Below are positions 1-39,586 of a DNA stretch of 39,586 nucleotides, in pieces. The notes beneath the pieces are model-generated. The model had not been told where the DNA came from, searched no databases, and saw only the letters and a list, made by a program, of their open reading frames with translations. The translations under genes and the position numbers were made by a program. Each line of letters opens with the position of its first letter. The first letter of the stretch is position 1. This stretch comes from an uncultured Elusimicrobia bacterium (GTDB lineage: Bacteria; Elusimicrobiota; Elusimicrobia; Elusimicrobiales; UBA9959): positions 1-39,586 of the forward strand of contig CAIRNJ010000097.1 of NCBI GenBank assembly GCA_903879915.1, in the 5' to 3' direction.

Positions 1-146
1 CCGATCTGGCGGGCGGCTATAAGAAAGTCGGCGGGCGAACAGTCGGCGGGGCAGGCTGTTTTGCAGGGCTTCTCCTCGCAGTAAAGGCAGCGTTCGGCCT
101 CGGCTTTAAGCTGGGCGTCGGAAAGGAAAGTTAATTTGTTTTTCAT
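1..146 (-). CDS. Partial FAD/Fe-S oxidoreductase, N-terminal Fer4_20 domain (PreT / GltD-like)
   Basis: Only the first 48 codons are present; the gene runs off the left edge. Reading leftward from the ATG at 146-144, the peptide begins MKNKLTFLSDAQ and then has the cysteine spacing C-x2-C-x4-C-x3-C-P-x2-C, followed by SPADF. This is the N-terminal iron-sulfur domain found in GltD, in PreT (the NAD-dependent dihydropyrimidine dehydrogenase subunit) and in the YgfK group, which passes electrons between Fe-S clusters and FAD. An AGGG about nine bases upstream supports the start. It is divergent from the 8-oxoguanine deaminase gene, with a shared 115-bp intergenic region, so a role in nucleobase breakdown is plausible. 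The FAD and NAD(P)H domains are outside the window, so the exact member cannot be named. Confidence 0.75.
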   Translation of the reverse strand, partial: MKNKLTFLSDAQLKAEAERCLYCEEKPCKTACPADCSPADFLIAARQI

Positions 147-261
147 GTTTTTCCCTGGCTGTCAGGATTCCCGGCCGGGCCGGCGATGTTTTTTATTTTA
201 CTATAATATTTGCGGAACTGAAATTTAGACAGGCCGCACAGCCGGCTTTTAAGGATCCGCC
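147..261 (+). promoter_or_regulatory. Divergent intergenic region with a TATAAT box
   Basis: This is the only non-coding DNA between the divergent oxidoreductase and the deaminase gene. An AT-rich stretch around 190-210 contains a perfect TATAAT at 202-207, about 55 bases before the deaminase ATG. No good -35 hexamer sits 16-18 bases upstream on the + strand, so an activator may be needed. The same AT-rich stretch could also serve the leftward gene. A GC-rich self-complementary run (CCGGCC/GGCCGG) lies just to its left. AAGGAT, nine bases before the ATG, is a fair ribosome binding site. The promoter is inferred from the -10 box only. Confidence 0.4.
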
Positions 262-1632
262 ATGAGAACACTGCTGATAAAGAACGCGCTGGTGCTCGCG
301 ACGATGGACGACGCGGGCCGGGAGATAGGCGGGGGGGATGTCTACATAGAGGGCCCGGAGATCAGGAAAGTCGGCAGGAACCTGAAGGTAAAGGCCGACA
401 CGGTCATAGACGCGAAAAACTGCGTGGTGCTGCCGGGTTTCGTGAACACCCATCACCATCTTTATCAGACCCTCACCCGCAACCTGCCCAAGGTGCAGGA
501 CGCGAAGCTCTTCGACTGGCTGATCTACCTTTACGATATCTGGAAGCACGTGAACCCCGAGGCCATCTACGCCAGCACGCAGGTAGGCCTGGGCGAGCTG
601 CTGCTCACCGGCTGCACCGCCAGCACCGACCATCTTTATCTTTTCCCGCGGAAGAACAGCGGCCTGTTCATAGACACGCAGATAGAGGCCGCCCGGGAGC
701 TCGGCATGCGCTTCCATCCCACGCGCGGCTCCATGTCGCGCGGCCGCTCCAAGGGCGGGCTGCCGCCGGACAGCGTGGTGCAGACCGAAGAGTTCATCAT
801 GAAGGACTGCGAGCGGCTGGTGCACAAGTTCCACGACGCCGGCAAGTTCGCCATGACCCGCGTGGCGCTGGCGCCCTGCTCGCCGTTCTCGGTTACCACC
901 GAGCTGCTGAAGCTCACCGCCGAGATGGCAAAGAAATGGGGCGTGCGCATGCATACCCACCTGGCCGAGACCATCGACGAAGAAGCGTTCTGTAAAAAAC
1001 TTTTCAAAATGCGCCCGCTGGATTACATGGAATCCGTGGGCTGGGTGAGCGAAGGCAACGCCTGGTTCGCGCATTGCGTTTACATCAACGAGGCCGAGGC
1101 TAAAAAAATGGGCAGGACCCGCACCGGCGTGGCCCATTGCCCCTGTTCCAACCTGCGCCTGGGCTCGGGCATAGCCCCCATACGCATGTTCCTGGACCAC
1201 AAGGTGCCCGTGGGGCTGGCCGTGGACGGCTCGGCCTCCAACGACGCTTCGGATATGCTGGGCGAAGTGCGCCAGGCCATGCTGGTGCAGCGCGTGAAGG
1301 CCGGGGTGGAAGCCATGCCGGCGCGCGACGCGTTCAGACTGGCCACGCGCGGCGGCGCCGAAGTGCTGGGCCGCACCGACATCGGCTCCATAGAGCCCGG
1401 CAAAGCGGCCGACATAGCCATTTTCGACGTGAGCGGGCTTGACTTCGCGGGCTCGAGATCGGACCCGCTGGCCTCGCTGCTGTTCTGCGGCGCTTCGCAC
1501 CGCACCAAATACACCATAGTCAACGGGAAAGTGGTGGTTAAGAACGGCCGCCTGGTGAACGTGGATGAATTCAAGCTGGCCGAAAGGGCGAACAAAGCGG
1601 CCGCCGCGCTTTACAGGAAAGCCGGCTGCTGA
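262..1632 (+). CDS. 8-oxoguanine deaminase-like amidohydrolase
   Basis: A 456-aa protein of the amidohydrolase superfamily (TrzN/AtzA/SsnA-like subgroup). The N-terminus has the metal-binding stretch GFVNTHHHLYQ near residue 60. It is followed by the H-T-H-L-A-E motif near residue 235, an AHC near 270, and VDGSASND near 320, which carries the aspartate that activates water. The C-terminus returns to the small beta domain (GSIEPGKAADIAIFD). SSDHLYLFP-like and RGSMSRGRS stretches match what I recall of 8-oxoguanine deaminases (EC 3.5.4.32), which turn 8-oxoguanine into urate and ammonia. Downstream molybdenum hydroxylases, MocA and XdhC support a purine or N-heterocycle pathway. The length is normal for the family and the ATG has an AAGGAT site. 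SsnA or another aminohydrolase of the subgroup is the main alternative. Confidence 0.85.
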   Translation: MRTLLIKNALVLATMDDAGREIGGGDVYIEGPEIRKVGRNLKVKADTVIDAKNCVVLPGFVNTHHHLYQTLTRNLPKVQDAKLFDWLIYLYDIWKHVNPEAIYASTQVGLGELLLTGCTASTDHLYLFPRKNSGLFIDTQIEAARELGMRFHPTRGSMSRGRSKGGLPPDSVVQTEEFIMKDCERLVHKFHDAGKFAMTRVALAPCSPFSVTTELLKLTAEMAKKWGVRMHTHLAETIDEEAFCKKLFKMRPLDYMESVGWVSEGNAWFAHCVYINEAEAKKMGRTRTGVAHCPCSNLRLGSGIAPIRMFLDHKVPVGLAVDGSASNDASDMLGEVRQAMLVQRVKAGVEAMPARDAFRLATRGGAEVLGRTDIGSIEPGKAADIAIFDVSGLDFAGSRSDPLASLLFCGASHRTKYTIVNGKVVVKNGRLVNVDEFKLAERANKAAAALYRKAGC

Positions 1633-1648
1633 ACGCGGAGGGGGGACC

Positions 1649-2758
1649 ATGAACGGGAAGACTATAAAGCGGGTAGCGATAAATACCGGCGGCGGGGACG
1701 CGCCGGGGCTCAACGCTGTGATACGGGCGGTGGTGGTTTCCGCGCTGAACAAAGGCTGGGAGGTCGTAGGCATCCGCGACGGCTATAACGGCTTGATGAA
1801 GCCGGAGGACTATCCCGAGGGCGGGCTGGTCGCGCTTTCCCGGGGCAAAGTGCGCGGCATAACCCACCTGGGCGGCACCATCCTCGGCACTACCAACAAA
1901 GGCAACCCTTTAAAATATCCCACGCCGGGCGCCGACGGCAAAATGTACGAGGCCGACCGCTCGGACGAACTGGTGGCCGCTTTTCGCAGGAACAAGATAG
2001 ACGCGCTGGTGGCGCTGGGCGGCGACGGTTCGCTGGGCATAGCCAGCGTGCTGGCCGAAAAAGGCCTGCGGGTGATAGGCGTGCCCAAGACCATAGACAA
2101 CGACCTGGACAAGACGGTTATAACTTTCGGCTTCGACACGGCCGTTTCTTTCGCCACGGAGTGCCTGGACCGCCTGCATTCCACTGCGGAAGCGCACCGG
2201 CGCGTGATGGTGGTGGAAGTGATGGGCCGCTACGCCGGCTGGATAGCGCTTAACGCGGGCATTTCCGGCAACGCCGACGCTATTCTTATCCCCGAGATCC
2301 CGTACGATATCAACAAAGTGGCCGCGGCGCTTAAAGAAAGGCCCAAACGCGGCAAGCATTACGCCATAGTGGTGGTGGCCGAAGGCGCCAAACCCGTGGG
2401 CGGCTCGGCGTCCGTGACAGGCCATGAGCTCGGCCGCGCCGAGAAACTCGGCGGCGCCGGCGAACGCGTGGCCAGGGAGCTGGAGCCGCTGGTCGGCAAG
2501 GAATGCCGCACCGTGGTGCTGGGCCACCTGCTGCGCGGCGGCTGCCCCACCACTTTCGACAGGCTTATTTCCCTGCGCTTCGGCGCCGCGGCGGTGCGGG
2601 CGCTGGTGGAGGGGAAGAGCGGCGTGATGGTGGCGCTGGACCCGCCCGCGGTGCGCTACGTGCCGCTGAAAGAAGCCACCAACCGCATGAAAGTGGTGCC
2701 GCTGGACTGCGACACCGTGCAGACCGCGCGCGACCTGGGCATTTCTTTCGGGGATTAA
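1649..2758 (+). CDS. pfkA: 6-phosphofructokinase, mixed-substrate (group III) type
   Basis: A 369-aa phosphofructokinase that phosphorylates fructose 6-phosphate in glycolysis. Visible motifs are GGGDAPGLN near residue 14, GGDGS at 124-128, PKTIDND starting at 146, and the substrate-binding MGRYAGWIAL near 192. Phosphate-donor choice in this family tracks two positions, Gly/Asp after GGD and Gly/Lys in P-x-TIDND. Here they are Gly127 and Lys147, the mixed combination typical of the group III (TIGR02483) branch, which contains both ATP- and pyrophosphate-dependent enzymes. The donor therefore cannot be decided from sequence. The ATG at 1649 follows a strong GGAGGGGG site. An upstream in-frame start would overlap the deaminase gene and is unlikely. 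The gene sits 16 bp after the deaminase gene and 13 bp before the mocA-like gene, so it is probably co-transcribed with them. Confidence 0.93.
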   Translation: MNGKTIKRVAINTGGGDAPGLNAVIRAVVVSALNKGWEVVGIRDGYNGLMKPEDYPEGGLVALSRGKVRGITHLGGTILGTTNKGNPLKYPTPGADGKMYEADRSDELVAAFRRNKIDALVALGGDGSLGIASVLAEKGLRVIGVPKTIDNDLDKTVITFGFDTAVSFATECLDRLHSTAEAHRRVMVVEVMGRYAGWIALNAGISGNADAILIPEIPYDINKVAAALKERPKRGKHYAIVVVAEGAKPVGGSASVTGHELGRAEKLGGAGERVARELEPLVGKECRTVVLGHLLRGGCPTTFDRLISLRFGAAAVRALVEGKSGVMVALDPPAVRYVPLKEATNRMKVVPLDCDTVQTARDLGISFGD

Positions 2759-2771
2759 AGGAGAGGTTAAT

Positions 2772-3374
2772 ATGCTTTCCGCTATTATTCTAGCCGCCGG
2801 CGACTCTTCCAGGATGGGCAGCCCCAAGGCCCTGCTGCAATGGCGCGGCCGGCCTTTCATCGAGCATGTCTGCGACGCGCTGCGGCGCGCCGGCGTGGAG
2901 GACCGCGTGGTGGTGCTGGGCCGGGACTCGCAGGCCATCCTGTCGGCCTGGGTCCCCGCCGGCGAGAAGGTGGCGGTCAACCTGAACCCGGAGCACGGAC
3001 AGCTTTCCTCGCTGCGCGCGGGGCTGGCCTTCGTGTCGGAATATTCGGAAGGGTTCCTGGTCTGCCTGTCCGATCAGCCCACCATATTGCCGGATACTTA
3101 CAGGAGAATAGTAGACCGCTGGCGCTACGATAAAGAGACCACAGTTATCCCGCGCACCATCAGGGCTGCCGATTCCAAACTCAAAAGGGGCCACCCCATA
3201 ATCATCCCGGCGGCGCACAGGGCATTATGCTTCGAGGGCCCGCTGGAGAAGGGGCTGCACTGGGTAACGCATCACCCGGCGGTAAAAATAGCCGACCTCG
3301 ACGTTAACGACCCGGGGATAATCCGCGACTTCGATACCCAGGAAGATTACGAGGCGCTCGTAAAAGCCGGCTGA
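2772..3374 (+). CDS. mocA: Molybdenum cofactor nucleotidyltransferase (MocA family)
   Basis: A 200-aa MobA-like NTP-transferase. The N-terminal LAAGDSSRMGSPKALL is the nucleotide-binding signature; a SDQP near residue 98 binds the metal and nucleotide; and a G-H-P near 138 is characteristic of the MocA branch. MocA adds CMP to Mo-molybdopterin, giving the dinucleotide cofactor (MCD) used by xanthine dehydrogenase-family enzymes. Two such enzymes and their XdhC chaperone lie downstream, so this assignment fits better than MobA (GMP) or an unrelated sugar nucleotidyltransferase. GGAGAGG lies just upstream of the ATG. Confidence 0.85.
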   Translation: MLSAIILAAGDSSRMGSPKALLQWRGRPFIEHVCDALRRAGVEDRVVVLGRDSQAILSAWVPAGEKVAVNLNPEHGQLSSLRAGLAFVSEYSEGFLVCLSDQPTILPDTYRRIVDRWRYDKETTVIPRTIRAADSKLKRGHPIIIPAAHRALCFEGPLEKGLHWVTHHPAVKIADLDVNDPGIIRDFDTQEDYEALVKAG

Positions 3375-3484
3375 TGTTCCCGATAATAGTTCTGGCCGCC
3401 GTGTTCCTGAACCTTCCTGGAGTTCGCCCGCGTCGGCATTCCGCTCACTTTCATAAATGCCATAATATACTGGACTTTTCTTAA
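3374..3484 (+). other. Possible small ORF after mocA
   Basis: A 36-codon ORF starts at an ATG that overlaps the mocA stop codon (TGATG), an arrangement usual for translational coupling. Its first 17 residues are hydrophobic (MFPIIVLAAVFLNLPGV) and the rest is basic and His-rich with no recognised domain. It could be a remnant of a membrane protein or chance. It has no ribosome binding site of its own. Confidence 0.15.
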
Positions 3485-3508
3485 ATTCACCTGAACCGGA
3501 GTTCCTGA

Positions 3509-5014
3509 ATGGCTGTAGCGGTCCTCAACGAGGAAGAGAAAAAAAAGCTGAAGGGTTTTTTCGCCTTCGCCGGCCTCCCTTACTGGCTGCACGTGACAGG
3601 CGCCGATTTCTCGAAATTCTGCCTGTCGGCTTTTTACGGCGCGGATGATAGTTTCAAGAGTTATAAAGATATCGACGCCGGCGGCGGCGTAGCCATCATT
3701 GTATTGTTCTCGCTCGTCTATTTCTGGATGCGCCCGGCTACCCTTTACCGGAAAAAGCCCACCGAAGCGCTTAAAGAAAAGATACGCCGCAGGCTGCGCA
3801 ATATTTATCGCGACGCAGGTATCCTGCTGCTGGCCGTGACGGCGACGCGGCTGGTCTTCGTGCTGTCGCGCGGCGGGGCCATTCCCGCCGGCACGCTGCC
3901 CGCCCTGCTGCTCGGGGCTCTCGCCCAGGGCTGCATTTTTCCCATAGCCATAGACTGGATACGGTCCAAGAACAACCTTATCATGGACATGCTCTATGAA
4001 AAGGAGGAGCTCCACAGGCTGCGGCCGGAATTCTCGATCCCCCTTTACCTTAAAATAGTGCTGCTGATCTTTTCCTGCGCCATGCTGCCTTTCGGGATGA
4101 TCTTCCTGGCGTTCCAGTTCGGAGCGCCGGTTTCGGCCTGGCACACGGACCTTACCGGCCTGCTGGCAATGTGCACTATCACGCTGCTGACCGGGCTCGG
4201 GACGGTCTTTTACGGCATACAGCGGCCGCTGGACGGGCTGATAGACAAGATGCGGCGCGTTTCCGACGGAAATTTCGACGTGAAGACGCGCGTTTATTTT
4301 TCCGACGAGGTGGCCCGCCTGAAGGCCGGCTTCAACGAAATGGTGGACGGCCTGAAGGAGCGCGCGGAGCTGCAGGACACTTTCGGCAAGTACCTGTCCA
4401 TAGAGATAGCGCGCGAGCTCATAAAGAACAAGAAAGTGAACCTGGGCGGCGAGGACATAGAGGCCGCGGTGATGTTCTGCGATATCCGCAATTTCACCCC
4501 GCTGAGCGAGCCGCTGAGCGCCACCGCCGTGGTGGAGTTCCTCAATAACTATTTCCGCTACATCACCCCGCCGATAACGGCCTATAACGGCGTTATCAGC
4601 AAGTTCATGGGCGACGCGGTGATGGCGGTGTTCACGCCGCAGCTGGGCTCGAAGGACTACGCCGCCGACGCCCTGCGCGCGGCGGCGGGAATGCGCGCGG
4701 CGCTGGCCGAGTTCAACGCCGCCGGCATGGCCCCGGAGGCGGTGAACTTCGGCATCGGCGTGCATTCCGGGCGGCTGGTGGCCGGCAATATCGGCACGTT
4801 CTCGCGGCTGGAATATACTTTTATAGGCGACACGGTGAACACCGCCTCCCGCCTGCAGTCCAAGACCAAGGATTTCGGCACGGATATCATAGTCAGCGCG
4901 GCCGCGCTCGAGAAAGCGCGGGAGGCGCTGGGCGGGAAGATGTCGTTCGGGGCGCTGGGGCTGACGGCGCTGAAAGGCCGCACCGAACAGGTGGAAATAT
5001 ATAAAGTGCTGTAA
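3509..5014 (+). CDS. Membrane-bound class III adenylate/guanylate cyclase with HAMP domain
   Basis: A 501-aa protein. The first 240 residues hold several hydrophobic segments (around 60-75, 105-120, 130-150, 175-200 and 215-235). They are followed by a HAMP-like linker (GIQRPLDGLIDKMRRVSDGNF) and a class III cyclase domain from about residue 305 to the end. The metal-binding aspartates are Asp325 in MFCDIRNF and Asp369 in KFMGDAVMAVF. The GDTVNTASRL motif supplies the Asn/Arg pair for the transition state. Lys365 with the Asp of GDTVN favours ATP as substrate, so the product is probably cAMP. The unknown N-terminal membrane part is presumably a sensor. The gene sits between mocA (134 bp away) and xdhC (19 bp away), an unusual place that may link cAMP signalling to this catabolic cluster. 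An ATG with GGAG upstream sets the start. Confidence 0.9.
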   Translation: MAVAVLNEEEKKKLKGFFAFAGLPYWLHVTGADFSKFCLSAFYGADDSFKSYKDIDAGGGVAIIVLFSLVYFWMRPATLYRKKPTEALKEKIRRRLRNIYRDAGILLLAVTATRLVFVLSRGGAIPAGTLPALLLGALAQGCIFPIAIDWIRSKNNLIMDMLYEKEELHRLRPEFSIPLYLKIVLLIFSCAMLPFGMIFLAFQFGAPVSAWHTDLTGLLAMCTITLLTGLGTVFYGIQRPLDGLIDKMRRVSDGNFDVKTRVYFSDEVARLKAGFNEMVDGLKERAELQDTFGKYLSIEIARELIKNKKVNLGGEDIEAAVMFCDIRNFTPLSEPLSATAVVEFLNNYFRYITPPITAYNGVISKFMGDAVMAVFTPQLGSKDYAADALRAAAGMRAALAEFNAAGMAPEAVNFGIGVHSGRLVAGNIGTFSRLEYTFIGDTVNTASRLQSKTKDFGTDIIVSAAALEKAREALGGKMSFGALGLTALKGRTEQVEIYKVL

Positions 5015-5033
5015 ATTTGTAAAATAACAGACC

Positions 5034-5846
5034 ATGAAAGACCAAAAAAACATCATAAAAATGCTGGCCGAGGCCATAGACGCCGGCAGAAGCGCCGCTT
5101 TCGTCACCGTAATTTCCGTGGACGGTTCCACGCCGCGCGAAGCCGGCGCCAAAATGCTGGTCTACGCCGACGGCTCCATAGAGGGCACGGTGGGCGGCGG
5201 CACCATAGAGGCGCTGACCATTAAAAGAGCGGTGGAGTGCCTGAAGACCGGCACGGGCGGGAAATTCAATTTCGACCTTAAGCCAAAAGGCAACACCGGC
5301 ATGATCTGCATGGGCAGGATGGAAGTCTACATAGACGTTTACAAGAACCCTTTCAAGGTGCTGCTGCTGGGCGGCGGGCACGTGGCCCTGAAGATAGCCG
5401 AGGCCTGCCGGCTGGCCGGCTACCCTTACCTGGTGGCCGACGACCGAAAAGAGTTCGCCAACGCCGAGCGCTTCCCGGGGGCGCTGGAGATAATAAACGC
5501 CGAGCCGCACAAAGCCGTGGCGCTGGCCGCGCCCGACAAGGACACCTACGCGGTGATAGTCACCCGCGGCCACGCGCTGGACAGGGAGTGCCTGGAAGCC
5601 ATGATGCGCACGCCGGCGGCCTATATAGGCATGATAGGCAGCGCCGACAAAGTGCGCGAGATCTTCCGCCTCCTCGCTGGTAAAAAGCTTTATCCGCTCA
5701 AGGACGCGCGGGTGCATTCGCCCGTGGGGCTGAACCTGGGCGGCAAAGCGCCGGGGGAAATAGCCGTTTCCGTGCTGGCCGAAATAATAAAAACGCATTA
5801 TAAGCGCGACGGCGCGCATATGCGGGTGACGGACGATAAAAAGTAA
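5034..5846 (+). CDS. xdhC: XdhC-family molybdenum cofactor insertion/sulfuration factor
   Basis: A 270-aa protein with the two domains of the XdhC/CoxI family. The N-terminal domain contains GSTPREAGAKMLV and the GTVGGGTIEA signature. The C-terminal Rossmann-like domain begins near residue 105 (KVLLLGGGHVALKIAEACRL), contains VTRGHALD, and ends with IGMIGSADKV and GKAPGEIAVSVLAEI. Family members bind the molybdenum cofactor, promote its sulfuration and hand it to the apo-enzyme. The Mo subunit gene follows after 10 bp, so this is the dedicated chaperone for one or both downstream hydroxylases. The start is the ATG after the cyclase stop; its ribosome binding site is weak, which suggests coupling to upstream translation. 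Confidence 0.9.
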   Translation: MKDQKNIIKMLAEAIDAGRSAAFVTVISVDGSTPREAGAKMLVYADGSIEGTVGGGTIEALTIKRAVECLKTGTGGKFNFDLKPKGNTGMICMGRMEVYIDVYKNPFKVLLLGGGHVALKIAEACRLAGYPYLVADDRKEFANAERFPGALEIINAEPHKAVALAAPDKDTYAVIVTRGHALDRECLEAMMRTPAAYIGMIGSADKVREIFRLLAGKKLYPLKDARVHSPVGLNLGGKAPGEIAVSVLAEIIKTHYKRDGAHMRVTDDKK

Positions 5847-5856
5847 GAGGCGACCT

Positions 5857-8145
5857 ATGGAAAAACTTTCTTGCGTGGGAAAATCTCTGCCCAGGAAGGA
5901 CGCGCTGATAAAGGCGACCGGCGCGGCGCAGTACGCCGCCGACCGGGACTTCGCCGGCATGCTGTACGCGGCCGCGGTGCGCTCGCCCAGGCCCAGGATA
6001 AAGATACTTTCCATTTCCGACGCGAAAGCCCGCCGGGTGCCGGGCTACGTGACTTTAGTCACTTACAAGGACATCAAAGGCGTGAACAAATGGCCGGTGG
6101 TCATGCACGACTACCCTTTCCTGCCGGAAAAAGAGGCGCGTTTCGCCGGCGAGACCATCGCCCTGGTGGTAGCGAAGACCGCCGGCGCCGCGAAAAAAGC
6201 CGCCGCGCTGGTAGAGCTGAAATATAAGGAACTGCCTTTCGTGGCCGACCCCCTCAGGGCGCTGGAGAAGGATTCGGTTAAAATTCACGGCGAGGACAAT
6301 GTGTTCTCCAGCTTCGTGATCAAGAAAGGCTCGGTGGACGAGGCTTTTGAAAAAGCGGCTTTCACGGCGGAGGGGGAATTCTCCACCAATTACCAGGTGC
6401 ACGCCTACCTGGAGACGCAGGGCGCCATAGCCCTGCCCGAGCCGGGCGGCGGCATGACGGTGCACAGCACCACGCAGTGCCCTTTTTATATCCTCGACGC
6501 CGTGGCGGCCGCGCTGGCCCAGCCTTACCATAAGATAAAGATACTGCAGACCGTGACCGGCGGCGGCTTCGGCGGCAAGGAAGACGTGCCGGCCCTGGTG
6601 GCCTCGCACGCGGCCATCTGCGCCGCTAAGGTCGGCAGACCCGTAAAACTTATCTACGGGCGCAAAGAGGATTTCCAGAGCATGTCGAAGCGCCACCCCG
6701 GCTGGGCGAAGGTGGCCTATGCCGCGGACAAGAACGGGCGGCTCACCGCCTGCCGCGTAAAATACGTGCTGGACGGCGGGGCTTATTCCACGCTGTCGCC
6801 CATAGTGCTGTGGCGCGGCACCGTGCACGCCGCCGGGCCTTACAAAATAGCCAACGTGGACATAAAGACCTACGCCGCGGCCACCAATAAGGTGCCCTGC
6901 GGCGCTTTCCGCGGTTTCGGCCAGCCGCAGATCTGCTTCGCGCAGGAGTCGCTGATCGACGAACTGGCGGAAAAGACAGGGATGGACCCCGTGCAGTTCC
7001 GCCTGAAGAACATGCTGGAGCCGGGCGATAAGACCGTAACGGGGCAGAAACTTAATTCCTGCTGCGGGCTGAAAGAGATAGTGCAGGCGGTGAGAAAACG
7101 CAGCGGGTGGGATAAGAAAGTTAAGGGCCGGGGGCCGGGGGCCGGGGGGCCGGACGTCGTTGCCGGCATAGGTTTTTCCGCCACGTATTACGGCGTGGGG
7201 CTGGGGGCCGGCGGCCGCTACCTGGACCGCGCGGGCGCGATGGTGAACATCTATAAAGATTCCTCGGTGAGCGTCAGCGTTGGCAACGCCGAGATGGGCC
7301 AGGGCGCCCTGACCGTGCTGGCGCAGATAGCCGCCGAAACGCTCAACGCGCCGTATGAGGGCGTGAAGGTGGAAGAGGTGGATTCCTCCAAGGTGCCGGA
7401 TTCCGGCCCCACGGTGGCCAGCCGCACCACGCTGATGAGCGGCAACGCCATAGTGGACGCGGCCACGCCGCTGAGGGAGCGCATTTTCAAGACCGCCTTC
7501 GACCTGCTCGTAGCCGCGGGCGCGGACGCGTCGAAGCCGATGACGGCGGGCGGGGGCGTGTTCTCCATGGGCGGCAAGTCCGTGGAGTTCAGGCCGGTGG
7601 CGGCCGAGTGCTGGCGCCGGCGCCTGAAGATGTGCGAGCAGGGCTGGTATACCGCGCCCCGCACCTCGTTCAAGAACGAGGACGGCCAGGGCGACGCCTA
7701 CGTTATCTACTCCTATTCGGCCAACGCGGCCGAGGTGGAAGTGGACCTGAAGACGGGCGTGCTGAAGGTAAAAAAGATCTGGGCGGCCTACGATGTGGGC
7801 CGGATAGTCAACCCGCGGCTGGCCCTGGGCCAGGCGCAGGGCGGCATCCTGCAGGGCATGAGCTGGGCCGTTTACGAGAACCTGGTCTATAAGAACGGGA
7901 TCATGGTGAACCCTAACTTCACGGATTATGTCATAGCTACTACCGCCGATAAACCCGAATATGATATAACTTTTATAGAAAAGCCGTATAAGGACGGGCC
8001 CTATCATGCCAAAGGCATGGGCGAGGTGCCGCTTATAGGCGTGGCCCCGGCCATCGCCAACGCGGTGAAGAACGCCTGCGGCGCCCGCGTGACTTCCGTG
8101 CCGCTGCTGCCCGAAAAGATATGGAAGGAATTGAAGAAGGCTTGA
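5857..8145 (+). CDS. Xanthine dehydrogenase-family molybdopterin-binding subunit (enzyme 1)
   Basis: A 762-aa large subunit of a cytoplasmic molybdenum hydroxylase. Cofactor and substrate-site motifs are TGGGFGGKE near residue 235, GAFRGFGQPQ near 350, EMGQGALTVLAQ near 478 and KGMGEVPLIGVAP near 720. The last contains Glu723, in the position of the catalytic base. These enzymes hydroxylate a carbon next to a ring nitrogen with water as oxygen donor and pass electrons through 2Fe-2S clusters to FAD. Its partner subunits are encoded at 9497-10829, separated from it by an unrelated exported protein gene. The Arg in the FRGFG motif is compatible with purine binding, but the exact substrate cannot be read. 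A glycine/proline-rich loop around residues 423-432 is encoded by a G-rich repeat. Confidence 0.92.
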   Translation: MEKLSCVGKSLPRKDALIKATGAAQYAADRDFAGMLYAAAVRSPRPRIKILSISDAKARRVPGYVTLVTYKDIKGVNKWPVVMHDYPFLPEKEARFAGETIALVVAKTAGAAKKAAALVELKYKELPFVADPLRALEKDSVKIHGEDNVFSSFVIKKGSVDEAFEKAAFTAEGEFSTNYQVHAYLETQGAIALPEPGGGMTVHSTTQCPFYILDAVAAALAQPYHKIKILQTVTGGGFGGKEDVPALVASHAAICAAKVGRPVKLIYGRKEDFQSMSKRHPGWAKVAYAADKNGRLTACRVKYVLDGGAYSTLSPIVLWRGTVHAAGPYKIANVDIKTYAAATNKVPCGAFRGFGQPQICFAQESLIDELAEKTGMDPVQFRLKNMLEPGDKTVTGQKLNSCCGLKEIVQAVRKRSGWDKKVKGRGPGAGGPDVVAGIGFSATYYGVGLGAGGRYLDRAGAMVNIYKDSSVSVSVGNAEMGQGALTVLAQIAAETLNAPYEGVKVEEVDSSKVPDSGPTVASRTTLMSGNAIVDAATPLRERIFKTAFDLLVAAGADASKPMTAGGGVFSMGGKSVEFRPVAAECWRRRLKMCEQGWYTAPRTSFKNEDGQGDAYVIYSYSANAAEVEVDLKTGVLKVKKIWAAYDVGRIVNPRLALGQAQGGILQGMSWAVYENLVYKNGIMVNPNFTDYVIATTADKPEYDITFIEKPYKDGPYHAKGMGEVPLIGVAPAIANAVKNACGARVTSVPLLPEKIWKELKKA
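7125..7153 (+). repeat. G-rich tandem tract inside the Mo-subunit gene
   Basis: Runs of 3, 5, 5 and 6 G separated by CC, followed by a final GG, form a short tandem repeat with a unit of about seven bases. In frame it encodes a GRGPGAGGP-like loop. Four or more G-runs this close could fold into a G-quadruplex on the coding strand or in the mRNA. The tract may also be prone to slippage. Confidence 0.6.
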
Positions 8146-8161
8146 GCGAGGGAATATTGAA

Positions 8162-9481
8162 ATGAAAAACACTGTAAAAACTCTGTTCGCCGGGTTGCTG
8201 TTTCTTTCTTTTTTCTCCGCCGGGGTCCGCGCCGAGGATAAATACCTGCAGCTCGCCACGGAGATCAGTGAGGCCGGCTCCGAATTCCACGGGAAGAAAA
8301 TAGCCATCATCCCGTTCTCCTACGCCGACAACAGGGCCGGGGCCACCAAGGACGGCTCCGTGATCTCGGAGCGGCTTACGATGAAATTCATCAACATGCA
8401 TAAGTTCGAAGTCGTCGAGCGCGCCATGCTCGACAAGGTGATGGGCGAGCTGAAGCTGCAGTCCTCCGGCATGATGGACGCCACCTCCACGCAGCAGCTC
8501 GGCAAGCTGCTGGGCGTGCAGGCCATAATCACCGGCACCCTGGTAGAGACCTCGGACGGCCAGATAGAGGTTAACGCGCGCCTGATAAAGACCGAGACCG
8601 CGCAGGCTATCGGCGCTTCGCAGGTTACCGTGCAGAAGAACTGGATGGGCGACGCGGCCAGCGCCCCGCAGCAGCCCGCTTACCAGCCGGCCGCCTACCA
8701 GCAGCCGGCTTACCAGCCGCAGCCCGATTATCAGCAGCCGGTTGCGAAGTCTTACGTGCGCCAGCGCGGCACTTACGAATACGGCTATTTCGATATTTTC
8801 CTGGGCATGGGCTCTCCCAACATGGCGCTGGAATTCTACAACTCGTTAGGCACGATACGGCTCGACAATACCGGGACCAACGATCTGGGCGTACAGCTCA
8901 TAGGCGCCAGCGGTTCCCAGTATTATAGTTCCGTCAAATTCGACAAACTTAAAACTGCCGGGTTCGGCCCGCTGGCAATGCGGGTTGGCGGCTATGGCAA
9001 CGGGAATATGGGCGGAGCTTTTGAATTCGGGCTGGAAAGGCGCAATATAGTCCCGCAGAGTACCACCTGGAGCCTTAATAACGGGGCCCCGGGCAATTTT
9101 TCTTTCGGCAAAAGCGATTACCTCACCGTTACCTCGTTCTATATGGCCGGCGACCTGATGATACGGTTCGCCAAAAAAACGACAGTCGAGCCTTATATGG
9201 GTATCGGGCTTGGTTTTTCGCTCAACGCCATAAATATGCCGTACGTAAAAGGGTATACGAATTCCGCCTACAAAACGACGCCCACGGACGATTTCGGGCT
9301 GGGCCTGGTCCTCAATATCCCTTTCGGGGTGAGGCTGCAGATAGCCGACAAGACGCAGCTGGTGGCCGAGCTGCGCTACCAGCTCAACACGATGTTCTTC
9401 GACAGGGGTATAACCTCCGAAAGGGACGTGCTGACCGTAAGCGGCATGTATTTCAACGTGGGAATGGGCTTTGATTTCTAA
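8162..9481 (+). CDS. Exported protein: CsgG/FlgO-like domain plus outer-membrane barrel-like C-terminus
   Basis: A 439-aa protein with a signal peptide (MKNTVKTLFAGLLFLSFFSAGVRA, cut after residue ~24 at an A-x-A-like site). Residues ~40-170 have the pattern of CsgG/FlgO proteins: KIAIIPFSY, then VVERAMLDKVMGELKLQ, then LGKLLGVQAIITGTLVE. A glutamine/proline/tyrosine-rich linker follows (about 178-200, with repeated QPAYQP). The last ~235 residues alternate polar and hydrophobic residues with many Gly/Tyr/Phe and end in VGMGFDF, like an outer-membrane beta-barrel signal. It lies 16 bp after the Mo subunit gene and 15 bp before the FeS subunit gene, so it is almost certainly co-transcribed. 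Its role is unknown: substrate uptake, envelope assembly or adhesion are all possible. I recognise the N-terminal fold but not the whole protein. Confidence 0.75.
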   Translation: MKNTVKTLFAGLLFLSFFSAGVRAEDKYLQLATEISEAGSEFHGKKIAIIPFSYADNRAGATKDGSVISERLTMKFINMHKFEVVERAMLDKVMGELKLQSSGMMDATSTQQLGKLLGVQAIITGTLVETSDGQIEVNARLIKTETAQAIGASQVTVQKNWMGDAASAPQQPAYQPAAYQQPAYQPQPDYQQPVAKSYVRQRGTYEYGYFDIFLGMGSPNMALEFYNSLGTIRLDNTGTNDLGVQLIGASGSQYYSSVKFDKLKTAGFGPLAMRVGGYGNGNMGGAFEFGLERRNIVPQSTTWSLNNGAPGNFSFGKSDYLTVTSFYMAGDLMIRFAKKTTVEPYMGIGLGFSLNAINMPYVKGYTNSAYKTTPTDDFGLGLVLNIPFGVRLQIADKTQLVAELRYQLNTMFFDRGITSERDVLTVSGMYFNVGMGFDF

Positions 9482-9496
9482 GAAAGGATAAAGCCG

Positions 9497-9988
9497 ATGT
9501 CCGCTAAGAAAAACACTACCCCGGCCGTTTTCGCGCTGAGCTGCGCCGTGAACGGGCAAAGAACGGAGCTGGAAATACCCTCCTCCCTTTCTTTGCTGGA
9601 CTTCATCCGCGAAACCCTCGGGCTGAAGGGCACCAAGGAAGGCTGCGGCGAAGGCGAATGCGGCGCCTGCATGGTGCTGGTGAACGGGCGGGCGGTGAAC
9701 TCCTGCCTGATGATGGCCGTGCAGCTGCACGGCAAAGAGCTCGTTACCATTGAAGGCATAAAAGGCAAGGCCGGCGGCCTGCACCCGCTGCAGAAGACTT
9801 TTATGGCGGAAGGCGCCGTGCAGTGCGGGTTCTGCACTCCCGGCCTGATAATCGCCTCGGAGGCGCTGCTGCGCCGCAAGCCCAAAGCCACTCTGGAAGA
9901 GATCAAACTCGAGCTTACCGGGAACCTTTGCCGCTGCACCGGCTATGAAAAAGTCCTGTCAGCGGTGGAAAAAGCCCGCGGGAAGTAA
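9497..9988 (+). CDS. Molybdenum hydroxylase 2Fe-2S subunit (enzyme 1)
   Basis: A 163-aa small subunit with both 2Fe-2S domains of the family. The plant-ferredoxin-like cluster is held by Cys50, Cys55, Cys58 and Cys70 (CGEGECGAC...NSC). The helical domain has QCGFCTPG and LCRCTGY. It carries electrons from the Mo centre to FAD. The stop codon is 1 bp from the FAD-subunit start, so the two are translated together. An AAGGA site lies in front of the ATG. It pairs with the Mo subunit at 5857-8145; the pairing is inferred from position and gene order. Confidence 0.93.
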   Translation: MSAKKNTTPAVFALSCAVNGQRTELEIPSSLSLLDFIRETLGLKGTKEGCGEGECGACMVLVNGRAVNSCLMMAVQLHGKELVTIEGIKGKAGGLHPLQKTFMAEGAVQCGFCTPGLIIASEALLRRKPKATLEEIKLELTGNLCRCTGYEKVLSAVEKARGK

Positions 9989-9989
9989 A

Positions 9990-10829
9990 ATGCCTGAGAT
10001 CATAGTAAAACCTTCTGACCTTAAAGAACTCTGGGAAATGCTGCCGGGCCTCCCGGCCGCCCGCCGCTACCTTGCCGGCGGCACCGATATCGTGACGGCC
10101 GATAACGCCGGCGCCGAAAGTTCGGAATGCTGGATAGACATAAGCGGCCTGCCCGAGCTTGCGGCCATAAAAGAGACCGCCGGCGCGCTGTTCATAGGTT
10201 CCGGCGTGAAAATTTCCGAAATAGAGAATTCCAAAGCGGCCCGGAAGTGGTGCCCGGCGCTGGCGGCCGCCATCCCGCATTTCGCCAGCCCGTCGCTGAG
10301 GAACATGGCCACGCTGGGCGGCAACGCCGCCAACGGCAGTCCCTGCGCCGACGGCGTGTGCGCGCTGGTGGCCGAAGGGGCGTACGTGCTGCTGGCGCTC
10401 AAGGGCAAAAAACGCCGCCTGCCGCTGAGGGAACTGTTCCTCGGGCCCAAGCGGACCGCGCTGAAAAAGGACGAGCTTATACTGGCTTTTGAAATCCCGA
10501 AGCGCCCGCACGCCGGGGTTTACCTGAAGCTGGGGCCGCGCGCCTATTTCGGCATTTCCAAAGCGGCGGTGGCCCTGACGGCGGAGCTCTCCGGCGGGAC
10601 CATCAAAAGGGCCGTGGTGGCGCTGGGTTCGGTAGCGCCGGTGCCGCTGCTGGCCGTAAAAACCTCGGCCTGGCTGGCCGGCAGGCAGCTTTCGCCGCAG
10701 ACCGCGGCCGCCGCCGCGGCTATGGTGAAGGCCGAAGTCTCGCCCATAACAGATACCCGCAGCGAGGCCCAGTACCGCAGGGAAATGTGCGGCGTTCTGC
10801 TGGAGCGCGCCCTCGGCGGCCTGCGCTGA
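9990..10829 (+). CDS. Molybdenum hydroxylase FAD-binding subunit (enzyme 1)
   Basis: A 279-aa FAD subunit of the FAD_binding_5/CO_deh_flav_C type. The flavin-binding motifs are LAGGTDIV near residue 24 and LRNMATLGGNAANGSPCAD near 100. The C-terminal domain (about 175-275) has the usual FGISKAAVAL start. It transfers electrons from the 2Fe-2S clusters to NAD+ or another acceptor. I chose the ATG at 9990 because it follows the FeS-subunit stop by one base with GGAAG upstream. An in-frame start at 9945 would overlap that gene. The next gene, a TldD homologue, begins 26 bp later. Confidence 0.93.
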   Translation: MPEIIVKPSDLKELWEMLPGLPAARRYLAGGTDIVTADNAGAESSECWIDISGLPELAAIKETAGALFIGSGVKISEIENSKAARKWCPALAAAIPHFASPSLRNMATLGGNAANGSPCADGVCALVAEGAYVLLALKGKKRRLPLRELFLGPKRTALKKDELILAFEIPKRPHAGVYLKLGPRAYFGISKAAVALTAELSGGTIKRAVVALGSVAPVPLLAVKTSAWLAGRQLSPQTAAAAAAMVKAEVSPITDTRSEAQYRREMCGVLLERALGGLR

Positions 10830-10855
10830 ATCGGATACCTTCTCCCGGACCACGA

Positions 10856-12547
10856 ATGAAAAAATTGCTTGCCGCGGTTCTTCTGGCCTGCCCCTGCGCC
10901 GCAGCCGCGCAGGCCGCCGCCTCCGATCCCCTGCTGGACGCGCTTAAGACCGAACTGGCCCGCAGCGTTGCCGGCCTCGCGAACGCCGAAGCCGCCCCGC
11001 TCTATTACCTGGGCTACGAAGCCTATGACCGGACCTCTTATTCCCTCTCTGCCCGTTTGGGCGCGCTGTACAGCGAGGACGACTCCCGCAGCCGCCAGCT
11101 GGACGTGGACGCGCGGGCGGGCTCTCCGGAGCTGGACAACACGCATGAAGTAAAGGGCGCCAACTCCTCGGGCAATTCCAAACAGCAGGAATATTTCAAC
11201 CTGCCGGTGGAGGACGACCCCGCGCCGCTGCGCGCCGAGGTGTGGAGCCTTACCGACCGGGCGTACAAAGCCGCGCAGGACCAGTACGCGAAAGTGAAGA
11301 TGAACAAAAGCGTGACGGCGGAGGAAGAGGATAAGTCCGACGATTTCACCCGGGAGGGGGGCGCCGTATTCTATGAGAAGGCCTCTTTCCCGGAAATAGA
11401 CAAGGCCAAATTCCGGGTGATGGCGCGCCGGCTTTCCGAGAAGTTCAAGCCGTACGATTTTCTCTACAGTTCCGAAGTGCGCCTGATAGCGGATACGGTG
11501 AACCGCTACATGGTGAATTCCGAAAGCTCCAGCATAGTCACCGGCAACACCTACGTGCGCTTCATGTACTCGCTTTACACCCGCACCCCCGACGGCATGG
11601 ACCTTTCCCGGCTGAAGATCTACGACTCCGACAGGCCCGGCGAGGTCCCCGACGAGGCCGCGATAGCAAAAGACATCGACGATTCCATAGCCGAACTTAA
11701 GGCGCTGCGCGCCGCCCCGCCGGAGCAGCCCTACAGCGGCCCGGTGCTGCTCGACAGCCGCGCGGCCGGGGTTTTCTTCCACGAGATACTGGGCCACCGC
11801 ATGGAAGGGCACCGCCAGAAGAGCGAGGATTCCGGCCAGACCTTCGCGAAGAAAGTCGGCCAGCCTATAATGCCCTCCTTCCTGAGCGTCTACGACGACC
11901 CCTCGCAATACCGCTACGGCAGCCAGTTCCTGCGCGGCTTTTACCGCTTCGACGACGAGGCCGTGCCGGCGCGCAAGGCCGTGCTGGTGGACAAAGGCGT
12001 CCTTAAAGGTTTCCTGATGGGCCGCTCGCCCATAAAGAATTTCCCGGTTTCCAACGGCCACGGCCGCCGCAGCGACGGGCACGGCGCGGTGGCTCGCATG
12101 GGCAACCTGATAGTGGTTTCCACCATGACCGTCCCCTACGCCGAGCTGCGCCGGGCGCTGGTGAGGGAAGTTAAAAAAGCCCGTAAACCTTACGGCCTTA
12201 TAGTTTCCGATATCGCCGGCGGGTTCACCATCACCGACCGCTACCTGCCGCAGAGCTTTTCGGTGAGCGTGACCATGGGCTACAAAATCTACGCCGACGG
12301 CCGCCCGGACGAACCGGTGCGCGGGCTTAACCTTATAGGCACGCCGCTGCAGACCTTCGCGCGCATCCTGCTCACCGGCGACGACTACGGGGTCTTTAAC
12401 GGCACCTGCGGCGCCGAGTCCGGCTGGGTGCCGGTCTCGGCGGTGGCGCCCAGCCTGCTTTTCTCCGAGATAGAGACCGAGAAAGTGCAGAAATCCAACG
12501 ACAGGCCGCCGGTGCTGAAGCCGCCCTTTACGGACACACGACCATGA
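10856..12547 (+). CDS. TldD-family zinc metalloprotease with a signal peptide
   Basis: A 563-aa protein starting with a signal peptide (MKKLLAAVLLACPCAAAAQA). The core is a TldD/PmbA-type peptidase: the zinc motif H309-E310-x3-H314 lies in FFHEILGHRMEGH. Later come NLIVVSTMT, the IAGGFT stretch and the NGTCG...VPVSAVAPSLL ending typical of active TldD subunits. Known TldD/TldE pairs are cytoplasmic heterodimers that thread and cleave unfolded peptides, as in microcin B17 maturation and CcdA turnover. Here the protein should act outside the cytoplasm. It is about 80 residues longer than E. coli TldD and its N-terminal domain is diverged. The stop overlaps the start of the partner gene by 4 bp (ATGA). 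An upstream in-frame start at 10787 would bury the signal peptide and is rejected. Confidence 0.87.
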   Translation: MKKLLAAVLLACPCAAAAQAAASDPLLDALKTELARSVAGLANAEAAPLYYLGYEAYDRTSYSLSARLGALYSEDDSRSRQLDVDARAGSPELDNTHEVKGANSSGNSKQQEYFNLPVEDDPAPLRAEVWSLTDRAYKAAQDQYAKVKMNKSVTAEEEDKSDDFTREGGAVFYEKASFPEIDKAKFRVMARRLSEKFKPYDFLYSSEVRLIADTVNRYMVNSESSSIVTGNTYVRFMYSLYTRTPDGMDLSRLKIYDSDRPGEVPDEAAIAKDIDDSIAELKALRAAPPEQPYSGPVLLDSRAAGVFFHEILGHRMEGHRQKSEDSGQTFAKKVGQPIMPSFLSVYDDPSQYRYGSQFLRGFYRFDDEAVPARKAVLVDKGVLKGFLMGRSPIKNFPVSNGHGRRSDGHGAVARMGNLIVVSTMTVPYAELRRALVREVKKARKPYGLIVSDIAGGFTITDRYLPQSFSVSVTMGYKIYADGRPDEPVRGLNLIGTPLQTFARILLTGDDYGVFNGTCGAESGWVPVSAVAPSLLFSEIETEKVQKSNDRPPVLKPPFTDTRP

Positions 12548-14256
12548 ACAGACCAGCGGCCGCCCTGCTTTTGCTCCTTTCAGCCGCCGCCCCGGCCGCG
12601 GCCGGAGAGGACGTGGTGCTGAAGGCCATGTCCGACGAAATGCGGCGCACCGCGCAGAGCCTGCAGATGGACAGCCTGGACAGGCCGTATTTCGTGTCCT
12701 ATTACGTGATGGATTCCACCGAGGATTCTATCTCCGCCGTGTTCGGTTCGCTGCGGGACGACCGGCGCTATATCTCGCGCGACGCCACCGTGGACCTGCG
12801 CGTGGGCACCATGAGCTTCGACAGCTCCGGCTACGTGGGGCAGGATTTCAACGGCTACAAGCCCGGCACCGACTCCCTCAACGAGGAGGACGGCTACGAC
12901 GCGCTGCGCTTCTCGCTGTGGTCGCTGACCGACGACGCGTACAAGAAGGCCCTGGAAAAATATTCCCAGAAAAAAGCCTACCAGCAGAAGAAGAACATCT
13001 CCGAGCTGTACGGCGACCTGTCCGCGGAAAAGCCGGAGTCCTACTATTCGGACAGGGAACGGACCGAGCCTTTCGACGCCCCGGCCTGGCGCGCGAACCT
13101 AAAGGCCCTTTCAGCCGTCTTCCGCAAATATCCCAAGATACAGGGCTCGCAGGTGGTCTTTTCCAGGACGCTGCGCACGGTGCGCTTCGTCAACAGCGAG
13201 GGCACGCGCTACCGCTACTGGTGGGACAAGATAAGCCTGGACGTCAGGGCCTCGGTGCAGGACCGGACCGGCCTGCGCCTCTCCGACGAGAAGAAATACT
13301 CCTGGCGCTCCCTGGCCGCGGTGCCGCCTTTCGAAAAGCTGGCCGCCGAGACGGAAGCTTTCGCCCGCGACATGAGCTACCTGGTGGACTCCTCCAGCGC
13401 GGAGGTTTACCTGGGGCCGGTGCTGTTCGAGGACCAGGCGGCGGCGGAGTTCCTCAACCAGCTGTTCGTCCGGAACGTTTCGTTCGCCCGCGTGCCCTGG
13501 GCCGACCGTGAGGACTGGGTGCGCTATTACATAGATTCCGGGGACCTTGCCAAGAAGCTTAACATGCGCGTGCTGCCGGCTTTCATGAACGTCACCGACG
13601 ATCCGGGGGCTTTGGCCTATGAAGGCGTTGAGCTGAACGGGAGCTACCCCATAGACAACGAAGGCGTGCGCCCCGCCCCACTGGAGCTGGTGAAGAACGG
13701 GAAACTGACGGGGTTCTACATGAGCCGCGCCCCCGTGAAGGAATACCGCAGTTCCAACGGCCACGCGCGGGGGTTCCTCAACGAATTCCCTACGCCGCGG
13801 CCCGGCAACGTGTTCTTCGCCGTCAGCCCGGAAAAGCGCGCGCCCCTGCCGGCGCTGAAGAAAGAACTGCTCAGGCTGGCCGCCGAGAACGGCCTGGACT
13901 ACGCGCTGCTGGTGCGCCGGCTGGACCCCGAGGACGCCAAAAAAAGCGAGGACCTGCTGGCCGGGCCGATGCTGGCTTACAAGGTGAGCGTGAAGGACGG
14001 CTCCGAAACCATCATAGGCGGGGCGGAATGGACGGGTGTCACTTTCCGGGCGCTGCGCGACATCCTGCTTGTTTCGGACAAGGACTACGTGTATAATTTT
14101 TATCAGCCGGGCCCTTTCCTGTACGACCGCGGCTATGTGCCGGTATCCATAGTGGCGCCCGCCGCGCTGCTGGTGCAGGAAATGGAGCTGAAGCCCACGG
14201 ACAGCAAGCCGGACCGGCAGCCCTATCTGCCGCATCCGTATTTCGGCGCTAAGTAA
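12544..14256 (+). CDS. TldE/PmbA-like partner protein with a signal peptide
   Basis: A 570-aa protein with a signal peptide (MNRPAAALLLLLSAAAPAAA). It shares the overall plan of the preceding TldD homologue: an N-terminal domain with FSLWSLTDDAYKKA matching EVWSLTDRAYKAA, a central domain, and a closing VPVSIVAPAALLVQEME matching VPVSAVAPSLLFSEIE. The zinc motif is missing: where TldD has HEILGH this protein has a DQAAAEFLNQLF stretch. That is the pattern of the non-catalytic TldE subunit. The 4-bp overlap with the upstream gene implies coupled translation and a heterodimer. The two genes appear to be ancient paralogues. They are flanked by molybdenum hydroxylase genes, but nothing visible ties their substrate to those enzymes. 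Confidence 0.8.
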   Translation: MNRPAAALLLLLSAAAPAAAGEDVVLKAMSDEMRRTAQSLQMDSLDRPYFVSYYVMDSTEDSISAVFGSLRDDRRYISRDATVDLRVGTMSFDSSGYVGQDFNGYKPGTDSLNEEDGYDALRFSLWSLTDDAYKKALEKYSQKKAYQQKKNISELYGDLSAEKPESYYSDRERTEPFDAPAWRANLKALSAVFRKYPKIQGSQVVFSRTLRTVRFVNSEGTRYRYWWDKISLDVRASVQDRTGLRLSDEKKYSWRSLAAVPPFEKLAAETEAFARDMSYLVDSSSAEVYLGPVLFEDQAAAEFLNQLFVRNVSFARVPWADREDWVRYYIDSGDLAKKLNMRVLPAFMNVTDDPGALAYEGVELNGSYPIDNEGVRPAPLELVKNGKLTGFYMSRAPVKEYRSSNGHARGFLNEFPTPRPGNVFFAVSPEKRAPLPALKKELLRLAAENGLDYALLVRRLDPEDAKKSEDLLAGPMLAYKVSVKDGSETIIGGAEWTGVTFRALRDILLVSDKDYVYNFYQPGPFLYDRGYVPVSIVAPAALLVQEMELKPTDSKPDRQPYLPHPYFGAK

Positions 14257-14309
14257 GCCGCCGGGCGCGGCGTGAACGGTTTTTGTACCCTTAATCTCTG
14301 GAGGTGCGG

Positions 14310-15125
14310 ATGAAAAATATCAAGTATTACGCTTTCCCTTCCACCGCGAAGGAAGCGGTAGCGCTGCTGCTGAACAAAAAATACAAGGCCATGGCGCTGG
14401 CCGGCGGCACGCTGGTGGCGAAAACGCTGCCCGACACTGTCGAGACCTACCTCGACATCAGGAACGTTCCCATCAAGGGTATAAAGCTGCAGGGGGGGAA
14501 CCTGGTCATAGGCGCCGGCGCCACCTTCGACGAGATAGACCGTTCGAAGCTGTGCCGCGGCTGGGCCGGCGGGGTGATCTCGGCGGCGGCGGCCAAGTGC
14601 TCCAGCCAGCTGATACGCAATATGGCCACCATCGGCGGCAATATCGCGCGCCCGCATTCGTTCAATATTTTCCCGGTGGTGCTGCTGGGCCTGGACGCCA
14701 AGGTGCGGCTGGCCGTGCGCTCCGGCGCCAAACTGACGGACCTGCCGGGCCTGTACGCCGCAAACCTGGGCCTGCGGCCCGGCCTGGACTGCCTGATAAC
14801 CGAAATTATCATACCGGCGAAGACCAAAAAATGGCGCTGCGAATTCATCAAGCTGGCGAAGACCGAATCCAGCTGGGAATCCTACATCAAGCTGTTCTTC
14901 TCCCTCGAGAAGAAAGGCAAGGCCGTGCAGAGCCGCATCTGCGTGGGCGCGCTGTCGCCCAAGCCTTTCAGGGCTCTTTCCACCGAAGCGGCCATTGCCG
15001 CGGGGGCGGCGCCCGAAGCCTGCGCGGCCGCTTTCGCGGCCGAGCTCGAAGCCGCGCGCGCGGGGGATTACCGCTCGGCGGCCGCGTCGAGCCTGCTCAG
15101 GCGGTTCCTGGAGGCGGTAAAATGA
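14310..15125 (+). CDS. Molybdenum hydroxylase FAD-binding subunit (enzyme 2)
   Basis: A 271-aa FAD subunit. The first flavin motif is LAGGTLVAK near residue 32, slightly diverged from the usual AGGT(D/N). The second is IRNMATIGGNIARPHS near 110. There is no extra 4Fe-4S segment of the kind found in 4-hydroxybenzoyl-CoA reductase. The ATG at 14310 has a perfect GGAGG five bases upstream; a GTG six bases earlier would lie on that site and is less likely. The stop overlaps the FeS-subunit ATG by 4 bp. The FAD-FeS-Mo order differs from enzyme 1, which argues for a separate origin rather than a recent local duplication. Confidence 0.92.
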   Translation: MKNIKYYAFPSTAKEAVALLLNKKYKAMALAGGTLVAKTLPDTVETYLDIRNVPIKGIKLQGGNLVIGAGATFDEIDRSKLCRGWAGGVISAAAAKCSSQLIRNMATIGGNIARPHSFNIFPVVLLGLDAKVRLAVRSGAKLTDLPGLYAANLGLRPGLDCLITEIIIPAKTKKWRCEFIKLAKTESSWESYIKLFFSLEKKGKAVQSRICVGALSPKPFRALSTEAAIAAGAAPEACAAAFAAELEAARAGDYRSAAASSLLRRFLEAVK

Positions 15126-15634
15126 ACAACAAGAACATGCTGGAGGCCAAGAAAGGTTTCTTCGACATAACCCTCACCATCAACGGCGAGTTCCTGGAGC
15201 TGGCCGTGAAGAACGGCGAGTTCCTGCTGGACGCGCTGCGCCGCCACGGCTGGAAAAGCGTGAAGAAAGGCTGCGACACCGGCGACTGCGGCTCCTGCAC
15301 CGTGCTGCTCGACGGCAAGCCCGTGCTGGGCTGCCTGGTGCCGGCCGTCACCGCGCACGGCCGCGCGGTCACCACCATAGAAGGCCTGGGCACCGTGCGC
15401 AAGCCGCACGCGCTGCAGGAGGCTTTCGTGGCGGCCGGCGCCGTGCAGTGCGGCTTCTGCATCCCCGGCATGATACTTTCCTCCAAGGCGCTGCTGGACG
15501 CCGTGCCCGCCCCCACCGAGGCCGAGATACGCAAGGCCCTGGACGGCAACCTGTGCCGCTGCACCGGCTACGTGAAGCAGGTGGAGGCCGTAAAGAACGC
15601 CGCCAAAAAACTGGCCGGCAAGCGGCGCGCTTGA
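15122..15634 (+). CDS. Molybdenum hydroxylase 2Fe-2S subunit (enzyme 2)
   Basis: A 170-aa two-cluster ferredoxin-type subunit. Cys51, Cys56, Cys59 and Cys71 hold the first cluster (CDTGDCGSC...GC), and QCGFCIPG plus LCRCTGY hold the second. It relays electrons from the molybdenum centre to the FAD subunit encoded just upstream, with which it overlaps by 4 bp (ATGA). The longer upstream frame reading into the FAD gene has no coding support. The Mo subunit gene follows after 37 bp with its own GGGAG site. Confidence 0.93.
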   Translation: MNNKNMLEAKKGFFDITLTINGEFLELAVKNGEFLLDALRRHGWKSVKKGCDTGDCGSCTVLLDGKPVLGCLVPAVTAHGRAVTTIEGLGTVRKPHALQEAFVAAGAVQCGFCIPGMILSSKALLDAVPAPTEAEIRKALDGNLCRCTGYVKQVEAVKNAAKKLAGKRRA

Positions 15635-15671
15635 AAGAACGTAAGCAATTCTGATTTACCCGGGAGAAACT

Positions 15672-17981
15672 ATGGACGCTACAAAACTTAAGGTGGTCAA
15701 CAAGCCGGTGACGAAGATGGACGCCCTGGGCCTGGCCTGCGGCGAGCCGGCCTTTACGGACGATATGGATTTCAACGGCCTGCTCCACGCGAAGCTCCTG
15801 TGGAGCCCGCACGCGCACGCGCGGATAAAGAAAATAGACGTTTCCGAGGCGCTGAAGGTGCCCGGCGTGAAGGCCGTGCTGACCTACGAGGACCTGCCGC
15901 GCGTGCCGCATACCACCGCCGGCCAGGGCTACCCGGAGCCGTCGCCGTACGACACCTACACGCTGGACAATAAAGTGCGCTACGTGGGCGACCGCGTGGC
16001 CGCGGTGGCGGCCGAGACCATCGAAGCCGCGCATGAGGCCGTGCTGAAGATAAAAGTGGACTACGAGATACTGCCCGCCGTGCTGAACACCTTCGACGCC
16101 ATGAAGGACGGCGCCCCGGTGATCCACGACGAGGAGGATTCCAAGAACATCCCCGACGCGCGGCATAACATCGCCGCCAAATTCGATTTCGAGGTGAAGA
16201 ACGGCGAATGGTTCAAGGAAGCGGACCACGTGTTCGAGCACAGCTGGACCATTCCTTACCTGCAGCACTGCGCCATCGAGCCGCATATTTCCATAGCCTA
16301 TTTCGACAACACCGGCCGGCTGGTGCTGCGCACCTCCACGCAGGTGCCTTTCCACGTGCGCCGCATCGTGGCGCAGGCGCTGAAGATACCGGTAAAGAGC
16401 ATCCGCGTGATAAAGCCCCGCATAGGCGGCGGCTTCGGCTCCAAGCAGGAAGTGCTGGAAGACATCGTGGCCGCGCTGGCGCTGAAGACCGGCAAGCCCG
16501 TCAAGCTGGAATATACGCGCAAGGAAACCTTTATCTCGTCGCGCACCCGCCACCCGGCCACCTGCCGCATGAAGGCCGGCGTAAAAAAGGACGGCACCAT
16601 AACCGACGCCGAGATGGAGATAACGCTCAACACCGGCGCCTACGGCTCCCACGCGCTCACCGTGATGATGTGCTCCGGTTCGCACACCATCCCGATGTAC
16701 CGCGTTAAGAACAATATCCGCTTCATAGGCCGCAGCGTGTACACCAATATGCCCGTGGCCGGGGCCTACCGCGGCTACGGCGCCACGCAGGGCTTCTTCG
16801 CCTGGGAATGCCTGATGGACATTATGGCGGCCAAGATCGGCATGGACCCCGTGGAGTTCCGCCGGATGAACTATATAAAGCTCGGCGAGGGCTCGCCGGT
16901 GTTCAAAGCCATGGGCGAAGGCCGTGAGGGCGTGGAACAGGTGATCACTTCCACCGGCCTGTTCGAGGCCATACAGAAAGGCGTGGACGAAATAAAGTGG
17001 GCCGAGAAGAAAGCGAAGTACGCCGGCCAGACCGGCCCCGTCCGCCGCGGCGTGGGCGTGGCCTGCATGATGCAGGGTTCCGGCATCCCCGAAGTGGACA
17101 TGGCCTCCGCCACCATGAAGATGAACGAGGACGGCTCGTTCAACCTGCTGGTGGGCGCGGCCGACCTGGGCACCGGGTCCGACACTATACTCGCCCAGAT
17201 AGCGGCCGAAGTGCTGGGCATCAAGGCCGACGACATAATAGTTACCTCTTCCGATACCGACATCACGCCGTTCGACGTGGGCGCCTACGCCTCGTCGACC
17301 ACGTTCATCTCCGGCGGCGCGGTGAAGAAGACCGCCGAGAGGGTGCGGGACATGATCATAGAGGTGGCGGCGAAGATCCTCGACCAGAAGAAAGAGGACC
17401 TGCGCCTGGAGGGCGGCAAAGTGGTGGCCGCGGACGGCGCCTCCTGCTCCCTGTCCGAAGTGGCCAACACTTCGCTCTACTATTATAACCAGCACCAGAT
17501 AACGGCTTCCGCCTCGCATTTCGCCCATACCTCCCCGCCGCCTTTCCAGGCGAACTTCGCCGACGTGGAAGTGGACACCGGGACCGGCAAGATAAAGATA
17601 CTGGATTACGTCTCGTGCGTGGATTGCGGCACGGCCATCAACCCGCAGCTGGCCGAGGGCCAGAACGACGGCGCGGTGGTCAACGGCATCAGCCATACGC
17701 TCTCCGAGGAGATGGAGTTCTCCTCCAACGGCACGCCGCTCAACGCCAGCTTCCGCCGCTACAAGATACTTTCGGCCGCCGACACGCCCCCGGTGCGCAC
17801 TTTCATAATCCCCACCTGGGAGCCAAACGGGCCTTTCGGTGCCAAATCTGTATCCGAGATAGGCATCAACGGCCCGCTGCCGGCGGTGGCCAACGCTGTC
17901 TATAATGCCTGCGGCATCTGGCTGTTCGACGCGCCGTTCACGCCGGACAAAGTGCTGGCGGCGCTTAAAAAAAAGGGCTGA
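15672..17981 (+). CDS. Xanthine dehydrogenase-family molybdopterin-binding subunit (enzyme 2)
   Basis: A 769-aa large subunit. Motifs in order are IGGGFGSKQE near residue 255, GAYRGYGATQG near 365, DLGTGSDTILAQIAAE near 500 and GAKSVSEIGINGPLPAVANAV near 725, with Glu729 in the position of the catalytic base. The DLGTGSDT and AKSVSEIG wording resembles bacterial XdhA-type subunits more than CO dehydrogenase, whose AYRCSFR loop is absent. It should hydroxylate a purine or related N-heterocycle using the MCD cofactor made by the MocA and XdhC homologues. It is clearly diverged from the enzyme 1 large subunit (FRGFGQPQ versus YRGYGATQ), so the two probably act on different substrates or successive steps. 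GGGAG lies upstream of the ATG. Confidence 0.92.
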   Translation: MDATKLKVVNKPVTKMDALGLACGEPAFTDDMDFNGLLHAKLLWSPHAHARIKKIDVSEALKVPGVKAVLTYEDLPRVPHTTAGQGYPEPSPYDTYTLDNKVRYVGDRVAAVAAETIEAAHEAVLKIKVDYEILPAVLNTFDAMKDGAPVIHDEEDSKNIPDARHNIAAKFDFEVKNGEWFKEADHVFEHSWTIPYLQHCAIEPHISIAYFDNTGRLVLRTSTQVPFHVRRIVAQALKIPVKSIRVIKPRIGGGFGSKQEVLEDIVAALALKTGKPVKLEYTRKETFISSRTRHPATCRMKAGVKKDGTITDAEMEITLNTGAYGSHALTVMMCSGSHTIPMYRVKNNIRFIGRSVYTNMPVAGAYRGYGATQGFFAWECLMDIMAAKIGMDPVEFRRMNYIKLGEGSPVFKAMGEGREGVEQVITSTGLFEAIQKGVDEIKWAEKKAKYAGQTGPVRRGVGVACMMQGSGIPEVDMASATMKMNEDGSFNLLVGAADLGTGSDTILAQIAAEVLGIKADDIIVTSSDTDITPFDVGAYASSTTFISGGAVKKTAERVRDMIIEVAAKILDQKKEDLRLEGGKVVAADGASCSLSEVANTSLYYYNQHQITASASHFAHTSPPPFQANFADVEVDTGTGKIKILDYVSCVDCGTAINPQLAEGQNDGAVVNGISHTLSEEMEFSSNGTPLNASFRRYKILSAADTPPVRTFIIPTWEPNGPFGAKSVSEIGINGPLPAVANAVYNACGIWLFDAPFTPDKVLAALKKKG

Positions 17982-17987
17982 ACGCGC

Positions 17988-19724
17988 TTGAAAAATAAAA
18001 TACTGCCGGGCCTGGCCGCGGCGGCCGTGGCCTGGCACCTGTTCGCCGGCATAGCTTCCATACGCTCCGCCGCGCCTGCCGCCGGAGAGCCCGCCCAGCT
18101 GGCCGGCGGCTACGCCTGCCTGGCGACCGGCAGCTGCCTGATGAACGCCGCGCAATACCCGCGGCTGGCGGAGATGCTGTCCGCCCTGCCGCTGGCGGCG
18201 CTCAAGCCCCGAAGTTTTATCTCCCACCCGTATTTCGCCAACGTCATGCCGCACGCTTTCGGCGACCTGTTCCTGTACCAGAATTCGGTGCCGGCCGAGC
18301 GCCTGCTCAATACCTCGCGCTATTTCACTTTCTTTCTCTGGACCTTCCTGTTTATATTATTCCTTTATATCCTGGCGGCGGGCCTGGGCGGCACTGACGC
18401 GGCGCTGGCGGCCGTTATTATCTTCTGCTTTATGCCGGTTTTTCTGGCCGGCGATACTCTTGCCGCGCCGGAGCCGGCCGCAGGGGCGTTCTTCCTGGGG
18501 GCTATCGCGGCCGCTTTCCGTTCCTGCCGCCAGCCGGCCGCCGCGGCGGTCCATAAAAAGAAGTCCCGCCCGGGCGAGGTCCGCTCTTTGTTCCGCTGGG
18601 CGGTTTTAGCCGGCATCCTGGCGGGCCTGGCCATGGCTTCCGGGTTCAGCATGATATTGCTTGCGCCGCTTATAGCGGGTCTGTGGCTGGCGGACGCTTA
18701 TCTGAACAGGGGGCTGAGGCCGGGGCGCGCAGCCTGGTACACGGCGGTTTTCGTGGCGCAAGCCGCTTTTATTGTGGCCCTGGTCTACCGGTTCCGGCCG
18801 GGGCTGTACCTGGAAGGATTTTCTGCCGCTCTGTCCGGGCTCGGGCAGGCCCGTTCCTGTTTTGTCTGGGGGCATTATCCTACTGGCGGCGCATGGTGGG
18901 CCCTGCCGCTGGCTTTCGCCGTAAAAACTCCGCTGGCGGTGCTCTTCCTGGCCGGCGCCGGCATTGCCGCCTGCTTTAAAAAGAACCGGGGATTTCTGCT
19001 CTGGGCCGCCGTTCCGCCCGCGGTCTATTTCGGAGTGCTGGCCGGTACCGCGCGGCCGGATTACGGGCGGCTGCTGCCGGTCATGCCTTTCGTGGCCCTG
19101 GCGGCAGGGTTGGGTACCGACCGCATAATTAAGGAACGTAAATATTATCTTGCGGCCGCGGGCTTTTTACTTTCACTGTGCTGGGGCTTTTTAATGCTCC
19201 GTACGTACCCGCATTACCCGGCGTATTTCAACGAGCTGGCGAGCGGCCCGGCCGGCGGGTACAGGTTCTTCGTGGATTCAGCCCTGGACCGGGGCCAGGA
19301 GATAAAGACGCTGGCGGCTTATCTGGAACGGGAGGGGAACCCGCCGGTAATTCTTTCGTATTTCGGCGCGGCCCGCCCGGAGAGTTACGGCATCAGGTAC
19401 GTGCCGCTGGAAACCGCGGCGTATATAGAGCTGGCAGGTTCAGGGGCTTCCGTCTGTGCCGCCGCTCAGGAGGACGGCGGCATGAAAAAACTATTGCTGG
19501 CCGTTTCCGCCACTAACCTGCAGGGGGCTTATTCCCCAGATAAAGAAACTTTCGCCTGGCTGAAGGCCAGGAAACCTGTTTTTACAGCCGGCTATGCTAT
19601 TTTCCTTTACGACCTCACCGCCGACCGTGACGGCCTGGAGCGCACGGCCGCGCTGTTCGACCGTGAAGGCCGCAACGCCGAGGCCGACTGCCTCTATAAA
19701 CGCGCGGGTGCGGCCGAGCGCTGA
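17988..19724 (+). CDS. GT-C family membrane glycosyltransferase (PMT/ArnT-like)
   Basis: A 578-aa polytopic membrane protein with about ten hydrophobic segments between residues 5 and 410. Near residue 405-440 it reads YFNELASGPAGGYRFFVDSALDRGQ, a stretch characteristic of lipid-carrier-dependent GT39/PMT_2-type glycosyltransferases, in which the usual form is DSNLDWGQD. Such enzymes move a sugar from a polyprenyl carrier to a lipid, glycan or protein outside the cytoplasmic membrane. The likely start is a TTG at 17988, six bases after the Mo-subunit stop. No ATG is nearby, so the start is uncertain. A 6-bp hairpin with the TGA stop in its loop (19716-19731) ends the gene. Acceptor and donor are unknown. 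Confidence 0.75.
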   Translation: MKNKILPGLAAAAVAWHLFAGIASIRSAAPAAGEPAQLAGGYACLATGSCLMNAAQYPRLAEMLSALPLAALKPRSFISHPYFANVMPHAFGDLFLYQNSVPAERLLNTSRYFTFFLWTFLFILFLYILAAGLGGTDAALAAVIIFCFMPVFLAGDTLAAPEPAAGAFFLGAIAAAFRSCRQPAAAAVHKKKSRPGEVRSLFRWAVLAGILAGLAMASGFSMILLAPLIAGLWLADAYLNRGLRPGRAAWYTAVFVAQAAFIVALVYRFRPGLYLEGFSAALSGLGQARSCFVWGHYPTGGAWWALPLAFAVKTPLAVLFLAGAGIAACFKKNRGFLLWAAVPPAVYFGVLAGTARPDYGRLLPVMPFVALAAGLGTDRIIKERKYYLAAAGFLLSLCWGFLMLRTYPHYPAYFNELASGPAGGYRFFVDSALDRGQEIKTLAAYLEREGNPPVILSYFGAARPESYGIRYVPLETAAYIELAGSGASVCAAAQEDGGMKKLLLAVSATNLQGAYSPDKETFAWLKARKPVFTAGYAIFLYDLTADRDGLERTAALFDREGRNAEADCLYKRAGAAER

Positions 19725-19912
19725 AGCGCTCAATTACCGGACTAGTGCGCGGCCAGTGGTGTCTGGCAGTACCCTATCTGCGCCTTAATGCCCAAATCTC
19801 AAGAAGCTTTTGGCCGGGCCCGGGTGGGCCGTAAGAACTCTTCAACTATTCGTCTAATTTAGTAGACTATTCTTAACGGGCAGTAGAATTTGCGTGTAAG
19901 GCCTGGCGTATT
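19725..19912. promoter_or_regulatory. Intergenic region before the TolC operon with an inverted repeat
   Basis: This 188-bp gap is the longest in the + strand block and is more AT-rich near its right end. GTCTA at 19852-19856 and TAGAC at 19863-19867 form an inverted repeat with a 6-bp centre, each flanked by TATTC. A weak promoter reading is TTCAAC (19841) - 16 bp - TAGACT (19863), which would put the repeat over the core promoter as an operator. Both calls rest on sequence shape only. The rest of the region shows nothing I recognise. The TolC homologue lacks a strong ribosome binding site. Confidence 0.25.
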
Positions 19913-21205
19913 ATGAAAAAATTTCTGGTGCCGGCTCTGTGCTCCTTCCTTTTTTCTGTGCCATGCGCGGCGGCGCCTTTTACGCCGAAAGCGTACATCA
20001 AGGCCGCGCTCGACGCCTCGCTGACCATGCGCAGGTCCGAGCAGACCTTCAGGCAGGCCGAGAACAACTATAAGAACACCATCCTGGACGCGGCGCTGCC
20101 AGCGTTCACTTTCAGCATGTCGGATACTTTTTACGGCGACCAGCGGACGGCGCCGCGCCTGAGCCGCGGCGACGTGGATTCCAGGCTGTCCGCGGCATGG
20201 AACCTGTACGATTCCGCCGCCGGGCCGCTGTATAAAGTAAGAACGGCCAAGCTGGATTTTGAATCCGCCAGGCTCGTCCATCTTATCGCCCGGCAGAACG
20301 AGGCCGTAAAGGCGCTCAACCGTTTTTACTCGCTGTATTCGGCGCAGCAGAAGATAAGCATCGCCAAGATGAACCTGGAATCGCGCGAGCGCCAGTACAA
20401 AGACACCAACGAACAGTACCAGTCGGGTACGCGCAGCAAAATAGAAGTGACGCAGAGCGAAGGCGACAAGCTGCAGAGCGAGCTGGCGCTGGCGCAGGCC
20501 GAAGCCGCCGAGCGCAAAGCGCTGATGGCCTTCAACGAACTGATAGACGCCGAGCCGGACGCGCAGCAGGAAGTGCAGGTCAGCACCCAATCGGTCAATA
20601 TAGCGTTGCCGCTGCCCAAAGAGGACGTGGCCAGGGCGCTGGAGAACAATTTAGGCCTGCGGCAGCAGCGGCTGACGCTGGACAAGACCAGGCTTTCCAC
20701 CCGCTCCGGCAGCCTGTCGAATTACCCGCGGGTTAAAGTGGACGCCGCCTGGGGCAAGTCGGCCCTGGGGATACTGGGCACTAAAAGCGGTTCCTGGAGC
20801 GGCAACCCGTCCTACGGCCTGGGAGCCACTTTGAGCTTTCCGTTCGGCTTCGCCGGCGTGCAGAACTACCGCGAGCTGGATACGCAGAAAGCCGTGCTGG
20901 AGGCAGCCGAGCTCGAGCTTAAGAATTCCGTCCGCGCGCTGAAGACCAGCGTGCTGTCCGCGCAGAACGATATAGCGCTGCAGGTTAAATCCCGCCAGCT
21001 GCTGGAGTTCCAGGTGAACGCGCAGAAGGACGCCACGGACAACCTGCTTACCGAGTATTCGGTGGGCAACGCCGCTTTTCTGCAGCTGGACAGTTCTCAG
21101 ACCAAGCTGCTGGACGCCAGCAACAGCCAGATAACCGCCCTCAACGACCTGGACCTGGCGCTGGCGGGCTACAAGGTGCTGCTGGGCGAGAGTTTTTGGG
21201 AGTGA
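19913..21205 (+). CDS. TolC-family outer-membrane efflux protein
   Basis: A 430-aa protein with a signal peptide (MKKFLVPALCSFLFSVPCAA). It has two repeats of long amphipathic helices rich in Ala, Gln, Glu and Leu (about 30-215 and 235-425), as in OEP/TolC proteins. Typical short stretches are YKNTILDAALPAF, the QYKDTNEQYQSGTRSKIEVTQ turn, and the second-repeat version LLTEYSVGNAAFLQLDSSQ. Three copies would make the outer-membrane channel and periplasmic tunnel. The membrane-fusion, ATPase and permease genes follow without gaps, so this is the exit duct of a MacAB-type exporter. The start ATG has a poor Shine-Dalgarno match. Confidence 0.9.
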   Translation: MKKFLVPALCSFLFSVPCAAAPFTPKAYIKAALDASLTMRRSEQTFRQAENNYKNTILDAALPAFTFSMSDTFYGDQRTAPRLSRGDVDSRLSAAWNLYDSAAGPLYKVRTAKLDFESARLVHLIARQNEAVKALNRFYSLYSAQQKISIAKMNLESRERQYKDTNEQYQSGTRSKIEVTQSEGDKLQSELALAQAEAAERKALMAFNELIDAEPDAQQEVQVSTQSVNIALPLPKEDVARALENNLGLRQQRLTLDKTRLSTRSGSLSNYPRVKVDAAWGKSALGILGTKSGSWSGNPSYGLGATLSFPFGFAGVQNYRELDTQKAVLEAAELELKNSVRALKTSVLSAQNDIALQVKSRQLLEFQVNAQKDATDNLLTEYSVGNAAFLQLDSSQTKLLDASNSQITALNDLDLALAGYKVLLGESFWE

Positions 21206-21207
21206 CT

Positions 21208-22131
21208 ATGAAAAGAATTGTAAAACCGACGATCTGGATAGTGGTCCTGGCGCTGCTGGGCGCCGGGGGGTACGCCGGGTACGTCCGGTACAAGAAAATG
21301 TCCATACGCCCGGATATCGCGGATTTTCTGCGCACCGTCACCAAAGGCGACCTGAAGCTGGACATGGAGGAGTCGGGCGAGCTGGTGTCCCGCGACACGG
21401 TGGACGTTTTCCCGCCCAGCAAAGGTTTTATCGTCGAGATAGTCAAGAAAGAAGGCGAGTACGTGGAGAAGAACGAGAAGATCATGATGTTCAAGGGCGG
21501 GGAGCGCATAGATTCCACCCAGTACGTGCCGGTGCCCATAGTGGCTTCCCGCTCCGGCCTGCTCACCCGCTGCATCAGCCGCTACGGCCAGAGCGACGAC
21601 GAGGTGCGCGAGGGCAAGCGCGTGGACAGCGCCGGCACCTGCGTGACCCGCATAGTGGACATGAAATCCCTGGCGGTGAACCTGAAGATCAGCGAGCTGG
21701 ACATCTTCAAGCTGAAGCTGGGCATGCCCGTCTCCATCACCTTCACCTCCATTCCCGGCGAGAAATTCACCGGCAAGGTGGACGTGATAGCGCCCATGGC
21801 CGAGACCAAGTCCAGCAACTGGGGCGGCGGCGGCTCCAAGGTTTTCCGCGTGGTGATAAACATCGACAGGCCCACGCTGAAGATGCGCGTAGGTATGAGC
21901 TCGGTGGTGACCGCCAACATGCAGGCGAAGAAGAACGTGCTCAAAGCGCCCATCGAAACCCTTTTTCAGGAAGGGCTGAACCATTTCGTGTACCGCCAGC
22001 TGGACGGCTACAATGCCGAGAAGCTGGAAGTGTTCCCCGGCTTGCGCTCGGAAGCCGAGGTTGAGCTGGTCGGCGGCAGCGTGAAGCCCGGGGACAAGCT
22101 GTTCACCGCCGTGCCGGAGACGCTTAAATAG
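21208..22131 (+). CDS. Membrane-fusion (periplasmic adaptor) protein, MacA-like
   Basis: A 307-aa protein anchored by an N-terminal membrane segment (residues ~7-25, IWIVVLALLGAGGYAGYV). Residues 55-95 resemble the first half of a lipoyl/barrel-sandwich domain (VDVFPPSKGFIVEIVKKEGEYVEKNEKI), and the second half follows directly near 110. The long alpha-helical hairpin of MacA is therefore missing or very short. A beta-barrel domain (LKISELDIFKLKLGMPVSI) and a C-terminal domain follow. It should join the MacB permease to TolC. ATG 21208 has GGGAG five bases upstream; a TTG at 21196 inside the tolC frame is not needed. The gene abuts the ATPase gene with no spacer. Confidence 0.85.
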   Translation: MKRIVKPTIWIVVLALLGAGGYAGYVRYKKMSIRPDIADFLRTVTKGDLKLDMEESGELVSRDTVDVFPPSKGFIVEIVKKEGEYVEKNEKIMMFKGGERIDSTQYVPVPIVASRSGLLTRCISRYGQSDDEVREGKRVDSAGTCVTRIVDMKSLAVNLKISELDIFKLKLGMPVSITFTSIPGEKFTGKVDVIAPMAETKSSNWGGGGSKVFRVVINIDRPTLKMRVGMSSVVTANMQAKKNVLKAPIETLFQEGLNHFVYRQLDGYNAEKLEVFPGLRSEAEVELVGGSVKPGDKLFTAVPETLK

Positions 22132-22797
22132 ATGAGCATAAGGTGCGTCGATCTTATCAAGACCTACGAGGGCGGCAAGGCCGGCTGGCCGGCCCTGCGC
22201 GGCGTTTCGTTCGAGATAAAGGCGGGAGAGTTCGTGGCCGTCACCGGGCATTCCGGCTGCGGCAAATCCACCCTGCTCAACATCATAGGCCTGCTCGACG
22301 AGCCCACCGCCGGGCAGTACGAGTTCAACGGGCGCAACGTCCTTTCCATGTCCGACCAGGAGCGCTCCGGGGCGCGGCTGGGGGAGATAGGTTTCGTGTT
22401 CCAGGCTTTTCATCTGCTCAACCGCCTGTCCGCCCTCGGCAACGTTTGCCTGCCGCTGATGTACGCCGGAGCCGACTCCGCCGAGATGAAAGAGCGCGCT
22501 GCCGCGCTGCTGCATAAGGTGGGGCTGAAAGGCAAAGAGCGCAAGACCCCGCTGGAGCTGTCCGGCGGCGAGCGCCAGCGCGTGGCCATAGCGCGGGCGC
22601 TGGCCAATTCCCCAAAGCTGCTGCTCGCCGACGAGCCCACCGGCAACCTGGATTCCGTTTCCAGCCGCGAGATAGTGGACATGCTGTTCGGGCTCAACGC
22701 CGAGGGCATCACCGTGGTGATGGTCACGCATGACAAGGAGATCTCCGCCAGGGCCAGGCGCAATATACGGCTGCGCGACGGGAGACTGGAAGAATGA
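22132..22797 (+). CDS. ABC transporter ATP-binding protein, MacB/LolD type
   Basis: A 221-aa ATPase with Walker A (GHSGCGKST, near residue 38), Q-loop (FVFQAFHLL), signature LSGGERQR (near 143), Walker B (LLLADEPTGNLD) and H-loop (VTHDKE). The QAFHLLNRLSALGNVCLPLMY wording is typical of the MacB/LolD group, which powers periplasmic mechanotransmission rather than membrane-crossing transport. Its start directly follows the adaptor stop (TAGATG), and its stop overlaps the permease start by 4 bp. The substrate is not evident: a lipid, peptide or antibiotic are all possible. Confidence 0.95.
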   Translation: MSIRCVDLIKTYEGGKAGWPALRGVSFEIKAGEFVAVTGHSGCGKSTLLNIIGLLDEPTAGQYEFNGRNVLSMSDQERSGARLGEIGFVFQAFHLLNRLSALGNVCLPLMYAGADSAEMKERAAALLHKVGLKGKERKTPLELSGGERQRVAIARALANSPKLLLADEPTGNLDSVSSREIVDMLFGLNAEGITVVMVTHDKEISARARRNIRLRDGRLEE

Positions 22798-24089
22798 GGG
22801 CGCTGCTCAACGCGGTAAAGACCGGCTTCGCCGAGATCTGGGCGCATAAGATGCGCTCCGTGCTGAGCTTTCTCGCCATCGCGGCCGGCTCCGTGGTCTT
22901 CATAGACGCCTTCTCCGCCATTTTCGCCACCTATGACCGGCTGGAAAAGCAGAAGGAAGTTTCCGGCATGGCGCGGCTCAAGATCACGCAGAACTACAGC
23001 CAGACCTACGCCTCCCCCGACGATTACGTGGCGCCTCCCGCCTTCACCTACGACGACGTGGTCAGCTTCAGGGAAAAAATGCCCGAGTTCTACATGGTCT
23101 CGCCCGAAGTGAAGGACTGGCACGACGTGGTGGAATACGACGGCCGGCGCATGGTGACGAACCTGATGGGCGTCACCCCCGAATGGATCAAGCGCGATTT
23201 CGTCTACAAGCTCAGGGGCCGCTTCATCGACTGGCACGACATCGAGAACAAACTGAGGGTCTGCGTGCTGATGCGCAAAAGCGCGCCGCCGCCCACCAAC
23301 GGCTTCTTCAAAAGCATGATGAAAAAATGGAATTTCACCCAGGGGTTCGACACCCTGGTGGCGCATAACGACCTGCTGGGAAAAACGCTGAAGATAGAAG
23401 GGTTCACTTTTACGGTGGTCGGGATCCTCGAGGAACTTCCCTATTCCAAGCGCCCCAACATTATCCTGGGCTCTTCCGGGGACTACAAGGTGCTGGCGCC
23501 GCTCACCACCCTTTCGCATTTTAATTTCATCAGCCCCGGCCAGTCGCTGGACGTGAGCATCGACACAGGCGACGAAAAGACCTTCGACGAGTCCCTGCGG
23601 CGCATAAAGAACTTCCTGAAGATCCGCTACGGCGACGACGAATTCTTCATCATCGAGAACCAGCTGGAGCTTATCAGGGAGCGCATAGGGGACAGCATCA
23701 AGGCTTCGCTGGTCACGATCTCGCTGGGGATGCTGGCGTTCATCGCCGGCGGCATCGGCATCATGAACGTGACGCTGGCCACCGTGTTCGCGCGCACGAA
23801 GGAAATAGGCATACGCCGGGCCATCGGCGCCAGCCGCGGCGACATCATGCTGCAGTTCATCGTGGAAGCCGTGATGCTGGGGCTGATAGGCGGCGTGCTG
23901 GGCTCGGCCATCGGGTGGCTGTGGGGCGGGCCGGTAAAGATCATGGTCGGCATGGACCCGAGCGACATAAAAGCGTGGATGCCGCTGGTGTCGGTCTTCA
24001 TCGCCGTGCTGACGGCTTTCGTGTTCGCCATCTACCCCGCCTGGGTGGCCGCGGGCCTCAAGCCCGCCGACGCGCTGCGGGCGGAGTAG
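22794..24089 (+). CDS. MacB-type ABC transporter permease
   Basis: A 431-aa permease with the MacB plan: one N-terminal membrane helix (residues ~20-40), a large periplasmic domain (~45-300) and three C-terminal helices. The conserved stretch GGIGIMNVTLATVFARTKEIGIRRAIGASR (320-350) is the FtsX/MacB coupling region. The periplasmic domain is unusually basic and aromatic around residues 150-190 and carries a KSAPPPTNGFFKSMMKK insertion. It overlaps the ATPase gene by 4 bp, completing a four-gene TolC-MFP-ATPase-permease operon. Confidence 0.93.
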   Translation: MRALLNAVKTGFAEIWAHKMRSVLSFLAIAAGSVVFIDAFSAIFATYDRLEKQKEVSGMARLKITQNYSQTYASPDDYVAPPAFTYDDVVSFREKMPEFYMVSPEVKDWHDVVEYDGRRMVTNLMGVTPEWIKRDFVYKLRGRFIDWHDIENKLRVCVLMRKSAPPPTNGFFKSMMKKWNFTQGFDTLVAHNDLLGKTLKIEGFTFTVVGILEELPYSKRPNIILGSSGDYKVLAPLTTLSHFNFISPGQSLDVSIDTGDEKTFDESLRRIKNFLKIRYGDDEFFIIENQLELIRERIGDSIKASLVTISLGMLAFIAGGIGIMNVTLATVFARTKEIGIRRAIGASRGDIMLQFIVEAVMLGLIGGVLGSAIGWLWGGPVKIMVGMDPSDIKAWMPLVSVFIAVLTAFVFAIYPAWVAAGLKPADALRAE

Positions 24090-24102
24090 CCGGGGAGGGG
24101 AG

Positions 24103-24339
24103 ATGTTCAAAGAAATACTGCGGACTAAACTTTTCAGGGCCGGGGCGGCCCTGCTGGGCATAGGCGCCTCGCCGCTGCTGCTTTATATCCTTTACGAGCT
24201 GGTTTCAGGCAGTACCGGCGGCAATCCCATAGGGCTGGGGCTGCTGTTCTTCGTCTCTTTCTGGCCGGCGGTCATCCTGATGGGCCTGGGCGCGCTCTCA
24301 GGCGCGCGCCGCTGCAGGAACGGCGGCAAACCTTTATAA
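24103..24339 (+). CDS. Small membrane protein of unknown function
   Basis: A 78-aa protein with two hydrophobic segments (about 14-34 and 45-65) and short positively charged ends (MFKEILRTKLFR and RRCRNGGKPL). It has an excellent GGGGAGGGGAG site before the ATG and lies 13 bp after the permease gene and 2 bp before the glycosylase gene, so it is translated as part of this run. No family is recognised. It could be an accessory subunit of the exporter, but only position suggests this. Confidence 0.6.
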   Translation: MFKEILRTKLFRAGAALLGIGASPLLLYILYELVSGSTGGNPIGLGLLFFVSFWPAVILMGLGALSGARRCRNGGKPL

Positions 24340-24341
24340 CT

Positions 24342-24863
24342 ATGTCTAAAGTAAGGTCTTTCGCCCCCGTAGCCGGGCGCGGGGCCGCCGCGCTTATACT
24401 GGGCAGCATGCCGGGCAGGGCTTCGCTGGAAGCCGGCGAGTATTACGCCCATCCGCGCAACTTGTTCTGGCCGATAATTGCCGGGACCTTCGGCGGCGTG
24501 TTCCCTTCGTCCTATCCCGCGCGCCTGCGCCTTCTTAAAGCCAACCGCACAGCTCTCTGGGACGTCCTGCGCTCCTGCGTCCGCCCCGGCAGCGCGGATT
24601 CGGATATTGAAAAGTCCTCCATCCGGCCCAATGACCTGGCCGCTTTCTTCCGCCGCCATCCAGGCATAAAGCGGGTGTTCTTCAACGGCGCGAAAGCCGA
24701 GGAATGCTACAAAAAATATGTTCTGCCCTCGCTGCCGCCGGCTTTCGCGGGCCTGACGTACCGCCGCCTGCCGTCCACCAGCCCCGCCCACGCGGCGCTG
24801 TCCCGCGCGCGTAAAGCGGCCTTGTGGAAGGCCGCCCTGACGCGGCCGGTAGAACCGGCCTGA
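24342..24863 (+). CDS. DNA-deoxyinosine / uracil glycosylase-family protein
   Basis: A 173-aa protein of the uracil-DNA glycosylase fold. The first active-site motif is LILGSMPGRASLEAGEYYAHPRN with the FW that follows (residues ~18-43), and the closing motif is LPSTSPAHA near 148. An ALWDVLRSC stretch lies near 70. This wording matches the hypoxanthine-DNA glycosylase (UDG family 6) group, which removes deaminated bases such as hypoxanthine and starts base-excision repair. Members are usually about 160-180 aa, as here. The gene lies 2 bp after the small membrane protein gene. Its link to the exporter operon is probably only transcriptional. Confidence 0.8.
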   Translation: MSKVRSFAPVAGRGAAALILGSMPGRASLEAGEYYAHPRNLFWPIIAGTFGGVFPSSYPARLRLLKANRTALWDVLRSCVRPGSADSDIEKSSIRPNDLAAFFRRHPGIKRVFFNGAKAEECYKKYVLPSLPPAFAGLTYRRLPSTSPAHAALSRARKAALWKAALTRPVEPA

Positions 24864-24892
24864 CTTTTTGTATCATAGCGGTAGAGGCTGCG

Positions 24893-25819
24893 ATGAAAAA
24901 ATACAGAGCGCTGGTCCTGTTCCCCCTGCTGTTCCTGGCCGCCGGCTGCGGAACCGCCGGCAGGTATCCCCTGGTCAATCCTTCCCTGAAGAACCTGGTA
25001 CGGACGCCGCTGCCGCCCGCCAGGCTGAAGGTGGAAGAACTGGTACGGCGGCAGATCGGATCCGGGGCTGCCGGGCACATCTCCGTTTATTTTCAGTCCC
25101 TGGCCACCGGCTACTGGTTCGGCATAAACGAGCAGGAAAAGTTCATCCCGGCCAGCCTGCTGAAAGGCTATCTCCTTGTAATGTTCCTTAAAGCGGCCGA
25201 GACCGATCCCGGGCTGCTCCATAAGCAGGTAGAACTTAAGGATTATTCCTGGCTGTTCGCTAACAACACGGCCCCGTTGCCGCAGATAAAGCCTGACCAG
25301 GAGCTGGTTTTCGGCAGGTCCTACACGGTCGAGCACCTGCTGGGCCACATGATAGCGGAATCGGACAATAACGCCGCCTATAACCTGCAGATGAACTTCC
25401 TGCCGGGGGGGCTCGCGCGGGTGCTGCACGACTACGGCATCGAGATGCCCGATAAAGAGGTCCCTTTCGTGACCGTAAATAATTACATGATGCTGCTGCT
25501 TTCCCTTTACAACGCTTCCTACCTGTCCCTCGGGATGTCCCAGAAAGCCCTTGCCTACCTGGCCGATTCGCATTTCCGGTCGGGGCTTGTGGCCGGCGTT
25601 CCTCCGGGCGTGAAGATCGCCCATAAATTCGGCGAGCGCCTGCTAAGTACGAGCGACGGCCAGCTTATGCAGCTGCACGATTGCGGCGTGGTCTACCACA
25701 AAAAAACCCCGTACCTGCTGGGGATAATGACACGGGGTTCCGATCTCAAAGCCCTGGAGAAAGTGATAACCGACATCTCCGCGCTGGTCTATGCCGAGGT
25801 GGACGCCTCCGCGAAATAG
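24893..25819 (+). CDS. Serine beta-lactamase-fold lipoprotein (class A-related)
   Basis: A 308-aa protein with a lipoprotein signal (MKKYRALVLFPLLFLAAGC, lipid-modified Cys19). The penicillin-recognising fold shows S88-x-x-K91 (PASLLKGY), an SDN triad element (AESDNNAAYNL, near residue 160) and KFG in place of the usual KTG (IAHKFGERL, near 245). The glutamate of the class A omega loop is not obvious, so efficient beta-lactam hydrolysis is doubtful. A D,D-peptidase, esterase or peptidoglycan-related role is as likely. ATG 24893 is chosen because it starts the signal peptide; the frame is open further upstream into the glycosylase gene. It is the last gene of the + strand block. Confidence 0.82.
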   Translation: MKKYRALVLFPLLFLAAGCGTAGRYPLVNPSLKNLVRTPLPPARLKVEELVRRQIGSGAAGHISVYFQSLATGYWFGINEQEKFIPASLLKGYLLVMFLKAAETDPGLLHKQVELKDYSWLFANNTAPLPQIKPDQELVFGRSYTVEHLLGHMIAESDNNAAYNLQMNFLPGGLARVLHDYGIEMPDKEVPFVTVNNYMMLLLSLYNASYLSLGMSQKALAYLADSHFRSGLVAGVPPGVKIAHKFGERLLSTSDGQLMQLHDCGVVYHKKTPYLLGIMTRGSDLKALEKVITDISALVYAEVDASAK

Positions 25820-25843
25820 CCCGTTCCAAGCCGTATAAATGAA

Positions 25844-25871
25844 AACGGCCGGGAAGCTGCTCCCGGCCGTT
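25844..25871 (-). terminator. Rho-independent terminator for the rubredoxin end of the - strand operon
   Basis: An 11-bp perfect stem (AACGGCCGGGA / TCCCGGCCGTT) with a 6-base loop lies between the convergent lipoprotein and rubredoxin genes. Read leftward it is followed by TTTTC, a usable U-tract. Read rightward it is followed by GC-rich DNA, so it mainly ends the - strand transcript, 17 bases beyond the rubredoxin stop. Confidence 0.75.
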
Positions 25872-25887
25872 CCCGCGGGCGCGCCGC

Positions 25888-26049
25888 TCAGCTTTCTACT
25901 TCGAACTCCTCTTTGCCGGCCCCGCAGACGGGGCAGACCCAGGTGGCGGGCAGCTTTTCGAAGGCGGTGCCGGGGGGGATGTTGTTGTCTGGATCTCCCA
26001 CGGCGGGGTCATAGATGTAGCCGCAAAGCTTGCATACGTATTTTTTCAT
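25888..26049 (-). CDS. Rubredoxin
   Basis: A 53-aa rubredoxin. The two iron-binding knuckles are CKLCGY near residue 5 and CPVCGA near residue 38, with the usual YDPAVGDP and the W before the second knuckle. It is a small one-electron carrier, here most likely the donor to the desulfoferrodoxin and rubrerythrin encoded upstream. The ATG at 26049 has a strong AAAGGAGAT site. Longer in-frame starts would add residues before the MKKYVC start and are not supported. It is the last gene before the terminator. Confidence 0.97.
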
Positions 26050-26075
26050 TTTTATCTCCTTTAAAACCGCGCTGG

Positions 26076-26456
26076 TCAGGCTTTCCAAAGCCCGTGCAGA
26101 TTGCAATAGGCCCGGGCCTCGAGCGTTTTAGGCTTGAAGCACAGGCAGAAAACAGCTTCCGGCGGCTGGCCGGGCTTGAGGAAGGCCCTGAACAGCCTGC
26201 CGTCGGCCATTATTTCGATGGACGCGATAAAATGCTTTTCTTCCATCGGGTGGGGGGCCGAGCCTACCTTGACCTTTATTTCCTTGTCCGTCCTCTCTAT
26301 CACGGGCACGTGCTTTTCCCTGGACGCGTCGGCGGCGTTCTCCTTCATCAGCTTCATGTCCTGGCCGCAGCAGACCAGCGTGCCGGCGCCCTCGTGCAGC
26401 ACTTCCACCAGGTTCTCGCATAGCTCGCAAGTGTAGATCTGTCTCTTCTGGGTCAT
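26076..26456 (-). CDS. dfx: Desulfoferrodoxin (superoxide reductase, 2Fe type)
   Basis: A 126-aa protein with both domains. The N-terminal rubredoxin-like centre uses Cys10, Cys13, Cys29 and Cys30. The superoxide reductase domain has Glu47-Lys48-His49 (EKHVP), His69, His75, Cys118 and His121 (YCNLHGLWK). It reduces superoxide to hydrogen peroxide without making oxygen, which is the strategy of anaerobes. It lies between Tpx (13 bp upstream) and rubredoxin (26 bp downstream), its probable electron donor. All active-site residues are present. Confidence 0.96.
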
Positions 26457-26469
26457 TTTTTTCTCCTTG

Positions 26470-27018
26470 TTACACCAGGTCTTTCAGGGCCTCCAGCACC
26501 GCGTCGTAGTCGGGCTCCTGGGTAACTTCAGGTACCAGCTGCACGTACTGCACTATGCCGTTCTTGTCCACGATAAAGATGGCGCGGGCGAGCAGGCGCA
26601 GGTCCTTTATAAGTATGCCCCAGGCCTTGCCGAAGTCGGCCTTCTGATAGTCCGAGAAAACGCGCACCGCTTTCACGCCGGCCGCGCCGCACCAGCGCCG
26701 CTGCGCGAAGGGCAGGTCCATGCTGACGGTCAGCACGCCCACGTCCGGGCCCAGCGCCTCGGCTTCCTTGTTGAAGCGGCGGGTCTGCAGGTCGCACACC
26801 GGGGTGTCCAGCGAGGGCACCGCGCTGATCACTGCCACCTTGCCGCCGTACACGCGCGAGAACTTCATGGGCAGCATGTCGTTGTCCGTAACTTTGAAGT
26901 CCGGCGCCGTCATGCCGACCTTGATCTCGTCGCCCTGCAGCACCATGGGCCGGCCCTGCATGGTAACCGTGCGCTTGACAGTTTCTTTCTTTACTTCTTC
27001 GTTGATATTTTCATCCAT
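26470..27018 (-). CDS. tpx: Thiol peroxidase (atypical 2-Cys peroxiredoxin)
   Basis: A 182-aa Tpx. The peroxidatic site is SLDTPVC with Cys75 and Thr72, and the resolving Cys110 lies in RRWCGAAGV. It removes hydrogen peroxide and organic peroxides using thioredoxin. The first ~15 residues (MDENINEEVKKETV) are an acidic/basic extension in front of the conserved core. In the operon it would dispose of the peroxide made by desulfoferrodoxin. The ATG has AAGGA upstream. It lies 21 bp after the rubrerythrin gene. Confidence 0.96.
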   Translation of the reverse strand: MDENINEEVKKETVKRTVTMQGRPMVLQGDEIKVGMTAPDFKVTDNDMLPMKFSRVYGGKVAVISAVPSLDTPVCDLQTRRFNKEAEALGPDVGVLTVSMDLPFAQRRWCGAAGVKAVRVFSDYQKADFGKAWGILIKDLRLLARAIFIVDKNGIVQYVQLVPEVTQEPDYDAVLEALKDLV

Positions 27019-27039
27019 AAAAGTTCCTTATGTGTCCGT

Positions 27040-27612
27040 TTACCAGTTCGCCGCGAGTACTTCGAAGTAGGCTTTGGGGTGGGCGCAGGCCGGGCAGTTC
27101 TCCGGGGCCGCGTCGCCCTCGTGCGTGTAGCCGCAGTTGATGCAGCGCCAGGCGGTCTTTTTATCTTTCTTGAAAACTTTGCCCTCTTCGATGTTCTTCA
27201 GGAAGCCGCGGTAGCGCGCCTCGTGCTGCTTCTCGGCCACCGAAATGGCTTCGAAGGTCTTGGCTACCGGCTCGAAGCCCTCTTCGCGGGCGGTCCTGGC
27301 GAAAGCCGGGTACATGCTGCCCCACTCGTGGTTCTCGCCTTCGGCGGAAGCTTTGAGGTTGGCTTTGGTGTCGGCTACCTTCCCGGCCGGGAAAGTGGCG
27401 GTTATGGCCAGGTCTCCGCCCTCGAGGAAGTTAAAAAAGCGCTTGGCGTGCTCTTTCTCCTGGTTAGCCGTTTCTTCGAAAGCCAGGCTTATCTGCATAA
27501 GGCCTTCTTTTTTCGCGGCGCTGGCGAAATAGGTGTAGCGGTTCCTGGCCTGCGATTCTCCCGCGAAGGCGGCAAGCAGGTTCTTTTCTGTCTGAGACCC
27601 TTTAAGCTTCAT
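27040..27612 (-). CDS. rbr: Rubrerythrin
   Basis: A 190-aa rubrerythrin with a ferritin-like diiron domain (EKNLLAAFAGESQARNRY near residue 9, FEETANQEKEHAKRF near 45, FEAISVAEKQHEARY near 118) and a C-terminal rubredoxin domain (CINCGYTHEG...CPACAHP, about 155-185). It acts as an NADH/rubredoxin-linked peroxidase in anaerobes. GGAGAAC precedes the ATG. It appears to be the first gene of a four-gene unit (rbr-tpx-dfx-rubredoxin), because a 63-bp gap with a palindrome separates it from the next gene upstream. Confidence 0.97.
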   Translation of the reverse strand: MKLKGSQTEKNLLAAFAGESQARNRYTYFASAAKKEGLMQISLAFEETANQEKEHAKRFFNFLEGGDLAITATFPAGKVADTKANLKASAEGENHEWGSMYPAFARTAREEGFEPVAKTFEAISVAEKQHEARYRGFLKNIEEGKVFKKDKKTAWRCINCGYTHEGDAAPENCPACAHPKAYFEVLAANW

Positions 27613-27652
27613 TTTTGTTCTCCTTTTTATTACCTTAAACGGGCATATGCGG

Positions 27653-27672
27653 GTTGCAGAATATTCTACAAC
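27653..27672 (-). promoter_or_regulatory. 20-bp palindrome upstream of rubrerythrin (putative operator)
   Basis: GTTGCAGAAT followed directly by ATTCTACAAC is a 20-bp inverted repeat with one mismatched pair. Its near edge is 41 bases from the rubrerythrin ATG and its far edge is 3 bases from the stop codon of the upstream TIGR02757 gene. It has an even centre with no spacer, unlike the odd-length PerR/Fur 7-1-7 box. TTGTAG (27671-27666) with CATATG 16 bp downstream could be a weak promoter overlapping it. The binding protein is unknown. Confidence 0.55.
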
Positions 27673-27675
27673 ATA

Positions 27676-28431
27676 TCAAACATTGTTGCCGCGGATGCCG
27701 GCCCTGGTGAGGGCAAAGTCGTACTTCACCGGGTCGCCCGGCGAGATCTTCCTGAAAAATGCCGTTATTTCCGAGGCGGTTTTCATGGAGGTATCCTTGC
27801 GCGCGGTCATGCCCAGGCGCATGGCTACCTGCCGCATATGCGTGTCCAGCGGCACTATCAGCCCGGCGGCCGGCACGCGCTGCCAAACCCCGGGATCCAC
27901 CGCGTCCTTGCGCGCCATCCAGCGCAGGTAAAGGTTCACCCGCTTGAAGGAGCTCTTCAGTTCGGGGCACGGGGTAAGGCTGGGGGCGCAGCCGCAGGTA
28001 TTGAAGCCGTTGATGAACGCGTAAATGGCCTTCTCTACCGTTGCCTCGCGTGCGTCGAGGCCTTTCAGGAACAGCGCCTCCAGCGAGCCGTGCGCCGCGC
28101 GGGCCTCCTTGATGTTCAGCAGGAAAACGGCCAGTTCCGCGCCGGTGGTGAAGCGGTGCTTGAAGGCGGCGAAGGTCTTTTTGATCAGAGCTTTATCCGC
28201 CTTCGCCAGCCACGCCGCCGGGGAAGGCCCCATCGGGCCCAGTACCTTCTCCACGCTTTTCAGTATCTGGTTCACGTTGCCGTAGGCCAGGCAGGCCGCT
28301 ATAAGTCCGGCGGTCTCCCTGTCCGCCGGGCTTTTATAGCGCCAGACGAATTCCAGCGGGTCCGGGTGTATGAATTCCGGCCTGTTGTATTCGCGGTAGA
28401 CCTTCTCGAAATAACTTTTTCCGGGTGTCAT
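27676..28431 (-). CDS. TIGR02757 (DUF2400) family protein
   Basis: A 251-aa soluble protein. The DRETAGLIAACLAYGNVNQI start, the RVNLYLRWMARKD stretch near residue 165, LIVPLDTHMRQVAMRLGMTARKD near 190, and the closing DPVKYDFALTRAGI are the conserved parts of the TIGR02757 family. Its biochemical role is not established as far as I know. The central RWM-x-R-x-D and PLDTH phrases resemble helix-hairpin-helix DNA glycosylase relatives, so a nucleic-acid role is possible. It lies 40 bp downstream of the Rrf2 regulator gene on the same strand and may share its promoter. It is all alpha-like with no signal peptide. Confidence 0.8.
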   Translation of the reverse strand: MTPGKSYFEKVYREYNRPEFIHPDPLEFVWRYKSPADRETAGLIAACLAYGNVNQILKSVEKVLGPMGPSPAAWLAKADKALIKKTFAAFKHRFTTGAELAVFLLNIKEARAAHGSLEALFLKGLDAREATVEKAIYAFINGFNTCGCAPSLTPCPELKSSFKRVNLYLRWMARKDAVDPGVWQRVPAAGLIVPLDTHMRQVAMRLGMTARKDTSMKTASEITAFFRKISPGDPVKYDFALTRAGIRGNNV

Positions 28432-28471
28432 GTTCAGCTCCGTCTCTCCCGCCTGGTTTAGCCCGCAATTC

Positions 28472-28879
28472 TTATTTCCGCATCGAAAATTCCGGTATCC
28501 TGCCGTTGAGCGCCGCTTCGAAGCGGCGGTTGGTCTCGGCCAGCAGGTCGCCGAACACGCAGCCCCGGCTGCCGCACACCTTGTGCCTGAGCAGGCAGTG
28601 GGTCAGGGCGGGGGGGCCGTCGAACACGGTGATGAAGTCGCGCACCCGGGCTTTCCTGCCGGCCGCGGACAGCGCGAACCCGCCTTTGGGGCCGCGCGCA
28701 GGCCTCACCAGGCCCGCCTTGGTGAGCTGCTGCAGCACTTTCGAAAGATGGTTGTAGGAGACGCCGAGGGCTTTGGCTATGTCCATGGCCGGGCTCAGCG
28801 GTTTTTCCTGCCCGGCCAGGTAGCCGGCGGTGTGCAGGGCTATGGCCGCCGCGTCGGAGATCCTGAGTATGTTCTGCAT
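28472..28879 (-). CDS. Rrf2-family transcriptional regulator with three Fe-S-type cysteines
   Basis: A 135-aa Rrf2 protein: winged helix in the first ~85 residues (ALGVSYNHLSKVLQQLTKAGLVRPARGPKGGFAL), then Cys95, Cys102 and Cys107 (CLLRHKVCGSRGC). The three cysteines are spaced as in the cluster-binding loop of IscR and NsrR, so it probably senses iron-sulfur state, nitric oxide or oxidants. A sigma70-type promoter with an inverted repeat over the -10 box lies in front of it, suggesting autoregulation. The downstream oxidative-stress genes are its obvious possible targets. The ATG at 28879 has an AAGGA site and lies 25 bases from the predicted transcription start. A longer frame upstream would read through the promoter. 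Confidence 0.93.
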   Translation of the reverse strand: MQNILRISDAAAIALHTAGYLAGQEKPLSPAMDIAKALGVSYNHLSKVLQQLTKAGLVRPARGPKGGFALSAAGRKARVRDFITVFDGPPALTHCLLRHKVCGSRGCVFGDLLAETNRRFEAALNGRIPEFSMRK

Positions 28880-28903
28880 GTTGACCCGTCCTTTATGGTA
28901 ATC

Positions 28904-28939
28904 TGGTATTAGTATACCAATATGTTCCGGAAATGTCAA
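28904..28939 (-). promoter_or_regulatory. Promoter of the Rrf2 gene with an overlapping operator
   Basis: Read leftward, a perfect TTGACA (28939-28934) is followed by a 17-bp spacer and TATACT (28916-28911). An inverted repeat TGGTAT-TAGT-ATACCA occupies 28904-28919 and covers the -10 box. A further TTACCA-like half-site lies just downstream. This layout is that of an autorepressed Rrf2 promoter. The start of transcription should lie near 28904, giving a 25-base leader. Confidence 0.75.
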
Positions 28940-28962
28940 CGGTCCGCGGCGGAAGCCGGGGC

Positions 28963-30060
28963 CTAATTCTTTATCGCCGGTATGTAGATGGCGAACGCGG
29001 CGCCGCCGCCGGGCTTGTTGTACGCGAAGATCCGCCCGTGCGCCTGCATCACCAGGCCGTAGACCGTGGACAGGCCCAGGCCCGTGCCGCTGCCTTTGGG
29101 CTTGGTGGTGAAAAAAGGTTCGAAGAGGCGGGGCATGACGTTCTCGGGGATGCCGGGGCCCGTGTCCGAAACTTCAAGAACGGCGTACTGCCCCTCCGGC
29201 AGCGAGGGCGGCAGGTCAGCGGGGCCCGCGTTGCGGGTGGTTATGGTCAGCGTGCCGGAACCGGCCATGGCGTCCCTGGCGTTGACGGCCAGGTTCATCA
29301 GGGCCTGCTTTATCTGCTCGGGGTCGGCGTTCACCAGGTTCAGGTCCCCGGCCAGCGCGTAGGCGGTAGTGACGTTCCTGCCCAGCAGACTGTCCAGCAG
29401 TATGCCCAGCTCTTTTACCGGGGCGTTGAGCAGCAGCGGCACCGGTTTGGCGTCGCTGCGCCGGGTGAACATCATAAGCTGTTTTATCAGGGCGGCGTAC
29501 TCCCTGGACGAGCGCATTATTTCGGTGGCGAGCTTCTCGCTGACCGACCCCGGCTTCAGGTCTTCGCCCACCAGGTCCATGGAGCCGATTATCACGGTGA
29601 GCAGGTTGTTGAAATCATGCGCGATCTGGCCGGCCATCAGGCCCAGGGATTCCAGCTTCTGGCTCTGGTTCAGCTGCTTCTCCAGCTCGGCTTCCCGGGT
29701 TATGTCGTGGCGCTGCGTGAAAAAATATCTGACCGTCCCGTCTGGGTCTTTTACGGGGCTTATCCTTATTTCCTCGGTGTAAAGGGTCCCGTCCTTGCGG
29801 CGGTTCACCAGGCGCCCGCTCCAGCGCCGCCCCGCTTTCAGCGTCGCCCACATGTCCCCGTAAAATTCTTTCGGGTGCTCGCCGCTTTTAAGGATGTCGG
29901 GCTTTTTCCCGATAACTTCGGCGCTCGCGTACCCCGTGAGCTCTTCGAAAGCGGGGTTAACGTACAGTATGACGCCGTCGGTATCAGTAAGGAAGAAAGT
30001 TTCCCGGGTCTGCTCGATGGCTTTCAGGAGCATGCCGGCTATTTCGGGAGTTATTTGCAT
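28963..30060 (-). CDS. PAS-domain hybrid-type histidine kinase without a receiver
   Basis: A 365-aa soluble kinase with one PAS domain (about 10-135: FFLTDTDGVILYVNPAFEELTGY, with a PAC-like RYFFTQRHDITREAE) and a HisKA/HATPase pair. The phosphorylated His lies in MAGQIAHDFNNLLTVI near residue 160. N, G1, F and G2 boxes are NLAVNARDAM, DTGPGIP, FEPFFTTK and GSGTGLGLS. The HDFNN H-box is typical of kinases that often carry a C-terminal receiver; here there is none, so it must act on a separate response regulator. Candidates are the stand-alone receivers at 30887, 32081 or 38078. ATG 30060 is preferred over an upstream start five codons earlier. There is no membrane segment. Confidence 0.92.
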   Translation of the reverse strand: MQITPEIAGMLLKAIEQTRETFFLTDTDGVILYVNPAFEELTGYASAEVIGKKPDILKSGEHPKEFYGDMWATLKAGRRWSGRLVNRRKDGTLYTEEIRISPVKDPDGTVRYFFTQRHDITREAELEKQLNQSQKLESLGLMAGQIAHDFNNLLTVIIGSMDLVGEDLKPGSVSEKLATEIMRSSREYAALIKQLMMFTRRSDAKPVPLLLNAPVKELGILLDSLLGRNVTTAYALAGDLNLVNADPEQIKQALMNLAVNARDAMAGSGTLTITTRNAGPADLPPSLPEGQYAVLEVSDTGPGIPENVMPRLFEPFFTTKPKGSGTGLGLSTVYGLVMQAHGRIFAYNKPGGGAAFAIYIPAIKN

Positions 30061-30216
30061 GCGGATATTGTACAAAAATAAGGTTTCCGGCTATTCTCTG
30101 CCCGGCGCTGCGGCGCCGCGCGGTCCGACGCGGGCGAACATTGCGGGCGGATATTATTGTATATTATCCTTGAATACGGATTTCAGCGGCGTCTGCCGCG
30201 CAGCACAGGAGAGCAA

Positions 30217-30867
30217 ATGTCACCCACCTCGAAACGGCGTCCTTACAAGATCGCGCTTATTTCCACCCACGGCACCGGGAAAACCACACTTTGCTTCGAG
30301 GTGGCGGCCGAGCTCAAGAAAAGGGGACTGAAGGTTAAAGTGTTCTCCGAGATAGCCGCGGCGGCTTTTGAACAGGGCATTCCCATCAACGAGAACACCA
30401 CGATGCCCGCCCAGCTGTATATCCTGATGCAGCACATTACAGAGGAACTGCGGGCCGCCATCCGCAATTACCAGGTGGTGGTCTGCGACCGCAGCGTGTT
30501 CGACAACCTGGTCTATATGGAGCGGCGCTGCGGCAGCAACGCTTTCATCCGGGATTTCCTGCGCGGCTATGCCGAGAAGTTCCCGTACGACGTCATCTAC
30601 AAGCTGCCCATGGTCGACGCCGAGATCACGGACGACGGCATAAGGGAAGCGCAGAACAAGGAATTCCAGACCGATATTTACCTGCGCCTGAACACCCTGC
30701 TCGGGGACCTCGGGATCGAGCACCGGACGCTGCCCGCGCCGGTTTCCGAGCTGCGCAAGGAATGGGCCGACCTGATAGTGGGCGAGACGCTCAGGGCCGT
30801 AGGGGCGCATCCCGCCGGGAAAACCCCGCAGGAGGGCGGCAAAGTGGCCGGCGCCGCCGCCCATTAG
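30217..30867 (+). CDS. P-loop NTPase/kinase (AAA_28-like)
   Basis: A 216-aa protein with Walker A in STHGTGKTTL near residue 18, a YQVVVCDRSVFDNLVYMERR stretch near 90 (Walker B/DRS motif of nucleoside and NadR-type kinases), and a LNTLLGDLGIEHRTLP C-terminal region. The DRS-x-x-D motif resembles thymidylate-kinase-like and AAA_28 proteins that phosphorylate a small molecule or nucleotide. The substrate is not known. The ATG at 30217 follows AGGAGAG; the reading frame is open 60 bases upstream but that part is not needed. A receiver-domain gene begins 20 bp downstream, so the two are co-transcribed. Confidence 0.75.
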   Translation: MSPTSKRRPYKIALISTHGTGKTTLCFEVAAELKKRGLKVKVFSEIAAAAFEQGIPINENTTMPAQLYILMQHITEELRAAIRNYQVVVCDRSVFDNLVYMERRCGSNAFIRDFLRGYAEKFPYDVIYKLPMVDAEITDDGIREAQNKEFQTDIYLRLNTLLGDLGIEHRTLPAPVSELRKEWADLIVGETLRAVGAHPAGKTPQEGGKVAGAAAH

Positions 30868-30886
30868 GCCACAGGAGGGGAAACCT

Positions 30887-31255
30887 GTGAAAGTACTTAT
30901 AGCGGACGACGATCCTATCTTTATCTCCCTGATGGTGGTGGATATCCTGGCCGGCGAGGGGTACGAGGTGGTGCAGGCGGAGAACGGGCGGGTGGCCTGG
31001 GAACAGCTGCAGGCGGAGGCCGTCGACCTGGCGGTGCTGGACATGAACATGCCGGACATGGACGGCGTAGAGCTCATAAAGCTCATACGGGCGGACGAAA
31101 GATTCGCGAAACTTCCCGTGATGGTGCTGACCATAGGCTTCAGGGCCAAAGATATTGTGCAGGAGAACGACCCTTCCGTCACGGATTACATGACCAAGCC
31201 TTTCGACGTGGACGACATGCTGGCGAAAGTAAGGCAGATGCTGCCGGCCCGGTAA
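30887..31255 (+). CDS. Single-domain response regulator (CheY-like)
   Basis: A 122-aa receiver domain with acidic pocket DDD at 7-9, phosphoacceptor Asp52 (VLDMNMPDMDG), switch Thr in MVLTIGF and Lys in TKPFDV. It has no output domain. It starts at a GTG with a very strong AGGAGGGG site, 20 bp after the P-loop NTPase gene, and is followed within 6 bp by a strong bidirectional terminator. The nearby PAS kinase is a possible partner. Confidence 0.93.
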   Translation: MKVLIADDDPIFISLMVVDILAGEGYEVVQAENGRVAWEQLQAEAVDLAVLDMNMPDMDGVELIKLIRADERFAKLPVMVLTIGFRAKDIVQENDPSVTDYMTKPFDVDDMLAKVRQMLPAR

Positions 31256-31260
31256 AGGCC

Positions 31261-31298
31261 AAAAAACCGCCGCCGGGAATTCCCGGCGGCGGTTTTTT
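31261..31298. terminator. Perfect bidirectional terminator
   Basis: A 38-bp perfect palindrome: six A, a CCGCCGCCGGG arm, an AATT centre, the complementary arm and six (then a seventh) T. It lies between the convergent receiver gene (ending 31255) and the hypothetical gene (ending 31315) and has a U-tract in both directions, so it can end both transcripts. Confidence 0.93.
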
Positions 31299-31314
31299 TA
31301 TGGTCAGGCGGACC

Positions 31315-31860
31315 TTAATCGTTGGGCGATTTGATTTTGTTTTCCAGCAGGGCCTTGATCGCGAGCATGGTCCCGCTGTCCATGGTCCTGGTGGAATTTT
31401 CGAACCTCTTTACCCGGTCCAGCGCTTCCAGGAACTTCTGCATGCTCGGGATCACGCCCAGCGCGTCGGTTATGGTGCCCTGCACGGCCATGTTCCCGCG
31501 CACATCGGCGATCTGCCCCGCGGTCTGGGAGATCGCCGTCATAAGCCGGGTCAGCTCCGCCGTCCAGTTGTTATAGTCGTTCTCCCGGCTGGAATAGGCT
31601 TCCGCGTCGCCCACCAGCCAGAGCCGGATGAACTGCCTGTCGTCCGGAGTGAGCGGCGTACCTTTGTCGAGCTTCGCGAGGATCAGCTTGATGGGCTGCA
31701 GCGTGTTCTTCTGCATCTCCTCGCGCAGCGCGGCGTTCAGGTCGTAGAGCGTATCGTAAAGCTTTCTCAGGCTGTCCGCGCCCCTGTCGGCGGTGAACTT
31801 GTTGTACGCCTCTATAGCCGCCGCGGCCAATTCCTTGGTCCCCAGTATTTTGTCAGCCAT
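31315..31860 (-). CDS. Hypothetical helical protein
   Basis: A 181-aa protein, not recognised. It is strongly helical and charged, with no signal peptide, membrane segment or cysteine. The first half has KLYDTLYDLNAALREEMQKN and the second half MTAISQTAGQIADVRGN and FLEALDRVKRFENSTR, which look amphipathic. A YSSRENDYNNWTAEL stretch lies in the middle. GGAGGC lies close before the ATG, and the gene shares the perfect terminator at its 3' end, so it is a single-gene unit. Codon use looks like its neighbours. The coding call is supported by length, ribosome site and terminator placement. Confidence 0.7.
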   Translation of the reverse strand: MADKILGTKELAAAAIEAYNKFTADRGADSLRKLYDTLYDLNAALREEMQKNTLQPIKLILAKLDKGTPLTPDDRQFIRLWLVGDAEAYSSRENDYNNWTAELTRLMTAISQTAGQIADVRGNMAVQGTITDALGVIPSMQKFLEALDRVKRFENSTRTMDSGTMLAIKALLENKIKSPND

Positions 31861-31927
31861 TTTGCCTCCGGTAGAAATATAACGCTCTTTTTAATTATAT
31901 ATTAATTTCGGAAAGAATGACGAAGCC

Positions 31928-31956
31928 TTAATCTCTTTTCCTAAAAATGCTAATAT
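31928..31956 (+). promoter_or_regulatory. Putative promoter of tRNA-Phe
   Basis: TTAATC (31928-31933), 17 bp, then TATAAT-like TAATAT (31951-31956) lie in an AT-rich stretch 25 bases before the mature 5' end of the tRNA. The downstream response-regulator gene begins 27 bases after the tRNA, so this promoter probably serves both. Confidence 0.45.
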
Positions 31957-31981
31957 TATCACTGTCGTACTACCACATTTT

Positions 31982-32053
31982 GCCGCGGTAGCTCAGTGGT
32001 AGAGCACTGGTCTGAAAAACCAGGTGTCGTTGGTTCGATCCCAACCCGCGGCA
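31982..32053 (+). tRNA. tRNA-Phe (anticodon GAA)
   Basis: A complete 72-base cloverleaf. The 7-bp acceptor stem GCCGCGG/CCGCGGC is perfect, the D arm is GCTC...GAGC, and the anticodon stem CTGGT/ACCAG encloses CTGAAAA with anticodon GAA. The T arm GTTGG-TTCGATC-CCAAC is canonical and the discriminator base is A. The CCA end is not encoded (AAT follows). It lies alone, with no other tRNA nearby. Confidence 0.97.
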
Positions 32054-32080
32054 AATTCCTTTTAAAGCCGGAAACCGACT

Positions 32081-32452
32081 ATGCCTTTACGCAACAAGAT
32101 CCTGATAGCCGACGACGACGCCGAGATGCTCGAGACGCTCAGCAACATGCTGGAGGCCGCCGGCTACGCCGTGATCAAGGCGGAGAACGGGCTGGAGGCC
32201 GTGGAACTGGCGCGCAAGGAACTGCCCGCGCTGATCATGCTCGATATCCACATGCCCAAGATGGACGGGCTCAAGGCGTGCAAGGAGATCAAGACCGACC
32301 AGGTCTCGAAGACCATCCCGGTGGTCATGCTCACGGTGGAAGGCAGCATCAAAGAGATAGAGCAGGCCATCACCTACGGCGCCAAGACCTACATCACCAA
32401 GCCGTCCAGCCGCAACGAGATCCTTAAAGTGGTGAAAAGCATACTTTCTTAA
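32081..32452 (+). CDS. Single-domain response regulator (CheY-like)
   Basis: A 123-aa receiver: acidic residues DDD at 11-13, phosphoacceptor Asp55 (MLDIHMPKMDG), switch Thr in VVMLTVEG and Lys in TKPSSRN. No output domain follows. It lies 27 bp after tRNA-Phe and is closed by a rho-independent terminator 21 bp past its stop, so it is probably read from the tRNA promoter or a promoter inside the tRNA leader. Its kinase is unknown. Confidence 0.93.
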   Translation: MPLRNKILIADDDAEMLETLSNMLEAAGYAVIKAENGLEAVELARKELPALIMLDIHMPKMDGLKACKEIKTDQVSKTIPVVMLTVEGSIKEIEQAITYGAKTYITKPSSRNEILKVVKSILS

Positions 32453-32473
32453 GAGCCGCGTACCGGCGCAAAT

Positions 32474-32501
32474 AAAAACAGGGCCCGAAGGCCCTGTTTT
32501 T
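32474..32501. terminator. Rho-independent terminator (bidirectional)
   Basis: A 12-bp stem AAAAACAGGGCC / GGCCCTGTTTTT with a CGAA loop lies between the convergent response-regulator and RlmI-like genes. It is followed by T-rich DNA on the + strand and has a T-run on the opposite strand as well, so it can stop both transcripts. Confidence 0.92.
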
Positions 32502-32518
32502 GTTTTTGTCCCAGGCGC

Positions 32519-33703
32519 TTACACTATCCTGAGCAGGGCGAAGTGCAGGTATTCCGTCTCGGGCATGCTGATCAGTATGGGGTGGTCCTTCGCCTGGCCG
32601 CGCAGCTCCACCAGCACGGCTTTGCGGCCCGCTCTGGCGGCCGCCACCGACAGCGACTCCACGAACATGCCCCTGGAGATGTGGTGCGAGCAGGTGGAGA
32701 CCGCCAGATAGCCGTTGCGGGGCAGGGCCTTTATGGCCGCGCCCGCCATGCGGGTAAGCATCTTTAGGGCCTGCGGCAGGTGCTTCTTGCTGCGCACGAT
32801 GTTGGGCGGGTCGAGCAGGATGAAATCCGGCTTTTCCGGCAGCTGCCCTTCTTCCAGCGCCTCCAGCAGGCGCTCGGCTTTTTCCTTTTTGAAGATTATT
32901 TTTTCCGCAAGGCCGTTGATGGCGGCGTTCTCTTCGGCCGCCTCCACCGCTTTCTCGGAGGAATCCACCGCCCAGACCGATTCCGCGCCCGCGGCTGCGG
33001 CGGTCAGGGCGAAAGCGCCCAGGTAGGTGTGCACGTCGAGCACGCGCCGGCCCTTGAAGAAAGGCTTCAGGGCGGCCCGGTTCTCGCGCTGGTCGAAGTA
33101 CCAGCCGGTCTTCTGCGCGCCCGTCATCGGGATCCGGTACTTAAGGCCGTTCTCTATGATCTCGGCCTTTTCCGGCATGGTGCCGAAAGCCACTTCCTCG
33201 TAGGAGGTGAGGCCTTCGAGCTCCCGGAAATGGTGCGTGTTGCGGTACAGTATGCCGCGCGGCTTGAGCAGGTCCTTCAGCGCCTGCGTCACGTCGTCCT
33301 TGAGCAGTTCCATGCCCGCGGAGAGGATCTCTATCACCAGCGAATCGCCGTAGCGGTCCACCACCAGGCCGGGCAGGCCGTCCGATTCCCCGAAGCAGAG
33401 GCGGCAGAATTTCTCCACGCCCAGCAGCTTGCGGTATTCCAGCGCCGCCGCCAGCCGGTCTTTTATGAAATGTTCCGGCGGCTTAAGCGTGTTCTGCGCG
33501 AGCAGCCGCAGCGCTATCAGGCTTTTAGGGTTGAAGAAGCCCACCCCGGCCGGCTGCCCGCTGGGGAACAGCAGGCTGCAGATGGTGCCCGGAGGTATGG
33601 TGGTGTCAACTTTTTCCAGCTCGTTGGAGAACACCCAGAGGTGTCCGGAGGCGCGCCTTTTTATGGCGGTATGCTTCAGTTGCAGCGTGTTTATCTCATT
33701 CAT
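32519..33703 (-). CDS. rlmI: Class I rRNA large-subunit methyltransferase, RlmI family
   Basis: A 394-aa protein with an N-terminal PUA domain (residues ~1-75, WVFSNELEKVDTTIPPG), an EEHI-like middle and a Rossmann methyltransferase domain. SAM-binding motif I is VLDVHTYLGAFALTAAAAGA near 220, motif IV is LLDPPNIVRSKKHL near 295, and the catalytic cysteine is in STCSHHIS near 345. RlmI makes 5-methylcytosine at position 1962 of 23S rRNA. The length matches the family. The start overlaps the upstream SAM hydrolase stop by 8 bp, so translation is coupled. It ends the long - strand run. Confidence 0.88.
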   Translation of the reverse strand: MNEINTLQLKHTAIKRRASGHLWVFSNELEKVDTTIPPGTICSLLFPSGQPAGVGFFNPKSLIALRLLAQNTLKPPEHFIKDRLAAALEYRKLLGVEKFCRLCFGESDGLPGLVVDRYGDSLVIEILSAGMELLKDDVTQALKDLLKPRGILYRNTHHFRELEGLTSYEEVAFGTMPEKAEIIENGLKYRIPMTGAQKTGWYFDQRENRAALKPFFKGRRVLDVHTYLGAFALTAAAAGAESVWAVDSSEKAVEAAEENAAINGLAEKIIFKKEKAERLLEALEEGQLPEKPDFILLDPPNIVRSKKHLPQALKMLTRMAGAAIKALPRNGYLAVSTCSHHISRGMFVESLSVAAARAGRKAVLVELRGQAKDHPILISMPETEYLHFALLRIV

Positions 33704-34481
33704 CTATTGATCCCAGGGCTTCCACTACGGAGCCTATCTTTACGTCGAAGGTGCGCGCGAAATTTCCGTTGCGCACGGAGAATTCAAGGAATCCGAAGGA
33801 GCCTATAAGCGCGAGCGCTTCCCCTTCGGGCACGGAGGCGTAGGTGAGTTTCAGCCCCTTGAACATGCGGCCCGCTATGCTGAAAACGGAACCGGCGCTG
33901 AGGTAGCTGCGCCGGATATTGGTGATGGCGTTGCCGAAATGGTCCACGGCTATCACCTGGCCGGCAACCCTGTTGCCGGCTTTCTGCGGCTGCGGGAACG
34001 GGAGAGAGCGGTATTCGCTGAAGACGGGCCCTATCTTCTTTTCCGGCAGGCCTTTGGCGATGGCCGCCGCCACCGGCGCCATGATGTCGCGCCCGTGGAA
34101 GGTGGAGCTGATGTTCTTGCTGAACAGGCCGGAATTGTTGATGAAGCGCGCTTCCTTTATCTTTTCGTTCTGCTCCACCCAGCTGATAAGCCCGTTGTCG
34201 GGCGCCATGAACTGGTAATGCTCCGTCCTGGCCCAGATGATGCCGCGCCCGGTACCCACCGTCGGGTCCACCACGGTCATGAACAGCGTGCTTTTGGGCA
34301 TGTAGGGCATGGCCGCCATCAGGTAGAAGGCCGCCGTATGAATATCCTGCGGCGGGATCTGGTGGGTTATGTCTATGATGTCCAGGCCGGGCGCCTTCGA
34401 AAGCAGCACCCCTTTCATAGTGCCCACGAAGGGGTCGGCCGTGCCGAAGTCAGAGAGCAGCGCTATAGTGTTGGTCTTCAT
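33696..34481 (-). CDS. SAM hydroxide adenosyltransferase (SAM hydrolase, DUF62)
   Basis: A 261-aa protein of the fluorinase/duf62 group: LLSDFGTADPFVGTMKG at the start, VDPTVGTGR near residue 72, STFHGRDIMAPVAA near 125, and the C-domain AVDHFGNAITNI near 185. These enzymes break SAM into adenosine and methionine with water as nucleophile; no halide-specific insertion is seen. ATG 34481 begins the conserved domain; the 100 in-frame codons before it cross a GC-rich hairpin and are not coding. It overlaps the methyltransferase gene downstream. Confidence 0.92.
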   Translation of the reverse strand: MKTNTIALLSDFGTADPFVGTMKGVLLSKAPGLDIIDITHQIPPQDIHTAAFYLMAAMPYMPKSTLFMTVVDPTVGTGRGIIWARTEHYQFMAPDNGLISWVEQNEKIKEARFINNSGLFSKNISSTFHGRDIMAPVAAAIAKGLPEKKIGPVFSEYRSLPFPQPQKAGNRVAGQVIAVDHFGNAITNIRRSYLSAGSVFSIAGRMFKGLKLTYASVPEGEALALIGSFGFLEFSVRNGNFARTFDVKIGSVVEALGSIDE

Positions 34482-34508
34482 ATCTAAATAGCAGCAGGTG
34501 GATCTTAA

Positions 34509-34536
34509 CCGGCGGCCGGAAGCCGCCGGCCGCCGG
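34509..34536. other. GC-rich hairpin between pyrE and the SAM hydrolase gene
   Basis: An 11-bp perfect stem (CCGGCGGCCGG / CCGGCCGCCGG) with a 6-base loop occupies most of the 74-bp gap. No T-run follows it in either direction, so it is not a classical terminator. It may slow or partly end the pyrE transcript, stabilise RNA ends, or be a small dispersed repeat. Confidence 0.5.
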
Positions 34537-34555
34537 TCAGCGGGCGCCGCGCTTC

Positions 34556-35152
34556 TTATTCCTGGCCGTGCGCGTGGTGATGCGAGGAGCCAGGGATGGT
34601 CAGCGGCAGTTTCTGCGCGCACAGCGGGCAGTTGTCCGGGGGGTAAAGCTGCAGCGGGTAGGAGATAAGGCCCCGCACCGGCACGTTGAAAGCGAGGTCG
34701 CCGGTGGAGCGGTCCACTATGGCGGCGATGCCTACGATCTTGGCGCCGTAGCCGCGCGCCAGGTTTATGGCCTCGCCGCACAGGCGCCCGGTGTTCAGAA
34801 CGTCGTCCACCACCAGCACCCTCTCGCCTTCGGAGATCTTGAAGTCGCGCTTGAGCACCATCACGCCGTTTATCTTCTCCGTGAAGATGGAGCGGGCTTT
34901 TTTCACCCGGGCCACTTCCTGGCCGATGGCCATGGAGCCCACGGAGGGGGAGATCACCACGTTCACTTCAGCCGTGAACTTGGCGGCCATTTCCTTGGCC
35001 AGCTTCTGCGCGAGATGCGGGTACTGCAGCACCAGCGAAGGCTGGATGTAGGTCTGGGTATGGAAGCCCGACGGTATCTGGAAGTGGCCGTTGAGGATGG
35101 CCCCGTGTTCCTGCAGCAGTCCCACCACGTCGAATTTTTCTAGCTTGGACAT
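34556..35152 (-). CDS. pyrE: Orotate phosphoribosyltransferase
   Basis: A 198-aa OPRTase that joins orotate to PRPP in UMP synthesis. The PRPP motif is VLVVDDVLNTG near residue 110; ISPSVGSMAIGQEVAR near 67 and FTEKINGVMVLKRDF near 90 form the rest of the site. The end CPLC...LTIPGSSHHHAHGQE is the cysteine-pair tail of the TIGR01367 (Thermus-type) branch with an extra His-rich end, which might bind metal. Its start overlaps the AsmA-like stop by one base (TAATG), so it is translationally coupled. Confidence 0.93.
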   Translation of the reverse strand: MSKLEKFDVVGLLQEHGAILNGHFQIPSGFHTQTYIQPSLVLQYPHLAQKLAKEMAAKFTAEVNVVISPSVGSMAIGQEVARVKKARSIFTEKINGVMVLKRDFKISEGERVLVVDDVLNTGRLCGEAINLARGYGAKIVGIAAIVDRSTGDLAFNVPVRGLISYPLQLYPPDNCPLCAQKLPLTIPGSSHHHAHGQE

Positions 35153-37332
35153 TATTGCTTTCCTCCCATCAAATTCGTAAGTCTGTTGAAATTTATCCTG
35201 GGGTCTTTGTTCGAGGCGTCCTTGATCATCTGGCCGCTGTCCTTAGAGCTTATCATGTTTATGACCGGCTTGGTCATGGCGCCCTCCAGCGTGAAAGCCA
35301 GGGCCGGCCTGCCGCTGGCGTCCGAAAGGCCTTCGGGCAGACTGCCCATGGAGTAGTACTTCCCTGATATTGTATAAATTTTAAGGTTCAGCGTTTCGTG
35401 GGAAAAATCCACCCAGCCCGTGGCGGAGGTGGAAAAATCCTTGCCCACCAGGTAAAAGTTCTTTATCTGCACCTTGCCGTTGTCCAGGGAATAGTCGCCG
35501 CCCATGGCGGTGAACGAGATATCCTGCAGCTTATAACCGAACTTCAGGGCCCCCATGCGGTTCCATTTGTAGACCAGGCGCATCGGCATGGAGAAGATAT
35601 AAAAGACGCGGTCCTTCTCCGAAGTGTCGTCCACGTCGTAAAAAGTGCCGCGGCCGGATTTTATGAAGATGTCGCCTTTAAGCTTCTCTATGCTGCCGGC
35701 GATGTTCTTGAGCGTGGACGCGACGTAAAAATCGTCGGCTTCCATGTATTCGTGCTGGAAATGGTCGGCTTTGTACAGCAGTTTGAAAAAAGCGAAGCCG
35801 CTGGGAATGGAGTTCTTCAGGGTCCTGAGCCAGAGCAGCTCCGAATTGCGGGTGGCCTTGCGCTTCGGGGCGTCGTGCAGCTTGGTTATGTCCAATATCA
35901 GCCGCTTGGTCTCGGCGAAGATCAGCTTCTTCGAGTAGCCGGTGAAGTAAACGGTCTTCTCGCCGCTGAAGGGGTTCACGATGGCCATCCTGCCCTTCAC
36001 CCGCTCCTTGTTAAGGTTGCCGGAATACTCGAGAGACAGCTCCTCCTTCGAGATCTCGCTTTGCAGTTTCAGGCCGGTCAGGCGGGCCGGGCCCAGCGCC
36101 AGCCTGCCGTCGGAAGCGGTGACGTAGCTGTTGGCTAAGTTCTGGGACAGCAGGGCGGTCACCGTAAGGCCTTCGGCCGCCAGTCCGTGGTAGCCGAAAG
36201 CCACGCCGCTGAGGTCGGCGAAGATGCTGGACAGCACGGGATGGCCGTTCTTCGAAGTTACCGTCATGCGCGGGTGTATCTTGCCGGCGGGGCTGTCCAG
36301 CGGGATCTCCGTGTAGTCCTTGAGCAGGGCGATGCTCACGGGCGGGGCCGAGACGATGAAGGAGTAGGAAGGCGTGGACAGCGAAAAGTCGTACGTTCCC
36401 TGCGCCTTCAGGTTCAGGGGCCGGGCGGCCAGGTTGATCGAAACGGTCTTCGTGTCTATGAACACGCTGTTTATCTCCCACGAGGCGCGCGGCGCCCTGA
36501 AAGGCCAGCTGGAGTTGAAAAGATAGGAGATCTCGCTGCTCCTGAAGTCCTGCGTCTGGGCTTTCAGGCTGAACTCCGGGCGGCGGAAATTCTTCACGCC
36601 GCCGGAGAAGGTGATGGATTTGTTCAGGAGGGTGAGGTCGCCGCGCAGGCCCTTTACCTCGGCCAGGGGCCAGTTGAACCCGGCGAAGTTCACGGAACCT
36701 TCGGCGTAGATCCGGCCTTCCACGGGCTTGCGCAGGGAATTGCTCTTGAAGTACATCGAAACGTCGAAGCGCGTGTCCTCGCCCGGCTTGAAGTCGTTGA
36801 GGCTGAGGTTGAACGACTCGAAAGTCTGGCGGCGGCCGGACTTCAGGTCGGTGACGAAGACCTGGCCGTCCTTTATCTCCGCCCTGGCGATCTTGTTAAG
36901 GCTGCTTTTTCCGCCGGTCCTGCGGTACCCCGAAAAAATATCGCCTATGTTCCAGCGGCCGTCCAGGTTCTTTATCAGCTCTATTTTCGGGGAGATCAGC
37001 GTGACGTCGCCTATTTCCAGCCTGCGCTGCAGCAGCGGCGGCAGGCGCAGCTTCGCGTAGATGTATTCCGCCGTTACGAAATCCACGGTTTCCGGGCCGG
37101 GCTCGGTGACCCGCAGGCCCTTTATTTTTATTTCGCCGGTCACGGAAAGCTTGGCCCACTCGATGCGCACGGGCCGGTGAAGCAGTTCCTGGAACTGGTA
37201 GGTGACCAGGGACTTGAGGTCCTCCGGGGTGAACATGAAGTGCGCTGCGATAAGGGCGGCGGCGGCCAGGCCGGCCGCCAGTATCAGCGGCAGGAAGATC
37301 ACCCGCACGAGTATCTGCCTGAAAAGTTTCAT
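35152..37332 (-). CDS. AsmA-like envelope protein
   Basis: A 726-aa protein with one N-terminal membrane helix (residues ~10-32, ILVRVIFLPLILAAGLAAAALIAAHF) and a long, beta-rich periplasmic part. The N-terminal block (DLKSLVTYQFQELLHRPVRIEWAKLSVTGEIKIKGLRV) and the C-terminal block (ISFTAMGGDYSLDNGKVQIKNFYLVGKDFSTSATGWVDF) are typical of AsmA/TamB-like lipid-transfer proteins. Such proteins bridge the envelope and help move phospholipids or limit outer-membrane protein defects. It overlaps the M50-like gene by 4 bp upstream and pyrE by 1 bp downstream. The subfamily is uncertain. Confidence 0.82.
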   Translation of the reverse strand: MKLFRQILVRVIFLPLILAAGLAAAALIAAHFMFTPEDLKSLVTYQFQELLHRPVRIEWAKLSVTGEIKIKGLRVTEPGPETVDFVTAEYIYAKLRLPPLLQRRLEIGDVTLISPKIELIKNLDGRWNIGDIFSGYRRTGGKSSLNKIARAEIKDGQVFVTDLKSGRRQTFESFNLSLNDFKPGEDTRFDVSMYFKSNSLRKPVEGRIYAEGSVNFAGFNWPLAEVKGLRGDLTLLNKSITFSGGVKNFRRPEFSLKAQTQDFRSSEISYLFNSSWPFRAPRASWEINSVFIDTKTVSINLAARPLNLKAQGTYDFSLSTPSYSFIVSAPPVSIALLKDYTEIPLDSPAGKIHPRMTVTSKNGHPVLSSIFADLSGVAFGYHGLAAEGLTVTALLSQNLANSYVTASDGRLALGPARLTGLKLQSEISKEELSLEYSGNLNKERVKGRMAIVNPFSGEKTVYFTGYSKKLIFAETKRLILDITKLHDAPKRKATRNSELLWLRTLKNSIPSGFAFFKLLYKADHFQHEYMEADDFYVASTLKNIAGSIEKLKGDIFIKSGRGTFYDVDDTSEKDRVFYIFSMPMRLVYKWNRMGALKFGYKLQDISFTAMGGDYSLDNGKVQIKNFYLVGKDFSTSATGWVDFSHETLNLKIYTISGKYYSMGSLPEGLSDASGRPALAFTLEGAMTKPVINMISSKDSGQMIKDASNKDPRINFNRLTNLMGGKQ

Positions 37333-38045
37333 GAACTGATGTATATTTTAGCAGTATTGACAAGATAAGCGGCCGCGTAATAAATATGCGAGTAAGCGGC
37401 GCCCAGCGCGGCCAGCAGGCGCGCGGCGTAAGCCTTCAGCGACAGCAGCTCCGGGAACATGAGCTTCAGCGCCGCCGCCAGCCCCAGACAGTTGAGCAGC
37501 AGCAGCAGCGGCATGGAGAATACCGCCCCGCCGGCCTTCTTCAGGTCGCTCTGCACCGGCCCGGCCAGGATATCCGCGGTGTGCAGCAGGTGGAAGGCCA
37601 GCGTAAAGCCCGCGGCGGCCAGGAACCAGGGGCGCAGCGGCGCGGCGGGATAGAAGCGGCAGGCCAGCCAGTAGGCCGCGGCGGCGGCGAGGGTGTAAAA
37701 AGGGATGAAATAAGGGGCCAGCGAGATGAACGCGTTGGTGGAATCCATCAGGACGTACCCGCTGCGGCTGCGCACGGAGATCTTGTGCACGCGCACCCCG
37801 GTGAAAATAGCGGCCAGCGCGTGGGTGAGCTCGTGGGCCGACACGTACAGGCGGCCGCCGCCGCCCTTCCCGCGGTAAAAAGCCGAGCCGAGATGCGCCA
37901 GCGTGAAGACCAGGGCGCCGGCCAGCAGGGGGAAAGTGACGCGCACCGTGCCCAGCACGGGGCCGAGCGCCGCGAAAGTGGCCCAGGCGGCCGCCAGGGC
38001 CGCGGGAGCGAGAACGATGCCGATAACGGGTTTAAGGATTTTCAT
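37329..38045 (-). CDS. M50-like membrane metalloprotease
   Basis: A 238-aa integral membrane protein with a zinc motif H71-E-L-T-H75 (SAHELTHALAAIFTG) and hydrophobic segments near 8-25, 35-52, 105-125, 135-155 and 175-200. A VRVHKISVRSRSGYVLMDSTNAFISLAPYFIP stretch after the motif is like that of site-2 (M50) proteases. A second D-G/N-P-D-like zinc ligand is not clear, so activity is likely but unproven. The start may be ATG 38045 or the adjacent GTG 38048; neither has a good ribosome binding site. Its stop overlaps the AsmA-like start by 4 bp. Confidence 0.7.
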   Translation of the reverse strand: MKILKPVIGIVLAPAALAAAWATFAALGPVLGTVRVTFPLLAGALVFTLAHLGSAFYRGKGGGGRLYVSAHELTHALAAIFTGVRVHKISVRSRSGYVLMDSTNAFISLAPYFIPFYTLAAAAAYWLACRFYPAAPLRPWFLAAAGFTLAFHLLHTADILAGPVQSDLKKAGGAVFSMPLLLLLNCLGLAAALKLMFPELLSLKAYAARLLAALGAAYSHIYYAAAYLVNTAKIYISS

Positions 38046-38077
38046 CACGGCCGCGCGGGCCGCCGGAGGCGAGCGCT

Positions 38078-38488
38078 TTATTTTTTCGAGGTGCGGAGGA
38101 CCTTATGTATAAGAGCGCTCAGTACCTGGGGCTTTATGGGTTTCTCTAAAAAATCTTTTACGTTGGATTCCTGCTTTATCATCTCCGCGGTGGAACTGTC
38201 CGTGTAGCGCCCGGTGATTATGACTATGGGGATGGAGGAGGTTTCGTCGCCCTGCAGTTCGCGCAGGATCTCGAAGCCGCCGTATTTGGGCAGCATGAGG
38301 TCGAGCAGCATAAGATCGGGGCGGAGGGCGCGGGCTTTCTGCAGCGCAACCTCGCCGTCCGCCGCTTTCTCTACGCGGAAGCCTTCTTTCTTTACGATGA
38401 ATTCGACCAGCTCTCTTACCGAGTCGTCGTCGTCGACTATCAGCACCAGCTTGTCTGCAGGGTCGCCGGAACCGGCGGGATTTTGCAT
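38078..38488 (-). CDS. Single-domain response regulator (CheY-like)
   Basis: A 136-aa receiver: acidic pocket DDDD at 19-22, phosphoacceptor Asp63 (LLDLMLPKYGG), switch Thr in IVIITGRY and Lys in LEKPIKP. The first 12 residues (MQNPAGSGDPAD) are a flexible lead. No output domain. It lies 3 bp after the AsnC-like gene and 32 bp before the M50-like gene, so it is inside a polycistronic unit. It is the third orphan receiver in the window. Confidence 0.93.
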   Translation of the reverse strand: MQNPAGSGDPADKLVLIVDDDDSVRELVEFIVKKEGFRVEKAADGEVALQKARALRPDLMLLDLMLPKYGGFEILRELQGDETSSIPIVIITGRYTDSSTAEMIKQESNVKDFLEKPIKPQVLSALIHKVLRTSKK

Positions 38489-38491
38489 GTT

Positions 38492-38722
38492 TTAAAGGTT
38501 GGTGGTGACCAGGGTCTCGGTGGTCTGCACCCCGTGAATGCCGCGCACTTCCCGGACGATGAGGCCGCTGAGCTTGTCTATGGTATCGGATTCGGCCATC
38601 AGGATGGCGTCCCAGCCGCCGAACGTCATATATACTTCTTTTACGCCGCGCACGTTCTTTATCTGCTGCACGGCTTTCTGTTCGAGGCCGGCCACTAGTT
38701 TGCAGAGCACGAAAGCGATCAT
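38492..38722 (-). CDS. Stand-alone Lrp/AsnC ligand-binding (RAM) domain protein
   Basis: A 76-aa protein made only of the RAM domain of Lrp/AsnC regulators (IAFVLCKLVAGLEQKAVQQIKNV, then GWDAILMAESDTIDKLSGLI). The helix-turn-helix is missing. Similar lone domains bind amino acids and form rings, sometimes modulating full-length regulators. ATG 38722 has GGAGG five bases upstream; a start four codons earlier would lie on that site. It is 25 bp downstream of the lipoate ligase gene. Confidence 0.88.
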   Translation of the reverse strand: MIAFVLCKLVAGLEQKAVQQIKNVRGVKEVYMTFGGWDAILMAESDTIDKLSGLIVREVRGIHGVQTTETLVTTNL

Positions 38723-38747
38723 AGTATCCTCCACTGTTTTCTGTCGT

Positions 38748-39449
38748 TCAGATCCTGCAGTTCCAGGCTTCGGTGCGGTATTTAGCCGCGGTTATTTCCG
38801 CCGCCTTTTTCGCTGTTCCGGGCGGCAGCGCGCATACTTCCCAACTGAGCCCGAATTCTGCCCCCAGGGCCTTTATCACCACGTTCCTGTGCAGGGCCGA
38901 GTTCTGCCTGGCGTCAGGCGCCTGGAAAGACGCCTGGTACAGCATATGGTCACCGAACTTCCTCAGCGCCCCGCCAAGTACTTTTTTCCCATTATACAAT
39001 ATATCCATATTCACCGGTTTTTCGAAGCAGCTCATGACAGGGTCGTTGACCGCGTAGTCCCTGGTCTTCTCTTTGAGCAGGTCGAAAGCGACCCCCTGGC
39101 GCGCGTATTCGGCGGTTATGGCCTGGTGCAGCCGGTCATAGGTCTTGCCGGGCTCGAAATAAACCCCCGGCGAGTGGAAAATGAACGAGAAAGTGATGTC
39201 GGTCTCGTGGAACACGATGCCGCCGCCGGTAGGCCGCCGCACAATATCCGTTATAGGCGTCTTAGCAGCGGCCACCGCCTCCAGCACCGCCTTGCGCCGC
39301 TGCGAATACCCGAACGTGACGCCCGGGGAGGCCCAGTTATAGAACCTCAGCACGTGCGGCGCCGGCAAATTCTCGCACAGCGCCTCGTCCGTGGCCATCT
39401 GCCCGAAGACGTCCAGCGGCGCCGTCTCGATTATTATCCCTTTTTCCAT
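38748..39449 (-). CDS. lplA: Lipoate-protein ligase A-family protein
   Basis: A 233-aa BPL/LplA/LipB-fold protein. The lipoyl-AMP loop is RRPTGGGIVFHETDITFSF near residue 67, and the catalytic lysine region is KKVLGGALRKFGDHMLYQASF near 155. It attaches lipoate or octanoate to carrier proteins (pyruvate dehydrogenase, GcvH). The small C-terminal domain of E. coli LplA is absent, so it may need a partner or be a LipM/LipL-type transferase. ATG 39449 lacks a clear ribosome binding site; a TTG at 39491 falls inside the terminal repeat and is less likely. Confidence 0.85.
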   Translation of the reverse strand: MEKGIIIETAPLDVFGQMATDEALCENLPAPHVLRFYNWASPGVTFGYSQRRKAVLEAVAAAKTPITDIVRRPTGGGIVFHETDITFSFIFHSPGVYFEPGKTYDRLHQAITAEYARQGVAFDLLKEKTRDYAVNDPVMSCFEKPVNMDILYNGKKVLGGALRKFGDHMLYQASFQAPDARQNSALHRNVVIKALGAEFGLSWEVCALPPGTAKKAAEITAAKYRTEAWNCRI

Positions 39450-39476
39450 AGGTTGCTTGCGCTCGGGGCGCCGCGG

Positions 39477-39586
39477 GAACAGGGTTCTCAAAACGCGGGG
39501 TCGGCCACACCGTGGCCGCCCCTCATCACTCGGCTGCCGCGCTTACGCAAGCGGCAGCCTCCGCGAAGGTTTTGATAACCCTGTTC
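39477..39586. repeat. 110-bp inverted-repeat element with two internal hairpins, at the right edge
   Basis: Outer arms at 39477-39494 and 39569-39586 (GAACAGGGTT-N-TCAAAAC) pair over 17 of 18 positions. Inside are two perfect hairpins: CGGCCAC-ACC-GTGGCCG (39502-39518) and GGCTGCCGC / GCGGCAGCC (39532-39559). Together they could form a three-stem cruciform. No ORF lies within. The window stops at the last base of the right arm, as would happen if a multicopy repeat broke an assembly. It may be a MITE-like or REP-like element. Confidence 0.6.

Follow-up and report, generated by a model that had tools for sequence, protein, structure and literature searches.

The window analysed here, 39,586 nucleotides of an Elusimicrobiota genome (contig C97 of G000, an assembly 99.16% complete), encodes a pair of TldD/TldE-like proteins with apparent signal peptides, lying among genes for molybdenum hydroxylases (Table 1). 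About 60% of bacterial genomes are described as having TldD/E (PMC10885120). Its physiological role is poorly defined and has been studied in the cytoplasm. The locus raises the question of where this pair acts, and on what. A search of the open literature, with incomplete coverage, turned up no earlier account of an exported TldD/E clade, although one may exist.

Table 1. Features of the pair and of the genes that flank it, in positions of the window.
Feature	Position	Strand	Basis
Hydroxylase 1, molybdopterin subunit	5857..8145	+	Pfam
Exported FlgO/CsgG-domain protein with probable C-terminal outer-membrane barrel (ends GMGFDF)	8162..9481	+	Pfam; sequence; synteny
Hydroxylase 1, 2Fe-2S (9497-9988) and FAD (9945-10829) subunits	9497..10829	+	Pfam
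tldD-like gene (ATG to stop), predicted exported catalytic subunit, 563 aa	10856..12547	+	ORF; PF19289; phmmer; Foldseek
Predicted TldD signal peptide, about 18 aa, MKKLLAAVLLACPCAAAA	10856..10909	+	read from sequence; conserved in relatives; crude test
HExxxH metal-binding motif HEILGH, then RMEGHRQK	11780..11797	+	sequence; conservation
CGAESG, third metal ligand Cys; Ala at the position of E. coli TldD Lys456	12407..12424	+	alignment; conservation
ATGA (4 bp) shared by the end of tldD and the beginning of tldE	12544..12547	+	sequence
tldE-like gene (ATG to stop), predicted exported non-catalytic subunit, 570 aa	12544..14256	+	ORF; PF19289; Foldseek
Predicted TldE signal peptide, about 20 aa, MNRPAAALLLLLSAAAPAAA	12544..12603	+	read from sequence; conserved in relatives; crude test
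Hydroxylase 2, FAD (start 14310 or 14304), 2Fe-2S (15122-15634) and molybdopterin (15672-17981) subunits	14310..17981	+	Pfam

Family membership of the pair

The ATGA overlap bears out the coupling of the two genes proposed in an earlier note on this DNA and, judging by the gene layout, both subunits are encoded by one translationally coupled message. A longer tldD frame starting at GTG 10787 was rejected, as this codon is unconserved and the start codons of relatives correspond to 10856.

Both proteins match the Pfam profile PmbA_TldD_3rd (PF19289; TldD, E=2.2e-31, 109 bits; TldE, E=3.2e-16, 60 bits; cut-off 22). The profile of the N-terminal domain (PF01523) matches neither protein, nor anything else in the genome, yet Foldseek matched the overall fold over about 540 columns. 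In NCBIfam, both proteins fall well short of the scores required of known TldD or PmbA equivalogs; for the characterised TldD equivalogs NF008006 and NF040952 the values are 66 bits (cut-off 513) and 82 bits (cut-off 635). Against the PDB, phmmer placed TldD with E. coli TldD (5nj5_A, E=4.4e-19) and gave no convincing match for TldE. AlphaFold2 models were obtained for TldD (pLDDT 77, pTM 0.78, with low confidence in the loops around the active site) and TldE (pLDDT 84.5, pTM 0.86), for which Foldseek returned TldD (E=2.5e-26) and TldD/PmbA (E about 1e-25), respectively. The top 16 PDB matches were all TldD/PmbA (TM 0.53-0.66 by query length), the next had an E of about 0.02, and neither model matched anything except TldD/PmbA at E<0.001. 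Profiles and models together place the pair in the TldD/PmbA superfamily (peptidase family M103).

The E. coli TldD/TldE complex (PmbA; M103; PDB 5NJ5-5NJF) is a sphere-shaped heterodimer into which unfolded peptides can enter; in characterised TldD/E, proteolysis of such peptides requires the heterodimer. It resembles the window pair in fold (Foldseek E about 1e-25), in being a conserved pair, and in combining a TldD that carries HExxxH and Cys ligands with an inactive TldE. It differs in that the window proteins have signal peptides, share with it 13-18% identity in structural alignments, have N-terminal halves below Pfam detection and are about 60 residues longer in mature form. The archaeal and Thermotoga TldD/PmbA proteins (6J6A, 1VL4) have the same fold and belong to another clade; we know of no export signal on them.

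Export signals and active site

The signal peptides that the earlier note had read at the start of both proteins are found in the window pair and in most exported-clade relatives. After presumed cleavage (sites read by eye), TldD continues with QAAASDP and TldE with GEDVV. The TldD signal is probably of type I. An LLAC lipobox would make this TldD a lipoprotein, but the motif looks like a chance occurrence, unconserved in close relatives, and this assignment was rejected. Homologues that start downstream of the signals had been named as evidence against export; instead, relatives (Elusimicrobia, a Planctomycete and others) begin with a positively charged n-region that leads into a hydrophobic segment and a cleavage site made up of small residues, and several myxobacterial homologues of the exported clade carry lipoprotein signals. 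No export signal is present on the canonical TldD/E of the same phyla. A rule-of-thumb signal test, used in place of a trained predictor and on related, hence not independent, sequences, was passed by 76 of 96 exported-clade TldDs and 69 of 89 TldEs, compared with 0/7 canonical TldDs, 1/9 canonical TldEs and 90/347 neighbouring genes. The failures include signals that are clear by eye, with a polar residue in the hydrophobic core, as well as the deep Planctomycetota group L170-L173 described below.

Because the signal recurs in most exported-clade relatives while canonical copies of the same phyla lack it, this conservation marks it as evolutionarily real and not due to chance. The mature TldD has a single Cys, the metal ligand, and the mature TldE has none, as expected of proteins outside the cytoplasm. 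From these features the pair is very probably exported, and the contrast with signal-less canonical copies agrees with the suggestion that it represents a use distinct from that of the characterised cytoplasmic TldD/E.

The motifs reported for the two proteins were also confirmed. TldD retains HExxxH (HEILGH) and the GTCG ending (GTCGAESG), whereas in TldE the helix position reads EDQAAAEFLNQLFV, and both HExxxH and the corresponding Cys are missing. HEILGH and CGAESG align with His262, Glu263, His267 and Cys454 of E. coli TldD, which function in metal binding and catalysis (PMC5810440). Across all 77 paired relatives there is no variation in the two His, the Glu and the Cys, nor in the Arg that follows HExxxH or the Ala that follows CG. 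TldE lacks all metal ligands. The position of E. coli Asp272 is occupied by His (69), Gln (7) or Phe (1). In E. coli TldD, Lys456 is bridged by Asp272 and Glu270; as Lys456 is always Ala in the paired relatives, this bridge appears to be rewired there. Given the changes of Asp272 to His and Lys456 to Ala, the specificity may differ from that of E. coli TldD.

A tree built by a quick method, with long branches and four canonical sequences, separates all exported-type TldDs from the canonical ones by a long branch. Tree and motifs indicate that exported TldDs are a clade of their own with an altered active site (GHRxEGHRQK and CGAESG, as in the window, versus GHGLEGD and CGKEG in E. coli TldD). 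The deep Planctomycetota relatives L170-L173 read HEA(M/L)GHRLEGN and have no clear signal peptide; from sequence, these may be cytoplasmic, and they are possible intermediates between canonical and exported forms.

Distribution, partnership and neighbouring genes

Exported-type relatives, most with signals, were found in Elusimicrobiota, Myxococcota, Planctomycetota and one cyanobacterium. Strong matches (E<=1e-60) occur in 164 of 295 Elusimicrobiota genomes. For the other phyla the samples were centred on gene-bearing genomes, with matches in 66/141 (Myxococcota), 9/149 (Planctomycetota, where those listed include the L170-L174 group) and 1/146 (Cyanobacteria). Family f2 of the Elusimicrobiota, with small genomes, has an exported match in 77 of 79 genomes, and no f2 genome is among the 112 Elusimicrobiota genomes with the canonical PF01523 domain. 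Members of f1, the family of the window, mostly have both kinds. The genome studied here encodes one exported pair on contig C97 and another on C75; a canonical pair was not found in its 99% complete assembly, which may reflect either an assembly gap or loss. That Elusimicrobiota as a whole lack canonical TldD/E was rejected, since most relatives in the genus have PF01523 matches. The second exported pair (L023; 955-2703 and 2748-4433 of C75) belongs to another clade and is located away from hydroxylases.

TldE lies directly downstream of exported TldD in 77 of 95 cases, and the divergence of the two proteins correlates (r=0.95, to which shared ancestry contributes). In the Planctomycete G440 (L198/L168) they are fused into one polypeptide that has a single signal peptide, one half being catalytic and the other non-catalytic. 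Seven of the myxobacterial genomes examined (G386, G307, G390, G313, G342, G413 and G339) have a lone exported TldD as their sole detected family member, located in G386 and G307 on a contig of about genome size. The lone TldDs of Myxococcota (L184, L185, L192-L196) are often predicted lipoproteins, and Elusimicrobiota of family f4 have a lone exported TldD plus a canonical pair. Thus, the catalytic/non-catalytic pairing noted earlier is kept in the window and is not universal; genomes with a lone TldD show that TldE is dispensable in some lineages. In Myxococcus xanthus, a "Peptidase U62" (MXAN_2519) is enriched in outer-membrane vesicles, in which cytoplasmic GroEL is also abundant (PMC4158809). 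We liken this protein to the exported clade by family name and extracytoplasmic fraction, not by sequence.

In the window, genes for XdhC, the molybdopterin subunit, the FlgO/barrel protein and the 2Fe-2S and FAD subunits precede the pair on the same strand, and FAD, 2Fe-2S and molybdopterin subunit genes follow it. The flanking gaps are 26 and about 50 nt and contain no strong terminator- or promoter-like site that we could find. The pair had been described as inserted between two hydroxylase operons; hydroxylase genes do lie on both sides but, given the short gaps without such sites, the pair and the flanking genes may be one transcription unit. The placement of the FlgO/barrel gene between the molybdopterin and 2Fe-2S genes of hydroxylase 1 is an odd order kept in many relatives. 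Further downstream, the window encodes a TolC, HlyD, ABC and MacB-like tripartite exporter (19913-24089), which is also encoded downstream of the pair in several relatives. A beta-lactamase-family protein (PF13354; 24824-25819) with a lipobox-like N-terminus comes after the exporter.

The window belongs to a clade of 25 loci (type-I), of which 21 adjoin molybdenum-hydroxylase genes by homology-based calls, 17 of them between two sets; L011, L132, L056 and L057 have no such link. One hydroxylase-flanked pair (L075, in G135 of family f2) falls outside the clade, for which transfer and ancestral linkage are possible explanations. We looked for neighbours recurring across the other clades and found none. 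Signal-bearing pairs recur beside the same neighbours in most type-I loci and L075, but not in most other clades. The hydroxylase linkage is clade-limited and has been partly lost without loss of the pair, so the neighbours say little about function or substrate.

Proposed role and alternatives

We consider it fairly probable that the pair acts in the periplasm as a heterodimeric metallopeptidase and trims unfolded peptides there. TldD and TldE would each be exported by their own Sec signal and, once in the periplasm, would probably fold to give a hollow heterodimer. TldD would bind zinc or iron via His309, His314 and Cys518 and cut with Glu310 (precursor numbering), with TldE, devoid of catalytic residues, completing the shell. 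Most likely, the complex would act as a general peptidase on unfolded polypeptides or peptide debris in the envelope. It would not be specific to the molybdenum hydroxylases, with which it shares a clade-specific gene cluster. The peptide-threading mode is carried over by fold from E. coli TldD/E; since other family members are sequence-specific, it is a default, not a result. The family also contains non-threading proteases.

It is unlikely, although worth weighing, that the exported pair instead cuts a specific amide (in a modified peptide, a small molecule or the cell wall), as do some TldD-like enzymes of natural-product pathways. The invariant changes beside the metal site would fit such an activity, and specific enzymes occur in the family, in which members other than E. 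coli TldD/E are specific in their cleavage or act at the C-terminus; Amm12/13, for one, takes off a single C-terminal dipeptide (PMC12424672). N-deacetylases of the TldD family are named in the title of a review cited in PMC10885120, and LmbIH and LmbQ are superfamily members whose function was not settled when published (PMC4351081). However, Amm12/13, LmbIH/LmbQ and the microcin-processing TldD/E, often paired like the proteins studied here, sit in peptide or antibiotic biosynthetic pathways; no such cluster is found at the window pair, and across clades the pair has no recurring biosynthetic neighbour. Broad retention in small genomes also suits a general role better.

Less probable still is that the pair is dedicated to maturing the product of a nearby gene, either the FlgO/barrel outer-membrane protein or a peptide that the downstream MacAB-TolC-like pump exports. 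Where hydroxylase 1 is absent (L008-L011, L071), the FlgO/barrel gene stands immediately before TldD, and in L011 and L132, which lack the second hydroxylase too, a TolC-HlyD-ABC(-MacB) set directly follows TldE, but outside the type-I clade neither neighbour adjoins the pair.

Service to the hydroxylases, such as the maturation or clearance of a subunit, would account for the gene order kept in 21 of 25 type-I loci and in L075. We regard it as highly improbable: the hydroxylase subunits showed no signal, which implies a compartment different from that of the exported pair, and in L011, L132, L023 and most other clades the pair has no hydroxylases beside it. Hydroxylase function was rejected as an explanation because the linkage is clade-limited. 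A cytoplasmic location like that of E. coli TldD/E, with hydrophobic N-termini that do not serve as signals, as the lack of a clear signal in L170-L173 might suggest, is equally hard to credit in view of type I Sec and lipoprotein signals at the same position across phyla, the signal-less canonical copies and the near absence of Cys.

With export signals on most copies in at least four bacterial phyla, a known protein-trimming system appears to have an overlooked envelope version. Tentatively, exported TldD/E could be a core envelope peptidase with an altered active site, one that has outlived the cytoplasmic pair in f2 and exists in a TldE-free version in some myxobacteria. The clade bears on whether the enzyme clears envelope peptides and, as its members are sometimes lone or fused, provides natural experiments on the role of the fold and the need for TldE. 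The small f2 genomes keep the exported form without the canonical first domain, and the role is thus testable there.
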